IMG/VR virus record: IMGVR_UViG_3300032213_000901
Coordinates: 1 to 37,351 of that record
Source: a virus
Direction: 5' to 3' (one strand)
DNA: 37,351 nt
Shown: one piece after another, positions 1 to 37,351 of the stretch
How positions within the stretch are numbered: the stretch's first letter is position 1
Layout: each line of letters starts with the position of its first letter
Notes under the pieces: generated by a model
Seen by the model: the letters and a program-made list of their open reading frames with translations, nothing else
What the model was told of the DNA's origin: nothing
The model's database searches: none
Program-made: the position numbers and the translations under genes

Positions 1-123
1 CCTTTTAGCGGGGCCACCCTATCAACAAACAACTCTCTAAGCGTCATCGTTCGCCTCCCTTTTCCTAGTCAAAAAGGCGATGCTACCGGATACTGTACAG
101 ATGTTCAATCTACACCCCATCCG
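1..123. repeat. Terminal duplication (left copy); circular genome join
   Basis: These 123 bases are identical to positions 37229-37351. This is what a circular molecule, or one with circularly permuted ends, looks like after linear assembly. The copy holds the first 16 codons of the integrase (read leftward, start codon complement at 45-47) and part of the promoter region between integrase and the excisionase-like gene. Features here are therefore the same physical locus as those at the right end. Confidence 0.95.
91..100. promoter_or_regulatory. Palindromic operator candidate, copy 1 (TACTGTACAG)
   Basis: CTGTACAG is a perfect 8-base palindrome, here inside TACTGTACAG. An identical 10-mer lies at 145-154. 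Both are in the divergent intergenic region between the integrase (-) and the excisionase-like gene (+), where a lysogeny repressor would bind. Function is inferred from symmetry, repetition and position only; the binding protein is unknown. Confidence 0.5.
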
Positions 124-144
124 TTAGAAACATCGCCGCAAAAC

Positions 145-154
145 TACTGTACAG
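145..154. promoter_or_regulatory. Palindromic operator candidate, copy 2 (TACTGTACAG)
   Basis: Second exact copy of the 10-mer TACTGTACAG, 54 bp (about five helical turns) from the first. The spacing would put two bound dimers on the same face of the DNA. It is 37 bp before a TTGACG hexamer (191-196) that could be the -35 element for the rightward gene. Confidence 0.5.
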
Positions 155-190
155 CGTTTCGAGTCAAGCAGGCAAGGCGAGTTTGGCGGT

Positions 191-218
191 TTGACGAAGT
201 AGCAGATAGCGTTAGCAT
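191..218 (+). promoter_or_regulatory. Possible sigma70-type promoter before the excisionase-like gene
   Basis: TTGACG (191-196) and TAGCAT (213-218) are separated by 16 bp and match the -35/-10 consensus at 5/6 and 4/6 positions. The same 10-mer TTGACGAAGT recurs at 1208-1217, before another intergenic region. If this promoter is used, transcription would start around 225, close to the start codon at 235, giving a very short leader; the assignment is therefore tentative. Confidence 0.3.
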
Positions 219-234
219 CTGAGGGATGGTTGCA

Positions 235-498
235 ATGACTCCACACACACTCGACGGCGGCGAATACCTTACGGTGCTTGAGGCCGTCGAGCACATGGGC
301 TGCTCGGAGGCATGGGTTCGCACGCTTCTAGGGCGGGGCCAGCTGCCCGGCGCAAAGCGGATCGGCCAACGTGTCTGGCTCATTCCAAAGTCTGCCGCCA
401 CTGAAGCCAAGTCGGCCCTGACCAGCAGGGCGAACGGCAAGCGGCACCTGGCCAAGCGGCCGGCAGCCAAGCGGAAGAAGGCGAAGCGGAAGAAGTAG
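235..498 (+). CDS. Excisionase-like helix-turn-helix DNA-binding protein
   Basis: An 87-residue protein with a MerR/excisionase-type winged helix (HTH_17-like) at about residues 10-55. The pattern is YLTVLEAVEHMGCSEAWVRT, then a recognition-helix and wing region ending in VWLIPKS. The last 20 or so residues are almost all Lys, Arg and Ala, a tail suited to non-specific DNA contact. I chose the ATG at 235 because GAGGG (221-225) lies 9 bases upstream; an ATG at 226 is possible but too close to that site. It lies across the divergent promoter region from the integrase, the usual place for an excisionase or early regulator. Excisionase activity is inferred from fold and position. Confidence 0.65.
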   Translation: MTPHTLDGGEYLTVLEAVEHMGCSEAWVRTLLGRGQLPGAKRIGQRVWLIPKSAATEAKSALTSRANGKRHLAKRPAAKRKKAKRKK

Positions 499-553
499 CG
501 TTTTCCCGCTGGAAACGCACTCCAGAAAATCTTTTCTCTACTGCTGGACGCCT

Positions 554-567
554 AAGTGACGATAGCC
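554..567 (+). repeat. AAGTGACG-type repeat, copy 1
   Basis: AAGTGACGATAGCC, related to AAGTGACGCTAGCC (1214-1227) and AAGTGACGCTACCC (1236-1249). It lies between the excisionase-like gene and the next gene, and is followed by TACACT (568-573). That hexamer could be a -10 element with TGGACG (545-550) as -35, spacer 17 bp. A shared promoter or operator element is the simplest reading. Confidence 0.4.
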
Positions 568-663
568 TACACTACGCCCATGCGAGCAAATGAGACTCGC
601 GGCCACGAACCAGTACGATTGGAACTTATTCGCGGCTTAGCCGCACAAACTGGAGACCAGACC

Positions 664-1071
664 ATGGCAGCCGAAGACGAGTACATGAGTAAGCGGGGGT
701 TAACCAAGTTTGAGCAAAGCCTTGCCACTTGGGAAAGCAACGACGACGACACATGCGACAAGGCGCATGCTCATTTCACGCAACTAGAAAGCTCGTTCAC
801 CGACTGCTTTGACGTGTCTGACGAAGCTCGTCGCCTGCATGCTGTAATGTTTAACGAAAAGTACGATCACGGCTCGCCAAGGGACGCCATTATTTCTGCA
901 GCGGTTGCTTCGGCTTACTCGCTGGCAATATTGGACGTTGCAAAACGACTTGGCGTCGATGAACGTGCGGTCCGTAATGGGCTGGAGATATGCGAGACTC
1001 CGGACGCTGAGCGTTTTGTCAGCGAATGCAAGTCGCATTACGCTTCCAGAAAGGAGCGTGGTGCCACATGA
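664..1071 (+). CDS. Hypothetical early protein
   Basis: 135 residues if translation begins at the ATG at 664, which has GGAGA seven bases upstream. The frame is open back to 556, but upstream starts lack a ribosome site and would overlap the repeat at 554. The protein is acidic and helix-rich, with no motif I recognise. Residues around AIISAAVASAYSLAILDVAKRLGV resemble a helix-turn-helix (LAILDVAKRLGVDERAVRNG), so DNA binding is possible. It overlaps the next gene by four bases (ATGA), so the two are translationally coupled. Confidence 0.6.
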   Translation: MAAEDEYMSKRGLTKFEQSLATWESNDDDTCDKAHAHFTQLESSFTDCFDVSDEARRLHAVMFNEKYDHGSPRDAIISAAVASAYSLAILDVAKRLGVDERAVRNGLEICETPDAERFVSECKSHYASRKERGAT

Positions 1072-1211
1072 CACGCCGCTGGAACGCCGCACTGCAATCG
1101 CTCGTCTTAGTCCGCCTGGGCCAAGAGCTCGGCACCGACTCGAGCCTAGCCCAGACCGTGGCTCACGCGATTGATTTCGCTGTAGGCACACTCGCCAGAT
1201 TTCTGCCTTGA
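1068..1211 (+). CDS. Small hypothetical protein (47 aa)
   Basis: A 47-residue ORF starting at the ATG at 1068 that overlaps the stop of the previous gene (ATGA), with AAGGAG at 1051-1056, 11 bases upstream. The sequence is moderately hydrophobic with no clear membrane segment. Coupling and the ribosome site are the only support; no family recognised. Confidence 0.45.
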   Translation: MTRRWNAALQSLVLVRLGQELGTDSSLAQTVAHAIDFAVGTLARFLP

Positions 1212-1332
1212 CGAAGTGACGCTAGCCAATACCCTAAGTGACGCTACCCACATGCGGCAGCAGGGAGGACTAACACCACAACACTGGAATCTTCGTACAG
1301 CCGCTTGCCTCGTAGGTGGACGCCTGTACACT
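1208..1332 (+). promoter_or_regulatory. Regulatory region with tandem AAGTGACGCTA repeats and possible promoters
   Basis: The roughly 300-base stretch 1212-1508 has no convincing gene. It begins with TTGACGAAGT (1208-1217, also at 191-200). Then come AAGTGACGCTAGCC (1214-1227) and AAGTGACGCTACCC (1236-1249), 22 bp apart, which puts both on one face of the helix. TTGCCT (1305-1310) and TACACT (1327-1332), 16 bp apart, could be a promoter. ORFs crossing this region lack ribosome sites and are low complexity. Confidence 0.4.
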
Positions 1333-1440
1333 ACCGCAACCACATCGGGTGGGGCCGCCACCACGCCTCACTCGACAAGTTACGCACCACGGAAAGCACA
1401 GGATTTCTCTTTTTTTCTAGGCCAAATGGCATGAGTATTG

Positions 1441-1449
1441 CCCCCCCCC
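1441..1449 (+). repeat. C9 homopolymer tract
   Basis: Nine consecutive C residues, 60 bases before the start of the next gene and just after a T7 tract (1410-1416). It is the longest G/C run I noticed in the window. Such tracts are prone to slippage, both in vivo and in sequencing. Confidence 0.9.
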
Positions 1450-1508
1450 ATTTACACTCTTCCCCGCAATGGGGTTGGTGGACATGGGAACACCCAAGGA
1501 ATCGCACG

Positions 1509-1751
1509 ATGATCACGAATGAATCAAGCCCCGCCGAAAACGAATACCTCGCCGCCGTGGCTGGCCTGCACGAGCAGACGGTGAGCCCTGCCCACAAGAC
1601 GCGAGAGCCCGCCGTGGGCGATTTCGTCAGCGGCACTACCTGCGGTCGCCGCTGGAGTGGCCGAGTCGAGTGGGTGAACGATCGCGGCGAAATCTGCGTG
1701 AACACCGATGGCAGCTGGGTCTACGTGCCAATCGCTGACATCACGCACTGA
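1509..1751 (+). CDS. Small hypothetical protein, likely beta-barrel
   Basis: 80 residues, ATG at 1509 preceded by AAGGA (1496-1500) at 8 bases. The C-terminal half (from about residue 35) alternates hydrophobic and polar residues with Gly-Asp turns: VGDFVSGTTCGRRWSGRVEW then VNDRGEICVN. That is the look of a small SH3-like beta-barrel. No family recognised and function unknown. It is the last gene before a terminator-like hairpin and the recombination block. Confidence 0.6.
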   Translation: MITNESSPAENEYLAAVAGLHEQTVSPAHKTREPAVGDFVSGTTCGRRWSGRVEWVNDRGEICVNTDGSWVYVPIADITH

Positions 1752-1767
1752 GACAAGGGAACGCAAG

Positions 1768-1861
1768 GCGGTGGAACCGCTGAGCGGAAGGAGTCGAGCG
1801 GAGCTCGAGCAGCAAGGACGCATTATTCACCCGCCGAGCAGGACGCGGAGCGGGCTTTTTT
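1768..1861 (+). terminator. Hairpins and probable rho-independent terminator
   Basis: GCGGT-GGA-ACCGC forms a perfect 5 bp hairpin at 1768-1780. Downstream, CCCGC (1830-1834) pairs with GCGGG (1850-1854) and is followed by C and six T residues (1856-1861), a terminator signature. It separates the small early genes from recT. The first stem may belong to a leader or small RNA. Confidence 0.5.
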
Positions 1862-1885
1862 CAACAACGCAGAAAGGGACGCGAC

Positions 1886-2812
1886 ATGACCACAGAGATC
1901 AGCACCAACACGACGCCAACGAGGGGGCTGGCCCTCGCTTCATTCGACGATGCGTTTCGGTTTGCCCAGATGGTGGCGAAGAGCGACTTTGCCCCCAAGG
2001 ATTTTCGTGGCAAGCCCGAGTCCTGCCTGCTTGCGATTCAGCACGGCAGCGAGATTGGCTTGAGCCCAATGCAAAGCCTGCAGAACATCGCCTGCATCAA
2101 TGGGCGGCCTGCGATTTGGGGCGACGCGGCCCTAGCGTTGTGCCTTGCCAGCCCCGTCTGCAACGGCATCCACGAGACGATTGAGGGCGACGGCGACAAC
2201 ATGACGGCCGTGTGCCAGACCAGCCGCAAGGGCAAGGACGCAAACGTGGTGGCACGGTTCAGCGTGGCCGACGCGAAGAAGGCTGGCCTGTGGGGAAAGA
2301 CAGGCCCGTGGACGCAGTACCCGAAGCGGATGCTGCAGCTGCGTGCCCGAGGCTTCGCGCTGCGTGACGCCTTCCCTGACGTGCTCAAGGGACTTGTGAC
2401 GGCCGAAGAGGCCCAGGACTACCCGCAGGCCGAGGCAGCCAGAGAGCCAGCGATGATCCGCCCGCAAGGGCAACCGGCCCGGCCCTTGACCAAAAGTGTC
2501 AAGGAGGCGGCACCGGGCGTGACCGTGGCACACGTCGAGCGGTTTGAGCCGCAGTCCAGTGCGGTTGCTGCCGCGACTCCAGGAGACATGGAACGCAGCA
2601 GGCTGGCGGTCAACAAGGCGGCCAATGCCGCAGCCTTGGAGCGGATGCAGTCTGTCACCGAAGAGCGGCTGAAGTCTGGCTTCTACACGCCGGCCCAGGC
2701 GGACGAGCTGCTGAACTTGATCAACGGCAAGCTCGATTGGCTGAGCAGCGAGCCCGAGGACCGTGGCACGGACTTTCCACACGAGGCCGCCGAGCACGAG
2801 GTGCACGCATGA
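1886..2812 (+). CDS. recT: RecT-family single-strand annealing recombinase
   Basis: 308 residues. RecT proteins bind single-stranded DNA and anneal complementary strands during phage recombination. The N-terminal two-thirds fits the family: FRFAQMVAKSDFAPKDFRGK, then a helix with GLSPMQSLQNI, INGRPAIWGDAALALC, and the conserved WTQYPKRMLQLRARGFALRD followed by AFPDVLKGL. The C-terminal 120 residues are Ala/Pro/Glu-rich and probably flexible. ATG at 1886 has AGAAAGGGA upstream. No RecE-type exonuclease gene is adjacent, which is unusual because RecT normally works with a 5'-3' exonuclease. It overlaps the next gene by four bases. Confidence 0.85.
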   Translation: MTTEISTNTTPTRGLALASFDDAFRFAQMVAKSDFAPKDFRGKPESCLLAIQHGSEIGLSPMQSLQNIACINGRPAIWGDAALALCLASPVCNGIHETIEGDGDNMTAVCQTSRKGKDANVVARFSVADAKKAGLWGKTGPWTQYPKRMLQLRARGFALRDAFPDVLKGLVTAEEAQDYPQAEAAREPAMIRPQGQPARPLTKSVKEAAPGVTVAHVERFEPQSSAVAAATPGDMERSRLAVNKAANAAALERMQSVTEERLKSGFYTPAQADELLNLINGKLDWLSSEPEDRGTDFPHEAAEHEVHA

Positions 2813-3048
2813 GCTACGAGCCCATGGTGATCAACGCCAAGGTTGTGGCCGAGCACCTCGAGCACCATCACTTGCCACGCATGGCACAGTGGGCGCTGAG
2901 TCAAGACAACGCAGTTGCCCGTGAGCAACTAGTGGCCAAGGTGTTGCAGCAGCAGCTGCGGAACGCACTGGCCCGACTGGAAAAGTACGAGCCGAAAGAG
3001 ACGCACACGCCCGTCAGTTGCGTCCCACCACCGGAGAGCAGCGACTAA
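2809..3048 (+). CDS. Hypothetical helical protein after RecT
   Basis: 79 residues starting with an ATG that overlaps the RecT stop (ATGA). It is helical and His/Gln-rich in its N-terminal 60 residues (AEHLEHHHLPRMAQWALSQD), ending in a Pro/Ser tail with one Cys. Coupling suggests a role with RecT or in the same early function. No family recognised. Confidence 0.6.
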   Translation: MSYEPMVINAKVVAEHLEHHHLPRMAQWALSQDNAVAREQLVAKVLQQQLRNALARLEKYEPKETHTPVSCVPPPESSD

Positions 3049-3121
3049 CGCCACGCCATTGGCGAAGCAGGCCGTAGAGCAGCATTGGTCGCCTAGCGGA
3101 AGTGGCGAGTAACCACCGCAG

Positions 3122-3171
3122 CCGACGCCGTTGTTACGGCGGTGAGTCGGACGCGCCCGGCGTAACCGGGC
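3122..3171 (+). promoter_or_regulatory. Structured 5' leader with two stable hairpins
   Basis: In the 144-base gap before the next gene, CCGAC (3122-3126) and GTCGG (3146-3150) enclose a perfect hairpin GCCGT-TGTT-ACGGC (3127-3140). It is followed by a second perfect hairpin GCCCGG-CGTAA-CCGGGC (3055 bases into the genome scale: 3155-3171). No T-tract follows, so this is more like a structured leader or protein-binding RNA than a terminator. The ribosome site AAGGA (3182-3186) lies 11 bases beyond the last stem. Confidence 0.5.
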
Positions 3172-3192
3172 AAATACACAAAAGGACTTGTG

Positions 3193-3516
3193 ATGAGCGA
3201 CTACTACACCGAAGCACCGCTGCCGCTGTTCGCCACGCGAGCACCCAGCGTGAACGGCTCGGCCACCTCGGCCGCAGCTGCGGACTCGCTGGGGCCGGCA
3301 ACGCTGAACGCCATGCAGCGGCGCGTCTACGAGTTCATCTGCCGCACGCCTAGCACTGACGAGGAAATCACCAACGAGCTTGAGATGAACGCGAGCACCG
3401 TCAGGCCCAGGCGGATTGAGTTGGCACGGCGTGGCCTGATCGTGGAGGCCGGCACCAGGCGGACGAGCAGCGGGCGGATGGCGGTGATTTGGAAAGCAAC
3501 TGCGGCGTCTCGTTGA
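3193..3516 (+). CDS. Winged-helix DNA-binding protein
   Basis: 107 residues, ATG at 3193 with AAGGA six bases upstream. From about residue 37 it has the winged-helix layout: LNAMQRRVYEFICRTPSTDE, EITNELEMNASTVRPRRIEL, then ARRGLIVEAGTRRTSSGRMA as the wing. The N-terminal 35 residues are low complexity. It is probably a transcriptional regulator or DNA-binding accessory protein. It resembles in outline the LexA-type domain at 6818 but the two are not close in sequence. Confidence 0.65.
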   Translation: MSDYYTEAPLPLFATRAPSVNGSATSAAAADSLGPATLNAMQRRVYEFICRTPSTDEEITNELEMNASTVRPRRIELARRGLIVEAGTRRTSSGRMAVIWKATAASR

Positions 3517-3538
3517 CGTGCGGCAGAGGATGAGATGA

Positions 3539-3769
3539 ATGAATCGAGACACCCGAAGGTCGTTCAGTAAGTCGCAGCGAAGGGATGCGTACTTGAAGGC
3601 TGGAGGAAAGTGCCAGAACTGCGGAGCCGAGTTGGCCCGCGGATGGGAGTGTGATCATGCGGATGAGTGGGCCGACGGAGGCGTCACTCAGATTTATAAC
3701 GCCCGAGCTTTGTGCCGGGATTGTCACAGGAGAAAGACTTATGTTCAGCGAGTTCGACGGTCTTCGTGA
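3539..3769 (+). CDS. HNH endonuclease-like protein (small)
   Basis: 76 residues with a complete HNH (beta-beta-alpha metal) motif: a CQNC zinc knuckle near residue 23, the ECDHADEWADGG segment containing the Asp-His pair, a conserved Asn in the NARALCRDCHRRK segment, and the second CxxC knuckle. ATG at 3539 has AGAGGA 8 bases upstream. Free-standing HNH proteins nick or cut DNA. Placed between a regulator and a helicase, it may be a homing nuclease or take part in recombination. It overlaps the helicase start by 29 bases. Confidence 0.8.
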   Translation: MNRDTRRSFSKSQRRDAYLKAGGKCQNCGAELARGWECDHADEWADGGVTQIYNARALCRDCHRRKTYVQRVRRSS

Positions 3770-5447
3770 TTGGCAGATAGATGCGTTGGAGCGGTACTTG
3801 GCAACTGATGGCCCGTTCCTTGGTTGCGCATGCCCAGGGTCTGGAAAGACTCGCTTTGCTTCGCGAGTAATTGCAATCCACAAGCGATCAAATCGCAGGC
3901 CGTTTGCGGTCGTGGCCTGCCCAACGGATGCCATCAAGGACCAGTGGGCCTCAAGTGCCCACTTGTCGGATGGATTGAATCTGACGACCAGAATCTCTGC
4001 CGGGGACGCCGCTCCGGCCGCATATGACGGCGCTGCGGTGACGTACGCGCAGCTTCCTGGATTGGCAAGCACGGTTAAGACTTGGGCCAAAAACGGATGC
4101 AACGTTTTGCTAGTGCCAGACGAGATTCACCACTGCTCTGAAAATGCGTCTTGGGGTCACGGGGTAGCAGAGGTCGGTGGCGTAGCGTCGCGAGTGCTTG
4201 CTCTTTCCGGCACGCCGTTCCGTTCGGATGGTAACCCGATTCCGTTTGTCACGTACGACAACCTTGGGTTTGCCGTCCCACAGTATGCGTACACGTACTC
4301 GCAAGCTATCGCTGACGGCGTATGCCGCCGTGTGATGTTTCGCCTTCGCGATGCCCGCGTAGTTCGCAAGTGGTCAACCGACTCTGCCGCTGAAGAGTGT
4401 CTGTGGTCAAAGTGCGGCGAAGACTACGGATCTTGGCTGCAGTCTGGTCTCGTCCCGGACGGAGACGCTGTTCGCGACATTATCACTGATTGCTGGAGTG
4501 AACTGACTCAGATGATTGAGGCTGGAGACCGATTGGCTGCTTGTGGCATCCACTGCAAGTCTTCCGGGCACAACGACGCCGACGACAAGTACGTCAACAA
4601 GATTGCGAAGGTGGTGCGTCAGATCACGGGCCACAATCCGCTTGTTATTCACCACGGCGTGCCAGGTGTGTCGGAATCAATCAAGAGGTTTCGCGAGTCT
4701 CGCGATCCTTCCGACAGGTTCATCGTCAGCATTAAGCAGTTTGGAGAAGGCGTTGACATTCCGAGGTGTCGCGTTGGCGGATACCTCAGCAACATCTCGT
4801 CGGAGATGTATTTGCGTCAGGTGGTTGGTCGGTACGTGCGCTACGAGCGAGGAAAGGGCAGTTCGCAGTACGCCGTCATGGTCATGCCTGACGTTCCGGC
4901 GTTCCGTTTGTTTGCTAGCCAGGTTGAGCAGGAAGCCAAGGTTGGTATCCAGCAGGCCGAGGAGCGTCGCCGGGCTGACGATAGCGCTAATCGCGACAAC
5001 GAAGACCGCCCGATGGTTCAGACGGTCAGCGTCGTCGGCGAGGGCGGAAGCCTGGTGATGTCTGGCGACCTGTTCAGCCTTGAAGACGATACAGTTCGGC
5101 GGGCTGAGGCGATTGCCGCTGAGTTTCCAACGTACCCGGTCGGAGACCTAGCCCGCATCATTAGTCGATCGTCGGTGGCCGACACGGCGTGCGCGGTGGC
5201 GGAGCCGCCGATGAACGTTCGATGCAAGCAGCTGCGGAGTCAATGCAACTCGCTGGCGTTCTCTGTGGCTAAGGCCTGTCCTGACGATTTCCCAAGCGTC
5301 AAGGACGTTCACGCAGAAGTGAATAGGCGGCAAAACGTTCCGCGCGGCGTTAAGAACGGGCAGAAATGGATCGAACACAACCGCGGGGCAGATGGTCTTA
5401 ATCAGCGTTTGGAAATCCTTCGCAACATGAAGGAGGAATACGCATGA
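3741..5447 (+). CDS. Superfamily 2 DEAD/DEAH-type helicase
   Basis: 568 residues. SF2 helicase motifs are in order: Q-like WQIDALERYL (11-20), Walker A CPGSGKT (31-37), motif Ia VVACPTDAIKDQW (57-69), motif II DEIH (127-130), motif III SGT (156-158). In the C-terminal RecA domain come FGEGVDIPRC (motif V) and LRQVVGRYVRY (motif VI, QxxGRxxR). The protein should use ATP to move on or remodel DNA. The last 150 residues are not recognisable. ATG at 3741 is preferred because AGGAGA ends seven bases upstream; starting at 3651 would lie deep inside the HNH gene. It may supply strand processing for RecT or open the origin. Confidence 0.85.
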   Translation: MFSEFDGLRDWQIDALERYLATDGPFLGCACPGSGKTRFASRVIAIHKRSNRRPFAVVACPTDAIKDQWASSAHLSDGLNLTTRISAGDAAPAAYDGAAVTYAQLPGLASTVKTWAKNGCNVLLVPDEIHHCSENASWGHGVAEVGGVASRVLALSGTPFRSDGNPIPFVTYDNLGFAVPQYAYTYSQAIADGVCRRVMFRLRDARVVRKWSTDSAAEECLWSKCGEDYGSWLQSGLVPDGDAVRDIITDCWSELTQMIEAGDRLAACGIHCKSSGHNDADDKYVNKIAKVVRQITGHNPLVIHHGVPGVSESIKRFRESRDPSDRFIVSIKQFGEGVDIPRCRVGGYLSNISSEMYLRQVVGRYVRYERGKGSSQYAVMVMPDVPAFRLFASQVEQEAKVGIQQAEERRRADDSANRDNEDRPMVQTVSVVGEGGSLVMSGDLFSLEDDTVRRAEAIAAEFPTYPVGDLARIISRSSVADTACAVAEPPMNVRCKQLRSQCNSLAFSVAKACPDDFPSVKDVHAEVNRRQNVPRGVKNGQKWIEHNRGADGLNQRLEILRNMKEEYA

Positions 5448-6010
5448 GCGAAGACGCTGAAACGGTCGTGCGTGCGGCCCAGCACGCGCTTATACACGGC
5501 GGTCAGTTCCTTGAGACTCTGCCGAAGATGGTGCTGAAGATCGGCAAAGGACGCTTATGGGACAAGCTCAAGCCGCGCGGACGCGATGCGTTCGCCGAGT
5601 TCTCCGACTTTGCGACGCATCCTCTACCCGATGGGCTTGGGTGCGACATCGGCCGGCTGATCGACCTGTGCAAAGGACACGACAAGGCGGTGAAGTTTCT
5701 GGAGGCGCAGCAAGGTCGAGAGCAGAAGGAAACTATCGTGCAGGGGAAACATTCATCTTCTTTATCTGATAAGGAAGAGACTCCGTCGGGAGGGACTGGC
5801 TCCGCGTACCTCCTGCGCCGCCTTGCCCGACTGGGCGACGACTGGATGGACCGATACGAGGCTGGTGAGTTCTCCAGCGTCCGCCAGGCGGCCATCGCCG
5901 CCGGCATCGTCAAGGTGCCAAGCGTGCTCGACAAGCTCCGCACGCTCTGGGCGAAGGCAACGGAAGCCGACCGCCGCACATTCATGGATGAGGTGAGCCA
6001 TGGCCGGTGA
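5444..6010 (+). CDS. Hypothetical phage replication-region protein
   Basis: 188 residues, coupled to the helicase by ATGA. N-terminal half: helical, with GRLWDKLKPRGRDAFAEFSD and a CDIGRLIDLCKGHDKAVKF helix. A Ser/Thr/Glu linker near residue 105 is followed by YLLRRLARLGDDWMDRYEAG and SVRQAAIAAGIVKVPSVLDK. The latter pattern is common in phage proteins next to replication initiators and looks like a helical DNA-binding or adaptor domain. I do not know a named function. Confidence 0.65.
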   Translation: MSEDAETVVRAAQHALIHGGQFLETLPKMVLKIGKGRLWDKLKPRGRDAFAEFSDFATHPLPDGLGCDIGRLIDLCKGHDKAVKFLEAQQGREQKETIVQGKHSSSLSDKEETPSGGTGSAYLLRRLARLGDDWMDRYEAGEFSSVRQAAIAAGIVKVPSVLDKLRTLWAKATEADRRTFMDEVSHGR

Positions 6011-6821
6011 ATGGATTCCCATCGACTGCAACCTCGCCACGAAGCCCGAAGTGCTCGAGCTCGTGGACGAGACTGGCGAACCGCAAGACGCGGTGATTGG
6101 CCGCGTCGTGCAGCTGTGGCTGTGGGCCGCGATGAACTCTGAGGATGGCACGGCCCGCATGACAGTGCGGCGTCTGGCCCGGCTGATTGGTGGCAGTGAC
6201 ACGTTCTGGGCGGGCGTCCAGCGTGTCGGCTGGCTTGAGGTGGACGAAGTTTCGGGGACTGTGGCGATCCCAGGATGGGAGCGTCGGTTCTCTTCTTCGG
6301 CCAAGGCTCGGGTGCAGGCTGCTGTCCGTCATGCCAAGGATAGGGAGGTGCGGCGCTCGTGCGCCCAGGGTGAGGGCGCTGATGCGTCGGACCATGGGCG
6401 CTCGTGCGCCCCAGAATTAAGAGGAGAAGAGAAGAGAAATTCATCCTCCTCCACGCGAGTGACATGGGGAGAAATCCAGAAAGCATGGGAGGCCAGTGGG
6501 CTGAAGCCCTGGAAACTGGAACGCCCGCCAAAGCAGAACGCCCACCTGGCGGACGATCCCGACTGGTGCCGCGATGCCTTGGCCGCCATTGAGAGGCTGC
6601 CTAAATGCCGGTTCTTCAAGACGCCGGCCACGATGCTGCAGCTGTTCTCGCCAGGCTTCGTTGACAAGGTGCTGGCTGGCTCGTTTGACGATGCGCCCGG
6701 CAAGCAGTCTGGCCGTGACTTCGCAGACGCGCCAGCACCGCCACGAGCATTCACTGGCGACGTAGCCGAAGCGTTTGACCGTACCCGTAGAAAACTTGCA
6801 GCCGCCAAGGAGGGCACATGA
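6000..6821 (+). CDS. Putative replication initiator (lambda O / DnaD-like layout)
   Basis: 273 residues, overlapping the previous gene by 11 bases. N-terminal 100 residues look like a winged-helix domain (WIPIDCNLATKPEVLELVDE; LARLIGGSDTFWAGVQRVGW). This is typical of phage replisome organisers. A charged, Ser-rich linker (about 110-152) is followed by a second helical domain with WGEIQKAWEASGL and CRFFKTPATMLQLF, which resembles C-terminal helicase-loader binding domains. The DNA for the linker carries three spaced repeats and an A/G-rich tract, as in the lambda O gene, where the origin sits inside the initiator gene. Assignment is by layout, not by a clear family signature. Confidence 0.6.
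   Translation: MAGEWIPIDCNLATKPEVLELVDETGEPQDAVIGRVVQLWLWAAMNSEDGTARMTVRRLARLIGGSDTFWAGVQRVGWLEVDEVSGTVAIPGWERRFSSSAKARVQAAVRHAKDREVRRSCAQGEGADASDHGRSCAPELRGEEKRNSSSSTRVTWGEIQKAWEASGLKPWKLERPPKQNAHLADDPDWCRDALAAIERLPKCRFFKTPATMLQLFSPGFVDKVLAGSFDDAPGKQSGRDFADAPAPPRAFTGDVAEAFDRTRRKLAAAKEGT
6352..6452. other. Candidate replication origin: iterons inside the initiator gene
   Basis: GGCGCTCGTGCGCC occurs at 6352-6365 and 6397-6410, each a palindrome with a TCGT centre. A related copy, GGCGCTGATGCGTC (11/14), lies between them at 6375-6388. Start-to-start spacing is 23 and 22 bp, two helical turns. Immediately after comes a purine-rich, A-rich tract (6413-6440) with AGAATTAAG, in an otherwise GC-rich genome: a possible unwinding element. 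Position in the linker of the initiator-like gene matches lambdoid origins. Confidence 0.5.
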
Positions 6822-7054
6822 CCCCAGAGAACACCACCACCGACGAGCGTCTGCCGCTCACGCCTTCGCAACAGCGGGCGTACGACTTCATTGCGTCCAC
6901 CGCCGGCATGTGGGGGCCAAGCGTCCGCGAGATCGCGGCCGGGCTCGCCTACAAGAGCCCTCACGCTGTGACGGGAATGCTCGAGCAGCTGGAGCGTAAA
7001 GGCTGGATTGTCCGCGAGCCGGGAAAGTCCCGTGGAATCAGGGTGCGAACATGA
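6818..7054 (+). CDS. LexA-type winged-helix protein without protease domain
   Basis: 78 residues consisting almost only of a LexA N-terminal DNA-binding domain: LTPSQQRAYDFIASTAGMWG, PSVREIAAGLAYKSPHAVTG, LEQLERKGWIVREPGKSRGI. LexA repressors carry a C-terminal S24 self-cleavage domain; here the ORF stops right after the wing. It would bind DNA without being cleaved in the SOS response. It might act as an anti-SOS competitor, a phage repressor, or a replication accessory. It overlaps both neighbours by four bases (ATGA), so it is translated with the initiator and the next gene. Confidence 0.75.
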   Translation: MTPENTTTDERLPLTPSQQRAYDFIASTAGMWGPSVREIAAGLAYKSPHAVTGMLEQLERKGWIVREPGKSRGIRVRT

Positions 7055-7323
7055 ACACCGAAAAGCTCATCAAGCGTCTGCTGATTTTGCAGGGTGGATG
7101 CGTTCAAGCCAGCGAAGACGCTGACAACTGGAGCATGCACGACGCCCTCGTTGCGAACGCTCGCACCATCGGCATTGCCATTGCGGCAATCAAGACGCTG
7201 ACGAGCGAGAACCAGCAGCTGCGTCAGCGGCTCGTCAAGCAGGCCATGTACTTCGAGCAGATTGAGGCGAAGCAAGAGCCGAAGGGATGGCCGCTGCTGG
7301 AAGACGAAGGAGAAGGGCTATGA
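7051..7323 (+). CDS. Hypothetical helical / coiled-coil protein
   Basis: 90 residues, coupled by ATGA to the LexA-like gene. It is largely helical, with a probable coiled coil at about 45-78 (AIKTLTSENQQLRQRLVKQA), and an acidic end. No family recognised. It could be an oligomerisation partner of a neighbouring replication or regulatory protein. Confidence 0.6.
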   Translation: MNTEKLIKRLLILQGGCVQASEDADNWSMHDALVANARTIGIAIAAIKTLTSENQQLRQRLVKQAMYFEQIEAKQEPKGWPLLEDEGEGL

Positions 7324-7568
7324 CGCTCACGGACTTCGTGTGGTTGGCAATCGGTGAAACACTTCTCGCGGGCACTTTCGCTCTCGGGATTCTTGTAGGG
7401 GTAGCTCTTAATCGAAAGGGCCAAAGGAATGGCGACAGCAACGAAAGAACGGAAGACGAGTGGAATCACGCTGACAACCTCAACGCTACGGGCGGCCCTG
7501 GCCGACGTGCTCAGGGCTGTGCCGACAAGGCACGCGAAGCCCATCCTGGGCAACGTCCTACTCGGTGA
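7320..7568 (+). CDS. Small membrane protein overlapping dnaN
   Basis: 82 residues. Starts with an ATG overlapping the previous stop and has GGAGAAGGG just upstream. The N-terminus has one strong membrane segment (VWLAIGETLLAGTFALGILV, residues 8-27). After residue 37 the reading frame runs for 140 bases inside the start of dnaN in another frame, and that part is polar and of low information. The real function may need only the first 40 residues. Support is coupling plus the membrane segment. Confidence 0.45.
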   Translation: MTLTDFVWLAIGETLLAGTFALGILVGVALNRKGQRNGDSNERTEDEWNHADNLNATGGPGRRAQGCADKAREAHPGQRPTR

Positions 7569-8547
7569 CGGACTGCTGACTGGCACGGATCTCGAGGTGC
7601 GGATTGACCGCGAGATTGAGTACCACGGTGACGCCATGCTGCTGCCGGCCCACAGGCTCAACGCCATCCTGCGGGCCGCGACCGGCGACGAGGTGGTGCT
7701 GAAGGTTGGCGAGTCCAGCGTGACGGTTAAGTGCGGTGCTGGCTCGTGGACGCTGCCAACCGAGGACGCCGCAGAGTTCCCAACGTGGGACGCTGGCGAT
7801 CTGAAGGCCATCTGCCGCCTGCCGGCGGATCAGTTCTGCCGTGCTGCCAAGGCTACGACGTACGCCACGGACAGTGAGAGCAGCCGCTACGCACTGGGCG
7901 GCGTGATGCTTGACGTGGAATCAACCGCAGACGGTTCGCGGCAGCACTGGGTTGGCACTGACGGGCGACGCCTGGCGTGCGTCGAGACTGAAAGTGACGA
8001 TGCCGTGGACGCCTCGCAGACCATCGTGCCGGCTAGGTTGCTGTCCACGGTGGCAAGCATGGCCACGGGTGACGGCAGCGTGCAGGTTGAGTCCAACGGC
8101 AAAGAGGTTCGGTTCTCGCTGGACGGCTGCACCATCACGGGCAGGCTCGTGGACGGCCGTTATCCACGGTGGCGTGACGTTGTTGGCGAGGCCGAAGGTG
8201 AGCCTACGGTGATCGACGTAATTGAACTGCTCCAGGCGGTGCAGTCCGCTGCCATCGTCACCAGTGAGCAGAGCAAGGGAATCAACCTGACGTGGACGGC
8301 CAACACGCTGGTGCTCGTGGGCCGCTCGAGCGAGTACGGCGAGAGCCGGGTGATTTGCCCGACGATCGCGGCCGGCTCGACGGCATCGACAAAGTTGGAC
8401 CCGAAGTTCATGGCTCAGTTCCTGGCCAACCTGCCGAGCGACGAAGAGCCGCACGTCGATGTCTACGTGAAGGACGCTCAGAGCCGTGTGCTTCTCCGCT
8501 GCGGGCCGTACACCGGAGTCATCATGCCGCTCGCGGAGGACGCATGA
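7429..8547 (+). CDS. dnaN: DNA polymerase III beta sliding clamp (DnaN)
   Basis: 372 residues, close to the usual 365-380 of bacterial DnaN. The clamp is a ring-shaped dimer that tethers polymerase to DNA. All three domains are visible: first with LRAALADVLRAVPTRHAKPI and LLTGTDLEVRI; second with ATTYATDSESSRYALGGVML and WVGTDGRRLACVE; third with VQSAAIVTSEQSKGINLTW and an end of YTGVIMPLAEDA, close to the YVIMPM end of cellular clamps. The phage has no polymerase gene, so this clamp would work with host Pol III or other clamp-binding proteins. ATG at 7429 is preceded by AAAGGG at about 8 bases. Coupled to the next gene. Confidence 0.93.
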   Translation: MATATKERKTSGITLTTSTLRAALADVLRAVPTRHAKPILGNVLLGDGLLTGTDLEVRIDREIEYHGDAMLLPAHRLNAILRAATGDEVVLKVGESSVTVKCGAGSWTLPTEDAAEFPTWDAGDLKAICRLPADQFCRAAKATTYATDSESSRYALGGVMLDVESTADGSRQHWVGTDGRRLACVETESDDAVDASQTIVPARLLSTVASMATGDGSVQVESNGKEVRFSLDGCTITGRLVDGRYPRWRDVVGEAEGEPTVIDVIELLQAVQSAAIVTSEQSKGINLTWTANTLVLVGRSSEYGESRVICPTIAAGSTASTKLDPKFMAQFLANLPSDEEPHVDVYVKDAQSRVLLRCGPYTGVIMPLAEDA

Positions 8548-8918
8548 AGGCCAGCGAAGCATCACGCAATCACTCGCGGGCTGATCTCGTCTTGCTGCAC
8601 CAGTTGTGGACCGAAGGCGTTCCGGCCGCAGAGATTGCTGAGCGGTTTGGCGTTGCTTATTCTACCGTTACGAAGTGGGCACAGCGGTACAAGCTGCCAC
8701 GCAGGACGCTGCACCCGGCTGACGAGCCAGAGGCACCGACGCCAGAGGACGATGCTGCATCGCTCGACGGGCTGGCGTTGTCGCCTTGGGTTGAGGAGCG
8801 TGCGAAGGTGGTGAGGGAGAAGCACTACGACAGCAGGCGGCGAGAGGAGCCATGCAACACGCAAAGCAAGGTGAGCAAGTGGCGTCACGGGATCTGCCAG
8901 CCGAGAGGCGTGGCGTGA
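8544..8918 (+). CDS. Helix-turn-helix protein
   Basis: 124 residues, overlapping the dnaN stop (ATGA). Residues 16-45 form a classic HTH (LHQLWTEGVPAAEIAERFGV then AYSTVTKWAQRYKLPRR), as in GcrA-like regulators and transposase/sigma-type HTHs. The middle is acidic and Pro-rich; the end is basic with Cys (EEPCNTQSKVSKWRHGICQP). Probably a sequence-specific DNA-binding regulator. Its stop lies at the start of the first long hairpin. Confidence 0.6.
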   Translation: MKASEASRNHSRADLVLLHQLWTEGVPAAEIAERFGVAYSTVTKWAQRYKLPRRTLHPADEPEAPTPEDDAASLDGLALSPWVEERAKVVREKHYDSRRREEPCNTQSKVSKWRHGICQPRGVA

Positions 8919-8965
8919 CAGAACGCTGCGATCAGCGGCTCGTCCGCTGCATCGCGTGGTTCTGT
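8918..8965 (+). repeat. Long imperfect hairpin 1 (before first DUF551-like gene)
   Basis: ACAGAAC (8918-8924) pairs with GTTCTGT (8959-8965); GCGAT (8928-8932) with ATCGC (8951-8955); CAGCGG (8933-8938) with CCGCTG (8944-8949). Loop CTCGT, 3x3 internal loop, one unpaired C (8950). The same arrangement, including the unpaired C, recurs at 9350-9401 with different bases in the stems. Structure kept while sequence changes argues for a selected fold. Confidence 0.65.
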
Positions 8966-8988
8966 GAGCGTAGAAAACAGGAGAGACG

Positions 8989-9345
8989 ATGAGACACTCG
9001 TTTCAGGTGATGGAAGAGTTGGGGGCCGAGTGCGATCGACTTGGAGTGCGCGTGGTTGACGTTCACGGGGATGTCGGGCCTGCGTCAGACTTCCTCGCTA
9101 CGGTCGCCCGCTACATCGAAGCCCGAGAGAAGGAGAGTCACGGCCGCCGATGGATTCCGATCTCCGAGTCTCTGCCGCAGGCCGACGACGGGACGCCAGA
9201 CGCGACTTTCCTTGTGTGGAATCGCACGGACGTTATCCAGGCATGGCGCGAGCAGGACGGCCGTTTCACTGGCGTCACTCGCGAGCATATCCCGCGAGTG
9301 ACGCATTGGATGCCGATGCCAGCCCCGCCAACGGATAGCAAGTAG
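8989..9345 (+). CDS. DUF551-like domain protein, copy 1
   Basis: 118 residues, ATG with AGGAG (8978-8982) upstream. The C-terminal 65 residues fit the DUF551 pattern found in many phages: an opening RRWIPISESLPQ, a central Val-rich strand with Trp, and a closing THWMPMPAPP. The N-terminal 50 residues are helical with no match. DUF551 has no established function. The gene is flanked by hairpin 1 and hairpin 2, and a second DUF551-like gene follows, suggesting duplication of a gene-plus-hairpin unit. Confidence 0.65.
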   Translation: MRHSFQVMEELGAECDRLGVRVVDVHGDVGPASDFLATVARYIEAREKESHGRRWIPISESLPQADDGTPDATFLVWNRTDVIQAWREQDGRFTGVTREHIPRVTHWMPMPAPPTDSK

Positions 9346-9349
9346 CCAC

Positions 9350-9401
9350 AGAACACGCAGGATAAGCGGCGGCTCCGCCGTCCGCTTCATCCGCTGGTTC
9401 T
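9350..9401 (+). repeat. Long imperfect hairpin 2 (between the DUF551-like genes)
   Basis: AGAAC (9350-9354) pairs with GTTCT (9397-9401); GGAT (9360-9363) with ATCC (9389-9392); AAGCGG (9364-9369) with CCGCTT (9382-9387); CGGC (9370-9373) with GCCG (9377-9380), loop TCC. An unpaired C at 9388 is in the same place as in hairpin 1. The outer arm CTGGTTCTAGGTC (9394-9406) also has an exact inverted copy at 9859-9871, on the far side of the next gene. Confidence 0.65.
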
Positions 9402-9427
9402 AGGTCGAACATTTGAGGAAGACGGAA

Positions 9428-9859
9428 ATGGCGAAACCATGGGAAGGCCCGTTTATCTGGCGAACCGACGACACTCGTTGCATCAAGTGCGACGAGCAGG
9501 GGCGATATCGCCTTTCTGTCCGTGGCATAACTGTTTGGGCTTGCCGCGAACACGCCATTGAGGCGATGCAGTCGAAAGAAGGCGGCGGCTATACGCTTGA
9601 GGACGCAAAGGGCTTGTGTTCGGAACTTGACCGCGAGGAAGAGGATCGGCTTAACACGCGAACGTCAAGGTGGATACCAGTTGCCGAGTCGATGCCAGAG
9701 GACGGCGTGACTGTCATGCAGGCGGTCGCAGGACGGCCCGGCGTGGCATCTGGCGTAACGCACAAGGGCGTGTGGTGGGATGTGCTTTGCGGGCGTCCGC
9801 AGCAAGCACAGCCGACGCATTGGATGGAACTCCCGGCCCCGCCGGTTGTGTGCAAGTAG
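9428..9859 (+). CDS. DUF551-like domain protein, copy 2, with zinc-knuckle N-terminus
   Basis: 143 residues from the ATG at 9428 (GAGGAAG about 7 bases upstream; a TTG at 9413 is less likely). C-terminal 65 residues repeat the DUF551 layout of the previous gene: SRWIPVAESMPEDG near residue 80 and PTHWMELPAPP at the end. The N-terminus differs: CIKC near residue 20 and WACREH near residue 40 make a CxxC...CxxH set that could bind zinc. So only the C-terminal domain is shared with copy 1. Its stop codon overlaps an inverted repeat matching the right arm of hairpin 2. Confidence 0.65.
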   Translation: MAKPWEGPFIWRTDDTRCIKCDEQGRYRLSVRGITVWACREHAIEAMQSKEGGGYTLEDAKGLCSELDREEEDRLNTRTSRWIPVAESMPEDGVTVMQAVAGRPGVASGVTHKGVWWDVLCGRPQQAQPTHWMELPAPPVVCK

Positions 9860-9871
9860 ACCTAGAACCAG
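9859..9871. repeat. Inverted copy of hairpin 2 outer arm
   Basis: GACCTAGAACCAG is the exact reverse complement of 9394-9406. The two 13-mers bracket the second DUF551-like gene. The first DUF551-like gene shows a similar but imperfect bracket: GCGTGGTTCTGTG (8954-8966) against CACAGAACACGC (9347-9358 region). Confidence 0.8.
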
Positions 9872-9875
9872 TGAT

Positions 9876-9986
9876 TATGCGGTTCCCGATAGCGTCCCTC
9901 GTTGCTGCATAGTACGCCGCCGATTCCCACCACACGGCCGCGAGAATCTGATTTACGCCGCTATCGTGGTCCGCATAGTACGCCGC
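9876..9986 (+). ncRNA. Structured non-coding stretch with alternative pairings
   Basis: The gap 9860-10058 has no gene. TATGCGG (9876-9882) and CGATAGCG (9887-9894) are complementary to CCGCATA (9971-9977) and CGCTATCG (9959-9966), a 19-base arm pair with three internal mismatches and a 64-base loop. GCATAGTACGCCGC occurs twice (9907-9920, 9973-9986), so the left TATGC can pair with either copy. A perfect TTGACA (9998-10003) follows, without a clear -10. This may be a regulatory RNA, a switch or a protein-binding site. Confidence 0.4.
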
Positions 9987-10022
9987 AGGCGGTTTGCTTG
10001 ACAGCGTTGCCATTCTGCGTGA

Positions 10023-10040
10023 GTCCCGGCAGACACCGGG
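10023..10040 (+). promoter_or_regulatory. Hairpin before the secreted-protein gene
   Basis: TCCCGG and CCGGGA form a perfect 6 bp stem with a 6-base loop, just upstream of the GGAGG ribosome site for the gene at 10059. No T-tract follows, so it is more likely part of the 5' leader than a terminator. Confidence 0.4.
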
Positions 10041-10058
10041 AGTTCACGGAGGATTACC

Positions 10059-10358
10059 ATGATTCGTTGTCTTTTGGTTTTGCTTGCTGCCCTGGCCTGC
10101 ATTCACGCCAACGCCGACACCACCGTGGTGGCTCGTCGTGGCTCTGTCATCAGTGCCCAGGATCACGCCGTCGTGATTGCTCGCCGTGGCTCGCTGGTTC
10201 ACAGCAGCTGCGGACAGTACGAGGGGATCGGTACAGGCTCAACGCCTGAGCAGGCCCGGCGCAACTGCTGCTTCTTCGGGAAGCGTGTGATCGTCGAGGA
10301 AGGCGTGGCGTACTCGCCCGTGGTTCGTCGCTGGTTCGCGGTGATTCGCTATCGTTGA
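10059..10358 (+). CDS. Small secreted cysteine-containing protein
   Basis: 99 residues. Starts with a clear signal peptide (MIRCLLVLLAALACIHANA, cleavage likely after Ala19) and CACGGAGGA upstream of the ATG. The mature part has an Arg/Gly/Val-rich stretch and a STPEQARRNCCFFGKR segment with paired Cys, ending in basic aromatic residues. It would be exported to the periplasm or beyond. No family recognised. Exported small proteins outside the lysis region often alter the host surface, for example to exclude other phages, but nothing here shows that directly. Confidence 0.65.
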   Translation: MIRCLLVLLAALACIHANADTTVVARRGSVISAQDHAVVIARRGSLVHSSCGQYEGIGTGSTPEQARRNCCFFGKRVIVEEGVAYSPVVRRWFAVIRYR

Positions 10359-10759
10359 TGCACGCCGTGTCATTCACCGTCGCAGGGCAGCCCGTCCCAC
10401 AGCCGAGGCCACGAGTCTCGACTGCGGGCGGGTTCGCCCGTGCGTACGTGCCAGGCGAGCACCCAGTGCATGCGTACCGCGAGGCTATCGCAGCAGCTGC
10501 TCGAGCGGCTGGGCTCACGACAACCGGCGAGCCGCTGAACGTGGTGATTGACGCGGTGTTTGAGCGGCCGAAGTCCCACATGCGAAAGGCCGGCGTGAAA
10601 CCCGACGCACCGAAGTTGCCAAGGCCCGACGTGGACAACATTGCCAAGGCCGTGCTTGACGCATTGCAGGACGTGATTGGCGATGACTCGCTGGTTGGCC
10701 GATTGGTGGTGGAAAAGTCCTACGGCCAGGAGGCACGGACTACCGTGCGAGTGTCGTGA
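10358..10759 (+). CDS. rusA: RusA-family Holliday junction resolvase
   Basis: 133 residues, the usual RusA size. RusA dimers cut four-way junctions symmetrically. Family signature is complete: N-terminal VSFTVAGQPVPQPRPRV, the acidic RPDVDNIAKAVLDAL (residues 89-103, with Asp91, Asp93 and Asp101), and GDD (108-110) that completes metal binding. ATG at 10358 overlaps the previous stop. It would resolve junctions made by RecT annealing or replication restart, producing DNA fit for packaging. Coupled by GTGA to the methyltransferase. Confidence 0.88.
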   Translation: MHAVSFTVAGQPVPQPRPRVSTAGGFARAYVPGEHPVHAYREAIAAAARAAGLTTTGEPLNVVIDAVFERPKSHMRKAGVKPDAPKLPRPDVDNIAKAVLDALQDVIGDDSLVGRLVVEKSYGQEARTTVRVS

Positions 10760-11418
10760 GGGAATCGCAATACGATTCGCTCTGTGGATACCAGCGGCAT
10801 TCGCTTGGGCTAATGTCTTCGCACACCTACGAGGTGGACGCCAAGCGACTGGGGTTCACGCTGGCGAGGTACAAGTTCGTGGCCAAGGTGCTGGCTGGTG
10901 CAGATTGCGTGCTTGAGGTTGGGTGCGGCGACGGCTTCGCCACTCGCGTGGTGGCTCAATATGTCGGCAACGTGATGGCCACCGACTTTGACGACGCTTT
11001 CATTTCAGAGGCATGCAGCCGGCAGCATCTGGCGAACGTCACGTTTCAACAACACGACATGATCGCAGGCCCAAGGCTCACGCCTAGCGGCCTGCAGTTC
11101 GATGGTGCCTACGCCCTGGACGTGCTTGAGCACATACGCCAAGAGCACGAGGGCGCATTTCTTGGCAACGTGGCCCTAAGCATCGGGCAGCATGGCACGT
11201 TTATCTGCGGCATGCCGTCGCTTGAGTCTCAGCCGCATGCGTCGGATCTCAGCAAGGCCGGGCATGTGAACTGCAAGACCGAAGGAGAACTCAGGATCAC
11301 GCTGAAACGCTTCTGGCGAAACGTGTTTGTGTTCGGAATGAACGACGAAACGCTACACACCGGCTTTGGCCCAATGTGTCACTACCGGCTAGCCATCTGC
11401 ACTGGGGCAAAACTATGA
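10756..11418 (+). CDS. Class I SAM-dependent methyltransferase
   Basis: 220 residues, GTG start overlapping the RusA stop. Motif I for S-adenosylmethionine is CVLEVGCGDG (51-60), followed by an acidic MATDFDD (motif II) and FDGAYALDVLEHI (motif IV). This is the general small-molecule, sugar or protein type. No DNA-methylase catalytic motif (DPPY or PCQ) is visible, so it is probably not a DNA base methylase. Coupled to two glycosyltransferases, it may methylate a sugar or modify a glycosylated phage product. Confidence 0.8.
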   Translation: MRESQYDSLCGYQRHSLGLMSSHTYEVDAKRLGFTLARYKFVAKVLAGADCVLEVGCGDGFATRVVAQYVGNVMATDFDDAFISEACSRQHLANVTFQQHDMIAGPRLTPSGLQFDGAYALDVLEHIRQEHEGAFLGNVALSIGQHGTFICGMPSLESQPHASDLSKAGHVNCKTEGELRITLKRFWRNVFVFGMNDETLHTGFGPMCHYRLAICTGAKL

Positions 11419-12179
11419 GCGTTTCCGTTGTGATTCCAACCCGCAACAGGGCGGCCACGCTCAGCCGTGCGATTGTCTCGGCTGCTTCTCAGAACCCGCT
11501 CGAGGTGCTCGTCGTGGATGACGCCAGCACCGATGACACGCCCGGCATCGTTGAGCAGCTGTGTGGCGTCTACTCGTGCATTCGGTATGAGCGTCATGCG
11601 TCCAAGTCCGCCGATTGGCAAGAGGCCATGGCTGAGTTCTACCGCACGCTCGCCGGTTCGCACGTCATTCACATGGGAGCGGATGACTGGCTGGCCAATG
11701 GCGTTGTCGATAGCGTCAATCGGCATCCTGATTCTGCCGTGGTGTTCCACGACTACTGGGTTGCTAACACTGATGGCACGCAGATTGGTGCCGTCTCAAA
11801 CGGCTTTGAATCGGTGACGCACATGAGCGCGGCTCAAGTGTGCAGCAGGCTGGTGAAATACCCGTACCCAACAGAAACCGGCATTGGCAGTGGCATGCGT
11901 CTTGATTGCCTGCGATGGCTAGAGGCCAAGCAGTTCTGGCGCATGGGCCCGTGGTCTGACGCCATCGGGTTTGCCGCAGTCGCCGCGTTGTGGGGCTGCG
12001 TGTTTGTGCCAGGTGCCGGCGCGACGTTCACACAGGACGATCACGGTTACGGTGCCACGAACCGAAACAGCGCAGAGTCAACTCGCTACATGGCTGAGTG
12101 CGTGTCTTTCTTGGCATCGTCTGGCGTTCCGAGCGACGCTGCGGCAGCCCTGTGTAGAAAGCGAGGCGTGTATGCCTGA
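11415..12179 (+). CDS. Family 2 glycosyltransferase
   Basis: 254 residues from the ATG at 11415 (ATGA overlap with the methyltransferase). GT-A fold start: MSVSVVIPTRNRAATLSRAI, then LVVDDASTDDTPGI (33-46), and HMGADDWLANG as the DxD-like metal site near residue 95. GT2 enzymes move sugars from nucleotide-sugars to proteins, lipids or glycans. No membrane segment, so it should act in the cytoplasm, for instance on virion proteins or on lipid-linked sugars. It overlaps the next gene by 8 bases. Confidence 0.85.
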   Translation: MSVSVVIPTRNRAATLSRAIVSAASQNPLEVLVVDDASTDDTPGIVEQLCGVYSCIRYERHASKSADWQEAMAEFYRTLAGSHVIHMGADDWLANGVVDSVNRHPDSAVVFHDYWVANTDGTQIGAVSNGFESVTHMSAAQVCSRLVKYPYPTETGIGSGMRLDCLRWLEAKQFWRMGPWSDAIGFAAVAALWGCVFVPGAGATFTQDDHGYGATNRNSAESTRYMAECVSFLASSGVPSDAAAALCRKRGVYA

Positions 12180-13062
12180 GATGCCATCTAATCTGTGGCA
12201 GCCGCATGAGCCCTTTTTGCAGGACTACGCCCAGCGTGCTGAAGAAGGCGCGGCTCGGCTGCGAAACTCGCGGGTTGCTTTCGTTGGGCTGGCCCGAAAC
12301 TGCGCCGTTCGACTTGCACAGAACCTTGGCCTGCTCGAGCAGCTGCAGGATCTGTGCGGCTCGTGGTCGCTGCACATTGAGAGCAACGACTGCACTGACG
12401 CCACGCTGGACGTGCTGCACGACTACTGCCGCGAGAAGCCACAGGCCACGTTTCACTATCAGATTCTCGGCCGCGAGCAGCACAGTGCCGAGTTCGCCGG
12501 CCGTCGCACGATCGCCCTGGCTGAATACCGCGACTCATGCCAGCGGTGGGTGCGTGCGTGCTCGCCTGACGCCGACTATGTGTGCGTCATTGACTGGGAC
12601 GCATGGGGCGGGTGGAACCACAGTGGCGTGCTGAACGGCTTCGGCTGGCTCGTTGAGTTGCAAGGTGCCTACGGCATGGCCAGCACAAGCCTGTTCCAGT
12701 ACGACTTCGGAAACGGGCCGTCGTGGCACCATTACGACTTGTGGGCCTTGCGTGGCGTTGGGCAGGCCGATTGCTACTGGGACACATACCAGAATGGGTA
12801 TGGCGGCTTTGGCTACACATGGCTGCCGCCGGTTGGCTCGCCGCCCGTGCTCGTCTCGTCTGCGTTTGGCGGCATGTGCATATACCGCACTGACGCCTAC
12901 CTGCGTGGAACGTACGACGGCACGACGGACTGCGAGCATGTGCCGTTCCACCAGAGCATTGCCCGAGCCACTGGGCAGCACCTGTACCTCAACCCGTCGC
13001 AGCGAATGCTAATGAGTTGGATGGAGACTGCCAATGCGGCGAACAGTCTCGACGGCGTGTAA
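12172..13062 (+). CDS. Glycosyltransferase-like protein (GT-A, DWD motif)
   Basis: 296 residues, ATG at 12172 overlapping the previous stop. It starts with a Rossmann-type strand (RVAFVGLARNCAVRLAQNLG), and has YVCVIDWDAWGGW (136-148) where Asp-Trp-Asp would be the metal-binding DxD motif. SAFGGMCIYR near residue 240 resembles the acceptor-side loop of such enzymes. The layout is closest to cytoplasmic GT-A enzymes of the CMT1 type. With its two upstream neighbours it forms a three-gene modification cassette. Confidence 0.7.
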   Translation: MPEMPSNLWQPHEPFLQDYAQRAEEGAARLRNSRVAFVGLARNCAVRLAQNLGLLEQLQDLCGSWSLHIESNDCTDATLDVLHDYCREKPQATFHYQILGREQHSAEFAGRRTIALAEYRDSCQRWVRACSPDADYVCVIDWDAWGGWNHSGVLNGFGWLVELQGAYGMASTSLFQYDFGNGPSWHHYDLWALRGVGQADCYWDTYQNGYGGFGYTWLPPVGSPPVLVSSAFGGMCIYRTDAYLRGTYDGTTDCEHVPFHQSIARATGQHLYLNPSQRMLMSWMETANAANSLDGV

Positions 13063-13423
13063 GTCGTTCCAAGCGTTGCTGACAAACGTGTGGGCGTCTG
13101 GTTCCACATACGCTGAGATGACTTCGTTTTTTGGCGTGAGCCGAGATCAAATCATTCGGCTACGCGACCGGCTGCACCTGCCGCTACGCCTAGACCGCAG
13201 CAAGAGAAAGAAGGGGCCGAGGCACGGCGACCCGACGCCGGCAGAGATTCGCCAGCAGTGTGCCGCCATCAAGGCGAAGCACCTGGCCGACAAGTTGGCT
13301 GAGCCAGCCGACAAGGCTTACCGCAAAGCCGAAAACGATTTCATCCGGTTTCGGTTTGATGCACCGCACGAACGTGGTGACGATCCGATTGAGGGCCTGA
13401 TTGACGGCATGAGGGGCGAATGA
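13034..13423 (+). CDS. HTH-containing hypothetical protein
   Basis: 129 residues, overlapping the glycosyltransferase by 29 bases. An HTH lies at about 20-50 (TYAEMTSFFGVSRDQIIRLR), followed by a strongly basic stretch (RSKRKKGPRHGD) and a helical charged end. Possibly a late-gene regulator, given that the gene lies at the start of the late region. That role is only inferred. Confidence 0.6.
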   Translation: MRRTVSTACKSFQALLTNVWASGSTYAEMTSFFGVSRDQIIRLRDRLHLPLRLDRSKRKKGPRHGDPTPAEIRQQCAAIKAKHLADKLAEPADKAYRKAENDFIRFRFDAPHERGDDPIEGLIDGMRGE

Positions 13424-13683
13424 TGGCAAAAGAGAAGGACGCAATCGTTCGCCGCATCGTCGTGGAATACGGGCGGCTGTACGTGTACGCCTACTACACG
13501 GACGGCAATGCCAAGGTGCTAGAGGAAGAAGTGTGGCAGCAGCCGTTTCGCCTGGACGCCAAAGACGCACACGAAGAAGCCAAAGACATTTGGCAGTTTC
13601 TCTACCAAGAACTGCAGGACACCGTGCTGCACTCAACTGCAAGTATCGACGAGGAAGAGGCAGAATCAGACGAGGAGGACTGA
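13420..13683 (+). CDS. Hypothetical acidic protein
   Basis: 87 residues, coupled to the HTH gene by ATGA. Beta-rich N-terminus (RRIVVEYGRLYVYAYYTDGN), helical middle and a very acidic tail (IDEEEAESDEED). No family recognised. Confidence 0.6.
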   Translation: MMAKEKDAIVRRIVVEYGRLYVYAYYTDGNAKVLEEEVWQQPFRLDAKDAHEEAKDIWQFLYQELQDTVLHSTASIDEEEAESDEED

Positions 13684-13685
13684 TC

Positions 13686-13988
13686 ATGCCCGCATACGAA
13701 GCCACGCCCGCCGAGCTCGAGCAGTACGGTGCGAACCTCAACATCTGGCAGCAGATTGCCCTTTTGCAGGCGTGGTCGCCTCTGATTGGCTACGGCCAGC
13801 GGCTCGTGAACGAGTCGGACCCGTACAAGAAGTCGCTCATCGTGGCCGAGGCCGCCGAATGGCTGGCCAGCAAGACAGACGCCAAGGCAGATGACCAGTT
13901 GGTGAAGCTCTTGGGCGACATCATCCGCACGCCGCAGGGCGAGGCCGTTGTGCGTTGGGCTCTGCTCCAAGTGGAGGCCGTCCGTTGA
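13686..13988 (+). CDS. Hypothetical helical protein
   Basis: 100 residues, ATG at 13686, with GAGGAGG (13672-13678) seven bases upstream. Helical throughout (NIWQQIALLQAWSPLIGYGQ; KKSLIVAEAAEWLASKTDAK). No membrane segment. The size and repeating helices suggest an oligomerising protein. It overlaps the next gene by four bases. No family recognised. Confidence 0.6.
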   Translation: MPAYEATPAELEQYGANLNIWQQIALLQAWSPLIGYGQRLVNESDPYKKSLIVAEAAEWLASKTDAKADDQLVKLLGDIIRTPQGEAVVRWALLQVEAVR

Positions 13989-14593
13989 ACGATGAGTCCG
14001 TCATACGCCTTGCTGCCGTGGTGGCGGCGGTTGCTTTGCTGGCCGCCCCGTACCGGAACGCAATCGCAGGCTGGCTCTCTGCGGCCACCGAAACCGCCAA
14101 GCAGCACCGAGCCAGCCTCGCCCGGCTCGCAGCCGCAGGGCTCTTGATCGCCGCTGCATGGGGGCAGATCCCAATGCCGCGAATGCCTGAAGGTGCCGTG
14201 CCCAGAATCGTTGTGGAGACGCCGAGCGTGGAGATGCAGGCCGTGGTGGCCCCGATTGCCCTGGCGATGAAAGGCATGCCGGCAGGTGACCGGCTTCTGT
14301 GGGCTCAAACGTGGACTAAGGCCGGCGTCGTTGTCGCCGGGGACGCTGTTACCACTGAGGTGGTCTTCACTGACACCCGCAGCCTCCGAGCCTTCACGGC
14401 GCTGGCCTTGGATATTGCATGGCGTCGAATCGGGCAACACGCCGCAGGTTCAAACGAGCCGCTACGGGCCGCCGTCGAGGCCGCCTATGGCCAGGTGCTT
14501 GGCAAAGACATTGTGCCGGTGACGGCCGACATGAGGGCACGGTACGTTGAACTCGCCAAGGCGATTGCGTGGGCTGGCCAAAACAAGGGTTGA
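13985..14593 (+). CDS. Two-TM membrane protein (holin candidate)
   Basis: 202 residues with a TTG start that overlaps the previous stop (TTGA). The first ATG in the frame does not give a better site. Two membrane segments: about 6-22 (IRLAAVVAAVALLAAPYR) and 45-60 (LARLAAAGLLIAAAWG), joined by a short loop. A 140-residue soluble domain follows. It directly precedes a secretable-type cysteine peptidase, so a holin or membrane scaffold role is plausible. The long soluble domain is unlike ordinary small holins. Confidence 0.55.
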   Translation: MNDESVIRLAAVVAAVALLAAPYRNAIAGWLSAATETAKQHRASLARLAAAGLLIAAAWGQIPMPRMPEGAVPRIVVETPSVEMQAVVAPIALAMKGMPAGDRLLWAQTWTKAGVVVAGDAVTTEVVFTDTRSLRAFTALALDIAWRRIGQHAAGSNEPLRAAVEAAYGQVLGKDIVPVTADMRARYVELAKAIAWAGQNKG

Positions 14594-14596
14594 GCG

Positions 14597-15511
14597 ATGA
14601 CGGGATTCGTTCCACTCTTTGGCTATCAGCCCAACCGTGCCGGCACCGATGCGTTCCTGTCTGCGCTCGACAAGCCAACGCTGGCGCAGGCCGGGCCTGA
14701 TCTCGCCCTGGACGAGTCCAAGGACGTTTTTCTTGGCAACGCCCTTCTGCAGGTGAATCCCGGCTGGAAGCGTGGGGCTCAATCAATCGGTTCATGTGTC
14801 GGCTGGGGTTGGAGCCTTGCCGTTGACGTTTTGGCCAGTTGCGATGTCGTTTTGCGCAACGAGCCCGAGGCGTACGGCGGTGACACGCTCTGCGCCAGCG
14901 TCTACGGGTTCAGTCGTGTTGAGGTGCGTGGATCTCGCAACCTAGGTGGCGACGGTTCCTACGGCGGTGCTGCGGCCAAGGCCGTGAGCAACTACGGCAC
15001 GCTGCACCTCGGCCAGGCGTACGGCACAAAGACTTACACAGAGCAAAGTGGCACGCTTGAAAAGTCGTGGGGCCGCGACGGCGTACCCGACAACCTCGAG
15101 CCGTTTGCCAAGCAGCACAAGGTGGCCAACGTCACGCTCGTAAGGACGTTTGAAGAAGCCGCCACGGCGATTCAGAACGGCTACCCGGTTGCAGTGTGCA
15201 GCGGCCAGGGCTTCAGCATGACGCTGCGTGACGGCTACCTCACGCCGTCTGGTAGTTGGGCACATTGCATGATGTTTCTTGGCGTGCGGTGGAAACCATA
15301 CCCGGCCCTGTACTGCGAAAATAGCTGGGGCAACTGCTACACGGGCACGCCAGACAAGAACGTGCCGAAGCCGTTTCAGCTAAGCGGCGGATGGGTGAAG
15401 GCCGCCACATGCACAAGCATGCTTTCCGGCGAAGACTCTTTTGCCCTCGCCGGCTTCGAGGGCTTCAAGCCACGGCAAATGCCCGACAACTGGCTCAGGG
15501 GAATCCTGTGA
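14597..15511 (+). CDS. Papain-like (C1-type) cysteine peptidase; possible lysis enzyme
   Basis: 304 residues, AAGGG 8 bases before the ATG. It has the papain-fold triad in order: Cys67 in QSIGSCVGWGW with Gln62 as oxyanion residue, His223 in GSWAHCMMFLG, and Asn242 in YCENSWGN. The spacing matches C1A-like peptidases. No signal peptide. Genes on both sides encode membrane proteins and a lipoprotein, the usual company of an endolysin, yet no muramidase, amidase or other endolysin is visible in the genome. It may cut a protein or peptide part of the host envelope, or act on the virion. Confidence 0.8.
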   Translation: MTGFVPLFGYQPNRAGTDAFLSALDKPTLAQAGPDLALDESKDVFLGNALLQVNPGWKRGAQSIGSCVGWGWSLAVDVLASCDVVLRNEPEAYGGDTLCASVYGFSRVEVRGSRNLGGDGSYGGAAAKAVSNYGTLHLGQAYGTKTYTEQSGTLEKSWGRDGVPDNLEPFAKQHKVANVTLVRTFEEAATAIQNGYPVAVCSGQGFSMTLRDGYLTPSGSWAHCMMFLGVRWKPYPALYCENSWGNCYTGTPDKNVPKPFQLSGGWVKAATCTSMLSGEDSFALAGFEGFKPRQMPDNWLRGIL

Positions 15512-15777
15512 TGCGTTTTCTCGTCTGCCTGCTCGTCGTGTCCGGTTGCGTCGTGGCATCCATGCCACCGGATGACGGCTTGACTGCCGATCTAGCCTGC
15601 GAGACGGCCCGCATGGTGACGCAGCTGCGGCAAGAGATCGCCCCGACGCCTGTGACGGACGAGTGCGAGAACTGTCACGGCAAGGGCACTCTCGGTGACG
15701 GCAAGATCAGCACAACTTGTCCGGTTTGCGGTGGCACCGGAAAGAAGCCAAAGAGCGTGTGCCTCAACTGTAAATGA
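15511..15777 (+). CDS. Lipoprotein with DnaJ-type zinc-finger motifs
   Basis: 88 residues, ATG overlapping the previous stop by one base. Signal peptide with lipobox VSGC (Cys13 would be lipidated). The mature part has ECENCHGKG (51-59), CPVCGGTG (70-77) and CLNC (84-87), the CxxCxGxG pattern of DnaJ zinc fingers. Such a protein would sit on a membrane surface in the periplasm. Position next to TM proteins would suit an outer-membrane spanin subunit, but the zinc finger is not a spanin feature. Confidence 0.7.
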   Translation: MRFLVCLLVVSGCVVASMPPDDGLTADLACETARMVTQLRQEIAPTPVTDECENCHGKGTLGDGKISTTCPVCGGTGKKPKSVCLNCK

Positions 15778-16094
15778 CACTCTCAGAACTTCACGAATCC
15801 GTGTGGAACGACTTGCCGCTCACCAAGCGGGTAGCAGGACGTGCCCGCGTTGCTCGCATCATCAACCGGGCGCTGAAGAAATGGCCCGTGGCGGTGCTTC
15901 GCCAGTGCGATGAGCAAGAAGCTGAAGTTGTCGGCGTCCACCTGGCCCGCAGCATCAAGCGAGAAGAGCACAACGAGGTTGGCATGGGGTTCATTCTCGC
16001 CATGGTGCTTGGCACGCTCATCAGCGAAATCATCAAGCAACTGCTGAAGAAGTGGTGGGCGAACCACGAAGAAATGACGGAGCTTTGCCGATGA
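15774..16094 (+). CDS. Single-TM protein of the lysis-like region
   Basis: 106 residues, coupled to the lipoprotein (ATGA). N-terminal 70 residues are charged and helical. One membrane segment lies near residues 70-90 (GMGFILAMVLGTLISEIIKQ), followed by a basic LLKKWW stretch. It overlaps the next gene by four bases. Could be a holin or antiholin; no family match. Confidence 0.55.
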   Translation: MTLSELHESVWNDLPLTKRVAGRARVARIINRALKKWPVAVLRQCDEQEAEVVGVHLARSIKREEHNEVGMGFILAMVLGTLISEIIKQLLKKWWANHEEMTELCR

Positions 16095-16333
16095 CCGAGG
16101 CCGCTAAGGACACGCTTTACAGCATCATTGAACGGTGGGGATTTCCTACTTTGGTCGCCATTGCCTGCGGCTGGGTGCTACGCCAGGACGTGCTGCTGCC
16201 GCTCGTTGAAGAACACCGATCTTTTGTGCAGAGCCTCAGCGAGACGCAACGCGAGATCAGCAAGGCCGTGAGCGAGCAGACAAGGTTGCTTTACGCCCTA
16301 CAGCCTCGAGCGGCAGAACAGCAGGAGAACTAA
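16091..16333 (+). CDS. Single-TM protein with coiled coil (holin or inner-spanin-like)
   Basis: 80 residues. One membrane segment at about 17-30 (GFPTLVAIACGWVL), then a predicted coiled coil (HRSFVQSLSETQREISKAVS). An N-terminal anchor plus a coiled coil is the layout of inner-membrane spanins, and the upstream lipoprotein could be its partner. Equally it could be a small holin. The sequence cannot decide. Confidence 0.55.
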   Translation: MTEAAKDTLYSIIERWGFPTLVAIACGWVLRQDVLLPLVEEHRSFVQSLSETQREISKAVSEQTRLLYALQPRAAEQQEN

Positions 16334-16336
16334 GCC

Positions 16337-17113
16337 ATGGGGATGAGCCCGAAACTATTGAGGCCGCGAGCAACAGGCTTCACGCCTCGCTCAATCAGCG
16401 GCCTTTCTATCTGGCTTGATGCCAACACGTCCGGGTCACTCTTTCAAAACAGCGACGGCACCTCCTCGTCTGTTGCGGCCGACGATCCTGTTGGCTACTG
16501 GAAAGACCTTAGCGGCAACGGACGCCATTACACGCAATCCACAAACAACAACCGGCCGCTTCTGAAGCTTGCAACGCACAACGGCAAAAACTCGCTGTAC
16601 TTTGATGGCTCTGTCAGCCTGCTGGGGATCACAAACTCAGCAACTAATATCGTCAACGCCAATATCTGCGATTCCAGTGGGGCGTGTGCTTTTGTCGCGT
16701 ATGAGCCAAACAGCGATACGCAGTACGCGGTCTTGAAAACCGGTTATTCCGCTTCTGGCTATGACCGATTTAACACCAGCAACTATCACGGGTGCTTCAG
16801 GGCTTCGCGATTTGGTGGGCTAGTCAACCCCGCCCCGTCTTCTGGCAAAACAATCCTGACAAGTTCGTCGGTGGTGGCTTCCGACAAGCAGGCGTTTCGG
16901 GTTAACGGAACAGAACTTCAATCGCAAACGTGTGCTACCACATATGCGACTTGGCGTGCCTTTTCCAGCCAAGCGTGGAGCGTTGGGGCAGACGCCGCCT
17001 ATCTCGCTGGCTGGGTGTGCGAGGTGATCATTCTTGGCCGTGCTGCCACCGACGCCGAAATCGCAAAGGTCGAAAAGTACCTGAGTTCTAAATACGGGAT
17101 CACCATCGCATGA
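16337..17113 (+). CDS. LamG/concanavalin-like surface protein
   Basis: 258 residues. Fits the lectin-like jelly-roll seen in phage and planctomycete proteins: ISGLSIWLDANTSGSL, DPVGYWKDLSGNGRHYTQ, NSLYFDGS, and an end of GWVCEVIILGRAATDAEIAK with the final YLSSKYGI helix. Such domains bind sugars or other surface ligands. In phages they occur in tail fibres or virion decorations. Here it lies between the lysis-like genes and the packaging genes, so it may be a receptor-binding or decoration protein. Confidence 0.75.
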   Translation: MGMSPKLLRPRATGFTPRSISGLSIWLDANTSGSLFQNSDGTSSSVAADDPVGYWKDLSGNGRHYTQSTNNNRPLLKLATHNGKNSLYFDGSVSLLGITNSATNIVNANICDSSGACAFVAYEPNSDTQYAVLKTGYSASGYDRFNTSNYHGCFRASRFGGLVNPAPSSGKTILTSSSVVASDKQAFRVNGTELQSQTCATTYATWRAFSSQAWSVGADAAYLAGWVCEVIILGRAATDAEIAKVEKYLSSKYGITIA

Positions 17114-17397
17114 ATCAGCGATTCTTCCGAGCCGAAGAAAACGCCTACGAGCTGGCGCGCGCTACATTGGATGTTGCGTGGGGGCTTCCGAGTCACGGTC
17201 AGCTGACGTGTATTGAGCCGGCGGTTACGGCACCGAGAAGGGCAGACGGTCAGGTCTACTTGGCGACATACGATACGTTCTGCGACTACGAGGCCGCAGC
17301 CGAGCTGCTTCCGCAGTTGCTCGCCAGCGGTGCAGTGGAGGAGATCACAGAGGCCGAGTACCGTGCCGCCGTAGAGTCTCCTAGTCCTGTGAGCTAG
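17110..17397 (+). CDS. Hypothetical protein after the LamG-like gene
   Basis: 95 residues, ATGA-coupled to the LamG-like gene. Mixed alpha/beta with an acidic C-terminus (GAVEEITEAEYRAAVESPSP). Coupling suggests a partner or chaperone of the surface protein. No family recognised. Confidence 0.6.
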   Translation: MNQRFFRAEENAYELARATLDVAWGLPSHGQLTCIEPAVTAPRRADGQVYLATYDTFCDYEAAAELLPQLLASGAVEEITEAEYRAAVESPSPVS

Positions 17398-17401
17398 TGA
17401 A

Positions 17402-17465
17402 CTGCAAGAGTTGCCGCAGATTCCCGTACAGTAACGGCAGAGGCCACGATTCGGGCACGACCCGA
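17402..17465 (+). promoter_or_regulatory. Shared late leader, copy C (CTGCAAG motif plus hairpins)
   Basis: CTGCAAGAGTTGCC (17402-17415) begins an 85-base leader before the structural gene at 17487. It is the same pattern as before the capsid gene (22775) and the tail tube gene (27890). TGCCG/CGGCA (17412-17439) and TCGGG-CACGA-CCCGA (17451-17465) can form hairpins. Likely a late-gene control region; whether it acts in DNA or RNA is not known. Confidence 0.5.
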
Positions 17466-17486
17466 GCCACACACTGAGGAGCGATC

Positions 17487-17840
17487 ATGAGTCAGGTACG
17501 CATCCGCCGAAGCTTTCGCGTTGTCACCGCCACGGTTGCGACGGCCACGGCCAGCTGCACGACGCTGCGGCTCGAGGACATGGCAGGCGCTGTGATGCAG
17601 CTGCCGACGATCACGACGAATGCCGCGACGATCAACGTCTGGGGAAACACCACGGACGCTGGCACGTTCGCTCAGTTGTACGGCTCTGACGGCTCGGTGG
17701 CTTCTATTACGCTGGCCCCCAGCACGACGAATCAAACGATGTACGCTCTGCCCGACGCAGCCTATGCCGTGCCATACGTCAAGCTTGTGGCAGCCAACAC
17801 CAACGCCACGGCAACTGTGTCGATCGTGATGAAGTCCTAG
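17487..17840 (+). CDS. Putative small virion / decoration protein
   Basis: 117 residues, Thr/Ala/Val-rich and beta-strand-rich throughout (VVTATVATATASCTTLRLED; TINVWGNTTDAGTFAQLYGS). This is the composition of capsid decoration or tail-associated beta-sandwich proteins. GAGGAGCG precedes the ATG. It has a dedicated leader like those of the capsid and tail tube genes, which suggests high late expression. The next gene starts inside its stop codon. Confidence 0.55.
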   Translation: MSQVRIRRSFRVVTATVATATASCTTLRLEDMAGAVMQLPTITTNAATINVWGNTTDAGTFAQLYGSDGSVASITLAPSTTNQTMYALPDAAYAVPYVKLVAANTNATATVSIVMKS

Positions 17841-18187
17841 TGCCCACCCGCATCCCAATCCACAGGCCGCTGCGTCTGCGTCCCGCCCGCAAGCGAGACG
17901 AGAGCACCCGCCCAAACGCGGCAGCCCGTGGGTATTGCTCCAAGGCTCACAGGGCGTGGCGGCAGGCCGTGCTGACGCGAGACGCTTGGACGTGCAGGGA
18001 GTGCGGTCGCGTCTGCGGTGGCCCTAAGGAGGCACAGGCTGACCACGTAACGCCGATTAGCCAAGGCGGCGAGCGGTACGACGTTCAGAACGGGCAATGC
18101 CTCTGTATCGCGTGCCACGCACGCAAGACGCTGCGAGAACGCGGCGACCGGGGGCGGGTCGGAAGTATGGGCGAGCCGGTTATATAA
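17840..18187 (+). CDS. HNH endonuclease of the packaging module
   Basis: 115 residues from the GTG that overlaps the previous stop. HNH motif: CRECGRVCGG with the first zinc pair near residue 52, ADHVTPISQGG containing the Asp-His pair, Asn in VQNGQ, and CIACHARK with the second pair. HNH proteins next to small terminase genes are common in HK97-type phages, where they assist cutting of concatemers during packaging. No role as a homing nuclease needs to be assumed. Confidence 0.82.
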   Translation: MPTRIPIHRPLRLRPARKRDESTRPNAAARGYCSKAHRAWRQAVLTRDAWTCRECGRVCGGPKEAQADHVTPISQGGERYDVQNGQCLCIACHARKTLRERGDRGRVGSMGEPVI

Positions 18188-18253
18188 ACCCCGTGGTATC
18201 CCTCTGCGTGCGTGCGGGAGAAATCCGACGCCGTTTTTTAAGAGCCAATCGCA

Positions 18254-18715
18254 ATGGGCCGAAAACCAAAGCCAACCGCCATCAAGATTCTTGAAGGCAC
18301 CCAACGCGGCCCGGCCAAACGTGAGCCGTCCGCGCCTCCCGGCACGCCGCCGATTCCGGAACGCCTGGCCGTTGAGCCGATTGCGGTTGCCAAGTGGCAC
18401 GAACTCGTTGACATCCTTGCGAGCATGGGAGTGCTGACCACGGGTGACGGCGAAGCTTTGGCCACGCTATGTGAAGTCCACGCAGCTGCTCAAGCCTGCC
18501 TGCTCGAGCTCAGGGCCAGCGGACCGACGATCAAAACGGATCTCGGTGGCGTCAAACCGAATCCCGCCGGCAGTCTGTATCGCGGGCTCGTCGTGTTGCA
18601 GGCCAGCCTGATGGGTGACTTCGGACTGACACCGAGCAGCAGGGTGCGACTTGGGACGAAAGCCGAAACGCCCAAAGACGACCTCGAGGCGTTCTTCGCC
18701 TCCGAAGGTGCCTAA
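18254..18715 (+). CDS. terS: Phage terminase small subunit, P27 family
   Basis: 153 residues. Typical P27-family start (MGRKPKPTAIKILEGTQRGP), then PIPERLAVEPIAVAKWHELV and an HTH-like helix pair, with LTPSSRVRLG near the end. The small subunit recognises phage DNA and regulates the large subunit. It overlaps the large terminase by 8 bases if the latter begins at the GTG at 18708. The 66-base gap upstream holds a T6 run (18235-18240) but no clear hairpin. Confidence 0.88.
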   Translation: MGRKPKPTAIKILEGTQRGPAKREPSAPPGTPPIPERLAVEPIAVAKWHELVDILASMGVLTTGDGEALATLCEVHAAAQACLLELRASGPTIKTDLGGVKPNPAGSLYRGLVVLQASLMGDFGLTPSSRVRLGTKAETPKDDLEAFFASEGA

Positions 18716-20270
18716 GCTTTCGCCTGCTGGCGAGGCTAAGTACCGGCGAGTGGTGCGGTTCTTTGAAGGCGTGCTGCGTCACTCAAAGGGCCAGCATTCC
18801 GGCGAGCACTTCAAGCTCTTGCCGTGGCAGCACGACATCTTCCGCGAGCTCTTCGGCCGGCTGAAGCCCGATGGCATGCGGCAGCATCGCGTGGCCTACA
18901 TTGAGGTGCCCAAAAAGAACGGCAAGTCCACACTGCTTGCAGGCATCGCCCTGTACATGCTCCTGGCCGACGAGGAGCCGGGGGCGGAAGTCTACGGTGC
19001 GGCCTGCGACCGAGAGCAGGCAGGCATCATCTACCGCGAAGCCGCCGCGATGGTGCGGGCGTCACCTGCCCTGTCCAAGGTGCTTGAGGTGGTGGACAGC
19101 CGCAAGACGATCATTCACCGAGCCAGCAACTCGTTTTACCGGGTGCTGTCGGCTGATGCGTTCCGTGCCGAAGGGCTCAACATTCACGCCCTGCTCTTTG
19201 ACGAACTTCACGCCCAGCGTGATCGCCGCCTGTGGGACGCACTCAGGTACGGCGGTGCTTCCCGCCGGCAACCGCTGCTGCTGTCCATCACCACTGCCGG
19301 CGAGTTGGACCGCAAGGCACTCTGGTGGGAGCAGCGAACGTATGCCGAGCGGTGCGCCGCAGATCCGACGCTAGACCCTGCCTTCTTTGGCTGCGTCTAC
19401 AAGGCCGACGAAGCCGATGACCCTTTTGCGGAAGCGACGTGGCACAAGGCCAACCCATCACTGGGCCACACCATCACGCTGGAGTCATTCGCGGCAGACG
19501 CGCTAGAGGCCAAGAACAGCCCCAGCAAACTCAACTCGTTCCTGCGTTACCGTCTCGACGTGGCCACGGCGTCAGACGTGCGGTGGATTCTGCCAGATAA
19601 ATGGGCAGCATGCGGTGGAGAACTTCGCCAGCTCGACGGCCGCCAGGCGTACGTTGGGCTGGACTTGTCGAGCACCACTGACTTGACCTGCGCCGTGTAT
19701 CTCTTCCCAGACGATGACGGCACCTTTGACGTACTGCCATTCTTCTGGGCTGCGTCCGAGAACGCTCAAGGCCGGGCACACCGGGACAAGGTGCCCTATC
19801 TTGACTGGGCCAAGGAACGTACTGAGTACGGGCCGCTGCTACGGCTCACGGACGGCAATGCCACCGACTACGACACCGTGCGGCGAGACATCAACGAAAT
19901 CAGCAAGCGTTTCGTGATTCGGCAGATGGGAATTGATCCCTGGAATGCCCAACACGTCGCCCAGCAACTGCAAGCAGATGGCTATGACATCGTAGCCTTT
20001 AGGCAGGGCTTCGGCTCAATGTCGAGCCCAGCCAAGTTCTTGGAGACGTTGGTTCTCGGCGGCAAGCTGCGGCACGCCAATAACCCGCTGCTGTCGTGGA
20101 TGGCCAGTTCCGTGGCAATCGAAATGAACCACGCAGGCGACATCAAATTAAGCAAGAGCAAAAGCACAGAACGCATTGACGGCATGGTGGCACTCGTGGA
20201 AGCAGTTGGCCTGTGGCAGACGGCAACCGCACCGAAGCCAGAACAAACTTGGGAAATCCACACGATATGA
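18708..20270 (+). CDS. terL: Phage terminase large subunit (HK97-type)
   Basis: 520 residues with ATPase and nuclease domains. Walker A-like VPKKNGKST (68-75), Walker B LLFDE (162-166), coupling-motif region LLLSITTAGE. The RNase H-like nuclease has YVGLDLSSTTDLT as its first Asp strand, and later the GIDPWNA and ERIDGMVALVEAVG metal site. It packages DNA into the prohead. The GTG at 18708 is preferred: it overlaps the small subunit stop and precedes the conserved LSPAGEAKYRRVVRFFEGVL. A TTG at 18651 would give a 65-base overlap. Confidence 0.92.
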   Translation: MPKLSPAGEAKYRRVVRFFEGVLRHSKGQHSGEHFKLLPWQHDIFRELFGRLKPDGMRQHRVAYIEVPKKNGKSTLLAGIALYMLLADEEPGAEVYGAACDREQAGIIYREAAAMVRASPALSKVLEVVDSRKTIIHRASNSFYRVLSADAFRAEGLNIHALLFDELHAQRDRRLWDALRYGGASRRQPLLLSITTAGELDRKALWWEQRTYAERCAADPTLDPAFFGCVYKADEADDPFAEATWHKANPSLGHTITLESFAADALEAKNSPSKLNSFLRYRLDVATASDVRWILPDKWAACGGELRQLDGRQAYVGLDLSSTTDLTCAVYLFPDDDGTFDVLPFFWAASENAQGRAHRDKVPYLDWAKERTEYGPLLRLTDGNATDYDTVRRDINEISKRFVIRQMGIDPWNAQHVAQQLQADGYDIVAFRQGFGSMSSPAKFLETLVLGGKLRHANNPLLSWMASSVAIEMNHAGDIKLSKSKSTERIDGMVALVEAVGLWQTATAPKPEQTWEIHTI

Positions 20271-21625
20271 TCGCCAACGCCGAGACGCCCGAGAAGTCGT
20301 ATCGCATCATTGATCTGCGCGGCTCGTACGGCGACGGGTGGAGCGAGTCGCCTGCTCGAGGCCCGGCCGGGGTTCGCATCACGCCCGAGACTGCGCTGAT
20401 GTGCTCGGCGGTGCTGGCGTGCGTGCGGCTGATTGCCGAGAACGTGGCTACGATTCCACTGCACCTGTACCGGCGGCTGGCAGAAGGCGGCAAAGAACGT
20501 GCCCGCGATCTGCCGCTGTATCGGATTCTGAGCCAAGCACCCAACGGCTGGCAGACTAGCTTTGAGTTCCGCGAAATGCTGACGGCTCACTGCCTGCTCT
20601 ATGGAAACGCTTACGCGGAGATCCGCAGCGGTTCCGCCGGGGCTGTGACTGAGCTCTGGCCGCTGCACCCGTCACGAATGAAGGTGACGCAGCTGGAAGA
20701 CGGCACGCTGCGGTACTGCTACCGCGAGCAGAACGGCAGTGAAACGTACTACCGACAGGATCAGATTTTTCACCTGCGGTGGCTGAGCCAGGACGGCGTG
20801 ACGGGCATGCTGCCAATCACGCTCTCGCGTGACGCTATCGCCTTAGCCCAGGCCCTTGAGGCTCACGGCGGCTCGTACTTCGGCAACGCCTGCCGGCTGT
20901 CGGGGCTTATGGAGAGCGACAACCCGATAACGGTTGAAACTGCCGAGCGTTTGCGTGAGCAGTTTGAGCGTATCCACCGTGGTGCTGATCGTGCCCACAG
21001 GACGGCTGTACTGCCGCAAGGCGTGCATTGGAAAGACGTGCAGGCGAGCAACGAGGCAAGCCAGTTCCTTGAGACGAGGGCGTATCAGACGGTTGAGATT
21101 TGCCGTGCGTACCGGGTGGACCCGTCGTATGTGCAAGACAAGACCAAGGTGGGCTACGCGAGCCAAGAGCAGGCCGCCATCGACTTGGTTCAACAGACGT
21201 TATTGCCGTGGTTCCGCCGTTGGGAATCCGCCATCACGCGGGATCTCGTCACGCAAGATGACATCTATTTCGCTGAGTTTGATACCCGTGGCCTGCTGCG
21301 TGGCGACTTGGCCGCCCAAGGTGCATGGCTGCAGACGATGCTCACCACCGGCATCTACAGCGTGAACGAGTGCCGCGAGGTTCTGAATATGAACCCGATT
21401 GGCCCAGAGGGCGATCAGCGGTACATGCAGATGAACTTGACCACCATGCAGGGCATCGCTGCCGATGCCAGCGTGGGTAATGCTGGCGAGCCCGCACCGG
21501 CCGACAATCTGCCCGTTTCGTACACCGACGAACTACTCAACGGCGAGACGCCGTCGGAAGGTGCCGTTAAGCCTGCCGGCCCAATGCCACGCTCTCGCAA
21601 GCCCCGCAAGAAGCCAAATGGCTAA
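20267..21625 (+). CDS. Portal protein (HK97 family)
   Basis: 452 residues, ATG overlapping the terminase stop (ATGA). Portal signatures: CSAVLACVRLIAENVATIPL, LYRILSQAPNGWQTSFEFRE, YGNAYAEI, LWPLHPSRM, and VQDKTKVGYASQEQAAIDLV. The dodecamer forms the DNA entry channel at one capsid vertex. The C-terminal 40 residues are low complexity and basic. It overlaps the protease gene by 8 bases, typical of head modules. Confidence 0.92.
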   Translation: MIANAETPEKSYRIIDLRGSYGDGWSESPARGPAGVRITPETALMCSAVLACVRLIAENVATIPLHLYRRLAEGGKERARDLPLYRILSQAPNGWQTSFEFREMLTAHCLLYGNAYAEIRSGSAGAVTELWPLHPSRMKVTQLEDGTLRYCYREQNGSETYYRQDQIFHLRWLSQDGVTGMLPITLSRDAIALAQALEAHGGSYFGNACRLSGLMESDNPITVETAERLREQFERIHRGADRAHRTAVLPQGVHWKDVQASNEASQFLETRAYQTVEICRAYRVDPSYVQDKTKVGYASQEQAAIDLVQQTLLPWFRRWESAITRDLVTQDDIYFAEFDTRGLLRGDLAAQGAWLQTMLTTGIYSVNECREVLNMNPIGPEGDQRYMQMNLTTMQGIAADASVGNAGEPAPADNLPVSYTDELLNGETPSEGAVKPAGPMPRSRKPRKKPNG

Positions 21626-22598
21626 GTACGACAATATCGACTTCACGCCACCTGATGGAGTCCGCAAGGAGGCCGCCAGAGGGCTGGCATGGCGCGACAA
21701 GTTCAACCGTGGCGGCACCGCCGTTGGCGTGGCTCGAGCCCGTGACTTGTCCAACGGAACGACGATCAGCCCCGACACCGCACGCCGCATGGCGTCGTTC
21801 TTCGCTCGTCATGAGGTGGACAAGAAGGGCCAGGGATTCCAGCCCAGCGAAGACGGCTTTCCCAGTGCTGGGCGTATCGCCTGGGCTCTGTGGGGCGGCG
21901 ATCCCGGCCAAGCATGGGCAAGCAAACTCACCCGGCAGATGGATGCCGCAGACAACGAGGGCCGAAGCATGAACATTGAGATGGAACGCCGCTGCGTGGC
22001 TCTTCCGCTGACGCTCGAAACCCGTGACGCCGGCAAGGCGTATATCGGGGGCTATGCGGCCAAGTACAACGTACGCAGCACGATGCTGGGGACGTTCCGC
22101 GAGCAGATCATGCCGGGGGCGTTTACCCGTGCCCTCAAAGAGCAGGCGCACCCAGTCGTAGCGTTGTGGAACCACGACCCCAACTACGTGCTGGGCTCAA
22201 CCCGCAGCGGCACGCTGACGGTGGACACGGATGACGAGGGTATGCGGTACAGCGTTGAGGTGCCCGACACGCAGCTGGGCCGGGATCTTTCCACGCTCAT
22301 CGCTCGAGGTGACGTGTGGGGCTCAAGTTTCGCCTTCGTCATTGGCGAGGAATCGTGGGACAAGGACGAAGACGGCACGGCCCTGCGTAGCGTGATTTCG
22401 GTGGAAGGCGTCTACGACGTTTCACCAGTTCTGACGCCAGCGTATGAGCAGGCCACTACGGGCGTGGCGGTTCGCAGCTATGAGCGGTTCCTACAATCGC
22501 ACCGACCGGCGCTGAAGCTGCCGGCACTTCGACGGGATGCGAAGACCGAAAAGCAGATTCGCAGGTTTCTGAGGCAGCATGGCCACAAAGTCGGGTGA
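21618..22598 (+). CDS. Prohead maturation protease with extra N-terminal domain
   Basis: 326 residues. The C-terminal two-thirds (from about 118) is a U35/S78-type prohead protease: GYAAKYNVRSTMLGTFREQI, MPGAFTRALK, LWNHDPNYVLG with His186, and GDVWGSSFAF with Ser236/237. Residues 1-110 form a separate domain (DFTPPDGVRKEAARGLAWRD; ARRMASFFARHEVDKKGQGF; GRIAWALWGGDPGQAW) seen in other phage head proteins. An in-frame ATG at 21969, with GAGGG upstream, could start the protease alone, so two products are possible. It cleaves the capsid N-terminus during maturation. Confidence 0.87.
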   Translation: MAKYDNIDFTPPDGVRKEAARGLAWRDKFNRGGTAVGVARARDLSNGTTISPDTARRMASFFARHEVDKKGQGFQPSEDGFPSAGRIAWALWGGDPGQAWASKLTRQMDAADNEGRSMNIEMERRCVALPLTLETRDAGKAYIGGYAAKYNVRSTMLGTFREQIMPGAFTRALKEQAHPVVALWNHDPNYVLGSTRSGTLTVDTDDEGMRYSVEVPDTQLGRDLSTLIARGDVWGSSFAFVIGEESWDKDEDGTALRSVISVEGVYDVSPVLTPAYEQATTGVAVRSYERFLQSHRPALKLPALRRDAKTEKQIRRFLRQHGHKVG

Positions 22599-22752
22599 TG
22601 TTTGCGAGTGCCGGGCGGCACGCTATGGCGTGTATGCGTCGGTGGATAAGGGCGGCGTCTGCACTCGTTATCTGCGATGCCCCGCGTGCCGAAAGACGGC
22701 CAAGCACGTCGTGAAGTCGTGCGAAATACGCAGGCGTTCTGTACCTAGTTAG
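22579..22752 (+). CDS. 57-residue zinc-ribbon protein
   Basis: A short ORF in another frame overlapping the protease end by 20 bases. Cys residues at 9, 11, 28, 34, 37 and 48 (CEC, CPACRK) indicate a small zinc ribbon, with many Lys/Arg. Size and layout recall phage Com-type zinc-finger regulators that control translation of a downstream gene. Similarity is in pattern only. It lies just before the capsid gene leader, and its stop overlaps the inverted repeat at 22741-22756, so a role in capsid expression is possible. Confidence 0.6.
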   Translation: MATKSGDVCECRAARYGVYASVDKGGVCTRYLRCPACRKTAKHVVKSCEIRRRSVPS

Positions 22753-22756
22753 GTAC
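22741..22756. promoter_or_regulatory. Perfect inverted repeat GTACCT-AGTT-AGGTAC
   Basis: A 6 bp perfect inverted repeat with a 4-base centre across the stop codon of the zinc-ribbon gene. Its core ACCTA/TAGGT also occurs, inverted, in the hairpin at 22804-22830. It could be an operator or RNA hairpin ahead of the capsid gene. Confidence 0.45.
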
Positions 22757-22774
22757 TCACGTCACATCCTGCTT

Positions 22775-22830
22775 CTGCAAGGACTGCCCGGCCCGGCTCT
22801 ACCGTGCGAATAGGTCATTACCTACCGCAC
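22775..22830 (+). promoter_or_regulatory. Shared late leader, copy A (before major capsid gene)
   Basis: CTGCAAGGACTGCC (22775-22788) is followed by a hairpin: GTGCG (22804-22808) with CGCAC (22826-22830), and TAGGT (22811-22815) with ACCTA (22820-22824), loop CATT. The ribosome site AGGAG (22833-22837) comes right after. A 5' hairpin of this kind can protect an abundant message. Copies B and C precede the genes at 27965 and 17487. Confidence 0.55.
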
Positions 22831-22845
22831 ACAGGAGCCACGCAC

Positions 22846-24243
22846 ATGGCCGCCAGCAAAGTCAAAGAACTCCTCGACGAACTCGCCGCCACTCTCGCTG
22901 AGCTCGGCATGCTCGATGAAGAGGGCGCTGCGGAAGAGGCTGGCGAGAACACGGACGGCACGCCCGTTGAAGGCGAGCGATCCGCCGTTGAGGCCGTCGA
23001 GGCACGCCAGGCGAAGTACGACGCCCTGCTTGCCAAGGCTGAGCGGATCAAGGCCGCGATTGCCAAGAGCGAGGCCGCTGAGGCCCGCAAGGCTGAACTG
23101 CTCAAGGTTCTGCACCGCGCTGCACCCGTGGAGACAACCGACGTGAAGACTCGCATTGAGCCCATTTCGACCCGTGGCTACAAGCCCGGCATTTTCGAGT
23201 CGCCCGAAATGGCCCACCGCTGCGGCCAGTGGCTCAAGGCTCACTTCGGTGACCGGAACGCCCGGCAGTGGTGCTCGGATCATCTCGGCACTGAGTACCG
23301 CGACATGAGCGGCCAGGTGAACAGCCTCGGCGGCAACCTCGTGTTTGAGGACTTCAGCAACACCATCATCCGCCTTGTCGAAAAGTTTGGCGTGGCGATG
23401 AACGTTTTCCAAAACGTCACCATGTCGAGCGATACCCTGCTCGTGCCTCGGCGTCTGACGGGCGTGACCTCGTACTGGCTGGGTGAAAACTCGACCATCA
23501 CGACGAGCGATCCGACTGCCACGATGGTGCAACTGGTGGCCAAGAAGCTGGCGTGTGCCACCAAGGTGAGCAACGAGCTCTTGGCCGACAACGCGATCTC
23601 GGTTGCGTCGTGGCTGGCCCAGGAATACGCCACCTCGCTGTCTGCTGCCATTGACGATGCGGCGTTCAACGGAACCGGCACCAGCACCTACGGCGGCATC
23701 CGTGGTCTGGCTCAGATCGACGATGGCACGCACACCGCGTCGATTCAGTCGGCGGCAACCGGCAACACCACGATTGCCAGCCTTGACATTGATGACTACC
23801 TGGCCTGCTTGGCAAAGCTTCCCCGCTACGCCATCGGCACCTCGGCCTGGTACATGCATCCGAGCGTCTACCACAACAGCGTGCAGCGCATGATGCTGTC
23901 GAGCGGCGTGGCTGGCAGCGGCACCATCGGTGCTCTGTCGGGCGGCAACACGGCGGCCAACCTGGCTCAGGGCACGCCTAACACGTTCCTTGGCCTGCCC
24001 GTCGTGTGGGTGCTCAAGATGACTGCGGCCCCCACCACCGGCACCATCGCTGCCTACGTCGGCGACCTGTCGCTGGCTGGCATCATGGCGGTGAAGTCCG
24101 ACATGCAGGTTGCGACGAGCACCGATCGCTACTTTGAGGCTGATCAGACTGCCTTCCGTGCGATTCAGCGGCTCGACATCAACGTGCATTCGCTCGGCTC
24201 AACCACCGAAGCCGGCCCGGTTGTGGCTCTCAAGCTCGCCTGA
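22846..24243 (+). CDS. Major capsid protein (HK97 fold) with scaffold-like N-terminus
   Basis: 465 residues, ATG with AGGAG 8 bases upstream. Residues 1-100 are a charged coiled coil (KVKELLDELAATLAELGMLD; YDALLAKAERIKAAIAKSEA), the delta/scaffold domain that the prohead protease removes. The HK97-type body follows: SLGGNLVFEDFSNTIIRLVE, SDTLLVPRRLTGVTSYWLGE, KLACATKVSNELLADNA, and an N-terminal-arm/P-loop order ending with DRYFEADQTAFRAIQRLDIN. It forms the icosahedral shell. It has its own leader. Confidence 0.93.
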   Translation: MAASKVKELLDELAATLAELGMLDEEGAAEEAGENTDGTPVEGERSAVEAVEARQAKYDALLAKAERIKAAIAKSEAAEARKAELLKVLHRAAPVETTDVKTRIEPISTRGYKPGIFESPEMAHRCGQWLKAHFGDRNARQWCSDHLGTEYRDMSGQVNSLGGNLVFEDFSNTIIRLVEKFGVAMNVFQNVTMSSDTLLVPRRLTGVTSYWLGENSTITTSDPTATMVQLVAKKLACATKVSNELLADNAISVASWLAQEYATSLSAAIDDAAFNGTGTSTYGGIRGLAQIDDGTHTASIQSAATGNTTIASLDIDDYLACLAKLPRYAIGTSAWYMHPSVYHNSVQRMMLSSGVAGSGTIGALSGGNTAANLAQGTPNTFLGLPVVWVLKMTAAPTTGTIAAYVGDLSLAGIMAVKSDMQVATSTDRYFEADQTAFRAIQRLDINVHSLGSTTEAGPVVALKLA

Positions 24244-24277
24244 ACCTGACTCACCCTTCCCTGGAGAACTTTGAACC

Positions 24278-24709
24278 ATGAACCATGCCAGCGGTAATAA
24301 GAGCGTGACGAAGGCTGCGGCGAGCGTCGCGGCTTCGGCTACTCACTCGCACGAAATCGACACGCTCGGCTTCAAGTATGCGGCCATCGACGTTGTGTTC
24401 AGCCCGTTCACGGCTGCCACCACGTCGTACGCAAGCGTGCTGAAGGTGCAAGAGTCGGACGCCAGCGGCTCGGGCCAGGCGGACATCAGCGGCCTTTCGG
24501 TGACGGCTGGTGCCGGCAGCACGACCGGCGCGAACGTCGGTGCTGTGGCTCGGTTCAACATCGACCTGCGTGGCCGCAAGCGTTACCTGACGGTGGTGAC
24601 GAGCCCCGGTAACACGGTGGCTGTCGTGACCAACGCCCGGCTGACCAAGGCTGAGCAGGGTGCGACTGACGCCACCACGGCCAACGTGAACAACTACGCC
24701 AGCCTCTGA
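24278..24709 (+). CDS. Putative capsid decoration / minor head protein
   Basis: 143 residues, GGAGA upstream of the ATG. Beta-rich and Ala/Thr/Val-rich (FKYAAIDVVFSPFTAATTSY; GRKRYLTVVTSPGNTVAVV), in the place where HK97-type phages often keep a decoration protein. It resembles in composition the gene at 17487. Followed by a strong hairpin. Confidence 0.6.
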   Translation: MNHASGNKSVTKAAASVAASATHSHEIDTLGFKYAAIDVVFSPFTAATTSYASVLKVQESDASGSGQADISGLSVTAGAGSTTGANVGAVARFNIDLRGRKRYLTVVTSPGNTVAVVTNARLTKAEQGATDATTANVNNYASL

Positions 24710-24726
24710 CGCTGGACACGAATAGT

Positions 24727-24779
24727 AAAACGCCCAAGAGCGGGCGGCTGGGTTCGCCCGGCCGCCCGTTTGGCGTTTA
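24727..24779 (+). terminator. Strong hairpin after the capsid genes
   Basis: AAACGCC (24728-24734) pairs with GGCGTTT (24772-24778), enclosing CGGGCGGC (24741-24748) paired with GCCGCCCG (24761-24768). The T residues in the 3' arm are few, so termination could be partial. That would leave capsid proteins expressed more than downstream genes. Confidence 0.6.
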
Positions 24780-24792
24780 CCAAGGAGCACTC

Positions 24793-25554
24793 GTGAAGTT
24801 TCGCGTAGGCAACATCGAGCACGACTTGCGAGTTGAGGCCGCGTTTAGCGTGCCCCGGCTTGGCTTTCAGGACAACTTTTTCTGCACGATGCAAAGCCTG
24901 TTGCCGCTCAACATTCGCCCTACGAAGTTCACTGGTGCGTTTTGGGAACAGTGCCTAGACCGCGTGCTGCTGGACATGATTGACCGCACCGACTGGGTGC
25001 TGGTGGTGGACTTCGACAGCGTGTACGAGGCCGACACTATCCAGCGGCTGATGACGGCGGCGCTGATCAGCGGGTACGACGCTGTGGCCCCGCTGCAGAC
25101 AAAGCGTGACGAGGGCGTGCCTATGTTCACGCCTGAGGGCCACGACGGCACCATTGGCACGGTGCAGCTGCCAAACGCATGGTTTGAGGCTGTGATACAG
25201 CCCGTCGAAACTGCTCACTTTGGCTGCACGCTCATTCGATCGTCAGCACTCAAGCGGACGGCAACGCCTTGGTTCCTGGGCACGCCCCGACCTGATGGCC
25301 ATTGGGGCGACGCGCCTGCCGGCGAGGTGACTAGGACCGACCCAGATATTCATTTCTGGCGTCAGTTCAAGGCTGCTGGCAACACGCTCGGCATCGCCCC
25401 GCAAGTGGCGATTGGCCACGCGGAACTCAAGTTCACTTGGCCGGGAAGAGACCTCAAACCCGTCTACCAATCGCCTAGCGACTACTGGAACAAGGGTGGC
25501 CGCAGGCCGCCCGAGGCGTGGGGCAGCATTGAACACGGAGACATGACCGCATGA
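24793..25554 (+). CDS. Glycosyltransferase-like protein in the head module
   Basis: 253 residues, GTG start with AAGGAG 6 bases upstream. WVLVVDFDSVYEADTIQRLM (68-87) gives a DxD motif (Asp73, Asp75) in a GT-A fold, followed by an HFGCTLIRSSALKR acceptor-type loop and a WGDAPAGEVTRTD segment. GT2/GT-A enzymes transfer sugars. A third such gene placed between capsid and connector genes suggests that a virion protein is glycosylated. No membrane segment. Confidence 0.7.
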   Translation: MKFRVGNIEHDLRVEAAFSVPRLGFQDNFFCTMQSLLPLNIRPTKFTGAFWEQCLDRVLLDMIDRTDWVLVVDFDSVYEADTIQRLMTAALISGYDAVAPLQTKRDEGVPMFTPEGHDGTIGTVQLPNAWFEAVIQPVETAHFGCTLIRSSALKRTATPWFLGTPRPDGHWGDAPAGEVTRTDPDIHFWRQFKAAGNTLGIAPQVAIGHAELKFTWPGRDLKPVYQSPSDYWNKGGRRPPEAWGSIEHGDMTA

Positions 25555-25766
25555 GAGACGACCAAGCCCGCATCCGGTTCGTGCGTCCCTACCAAGCGTA
25601 CAGACGCGGTGACGTGATCGTGATGGACAAGGGGCCTGCCAAGAGCCTTGTGCTGCACGGCTACGCCGTCAATCACGTTGAGGAGCAGCCGCTGCTCGAG
25701 GTGGCGACCGTTGAGCGCCGCGACGTGGAAACCGCAGACGCACCGCGTAGGAGAAAGCGCCGATGA
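25551..25766 (+). CDS. Small hypothetical head-region protein
   Basis: 71 residues, ATGA-coupled on both sides. Beta-rich start (ARIRFVRPYQAYRRGDVIVM) resembling small head proteins, and a very basic tail (APRRRKRR). No family recognised. Confidence 0.6.
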   Translation: MRDDQARIRFVRPYQAYRRGDVIVMDKGPAKSLVLHGYAVNHVEEQPLLEVATVERRDVETADAPRRRKRR

Positions 25767-26461
25767 GATACCGCAGCCTCGTACGAAACGAAGACGGCGG
25801 CACTGAGCCGGTGACGCTTGCTCAAGCGAAGTTGCACCTTCGCATTGATAACACCGACGATGACAATCTGATTTCCGCCCTGATCACGACGGCCCGCCGA
25901 TGGGCAGAGGACTATTGCGACCGCACTTTTGTTGTGTCGCAATACACGATGTCGCTCGATTCTTTCTACGGGGCCATTGGCTCGCCGGTGCAGTTTGGCT
26001 TGAAAGCGGACGGCAACAACATTGAGGGCCGCCAAGGCACTGTGCCGCAGCTGGACATTGAGTTGCCACGCCCGCCTTTGGCTGGAAACCCCGACGGGTT
26101 TGAAATAACTGTCACGTACATTCCAAATGCTGGTGGCTCGCGTATTGAGTTGTCGAGTTCGGAATACCGCATTGATTACAACGCCACGCCGGGCGTTATT
26201 CGTCCGTTGTACGGAAAGACGTGGCCTAGCCATTTGGTAGACCAGAACAGCGTAGTTGTGACGTATTACGCCGGGCCTGTCGACTACTGGCAAAACGACA
26301 ATGTTGGCGGGCTAAACATGGCCGCCGTGGCTGCCGCCATCAAAATGATTGTGGGCCACCTGTGGAGCAACCGCGATGCGTCCACAGAAACGGCGCTTTC
26401 TGAGGTGCCGTTTGGCGTCAAGGCCATGCTCGACACGCTGCGATGGGGTAGCTACCGATGA
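25763..26461 (+). CDS. Head-tail connector (gp6-like adaptor)
   Basis: 232 residues. N-terminus has the gp6-like pattern EPVTLAQAKLHLRIDNTDDD, NLISALITTARRWAEDYCDR, and the rest alternates strands ending in FGVKAMLDTLRWGSYR. This family forms a ring below the portal. It is coupled to the next gene (ATGA). The internal extension of about 100 residues is longer than the smallest family members. Confidence 0.85.
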   Translation: MRYRSLVRNEDGGTEPVTLAQAKLHLRIDNTDDDNLISALITTARRWAEDYCDRTFVVSQYTMSLDSFYGAIGSPVQFGLKADGNNIEGRQGTVPQLDIELPRPPLAGNPDGFEITVTYIPNAGGSRIELSSSEYRIDYNATPGVIRPLYGKTWPSHLVDQNSVVVTYYAGPVDYWQNDNVGGLNMAAVAAAIKMIVGHLWSNRDASTETALSEVPFGVKAMLDTLRWGSYR

Positions 26462-26784
26462 CGCTTCGCGCCGGCGACATGTGGACGCGCGTGACGATTC
26501 AGCAGGCCACCACCACGAAGAACGAGGTGGGCGAGCCAACGCTGACGTGGAGCACATTTGCCACCCGCTGGGCCGACGTTGAATCGCTGTCTTCCCGCGA
26601 GACTGAACGCTTTGCCGAGACGGTGGGCTTTATGACGCACCGGGTGAAGATCCGCTACCTAGACGGGCTCACGAGTGCCATGCGGATTGTGTACCGCAAC
26701 CGCACGCTGGAGATTGGGCAAGTGCTTGAGCGGGACCGGCTTTGGAATCAGGAAATCATCTGCACGGAGAAGCGTGATTCATGA
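26458..26784 (+). CDS. Head-tail joining / head closure protein
   Basis: 108 residues with the SPP1 gp16-like layout: RAGDMWTRVTIQQATTTKNE, WADVESLSSRE, FMTHRVKIRYLDGLTSAMRI, VLERDRLWNQEIICTEK. It would seal the connector after packaging. Coupled on both sides. Confidence 0.85.
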   Translation: MTLRAGDMWTRVTIQQATTTKNEVGEPTLTWSTFATRWADVESLSSRETERFAETVGFMTHRVKIRYLDGLTSAMRIVYRNRTLEIGQVLERDRLWNQEIICTEKRDS

Positions 26785-27203
26785 GCCTTCCCGAAGCACC
26801 AGAAGCGTTTCTGTACGCCCGCCTGACAAGCCAGACGGCGGTTTCGTCGCTCATTGGCTCGCGGGTGTATCCGCTCATTGCACCGCAGGGCACCCCGCTG
26901 CCGCTCGTCGTGTACCAGCGGACTGCCGTTGAGCGTCCCCAGTCGCTCGCCGGCAACGTCGGCAACCCCGTGGTGACGCTGCAGCTGACCACGTACGGCA
27001 CGTCGTACACGTCGGTGAAGTCGATTGCTCGAGCGGTACGCCTGGCGGTGGACGGCTGGACGGGCACGACGGCAGGCGTGACGATCCAGCGAAGCACGCT
27101 ACAGACCGAGGCTGACGGCGTGGATATGCCAGCCGATGACCAGATGCTGCCGTACTACTCGGTACAACAGACGTTTGAGTTTCGCATCAATGAGGCTACG
27201 TGA
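26781..27203 (+). CDS. Tail completion protein (DUF3168-like)
   Basis: 140 residues. FLYARLTSQTAVSSLIGSRV, YPLIAPQGTPLPLVVYQRT and VTIQRSTLQTEADG fit the DUF3168/SPP1 gp17-like tail terminator family. It lies before the gp10-like gene, the reverse of the most common order. Confidence 0.82.
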   Translation: MSLPEAPEAFLYARLTSQTAVSSLIGSRVYPLIAPQGTPLPLVVYQRTAVERPQSLAGNVGNPVVTLQLTTYGTSYTSVKSIARAVRLAVDGWTGTTAGVTIQRSTLQTEADGVDMPADDQMLPYYSVQQTFEFRINEAT

Positions 27204-27889
27204 TGGCCGTTTCGTACAAAAAGGCGGCAATCAAAATCACTGGGCCAGACTTGTTTGAGCTTCGCCGGGCGTTCAAGCAGCTGCCCACAAACATCGCCGC
27301 CCGCGTTATTGGTGCTGGCTTGCGGCGTGCCGCAAAGCCTGGCGAAACAGCCTTGAAGCAGATCACGCCAAAAGGCGCAACTGGGAATCTGCGGCGATCC
27401 ATCAAGACTATGGTGAAAAGGTATCCCCGCGACGGTGCAGCCGTTGCTGTGGTTGGGTACGTCAAAGCAGGCACGGGGAAAAGCAAGTCAGCAGGCGGTG
27501 GCAAAGTGATGAAAGGCCCAGACAGGGCTTTTCATCAGTTCTGGATTGAGTTTGGAACTGCGGAGCGATACTCAAAGATGAAATCTGCGAGGGGCGGCTA
27601 TATCGCTAGCTCCTACAAGAAGCTTGGCCCCTTTGTTTTTAAGGGCGGCAAGAAGGTAAAAACGTCTCCGGCGTACCCAAAAGCGTTCTTTAAGAAAAGT
27701 ACAACGCCAGTTTATTTGCGTTCCACCGGAGCTCAGCATCCAGTTGAAACCGCTTTTCGCATGAGCAAGGACGCCATCGCCGCAAACCTGACTGGCGAAA
27801 TGCGAAAAGCCCTAGAGAACGGGCTGAAAATACTTGAAGACCAAGCCCGTCGTGCTGCGCAGATGAACGACCTGGCCAAGCACCTCTAA
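27203..27889 (+). CDS. HK97 gp10-like head-tail protein
   Basis: 228 residues, with ATG at 27203 overlapping the previous stop (a GTG at 27200 is also possible). gp10-like features: LFELRRAFKQLPTNIAARVI, GLRRAAKPGETALKQITPKG, TGNLRRSIK, and FHQFWIEFGTAERYSK. It is basic. A middle insert rich in Lys/Gly/Ser is longer than usual. It joins the head to the tail terminator. Confidence 0.82.
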   Translation: MAVSYKKAAIKITGPDLFELRRAFKQLPTNIAARVIGAGLRRAAKPGETALKQITPKGATGNLRRSIKTMVKRYPRDGAAVAVVGYVKAGTGKSKSAGGGKVMKGPDRAFHQFWIEFGTAERYSKMKSARGGYIASSYKKLGPFVFKGGKKVKTSPAYPKAFFKKSTTPVYLRSTGAQHPVETAFRMSKDAIAANLTGEMRKALENGLKILEDQARRAAQMNDLAKHL

Positions 27890-27949
27890 CTGCAAGGGGT
27901 GCCCCGTCGTGGCCTAGTTTGTGAGTAGGGCTTTGCCGCCCGCAACTCA
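27890..27949 (+). promoter_or_regulatory. Shared late leader, copy B (before tail tube gene)
   Basis: CTGCAAGGGGTGCC (27890-27903), directly after the gp10-like stop, starts a 75-base leader. TGAGT (27922-27926) pairs with ACTCA (27945-27949), enclosing GGGC/GCCC. The AGGAG ribosome site follows at 27952-27956. Same order of motif, hairpin and ribosome site as in the capsid leader. Confidence 0.55.
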
Positions 27950-27964
27950 TTAGGAGAGGCCACG

Positions 27965-28297
27965 ATGCCAGCTGATTCGCAGGGCAGCAATTTCGTTTTT
28001 GCCGGTTCCACTTACACCGTCACCAGCGTCAGCGTCACGCCCGGCGGCGATCTGTTGGACTATACGCACCTAGGCCTTGCAAGCGGCAAGAATCGCCTGT
28101 ACCAGACGCCTGCCCTGCGAGATGACGAAATCAGCATTGAGTGCTTCGCGCTCACCAACTCGACGGTGACGATTGGATCTAGCGGGGCGCTCAGTTTTGC
28201 TACCGCAAGCTATACGGCAACCATTTCGTCCGTGAGCGTTTCCTACGCCGTGGGCGAACTCGTCAAGACCAGCTATACCTTCAAAGTGCAGTCGTAA
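27965..28297 (+). CDS. Putative major tail tube protein
   Basis: 110 residues, beta-rich (FVFAGSTYTVTSVSVTPGGD; GALSFATASYTATISSVSVS), ending in VGELVKTSYTFKVQS. Position after the gp10-like gene and before the tail chaperones, the size and the dedicated leader all suit a tail tube subunit. The next gene encodes a similar protein. Confidence 0.6.
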   Translation: MPADSQGSNFVFAGSTYTVTSVSVTPGGDLLDYTHLGLASGKNRLYQTPALRDDEISIECFALTNSTVTIGSSGALSFATASYTATISSVSVSYAVGELVKTSYTFKVQS

Positions 28298-28312
28298 CGA
28301 CGGGAGGCCGTC

Positions 28313-28669
28313 GTGGCGAATGTCTCGCAAGGCGCGACCGTCACCTGGAGAAGCACTGCGCTCTCTGAGGTGGTTTCAATTTCCGTTGATGGCGTGTCTT
28401 CGGACGTTGTTGAGGTAACGCCCAAAAGCTACCAGGGGCGAGACAAGCGTTTTAGATCTGCAGACGGCGACTATGGCACCGTCACGGTGCGATGTCGCAG
28501 CACGGTAACCTTTATGAGTCCGTCGTACGTCACGATGACCGGCGCACTTTCAATCACGGCCCCCGGCGCGTCGTTCTCGTCTGGCAAGTCCATTCTTCAG
28601 TCACTTGCCTGGAATGCTAGCGTAGGTGAGCTGCAGGAATGGACCGCAGTGTTCAAGATCACGGAGTGA
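28313..28669 (+). CDS. Tail tube-like protein, second copy
   Basis: 118 residues, GTG start with GGGAGG upstream. The end (GALSITAPGASFSSGKSILQ, then VGELQEWTAVFKITE) parallels the preceding protein, and both have an early SVSV/SISV strand followed by a DxxxVTP/DYTH-type turn. The two look like diverged copies. One may form the tube and the other a terminator or decoration. Confidence 0.55.
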   Translation: MANVSQGATVTWRSTALSEVVSISVDGVSSDVVEVTPKSYQGRDKRFRSADGDYGTVTVRCRSTVTFMSPSYVTMTGALSITAPGASFSSGKSILQSLAWNASVGELQEWTAVFKITE

Positions 28670-28672
28670 CGA

Positions 28673-29008
28673 ATGGGCCTTGCCGAAGAAATCCTTGCCG
28701 CTGATCAGTCGCAGTCTCTTAAGGTCAACGTGCCTGAGTGGAAGTGTGACGTATGGATTCGCACGCTACCGCTTGGCGAGTTGCAAGCGTGGGAGCTTGC
28801 CTGCCTTCGAGCCAAGGGCGACGGCATTGACGATTACCGCACGCGGTACTTGTGCAAGTGCCTCGTTGACGCGGACGGAAAGCCGCTCTTTACCAGCGAG
28901 CAACTCAAGGGACTTAGCGGCACCGTTGGTGCGCGGCTCTTCAAGATTGCTCAGCGGCACAACGACTTAGACGAGAAGGAGATTGAGGACATCGGAAAAA
29001 ACTCCTAG
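28673..29008 (+). CDS. Tail assembly chaperone, short form (G-like)
   Basis: 111 residues if translation stops at 29006-29008. Helical (PLGELQAWELACLRAKGDGI), with cysteine-containing CKCLVD and an acidic end DLDEKEIEDIGKNS. It sits directly before the tape measure, where tail chaperones are found. Its last codons hold a canonical slippery heptamer. The longer product is given as a separate entry. Confidence 0.75.
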   Translation: MGLAEEILAADQSQSLKVNVPEWKCDVWIRTLPLGELQAWELACLRAKGDGIDDYRTRYLCKCLVDADGKPLFTSEQLKGLSGTVGARLFKIAQRHNDLDEKEIEDIGKNS

Positions 29009-29298
29009 CCCGGCCGCTGGATGCCTTTGTGTATCTGCTGGCCGGGACGCTGGGAAGAACTGTTGAAGAACTTGGCCGCACGATGAGCGTGGCTGAGTTC
29101 AAGGGCTGGTTGGCAATGCACAGGTACGTGGCACCTTTGGATCTCGGGGGCTGGCGGCAGACAGGGCGAATCGTGGCGGCGACTCTGGCTCCATACACAA
29201 AGGGCAGGCCGCCAAACGAAGAAGACTTCATGCCGATTGAACGGCCGCCAATGACTGGCGCACAGATCGCAGCGGAACTCTCAAAGCTGAAGCGGTGA
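28673..29298 (+). CDS. Tail assembly chaperone, frameshifted long form (GT-like)
   Basis: A -1 shift at 28996-29002 would continue from the AAC codon into CTC (29002-29004) and read through to 29298, giving about 208 residues. The extension has no start of its own with a ribosome site; the frame is open across the shift and conserved-looking (FVYLLAGTLGRTVEELGRTM; IERPPMTGAQIAAELSKLKR). In lambda and many siphophages a G/GT pair is made this way and chaperones the tape measure. Confidence 0.8.
28996..29046 (+). promoter_or_regulatory. -1 ribosomal frameshift signal
   Basis: A_AAA_AAC (28996-29002) in the frame of the short chaperone is a canonical X_XXY_YYZ slippery site. After a 6-base spacer comes CCCGGCC (29009-29015), perfectly complementary to GGCCGGG (29040-29046), a stem with a 24-base loop. 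Spacer and stem fit known frameshift stimulators. Confidence 0.85.
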
Positions 29299-29301
29299 CG
29301 T

Positions 29302-30996
29302 ATGGCAACAACTCTGGCACTGGCGATGCGGGCAAGTATGTCCGCAGGCGGCGTTGTGTCGGGTGCCAACCAGGCCGCCAAGGCCATGGACCGGCTGGGC
29401 GATCAAGCCCGCAAAACGTCTAGTGACCTGTCGCTCATCAAGAACATTGCCATTGGGGCCGTGGTTGCCAAGGGCATCGGCATGGCTGCCGATGCGTTTA
29501 TGTCGGCTGCTCGAGCGGCTGGCAGTTACGCAGCCAGCGTTGCCCAAGGCGTGGATGCCATGAACGACTTGGCACAACGAACAGGCATTGGCGTTGAGTC
29601 GCTGCAAGCGTTGCAAATGGCCGCCAAGCTTTCAGGCATTGATGACGTAACCGGAGCCGTGCAAAAGCTTGGCGTGGAAATAGGCCAAGCAGCAGAAAGT
29701 GGAAAGACCGAAGCGTTTACCAAGCTCGGGCTGGACTTTCAGCAGCTGCAGGCAATGGCACCGGAAGAGCAGTTCCAGGCCATTCAGGCCGCCATTGCTG
29801 CCTTGCCAACACCAGCAGAGCGTGCAGCTGCTGCCGTTTCGATCTTCGGCAGGGCCGGCGTTGAGTTGTTGCCGTTGATGAGTCAGAACCTTGCCGAAGT
29901 TGAAGAGCGTATGCGGCGACTCGGAGCCATTGTTGGCGATGACCAGGTGGAAGCCATCGGCGGCATGAATGACGCGCTAGACATGGTAAGGGCCACCTTT
30001 GACGGCATTATTGGCAACGTGGTTGGCAACCTTGCCCCTGTCGTTGAGTCGCTGGCTAACGACTTGCTGGCGTTCGTGGAAGAGTTCAACAACGTGGGCG
30101 GCGAGGGCGGCGGCATTGCCGACACGATTTCCAACGCCCTTCTAGACGTGGCGGACTACTTCGCGGGCATCTTTGACAACGCCGTGGCACAGTTTGATGG
30201 TTTTGGCGTGACGTTGCAGGAAGTCGGGGCTGTGTTTGAGTTCACTGGCAACGTGTTCACTGCTGTCTCAGAGATTTTGCGGGCAGGTTTCAATCTGTTT
30301 CAGATCGCCGGCAACGTGTTGGCCGTTGGTCTAGGAAAGTTTCTTGAGGGCATCGGCTCGTGGGTATCTGACGACTTGGAGAAGTTCGGCAAAGATTTGG
30401 CAGCAAACGCTGAAAAGCAGGCGCAGCAGAACTATCAAGAGATGGAAGGTGCCGCGTCTAACGCCGGCGCAGCAGCTAGCCGTGCCGTGTTTGGCGGCAA
30501 CTCTTCGCAGAGCGCACCGGAAGGCCCTGTAGGGCGTGCCGTCAATCGTGCCCGAGAGCGAATGAACGACCCAGAAGCTCGCGCTGAGCGTGAGCGTGCT
30601 AGGGCTCAGAAACAACGAGACGATAAGGCTGCGAGAGAGGCTGCAGCTGCGGACGCTAAGGCGAAGAAAGACGCTGAAGACGCACGCAAGCGACAGGAAG
30701 AGGCAGCCAAGAAGGCTGCAGCCCTTGACGAGAAGATGGCCGGGAAGCGCGGCGACATTGGCGACATTCTTTCCGCGCGTGCTGCCGCCCTCGGCGGCAA
30801 GTCCAACGAAGCCTTGAAGGCCAACGACGTTCGCAGCAGCGAGGGTATGGCTCAGTTCTTAGCACTGGCCACCGGCCGCGAAGATCCCGCCATCGCTGAG
30901 TACCGCAAGCAGACTCAAAAGCTTGACGAGATCCGTGGTGAGCTTCGGGCGTTGCAGACTGAGAAAGTCACCATTCTCAACGGGGCCGGTGCCTAA
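29302..30996 (+). CDS. Tail tape measure protein
   Basis: 564 residues, ATG at 29302. Ala-rich helical N-terminus (MDRLGDQARKTSSDLSLIKN), two hydrophobic stretches (IAIGAVVAKGIGMAADAFMS; DGIIGNVVGNLAPVVESLAN) and a long charged coiled coil at about 415-480 (RARAQKQRDDKAAREAAAAD). The tape measure sets tail length; at about 0.15 nm per residue the tail would be near 85 nm, an estimate only. Its stop overlaps the next start (TAATG). Confidence 0.85.
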   Translation: MATTLALAMRASMSAGGVVSGANQAAKAMDRLGDQARKTSSDLSLIKNIAIGAVVAKGIGMAADAFMSAARAAGSYAASVAQGVDAMNDLAQRTGIGVESLQALQMAAKLSGIDDVTGAVQKLGVEIGQAAESGKTEAFTKLGLDFQQLQAMAPEEQFQAIQAAIAALPTPAERAAAAVSIFGRAGVELLPLMSQNLAEVEERMRRLGAIVGDDQVEAIGGMNDALDMVRATFDGIIGNVVGNLAPVVESLANDLLAFVEEFNNVGGEGGGIADTISNALLDVADYFAGIFDNAVAQFDGFGVTLQEVGAVFEFTGNVFTAVSEILRAGFNLFQIAGNVLAVGLGKFLEGIGSWVSDDLEKFGKDLAANAEKQAQQNYQEMEGAASNAGAAASRAVFGGNSSQSAPEGPVGRAVNRARERMNDPEARAERERARAQKQRDDKAAREAAAADAKAKKDAEDARKRQEEAAKKAAALDEKMAGKRGDIGDILSARAAALGGKSNEALKANDVRSSEGMAQFLALATGREDPAIAEYRKQTQKLDEIRGELRALQTEKVTILNGAGA

Positions 30997-31895
30997 TGGC
31001 CGCCATCTCCTTCACCGAGCTCGCCACCGTCGCTGCTTCGCGGAAGTTTGGCGAGCCGCCCACCTTTCAGCGCAAGTTTGTCGTTGAGGTGGACGACCCA
31101 ACGACGAAGCAAACCGACATTGCCAATTACCCTGGCGTGTCGTTTCTGAGTCCACACCCAGAGGCGTCGTACTGCCGGGCGATGAACGTCAGCGTTGCCA
31201 ACTACAACGGCTCTCGCTGGCACTACGAGGTGACGTGGGATTACGAGCTGCCCAAGCAGCAGAACGTAGACCCCAACCCGCTGGCTCGAGCAGACATCTG
31301 GAAGTGGAGCACCGGCGGCCTGCAAGTGCCGGCGCTCTACTACTACGAAGATGATGACACGCTTGCGCCGCTAGTAAACTCTGCTGGCGACTTTTTTGAA
31401 GGGGCTACCGCCGATATTTCGACCTTACAGGCATCTATCAGCGGCAATCGCTCCACGTTTGACTACGGGATGGCCACGAGGGTAACAAACTCCATCAACT
31501 TATCTAACTACCTTGGCGGTGCTGCCTACACATGGAAGTGCTCAGGCATCGCAGCCAACCCGGCCGTCGAGGTGGTAAATGAAGTCGAAATCCGATACTG
31601 GCAAATTGAGGTGACGCTGGAGTATCGCCCTGACGGATGGCCGCTGCAGTTGCCAAACATTGGATACAACTACATTGACCCATTTGAAACCTCCGCAGAC
31701 AAAAAGAAGCGGTGCTGGGTTATTGATGATCAATCTAAGGAACAGGTTCCAGCCAGCAATCCGCAGGCGTTGGCTGACAATGGCGACATGAAAAGAGTCG
31801 GAAGCCTTGAGGACGGTCTGCCAGACATCCTTGTTCGCCGCGTGCATAAGGCCGTGAACTTTCAGCAATATTTTGGAACACCCACACAGCAGTAG
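30996..31895 (+). CDS. Putative distal tail protein
   Basis: 299 residues, beta-rich and aromatic (NGSRWHYEVTWDYELPKQQN; EIRYWQIEVTLEYRPDGWPL). First large gene after the tape measure, where the distal tail or baseplate hub gene lies. I do not recognise a family. Confidence 0.55.
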   Translation: MAAISFTELATVAASRKFGEPPTFQRKFVVEVDDPTTKQTDIANYPGVSFLSPHPEASYCRAMNVSVANYNGSRWHYEVTWDYELPKQQNVDPNPLARADIWKWSTGGLQVPALYYYEDDDTLAPLVNSAGDFFEGATADISTLQASISGNRSTFDYGMATRVTNSINLSNYLGGAAYTWKCSGIAANPAVEVVNEVEIRYWQIEVTLEYRPDGWPLQLPNIGYNYIDPFETSADKKKRCWVIDDQSKEQVPASNPQALADNGDMKRVGSLEDGLPDILVRRVHKAVNFQQYFGTPTQQ

Positions 31896-31903
31896 GAGCA
31901 GCC

Positions 31904-32281
31904 ATGCCAGACTTAACGTGGAACATCAACGCCCAAGTTACCCGTGGCAATCTCAACCAAGCCCTGGTGGCGTCTGGCGTCACCGCCAACTGCAGTGCCA
32001 GCGGCATCAACACGCTGACGCTTACGCCAGGCACGAACGCTGCCGGCACTGTGGCGATCACCACGGCCACGATGAGCAGCGTGGGCCTGTTCTTCGCTCG
32101 TAACCTGTCCACCGTTTCCACGGCAACCGTTTCTTTCGGGCAGCTACACATTGGGGCTCTCGTGCCTTGCGTGTCGCTCAAGGGCGGCGAGGCTGCCGTA
32201 GGGCGGCTGGCGTCTGGCGATTACGCGGCCCAGAGCAATCTTGCCGGCACGCAGCTGGTGATCAGCATCGTTGAGGGCTGA
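31904..32281 (+). CDS. Small tail-region protein
   Basis: 125 residues, AGGAG before the ATG. Beta-rich, Ala/Thr/Ser-rich (TLTLTPGTNAAGTVAITTAT; GLFFARNLSTVSTATVSFGQ), resembling the decoration-type proteins at 17487 and 24278 in composition. Probably a virion component. Confidence 0.55.
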   Translation: MPDLTWNINAQVTRGNLNQALVASGVTANCSASGINTLTLTPGTNAAGTVAITTATMSSVGLFFARNLSTVSTATVSFGQLHIGALVPCVSLKGGEAAVGRLASGDYAAQSNLAGTQLVISIVEG

Positions 32282-32283
32282 CG

Positions 32284-32769
32284 ATGAGTCAGGGTGCGAA
32301 AAACAACTCTGGGCAGGGCTCGCGGCCGACGTTCGTGTCGTTTACGAAAGCGGCGGCGGTACGCATCAACGATGCGGTCCTGACCGTCGAGAAAGGGAAT
32401 CGCACCCATCCGGGGCTCACGTTTGACCATCCGCAGTTTGGCGGCGTCGCCTTGTTTCGCACCGCCACGTTTACCGGCTCGTGGTCTATCGGTGGTGTGA
32501 AGAACGTCACGTACAAGTACATGTCTGGCACGGCAAACGCCACCAACGACTTGATGAATCTGCCCAGTGCTGGCACGCGAAACTGCGTCATTGGGCGAGA
32601 GGGCACCGCCTGGCGGCTGATCAACTGGCAGTGGGACGTGGCATACGCTGCAACGGCGGCAACGCTCACAACCACTTCTCTGCGGTTTGACACGCTTCCG
32701 TTTGCGGCCGTGTCCACGTCTTCTACCGTGACGTTCTCTGTTTCCGTTGCCACGTGCGCCACCGCGTGA
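32284..32769 (+). CDS. Tail-region structural protein
   Basis: 161 residues, two bases after the previous stop. Beta-rich (RTATFTGSWSIGGVKNVTYK; WRLINWQWDVAYAATAATLT), ending in TVTFSVSVATCATA. Likely part of the tail tip or a tail decoration. No family recognised. Confidence 0.55.
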   Translation: MSQGAKNNSGQGSRPTFVSFTKAAAVRINDAVLTVEKGNRTHPGLTFDHPQFGGVALFRTATFTGSWSIGGVKNVTYKYMSGTANATNDLMNLPSAGTRNCVIGREGTAWRLINWQWDVAYAATAATLTTTSLRFDTLPFAAVSTSSTVTFSVSVATCATA

Positions 32770-32776
32770 GGTAGCC

Positions 32777-33370
32777 ATGCCGCTGTACGTGCAAAACGGC
32801 AAGCTACTCCAGAAGTCTGGGGCGTTAGGGACTAGCCAGGGTTGCTGTTGCGGCCAAAACAAAGTTTGTTCGTGTTCGGACCCGTACGGATACGCACCCC
32901 TGACAGTGACGGCTCAGGTAACTCTTGGGGCTTTTCTCAGCGGGAGCACGGGAACCTGCGCCAACACTGACGCAGAAACGCAGGTAAATGGAACGTACGT
33001 GCTGACATACGTCGGGCCAGACGGCTTCGGCACAATCTACTACCGATTGACTCTCTCTAACGGAATGAAGGTTGAATACCGAATCCGATGCACAGTAGAT
33101 GGATTTTCAATTGGGGCTGAACTTGTAATCACGTTTTGCGATTTGAATACGGCGTGTTTTCAAAAACTACAAATATACGCCAACAACGGAACGACACTGT
33201 GCGGCGTGGCGTATGGTTCCACATCGACTATTTCCTACATTCCTGCTGCGCTCGGGTGCTATTTTGACAGCGAGTTATACAACCCTTTCGGCGGGCCGGT
33301 TAGCTGCTTTTCGCCGCCAACTTACCGTGCTTACTTTGCGTGCGAGGGTTTGGTGACTTTTCAATGGTGA
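32777..33370 (+). CDS. Cysteine-rich tail-tip protein
   Basis: 197 residues from the ATG at 32777. Opens with VQNGKLLQKSGALGTSQGCC and a CCCGQNKVCSCSD cluster, then a beta-rich body with scattered Cys (at least 14 in total) and an aromatic end (FACEGLVTFQW). The Cys-rich N-terminus could bind metal or form disulfides in the virion. Probably a receptor-contact or tail-tip protein by position. Confidence 0.55.
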   Translation: MPLYVQNGKLLQKSGALGTSQGCCCGQNKVCSCSDPYGYAPLTVTAQVTLGAFLSGSTGTCANTDAETQVNGTYVLTYVGPDGFGTIYYRLTLSNGMKVEYRIRCTVDGFSIGAELVITFCDLNTACFQKLQIYANNGTTLCGVAYGSTSTISYIPAALGCYFDSELYNPFGGPVSCFSPPTYRAYFACEGLVTFQW

Positions 33371-33627
33371 GCCATTGCACTTTCAACTTGATTGACGGCT
33401 GCGTGAAATGTTGCCGTTGCGGCTTTAAGATTTGCAACGTCAAGCTGCCCGTGCACAGAGAGTGCGATGTGCCGCCCAAGCCGGGCCTGGGTGACATGGT
33501 TAAATCCGGGCTCTCGGCTATCGGCATTACCGAAGAGCGTGTCAGTGCCGCCATCGGACGCCCGTGTGGATGCTCAAAGCGTGCCGAGCAGCTGAATGAA
33601 CTAGGCCGCCGCATCGGCATTGGTTGA
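33364..33627 (+). CDS. Small Cys-rich protein of the tail region
   Basis: 87 residues, ATG overlapping the previous gene by 7 bases (a GTG at 33367 is an alternative). CVKCCRCGFKIC early and PCGCSKRAEQLNELGRRIGI at the end make two Cys clusters around a short helical linker. The closing GCSKRAEQLN pattern is one I have seen in other phage proteins of unknown function. Probably metal-binding. Confidence 0.6.
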   Translation: MVSHCTFNLIDGCVKCCRCGFKICNVKLPVHRECDVPPKPGLGDMVKSGLSAIGITEERVSAAIGRPCGCSKRAEQLNELGRRIGIG

Positions 33628-33662
33628 CGCCCCCGCTACGGTGGAATGCGAAAGGGCGAGCC

Positions 33663-33953
33663 GTGGCAGACGATCACCACGTCACTATTGACGGCAAGCG
33701 TTGGCTGTTGCGTTTCACCAAGTTGAAGGGCGATGCCGCCGGCTGGACGTTCTTCGACAACGCGAGCAAGCCACGCATCTTGATTGACGAGAAACTTCGC
33801 GGCGGTGCTCGGCTCGAGACGATCCTGCACGAGCTGCTCCACGCGAGTCTCGGCCCCAACATTAGCGAAGAGGCGATCACTGAGGCCGCCCGCGTGCAGC
33901 GGCGAGTGCTCACGATGCTCGGGTACAAGGAGGTGAACGATGCCGAAGGGTAG
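33663..33953 (+). CDS. Zincin-like protein (HELLH motif)
   Basis: 96 residues from the GTG at 33663, with AAAGGG about 7 bases upstream; the frame is open back to a TTG at 33624. HELLH (56-60) is a full HExxH zinc-peptidase motif on a helix, followed about 10 residues later by Glu residues (ISEEAITEAAR) that could be the third ligand. Strands precede it, as in minigluzincins. Possibly a small peptidase acting at the envelope or on a phage protein. Confidence 0.6.
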   Translation: MADDHHVTIDGKRWLLRFTKLKGDAAGWTFFDNASKPRILIDEKLRGGARLETILHELLHASLGPNISEEAITEAARVQRRVLTMLGYKEVNDAEG

Positions 33954-34188
33954 CAGTCTCACTGAGTCTGTCGGGGATGCGGTGAGGGCGTGCAAGCCAG
34001 GGAACTGGTGGGACGCACTGCCGAAGGAAACGCAGTCGGAACTTCTTGACATTCGCAAGAGGTTCCAGAACGGCGAGTATCCGGTGAAGCGTCTGACGCT
34101 GGCGCGGATTCTCTCAGACAAATGCCGCGAGCGTGGCATCCACTCGTGCAAGGAAAAAAGGTTTGCCGAATGGCTGTCAAAAAACTAG
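33940..34188 (+). CDS. Small basic hypothetical protein
   Basis: 82 residues, with a strong AAGGAGGT (33927-33934) five bases before the ATG. Helical and basic (KETQSELLDIRKRFQNGEYP; TLARILSDKCRERGIHSCKE), a possible HTH at about 50-75. It overlaps the metallophosphoesterase start by 19 bases. May bind DNA; no family recognised. Confidence 0.6.
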   Translation: MPKGSSLTESVGDAVRACKPGNWWDALPKETQSELLDIRKRFQNGEYPVKRLTLARILSDKCRERGIHSCKEKRFAEWLSKN

Positions 34189-35243
34189 ACATCGCCGTGG
34201 CCGATGCCGTTGCCGATGCTTCTCGGCTAGCAACGGACGCAGAACTAGCACGCCTGCGCTCCGAAGTGGCGACGCTAAAAGGCCGCTACAAGGCGGCACT
34301 CCAAGCCATCGACGCCGCGAATGAACGGGCGAACGCTATCGCAGGGCTCTCAGGCATTAAGCCCGCGAAGCAGCATGCACCAAAGAAGGCGCGTCATGTG
34401 AAGCACGACGCGACGGCGGTGCTCATGCTCTCGGACGTTCACTGCGAAGAGCGTGTGCTGCCAGAGACTGTGAACGGCGAGAACGACTACTCGCTTGACG
34501 TGTGCCAGCTGCGGTTAGGTGAACTCGAGGAGCGATTCATCGCCTGCCTGCAACACGAACGCAACCAGGCAAACATTCGTCGCGTGCTCATCTGGCTCGG
34601 AGGCGACTTCATCACGGGCCACATTCACCCTGACTGCATGGAAGTTGCGGCACTTTCTCCCATGAACGCAACGCGGTGGATCGCTGAGCGACTGCGGGGA
34701 TTAATTGACTCAATCGCCGCAAATGCTGCGGAGGTAATCATTGCAACCAACGCCGGCAACCACGGCCGGAGCACCGAGAAAAACCGCATCGCCACAGAGC
34801 TTGATCACTCGTGGGAGCAGATGATGTATTTCACGCTGGCCCGCGAGGAGGCCAACGCGAACGTCGAATGGCGGATTGCCGAGGGGCATCTGGGCTACGT
34901 GGATCTCGACGGCTTTCTCGTACGCACGACGCACGGCCACAGCATCCGTTTCGCTGGTGGCGTATACGGCTTGGCCTTGCCAGCAAGCAAGGCGATTGCC
35001 AGATGGGACGCAGGCCGCAAAGCAGACCTCACCATCTTTGGCCACTACCACTCCTTCGGTTGGCTGCGCGGTGCTCGCTATGTCGCCAACGGTTCTGTGA
35101 TTGGACACAGCCCATACGCTGAGCGGGTTGCCTCACCGGAGCGACCGTGCCAGGGCATGGCAATCATTGATCACGGCCGAAACGAAGTGACGCGGGCCTA
35201 CCCGTTGTTTTGCGACAGAGACTTGAGAAAGGGAACCAGATGA
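34170..35243 (+). CDS. Calcineurin-like metallophosphoesterase
   Basis: 357 residues from the ATG at 34170. Complete metallophosphoesterase motifs: LSDVHCEE (Asp89, His91), GGDFITG (Asp146), GNHGR (Asn197, His198), HGHS (255-258) and GHYHS (291-295). N-terminal 60 residues are a coiled coil. The family includes Mre11/SbcD nucleases, phosphatases and cyclic-nucleotide phosphodiesterases. The substrate cannot be told from the sequence. It could be the missing nuclease partner of RecT, but it lies far from recT. Confidence 0.82.
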   Translation: MAVKKLDIAVADAVADASRLATDAELARLRSEVATLKGRYKAALQAIDAANERANAIAGLSGIKPAKQHAPKKARHVKHDATAVLMLSDVHCEERVLPETVNGENDYSLDVCQLRLGELEERFIACLQHERNQANIRRVLIWLGGDFITGHIHPDCMEVAALSPMNATRWIAERLRGLIDSIAANAAEVIIATNAGNHGRSTEKNRIATELDHSWEQMMYFTLAREEANANVEWRIAEGHLGYVDLDGFLVRTTHGHSIRFAGGVYGLALPASKAIARWDAGRKADLTIFGHYHSFGWLRGARYVANGSVIGHSPYAERVASPERPCQGMAIIDHGRNEVTRAYPLFCDRDLRKGTR

Positions 35244-35839
35244 CGACCACGATTGAAGACGCCAACGAGTTGCTGCGTGCTGCTGTGCAGATCCGCCGCG
35301 AGGCCCAGGCCGCAGGCAAGCCGCCAGAGGACTGGTACGACGTGTCGCAGGAGGCGACAGAACCTAGGTGCTTTGTCGCAAGTACCGAGGAAACGCAACC
35401 TATGCCCGAAAAAACTTTGGCAGAGGTTTCGTACCAGCAAGATATTCACGAGCACCACCTTCACCGGGCTGGCCTCACGCAGGACGAACTAGACGAGGCC
35501 CTAGAGCGGCTGGCCGGCGACGGCATCACGCACGAGCAGCGGCCCGGCTCGCTGGCGTTCCTTGAACTGCTCGAGGAGGTGCGGCAGCTGCACCTGAGCA
35601 AGAGCCAGGACTACGGGAGCGAGAGCGACCCGCTAGCCAACATCCGCCAGGGCGCTGAGTTCGTGGGCATTGAGCCGTGGCGTGGCTGCATGGTGCGAGT
35701 GGCCGACAAGGTGCAGCGGCTGAAGACGTTCTGCAAGACGGGCCGGCTCGTTCACGAGGGCGTGCGTGACACGCTGCTGGATCTCGCGGCGTATAGCCTG
35801 CTGGCGATCGTGCTTTTCGATGAGGGCAAGAATGCGTAA
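35240..35839 (+). CDS. Phage protein, possibly DUF1599/MazG-like
   Basis: 199 residues, ATGA-coupled. C-terminal half: LELLEEVRQLHLSKSQDYGS, then NIRQGAEFVGIEPWRGCMVR, VADKVQRLKTF and RDTLLDLAAYSLLAIVLFDE. The order of K-x-DYG, a helix with D-K, and a final D-x-x-x-Y helix is like DUF1599/all-alpha nucleotide pyrophosphohydrolase families. The N-terminus is polar and unrelated. Match is tentative. Confidence 0.55.
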   Translation: MTTTIEDANELLRAAVQIRREAQAAGKPPEDWYDVSQEATEPRCFVASTEETQPMPEKTLAEVSYQQDIHEHHLHRAGLTQDELDEALERLAGDGITHEQRPGSLAFLELLEEVRQLHLSKSQDYGSESDPLANIRQGAEFVGIEPWRGCMVRVADKVQRLKTFCKTGRLVHEGVRDTLLDLAAYSLLAIVLFDEGKNA

Positions 35840-35951
35840 CGCTGCCGCGTGGGCCTTATCCATCCTGGCCATCGCTATCGGGCTGCCGGCCCTACTGCTA
35901 ACGCATGTTGCCGAAGTGATAGGGGATTGGGCCGATGACTACATCGACTGA
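35832..35951 (+). CDS. Small single-TM protein (39 aa)
   Basis: 39 residues, ATG at 35832 inside the end of the previous gene. One membrane segment (AAWALSILAIAIGLPALLLT, residues 5-24) and an acidic tail. It overlaps the next gene by 17 bases. Real membrane micro-proteins like this are common near lysis or superinfection genes. Confidence 0.55.
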   Translation: MRNAAAWALSILAIAIGLPALLLTHVAEVIGDWADDYID

Positions 35952-36132
35952 GCCGCTGACCGACGCCTACCTGCTGGAGTGCGAGCAGGCCGCACGTCGG
36001 TTCCAGGGAGCATGGACCGGAACCAGCGGCGATCTTGCGGCCAGGCTGATGCACACGCTGGCCGAGATACGCCGACTCAGGGCCGAGTGGCAATTGCTGG
36101 CGGTGGCTGCGGCCATGAAAGAGAACGCCTAG
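35935..36132 (+). CDS. Small helical hypothetical protein
   Basis: 65 residues, wholly helical (YLLECEQAARRFQGAWTGTS; LMHTLAEIRRLRAEWQLLAV). Last gene of the rightward transcription unit, followed by a strong terminator. No family recognised. Confidence 0.55.
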   Translation: MTTSTEPLTDAYLLECEQAARRFQGAWTGTSGDLAARLMHTLAEIRRLRAEWQLLAVAAAMKENA

Positions 36133-36135
36133 GCC

Positions 36136-36184
36136 AGGGCTTGAGCGGCGCGGGTTTTTACCCTTTCCCCGCGTCGCTCGCCCT
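36136..36184 (+). terminator. Strong terminator hairpin at end of the rightward genes
   Basis: GAGCGGCGCGGG (36143-36154) pairs with CCCGCGTCGCTC (36168-36179; one G-U), and outer AGGGC (36136-36140) with GCCCT (36180-36184). The loop holds T5 and CCC. The stem is very stable; no T-tract follows, so it may work in both directions, being placed between convergent transcription from the late genes and the integrase. Confidence 0.65.
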
Positions 36185-36206
36185 GTGCCTGTCATAAAAA
36201 CGCCGC

Positions 36207-36285
36207 TGCGGAGGCGAGATTTGCACTCGCATCTCCCGATTTTCTCAGGATGCTACTACCGCGCTGGTCATAGGCACCGGGTTTA
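36207..36285 (-). other. tRNA-3'-end-like segment, candidate attP
   Basis: Read on the - strand it ends like a tRNA: a perfect T-arm GCGAG-TGCAAAT-CTCGC (36230 to 36214) followed by CTCCGCA (36213 to 36207) like an acceptor 3' strand. Farther up, AGCGCGGTAGTAGC resembles a D-arm. No matching 5' acceptor strand (TGCGGAG) exists, so it is not a full tRNA. It lies between the integrase end and the terminator, where attP with a copied tRNA 3' end is expected. Confidence 0.4.
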
Positions 36286-36333
36286 CGGACGCCTCAGCAC
36301 AACTTGCACCACTCCGCAGGGCGAAGAAATAGC

Positions 36334-37275
36334 CTACCTTGGCTTTCCAGGCCCAGCGTCGGGCCTGTCTGCCGGCCGCTGCGTGATGTCTGGCAGGTAG
36401 TCCAGGTTGCTTTCTCTGCCCGTGATCTCCTCGTCGTAGTAGTGGGTTTCGGCCATCTCCTCTGACGAATGCCCCAACTGCTTCTTGGCTGACACGCCCG
36501 CTTTTTTGAGGTAACTGGCTGTGGATTTGCGGATGCTGTGGAACGGGTGGTACGGCACGCCAGCTGTGCGACACAGCACACGCAGACTGCCGTAGATCGA
36601 CAGGAACTCACGATCCTCCACCCAAGGCCATACACGCTCGCTAGGAGCCCCTTGCTGCATGGCCAGCATCCTGGCCAGTTCCGGCGTGATCGCCCGCGTA
36701 ATCGTCTCCCTGTGGCCTTTGCGAGTGGCAGCCAAGAACGTCAGCGTGTGCCGCTCAAAGTCCACCTCAGACCACCGGAGTTCGAGCACAGCACCGATGC
36801 GCTCGCCCGTCTGGAACATGGCCAGAATTTTGGTCACCCAATACCAAGCCGCTGGCTTGCCCGCTACGGTGCCTTTCCTGTGCCGGGCGGTATCGACGAG
36901 CCTTGCGAGCTCATCGGCCCTGAAAGCCTTCGGGACGGGCTTAGGGACGCGAGGCCGGGCGTAGTCTGGGAACTCGACCAGTTCGCCGTCAGACCGTTTC
37001 CAGCGTTTCTTGGCCAGCCACGTCCACAAGCTACGCAGGTGGGCGGAATCTTTGGCCAGACTGGCCGGCGAGATTTTCTTCCACTTGCTGTGTTGGGTGG
37101 CCTGCCGCCACCGCAGGAACTTTGCCGCCGTCAGATCGTCAAGATCATCGACTGTGGGCTCGTGCCCGAGGAAGTCTCGGAACCTGTCCAGCGTGCTCAG
37201 GTACATGACCATTGAGCGATCAGAAAGCCCTTTTAGCGGGGCCACCCTATCAACAAACAACTCTCTAAGCGTCAT
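36334..37275 (-). CDS. int: Tyrosine-family integrase
   Basis: 313 residues, start codon complement at 37273-37275, with GGGAGG 6 bases upstream. N-terminal SAM-like DNA-binding domain to about 110, then the catalytic domain with Arg159 (TGERIGAVLELRW), Lys186 (TRKGHRE), HSIR (His246, Arg249), LGHS (His269) and Tyr279/280 as nucleophile. It inserts and removes the phage at an attachment site. The gene is the only one on the - strand and crosses the circular join; its first codons are repeated at 1-47. Confidence 0.93.
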   Translation of the reverse strand: MTLRELFVDRVAPLKGLSDRSMVMYLSTLDRFRDFLGHEPTVDDLDDLTAAKFLRWRQATQHSKWKKISPASLAKDSAHLRSLWTWLAKKRWKRSDGELVEFPDYARPRVPKPVPKAFRADELARLVDTARHRKGTVAGKPAAWYWVTKILAMFQTGERIGAVLELRWSEVDFERHTLTFLAATRKGHRETITRAITPELARMLAMQQGAPSERVWPWVEDREFLSIYGSLRVLCRTAGVPYHPFHSIRKSTASYLKKAGVSAKKQLGHSSEEMAETHYYDEEITGRESNLDYLPDITQRPADRPDAGPGKPR

Positions 37276-37351
37276 CGTTCGCCTCCCTTTTCCTAGTCAA
37301 AAAGGCGATGCTACCGGATACTGTACAGATGTTCAATCTACACCCCATCCG
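37229..37351. repeat. Terminal duplication (right copy)
   Basis: Exact copy of positions 1-123. The duplicated stretch includes the first integrase codons and one CTGTACAG palindrome (37319-37328 region). Joining the ends gives a 37,228 bp circle. Confidence 0.95.

Follow-up and report, generated by a model that had tools for sequence, protein, structure and literature searches.

The window, that is, the whole stretch of 37,351 nucleotides that was analysed, is a virus record carrying genes for a terminase, a portal, a major head protein, a tape measure and a phage-type integrase. Between two genes of the phage backbone, encoding an HTH protein and RusA, it contains in this order a first hairpin, a DUF551 gene, a second hairpin, a second DUF551 gene and an end without hairpin at position 9867. 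Both flanking genes are kept in relatives, the HTH gene in many of them as far as the edge of the array. The features of the locus are the following (CM, covariance model):

8547..8918, + strand: backbone HTH gene flanking the array on its distal side (Pfam HTH_23)
8918..8965, + strand: predicted attC site 1, compact hairpin (CM R1 61.6 bits; predicted crossover AA^C at 8923/8924)
8924..9353, + strand: cassette 1, attC 1 plus the first DUF551 gene, bounded by both sites (last bases ..CCACAGAA; complementary ends CTGTG / CACAG)
8989..9345, + strand: cassette gene 1, 118 aa (DUF551 at residues 55-115, Pfam PF04448, E 4.4e-9)
9348..9403, + strand: predicted attC site 2, compact hairpin (CM R1 69.7 bits; predicted crossover AA^C at 9353/9354)
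9354..9867, + strand: cassette 2, attC 2 plus the second DUF551 gene (last bases ..ACCTAGAA)
9428..9859, + strand: cassette gene 2, 143 aa (DUF551 at residues 82-139, Pfam PF04448, E 1e-8)
9866..9886, - strand: attI-like site without hairpin, at the attI-proximal end of the array (GGAACCGCATAATCACTGG^TT, the caret standing after the G of the GTT core)
10355..10759, + strand: RusA gene, phage backbone on the attI-like side (Pfam RusA, 82 bits)

A blastn search of positions 8547-9990 against named phages returned chance-level matches only, and P0002 had no close relatives among viral contigs. Elsewhere, the window encodes its own DNA polymerase III beta clamp (7429-8547), which is present in about 60 viral contigs, and very stable hairpins of a type other than attC are predicted at 24711-24780 and 36121-36200.

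The original prediction described matching hairpins framing the two genes, and both indeed fold as described, the second being mapped here to 9348-9403. Their RNA folding z values are -3.5 and -4.8, and their DNA folding z is about -5 on either strand. Each has an AGAAC/GTTCT base, a GAT/ATC middle stem and an AGCGG/CCGCT upper stem, and in the 3' arm a single C is bulged. That the two proteins share only their C-terminal domain agrees with DUF551 matches confined to the C-terminal halves. The 13-base inverted copy reported after the second gene is exact (9394-9406 and 9859-9871) and corresponds to the two ends of one cassette. Moreover, a direct repeat of 71% identity (9300-9354 and 9814-9868) covers both gene ends and the first five bases of the next site.

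The hairpins display the architecture of attC sites, which are single-strand hairpins formed by an imperfect inverted repeat: an outer stem (AGAAC/GTTCT), an unpaired spacer, an inner stem and a loop. The attC crossover cores AAC, at the start, and GTT, at the end, are present, and homology breaks at these cores. The heptamer consensus GTTRRRY is unmatched, the two sites reading GTTCTGT and GTTCTAG; the same deviation, GTTC, is found in the IntI-linked attI and attC sites of the host family (GTTCTG, GTTCGG). GTTRRRY is usual and was not treated as defining for attC, the constant part being GTT. One extrahelical base lies in the 5' arm of the canonical strand, here the minus strand, at the same position as in a Massilia site beside IntI. 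It is a G on the top strand, unlike the C that is usual in attC sites (PMC2727003). Over 27 sites, 98.9% of the inner-stem cells are paired. The compensating differences between paired bases noted in the original prediction were recovered in this set, since 20 inner-stem cells changed on both sides against 7.0 in shuffles; 8 of the 10 pairs never vary, and the compensatory pairing is real but modest. A CM search found just these two sites in the window, 430 bp apart, and a search of Rfam with the hairpins matched no curated RNA family. Judged from these sequence features, both hairpins are attC-type integron recombination sites, predicted to be recombined by an integron integrase.

The units delimited by these sites behave as cassettes. 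The ends of an integron cassette must pair when the cassette is circular. In the window, complementary ends are present in cassette 1 and also in cassette 2, which begins with GTTCTAGGTC and finishes with GACCTAGAAC. Comparing the bases after GTT at the start with those before AAC at the end, complementarity of at least 4 nt was found in 49 of 85 phage units, against 14.4 expected and a maximum of 28 in 20,000 permutations; the flanks of one same hairpin behaved like random pairs, in a smaller set. Among the close relatives of the window phage, whose beta clamps are mostly 79-96% identical, the interval between HTH and RusA is hypervariable. Homology on the left-hand side often stops at 8918-8926, at some loci earlier, inside the HTH gene; on the right-hand side it begins at 9864-9866 in the 8 loci where similarity reaches that edge. 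In one pair of contigs (L076 and L100), 4803 bp are identical up to a divergence at AGAA^C. The hairpin type is only loosely linked to either neighbouring gene, the median edit distance of hairpins being 7 for pairs sharing the downstream flank only, 14 for those sharing the upstream flank only and 23 for unrelated pairs, so that homologous recombination or use of both strands probably occurs too.

At the right boundary, the minus strand reads GGAACCGCATAATCACTGG^TTC, the sole match of an attI-like motif in the window, with 0 matches in 300 Markov simulations; the junction of array and attI-like site lies at 9867/9868. The phage site shares the motif GGA(A)CCG[CT]ATAA..GTT with host sequence close to the 3' end of intI. 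In six other phage loci, a similar site comes one cassette (230-605 nt) after the final attC that was detected; those of L280 and L287, among these six loci or beside them, are at 503-532 nt, and that of L003 is about 1.4 kb after the final attC. Because the motif matches host sequence beside intI and recurs past the last attC in other phage loci, the phage is taken to carry an attI-like site, predicted to accept cassettes in an IntI reaction. Adjoining it is an exact 14-base direct repeat, GCATAGTACGCCGC, at 9907-9920 and 9973-9986, the copies of which are possibly extra integrase-binding repeats as in attI1.

The order of genes in hosts, the additional base and the end that lacks a hairpin all indicate that the canonical top strand of attC is the minus strand in the window; hence a cassette consists of an attC and the following gene, which points towards attI. 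The conventional polarity, in which the hairpin belongs to the preceding gene, was considered first and rejected, as five features place the hairpin with the following gene: the bulged base, the order of attI and intI in hosts, the hairpin-less end, ORFs starting inside attC and cassettes shared between host and phage. Indeed, in a cassette-sharing pair formed by the planctomycete genome G047 and the phage contig L038, the hairpin moves with the gene after it. The longer credible ORF was reversed at 105 phage sites and not at 35, as against 1 and 9 host-family sites (Fisher p 7e-5).

The original prediction would have been abandoned if no further matches near DUF551 genes, or only matches lacking compensatory pairing, had appeared in other phages. 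One 22-base pattern built from both hairpins matched 114 viral-contig stretches, and the expected compensation was seen; several stretches held 2-4 copies spaced 300-1000 bp apart with different genes in between, and the second hairpin of the window recurs in many other phage contigs. The association with DUF551 did not hold as stated, this domain being only one kind of cargo: it is present in 22 of 138 cassette proteins of related contigs, the rest being methyltransferases, HNH nucleases, a Mom protein or proteins of no known family. The CM detected sites in all 50 contigs checked, up to 14 in each, and 29 of the 50 encode the phage terminase TerL. A second common type of cassette protein (L038, L047, L064, L266 and others) has an end motif like LTDEER..LLERLG and no Pfam match, and contig L106 carries attC-type sites on both strands.

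In the long sites of relatives, attC appears to encode the N-terminus of a protein. A Shine-Dalgarno sequence and an ATG lie in the loop of 31 of 58 long phage sites, from which the ORF crosses the 3' arm into the gene, mostly in one shared frame (28 of 31). In most of these ORFs the 3' arm supplies the N-terminal tag Ser-Ala-Ala-Ser-x-Gly-Ser/Tyr, and the same tag is found on unrelated proteins that resemble, by Pfam counts and motifs, cytosine methyltransferases, N6 methyltransferases, HNH nucleases and a HAD hydrolase. Methyltransferase-like cassette genes that begin in the attC loop with this tag are found at L103:3222-4301, L094:10417-12084, L269:5751-6449 and L272:8362-9048; such genes, together with the Mom-family match, hint at anti-restriction cargo. 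The two sites of the window are compact, and 107 of 129 compact sites precede a gene with its own start.

None of the 50 contigs checked contained IntI above the cut-off, these being metagenomic contigs that are possibly incomplete, so that an integrase elsewhere in the genome is possible. The tyrosine recombinase of the window (36334-37275) was rejected as IntI candidate, as it fits XerC-type and phage integrase models and not TIGR02249. A search of viral contigs for IntI yielded one record, L183, without attC sites of this kind; its integron-integrase-like protein (L183:8001-8945, IMG/VR), 43% identical to that of bacterial genome G004, may be a phage-borne IntI or come from a bacterial contig. 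With at least two nearby attC sites and no TIGR02249 match, the window has the make-up of a CALIN. It also holds an attI-like site and cassettes, but, unlike a complete integron, no intI, which is likewise missing from the 49 other contigs.

A looser pattern matched sites in bacteria, namely in Planctomycetota, Massilia and Competibacter relatives. TIGR02249 was matched in each of the 9 bacterial genomes tested, in 7 of them above the curated cut-off, and the sites of Pla86, Massilia and C1_MAG_00073 have IntI nearby. A related IntI is found in 31 of 72 genomes of the GTDB family of C1_MAG_00073. The sites of this family have the same core as in phages and about 40 nt more in the loop; on this comparison, the compact phage site looks like a host site minus the loop insert. 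The genome G047, which has two integron-integrase matches, shares two cassettes with the phage contig L038, one with 93.9% identity in 310 bp and the other with 98.5% in 330 bp. The similarity ends at AAC cores, one outer edge of the second cassette being unseen since the host contig stops there. The hairpin of one shared cassette contains a compensatory A-T to T-A change, and the second cassette (98.5%) adjoins the host sequence ..GGAACCGTATAAATGAGAG^TTC. Furthermore, four more genomes of this family (L194, L195, L197, L198) have a motif of the same kind, GGACCGTATAAATACAAG^TTC, about 310 bp past the 3' end of intI. The first cassette next to the IntI of G004 (L178:1047-2180, minus strand) is an inverted DUF551 cassette; its contig also has chromosomal genes.

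Taken together, the locus is very probably a two-cassette array of integron type, made of attC hairpins and an attI-like site, in a planctomycete phage without recognisable IntI, with exchange likely carried out by host IntI. As no IntI exceeded the cut-off in the 50 contigs, an enzyme acting in trans is needed, and host IntI is the natural candidate; matching cassettes in planctomycete integrons, along with the lack of an own integrase, suggest that these phages probably borrow the host's cassette-shuffling enzyme. Phage DNA would enter a host making IntI, which would bind the folded gene strand (the canonical attC bottom strand), cut at AA^C and, acting at attI or attC, swap cassettes of phage arrays with those of the host integron; the cassette genes would be read by phage transcription running through the array. 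We infer the role of host IntI as recombinase, the active strand and the benefit to the phage; known attC sites (PMC2727003) and phage attC sites active with IntI1 (PMC9892861) serve as the models for expecting recombination through a single strand. The suggestion in the original prediction of a repeated mobile unit marked by a recombination site with a folded single-strand form is thus supported: attC homology, crossover positions and cassette ends, a resemblance to attI, cassettes in common with a host and contigs without IntI are all observed, and recombination by host IntI is predicted. More broadly, we favour, with some reserve, the view that planctomycete phages of one widespread group have their own form of integron, lacking an integrase and made up of an attI-like site and reversed attC-first cassettes in which attC can supply ribosome binding site, start codon and N-terminal tag, and that they trade genes, some likely anti-restriction, with host integrons through host IntI in trans.

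The array could instead be a dead piece of a host integron, a fossil CALIN that entered long ago and now varies by homologous recombination only. Contigs without integrase would be expected in that case, but the hypervariable content in close relatives, the 98.5% identical cassette with base-exact ends in a host, and compact sites and reversed genes typical of phages make it unlikely. It is less probable still that the hairpins are small mobile repeats (REP/MITE-like) or hotspots merely promoting homologous recombination between phages: the hairpin type is swapped independently of both neighbours in many pairs, as such elements would allow, but complementary unit ends, an attI-like end without hairpin and near-identical cassettes in a host integron would be left unpredicted. 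A regulatory RNA element tied to DUF551 genes (riboswitch-like, antiterminator or translational leader), the other option of the original prediction, would explain a conserved hairpin upstream of genes, paired-base changes and the start codon in the loop of many long copies, but is scarcely credible given the lack of an Rfam match, the low share of DUF551 cargo, unrelated flanking genes, homology breaking at AAC and G^TT, mutually complementary unit ends and the same sites beside IntI in bacteria; the cassette-exchange data contradict it, and a role in translation could coexist with recombination.

Integrons are bacterial gene-capture platforms. If the integron reading is correct, a group of phages reserves one constant genomic position for cassettes and has near-identical cassettes in common with host integrons. 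Genes would thereby have a concrete path from one cassette pool to the other, phage or bacterial, and the action of IntI on invading DNA could be studied in this system. Moreover, attC apparently serving as coding sequence would place protein-level selection on a recombination hairpin.

Several known systems share features with the locus. With ORF-11 of attI1 and with the short ORFs that lie within attC (PMC8876359), a cassette gene benefits from translation signals in the recombination site, as here; in those cases a short separate ORF ends and translation restarts, whereas here the cassette gene itself appears to begin inside the attC loop and to continue across the arm in the same frame. 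The 'portable' DUF551 domain of phage Ea22 variant V2 and YfdS (PMC10834534) likewise combines a C-terminal DUF551 with variable N-terminal parts, but DUF551 is carried here in integron-type cassettes. The chromosomal integrons of Planctomycetota (Pla86 and the GTDB family of C1_MAG_00073) have the attC core GATCAGCGG..CCGCTGCATC, a similar attI motif and shared cassettes; they differ in host sites with mostly about 40 nt longer loops, in the usual gene orientation and in arrays with intI. The open-access papers searched contained no account of reversed attC-first cassettes, of such phage attI-like sites or of genes starting in attC and reading through. In the survey of Qi et al. 2023 (PMC9892861), 21 phages were reported to have parts of integrons and 17 phage CALINs were described, and IntI1 recombined 5 of the 6 phage attC sites that they tested. 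Those CALINs, like the present array, have attC sites and cassettes in a phage without IntI. Here, unlike in those CALINs, dozens of related contigs carry up to 14 sites each with reversed genes, an attI-like site lies at the array end, and cassettes are shared with an identified host lineage. Clusters of attC in phages were already known; the reversed attC-first form and the phage attI-like site appear to be new.
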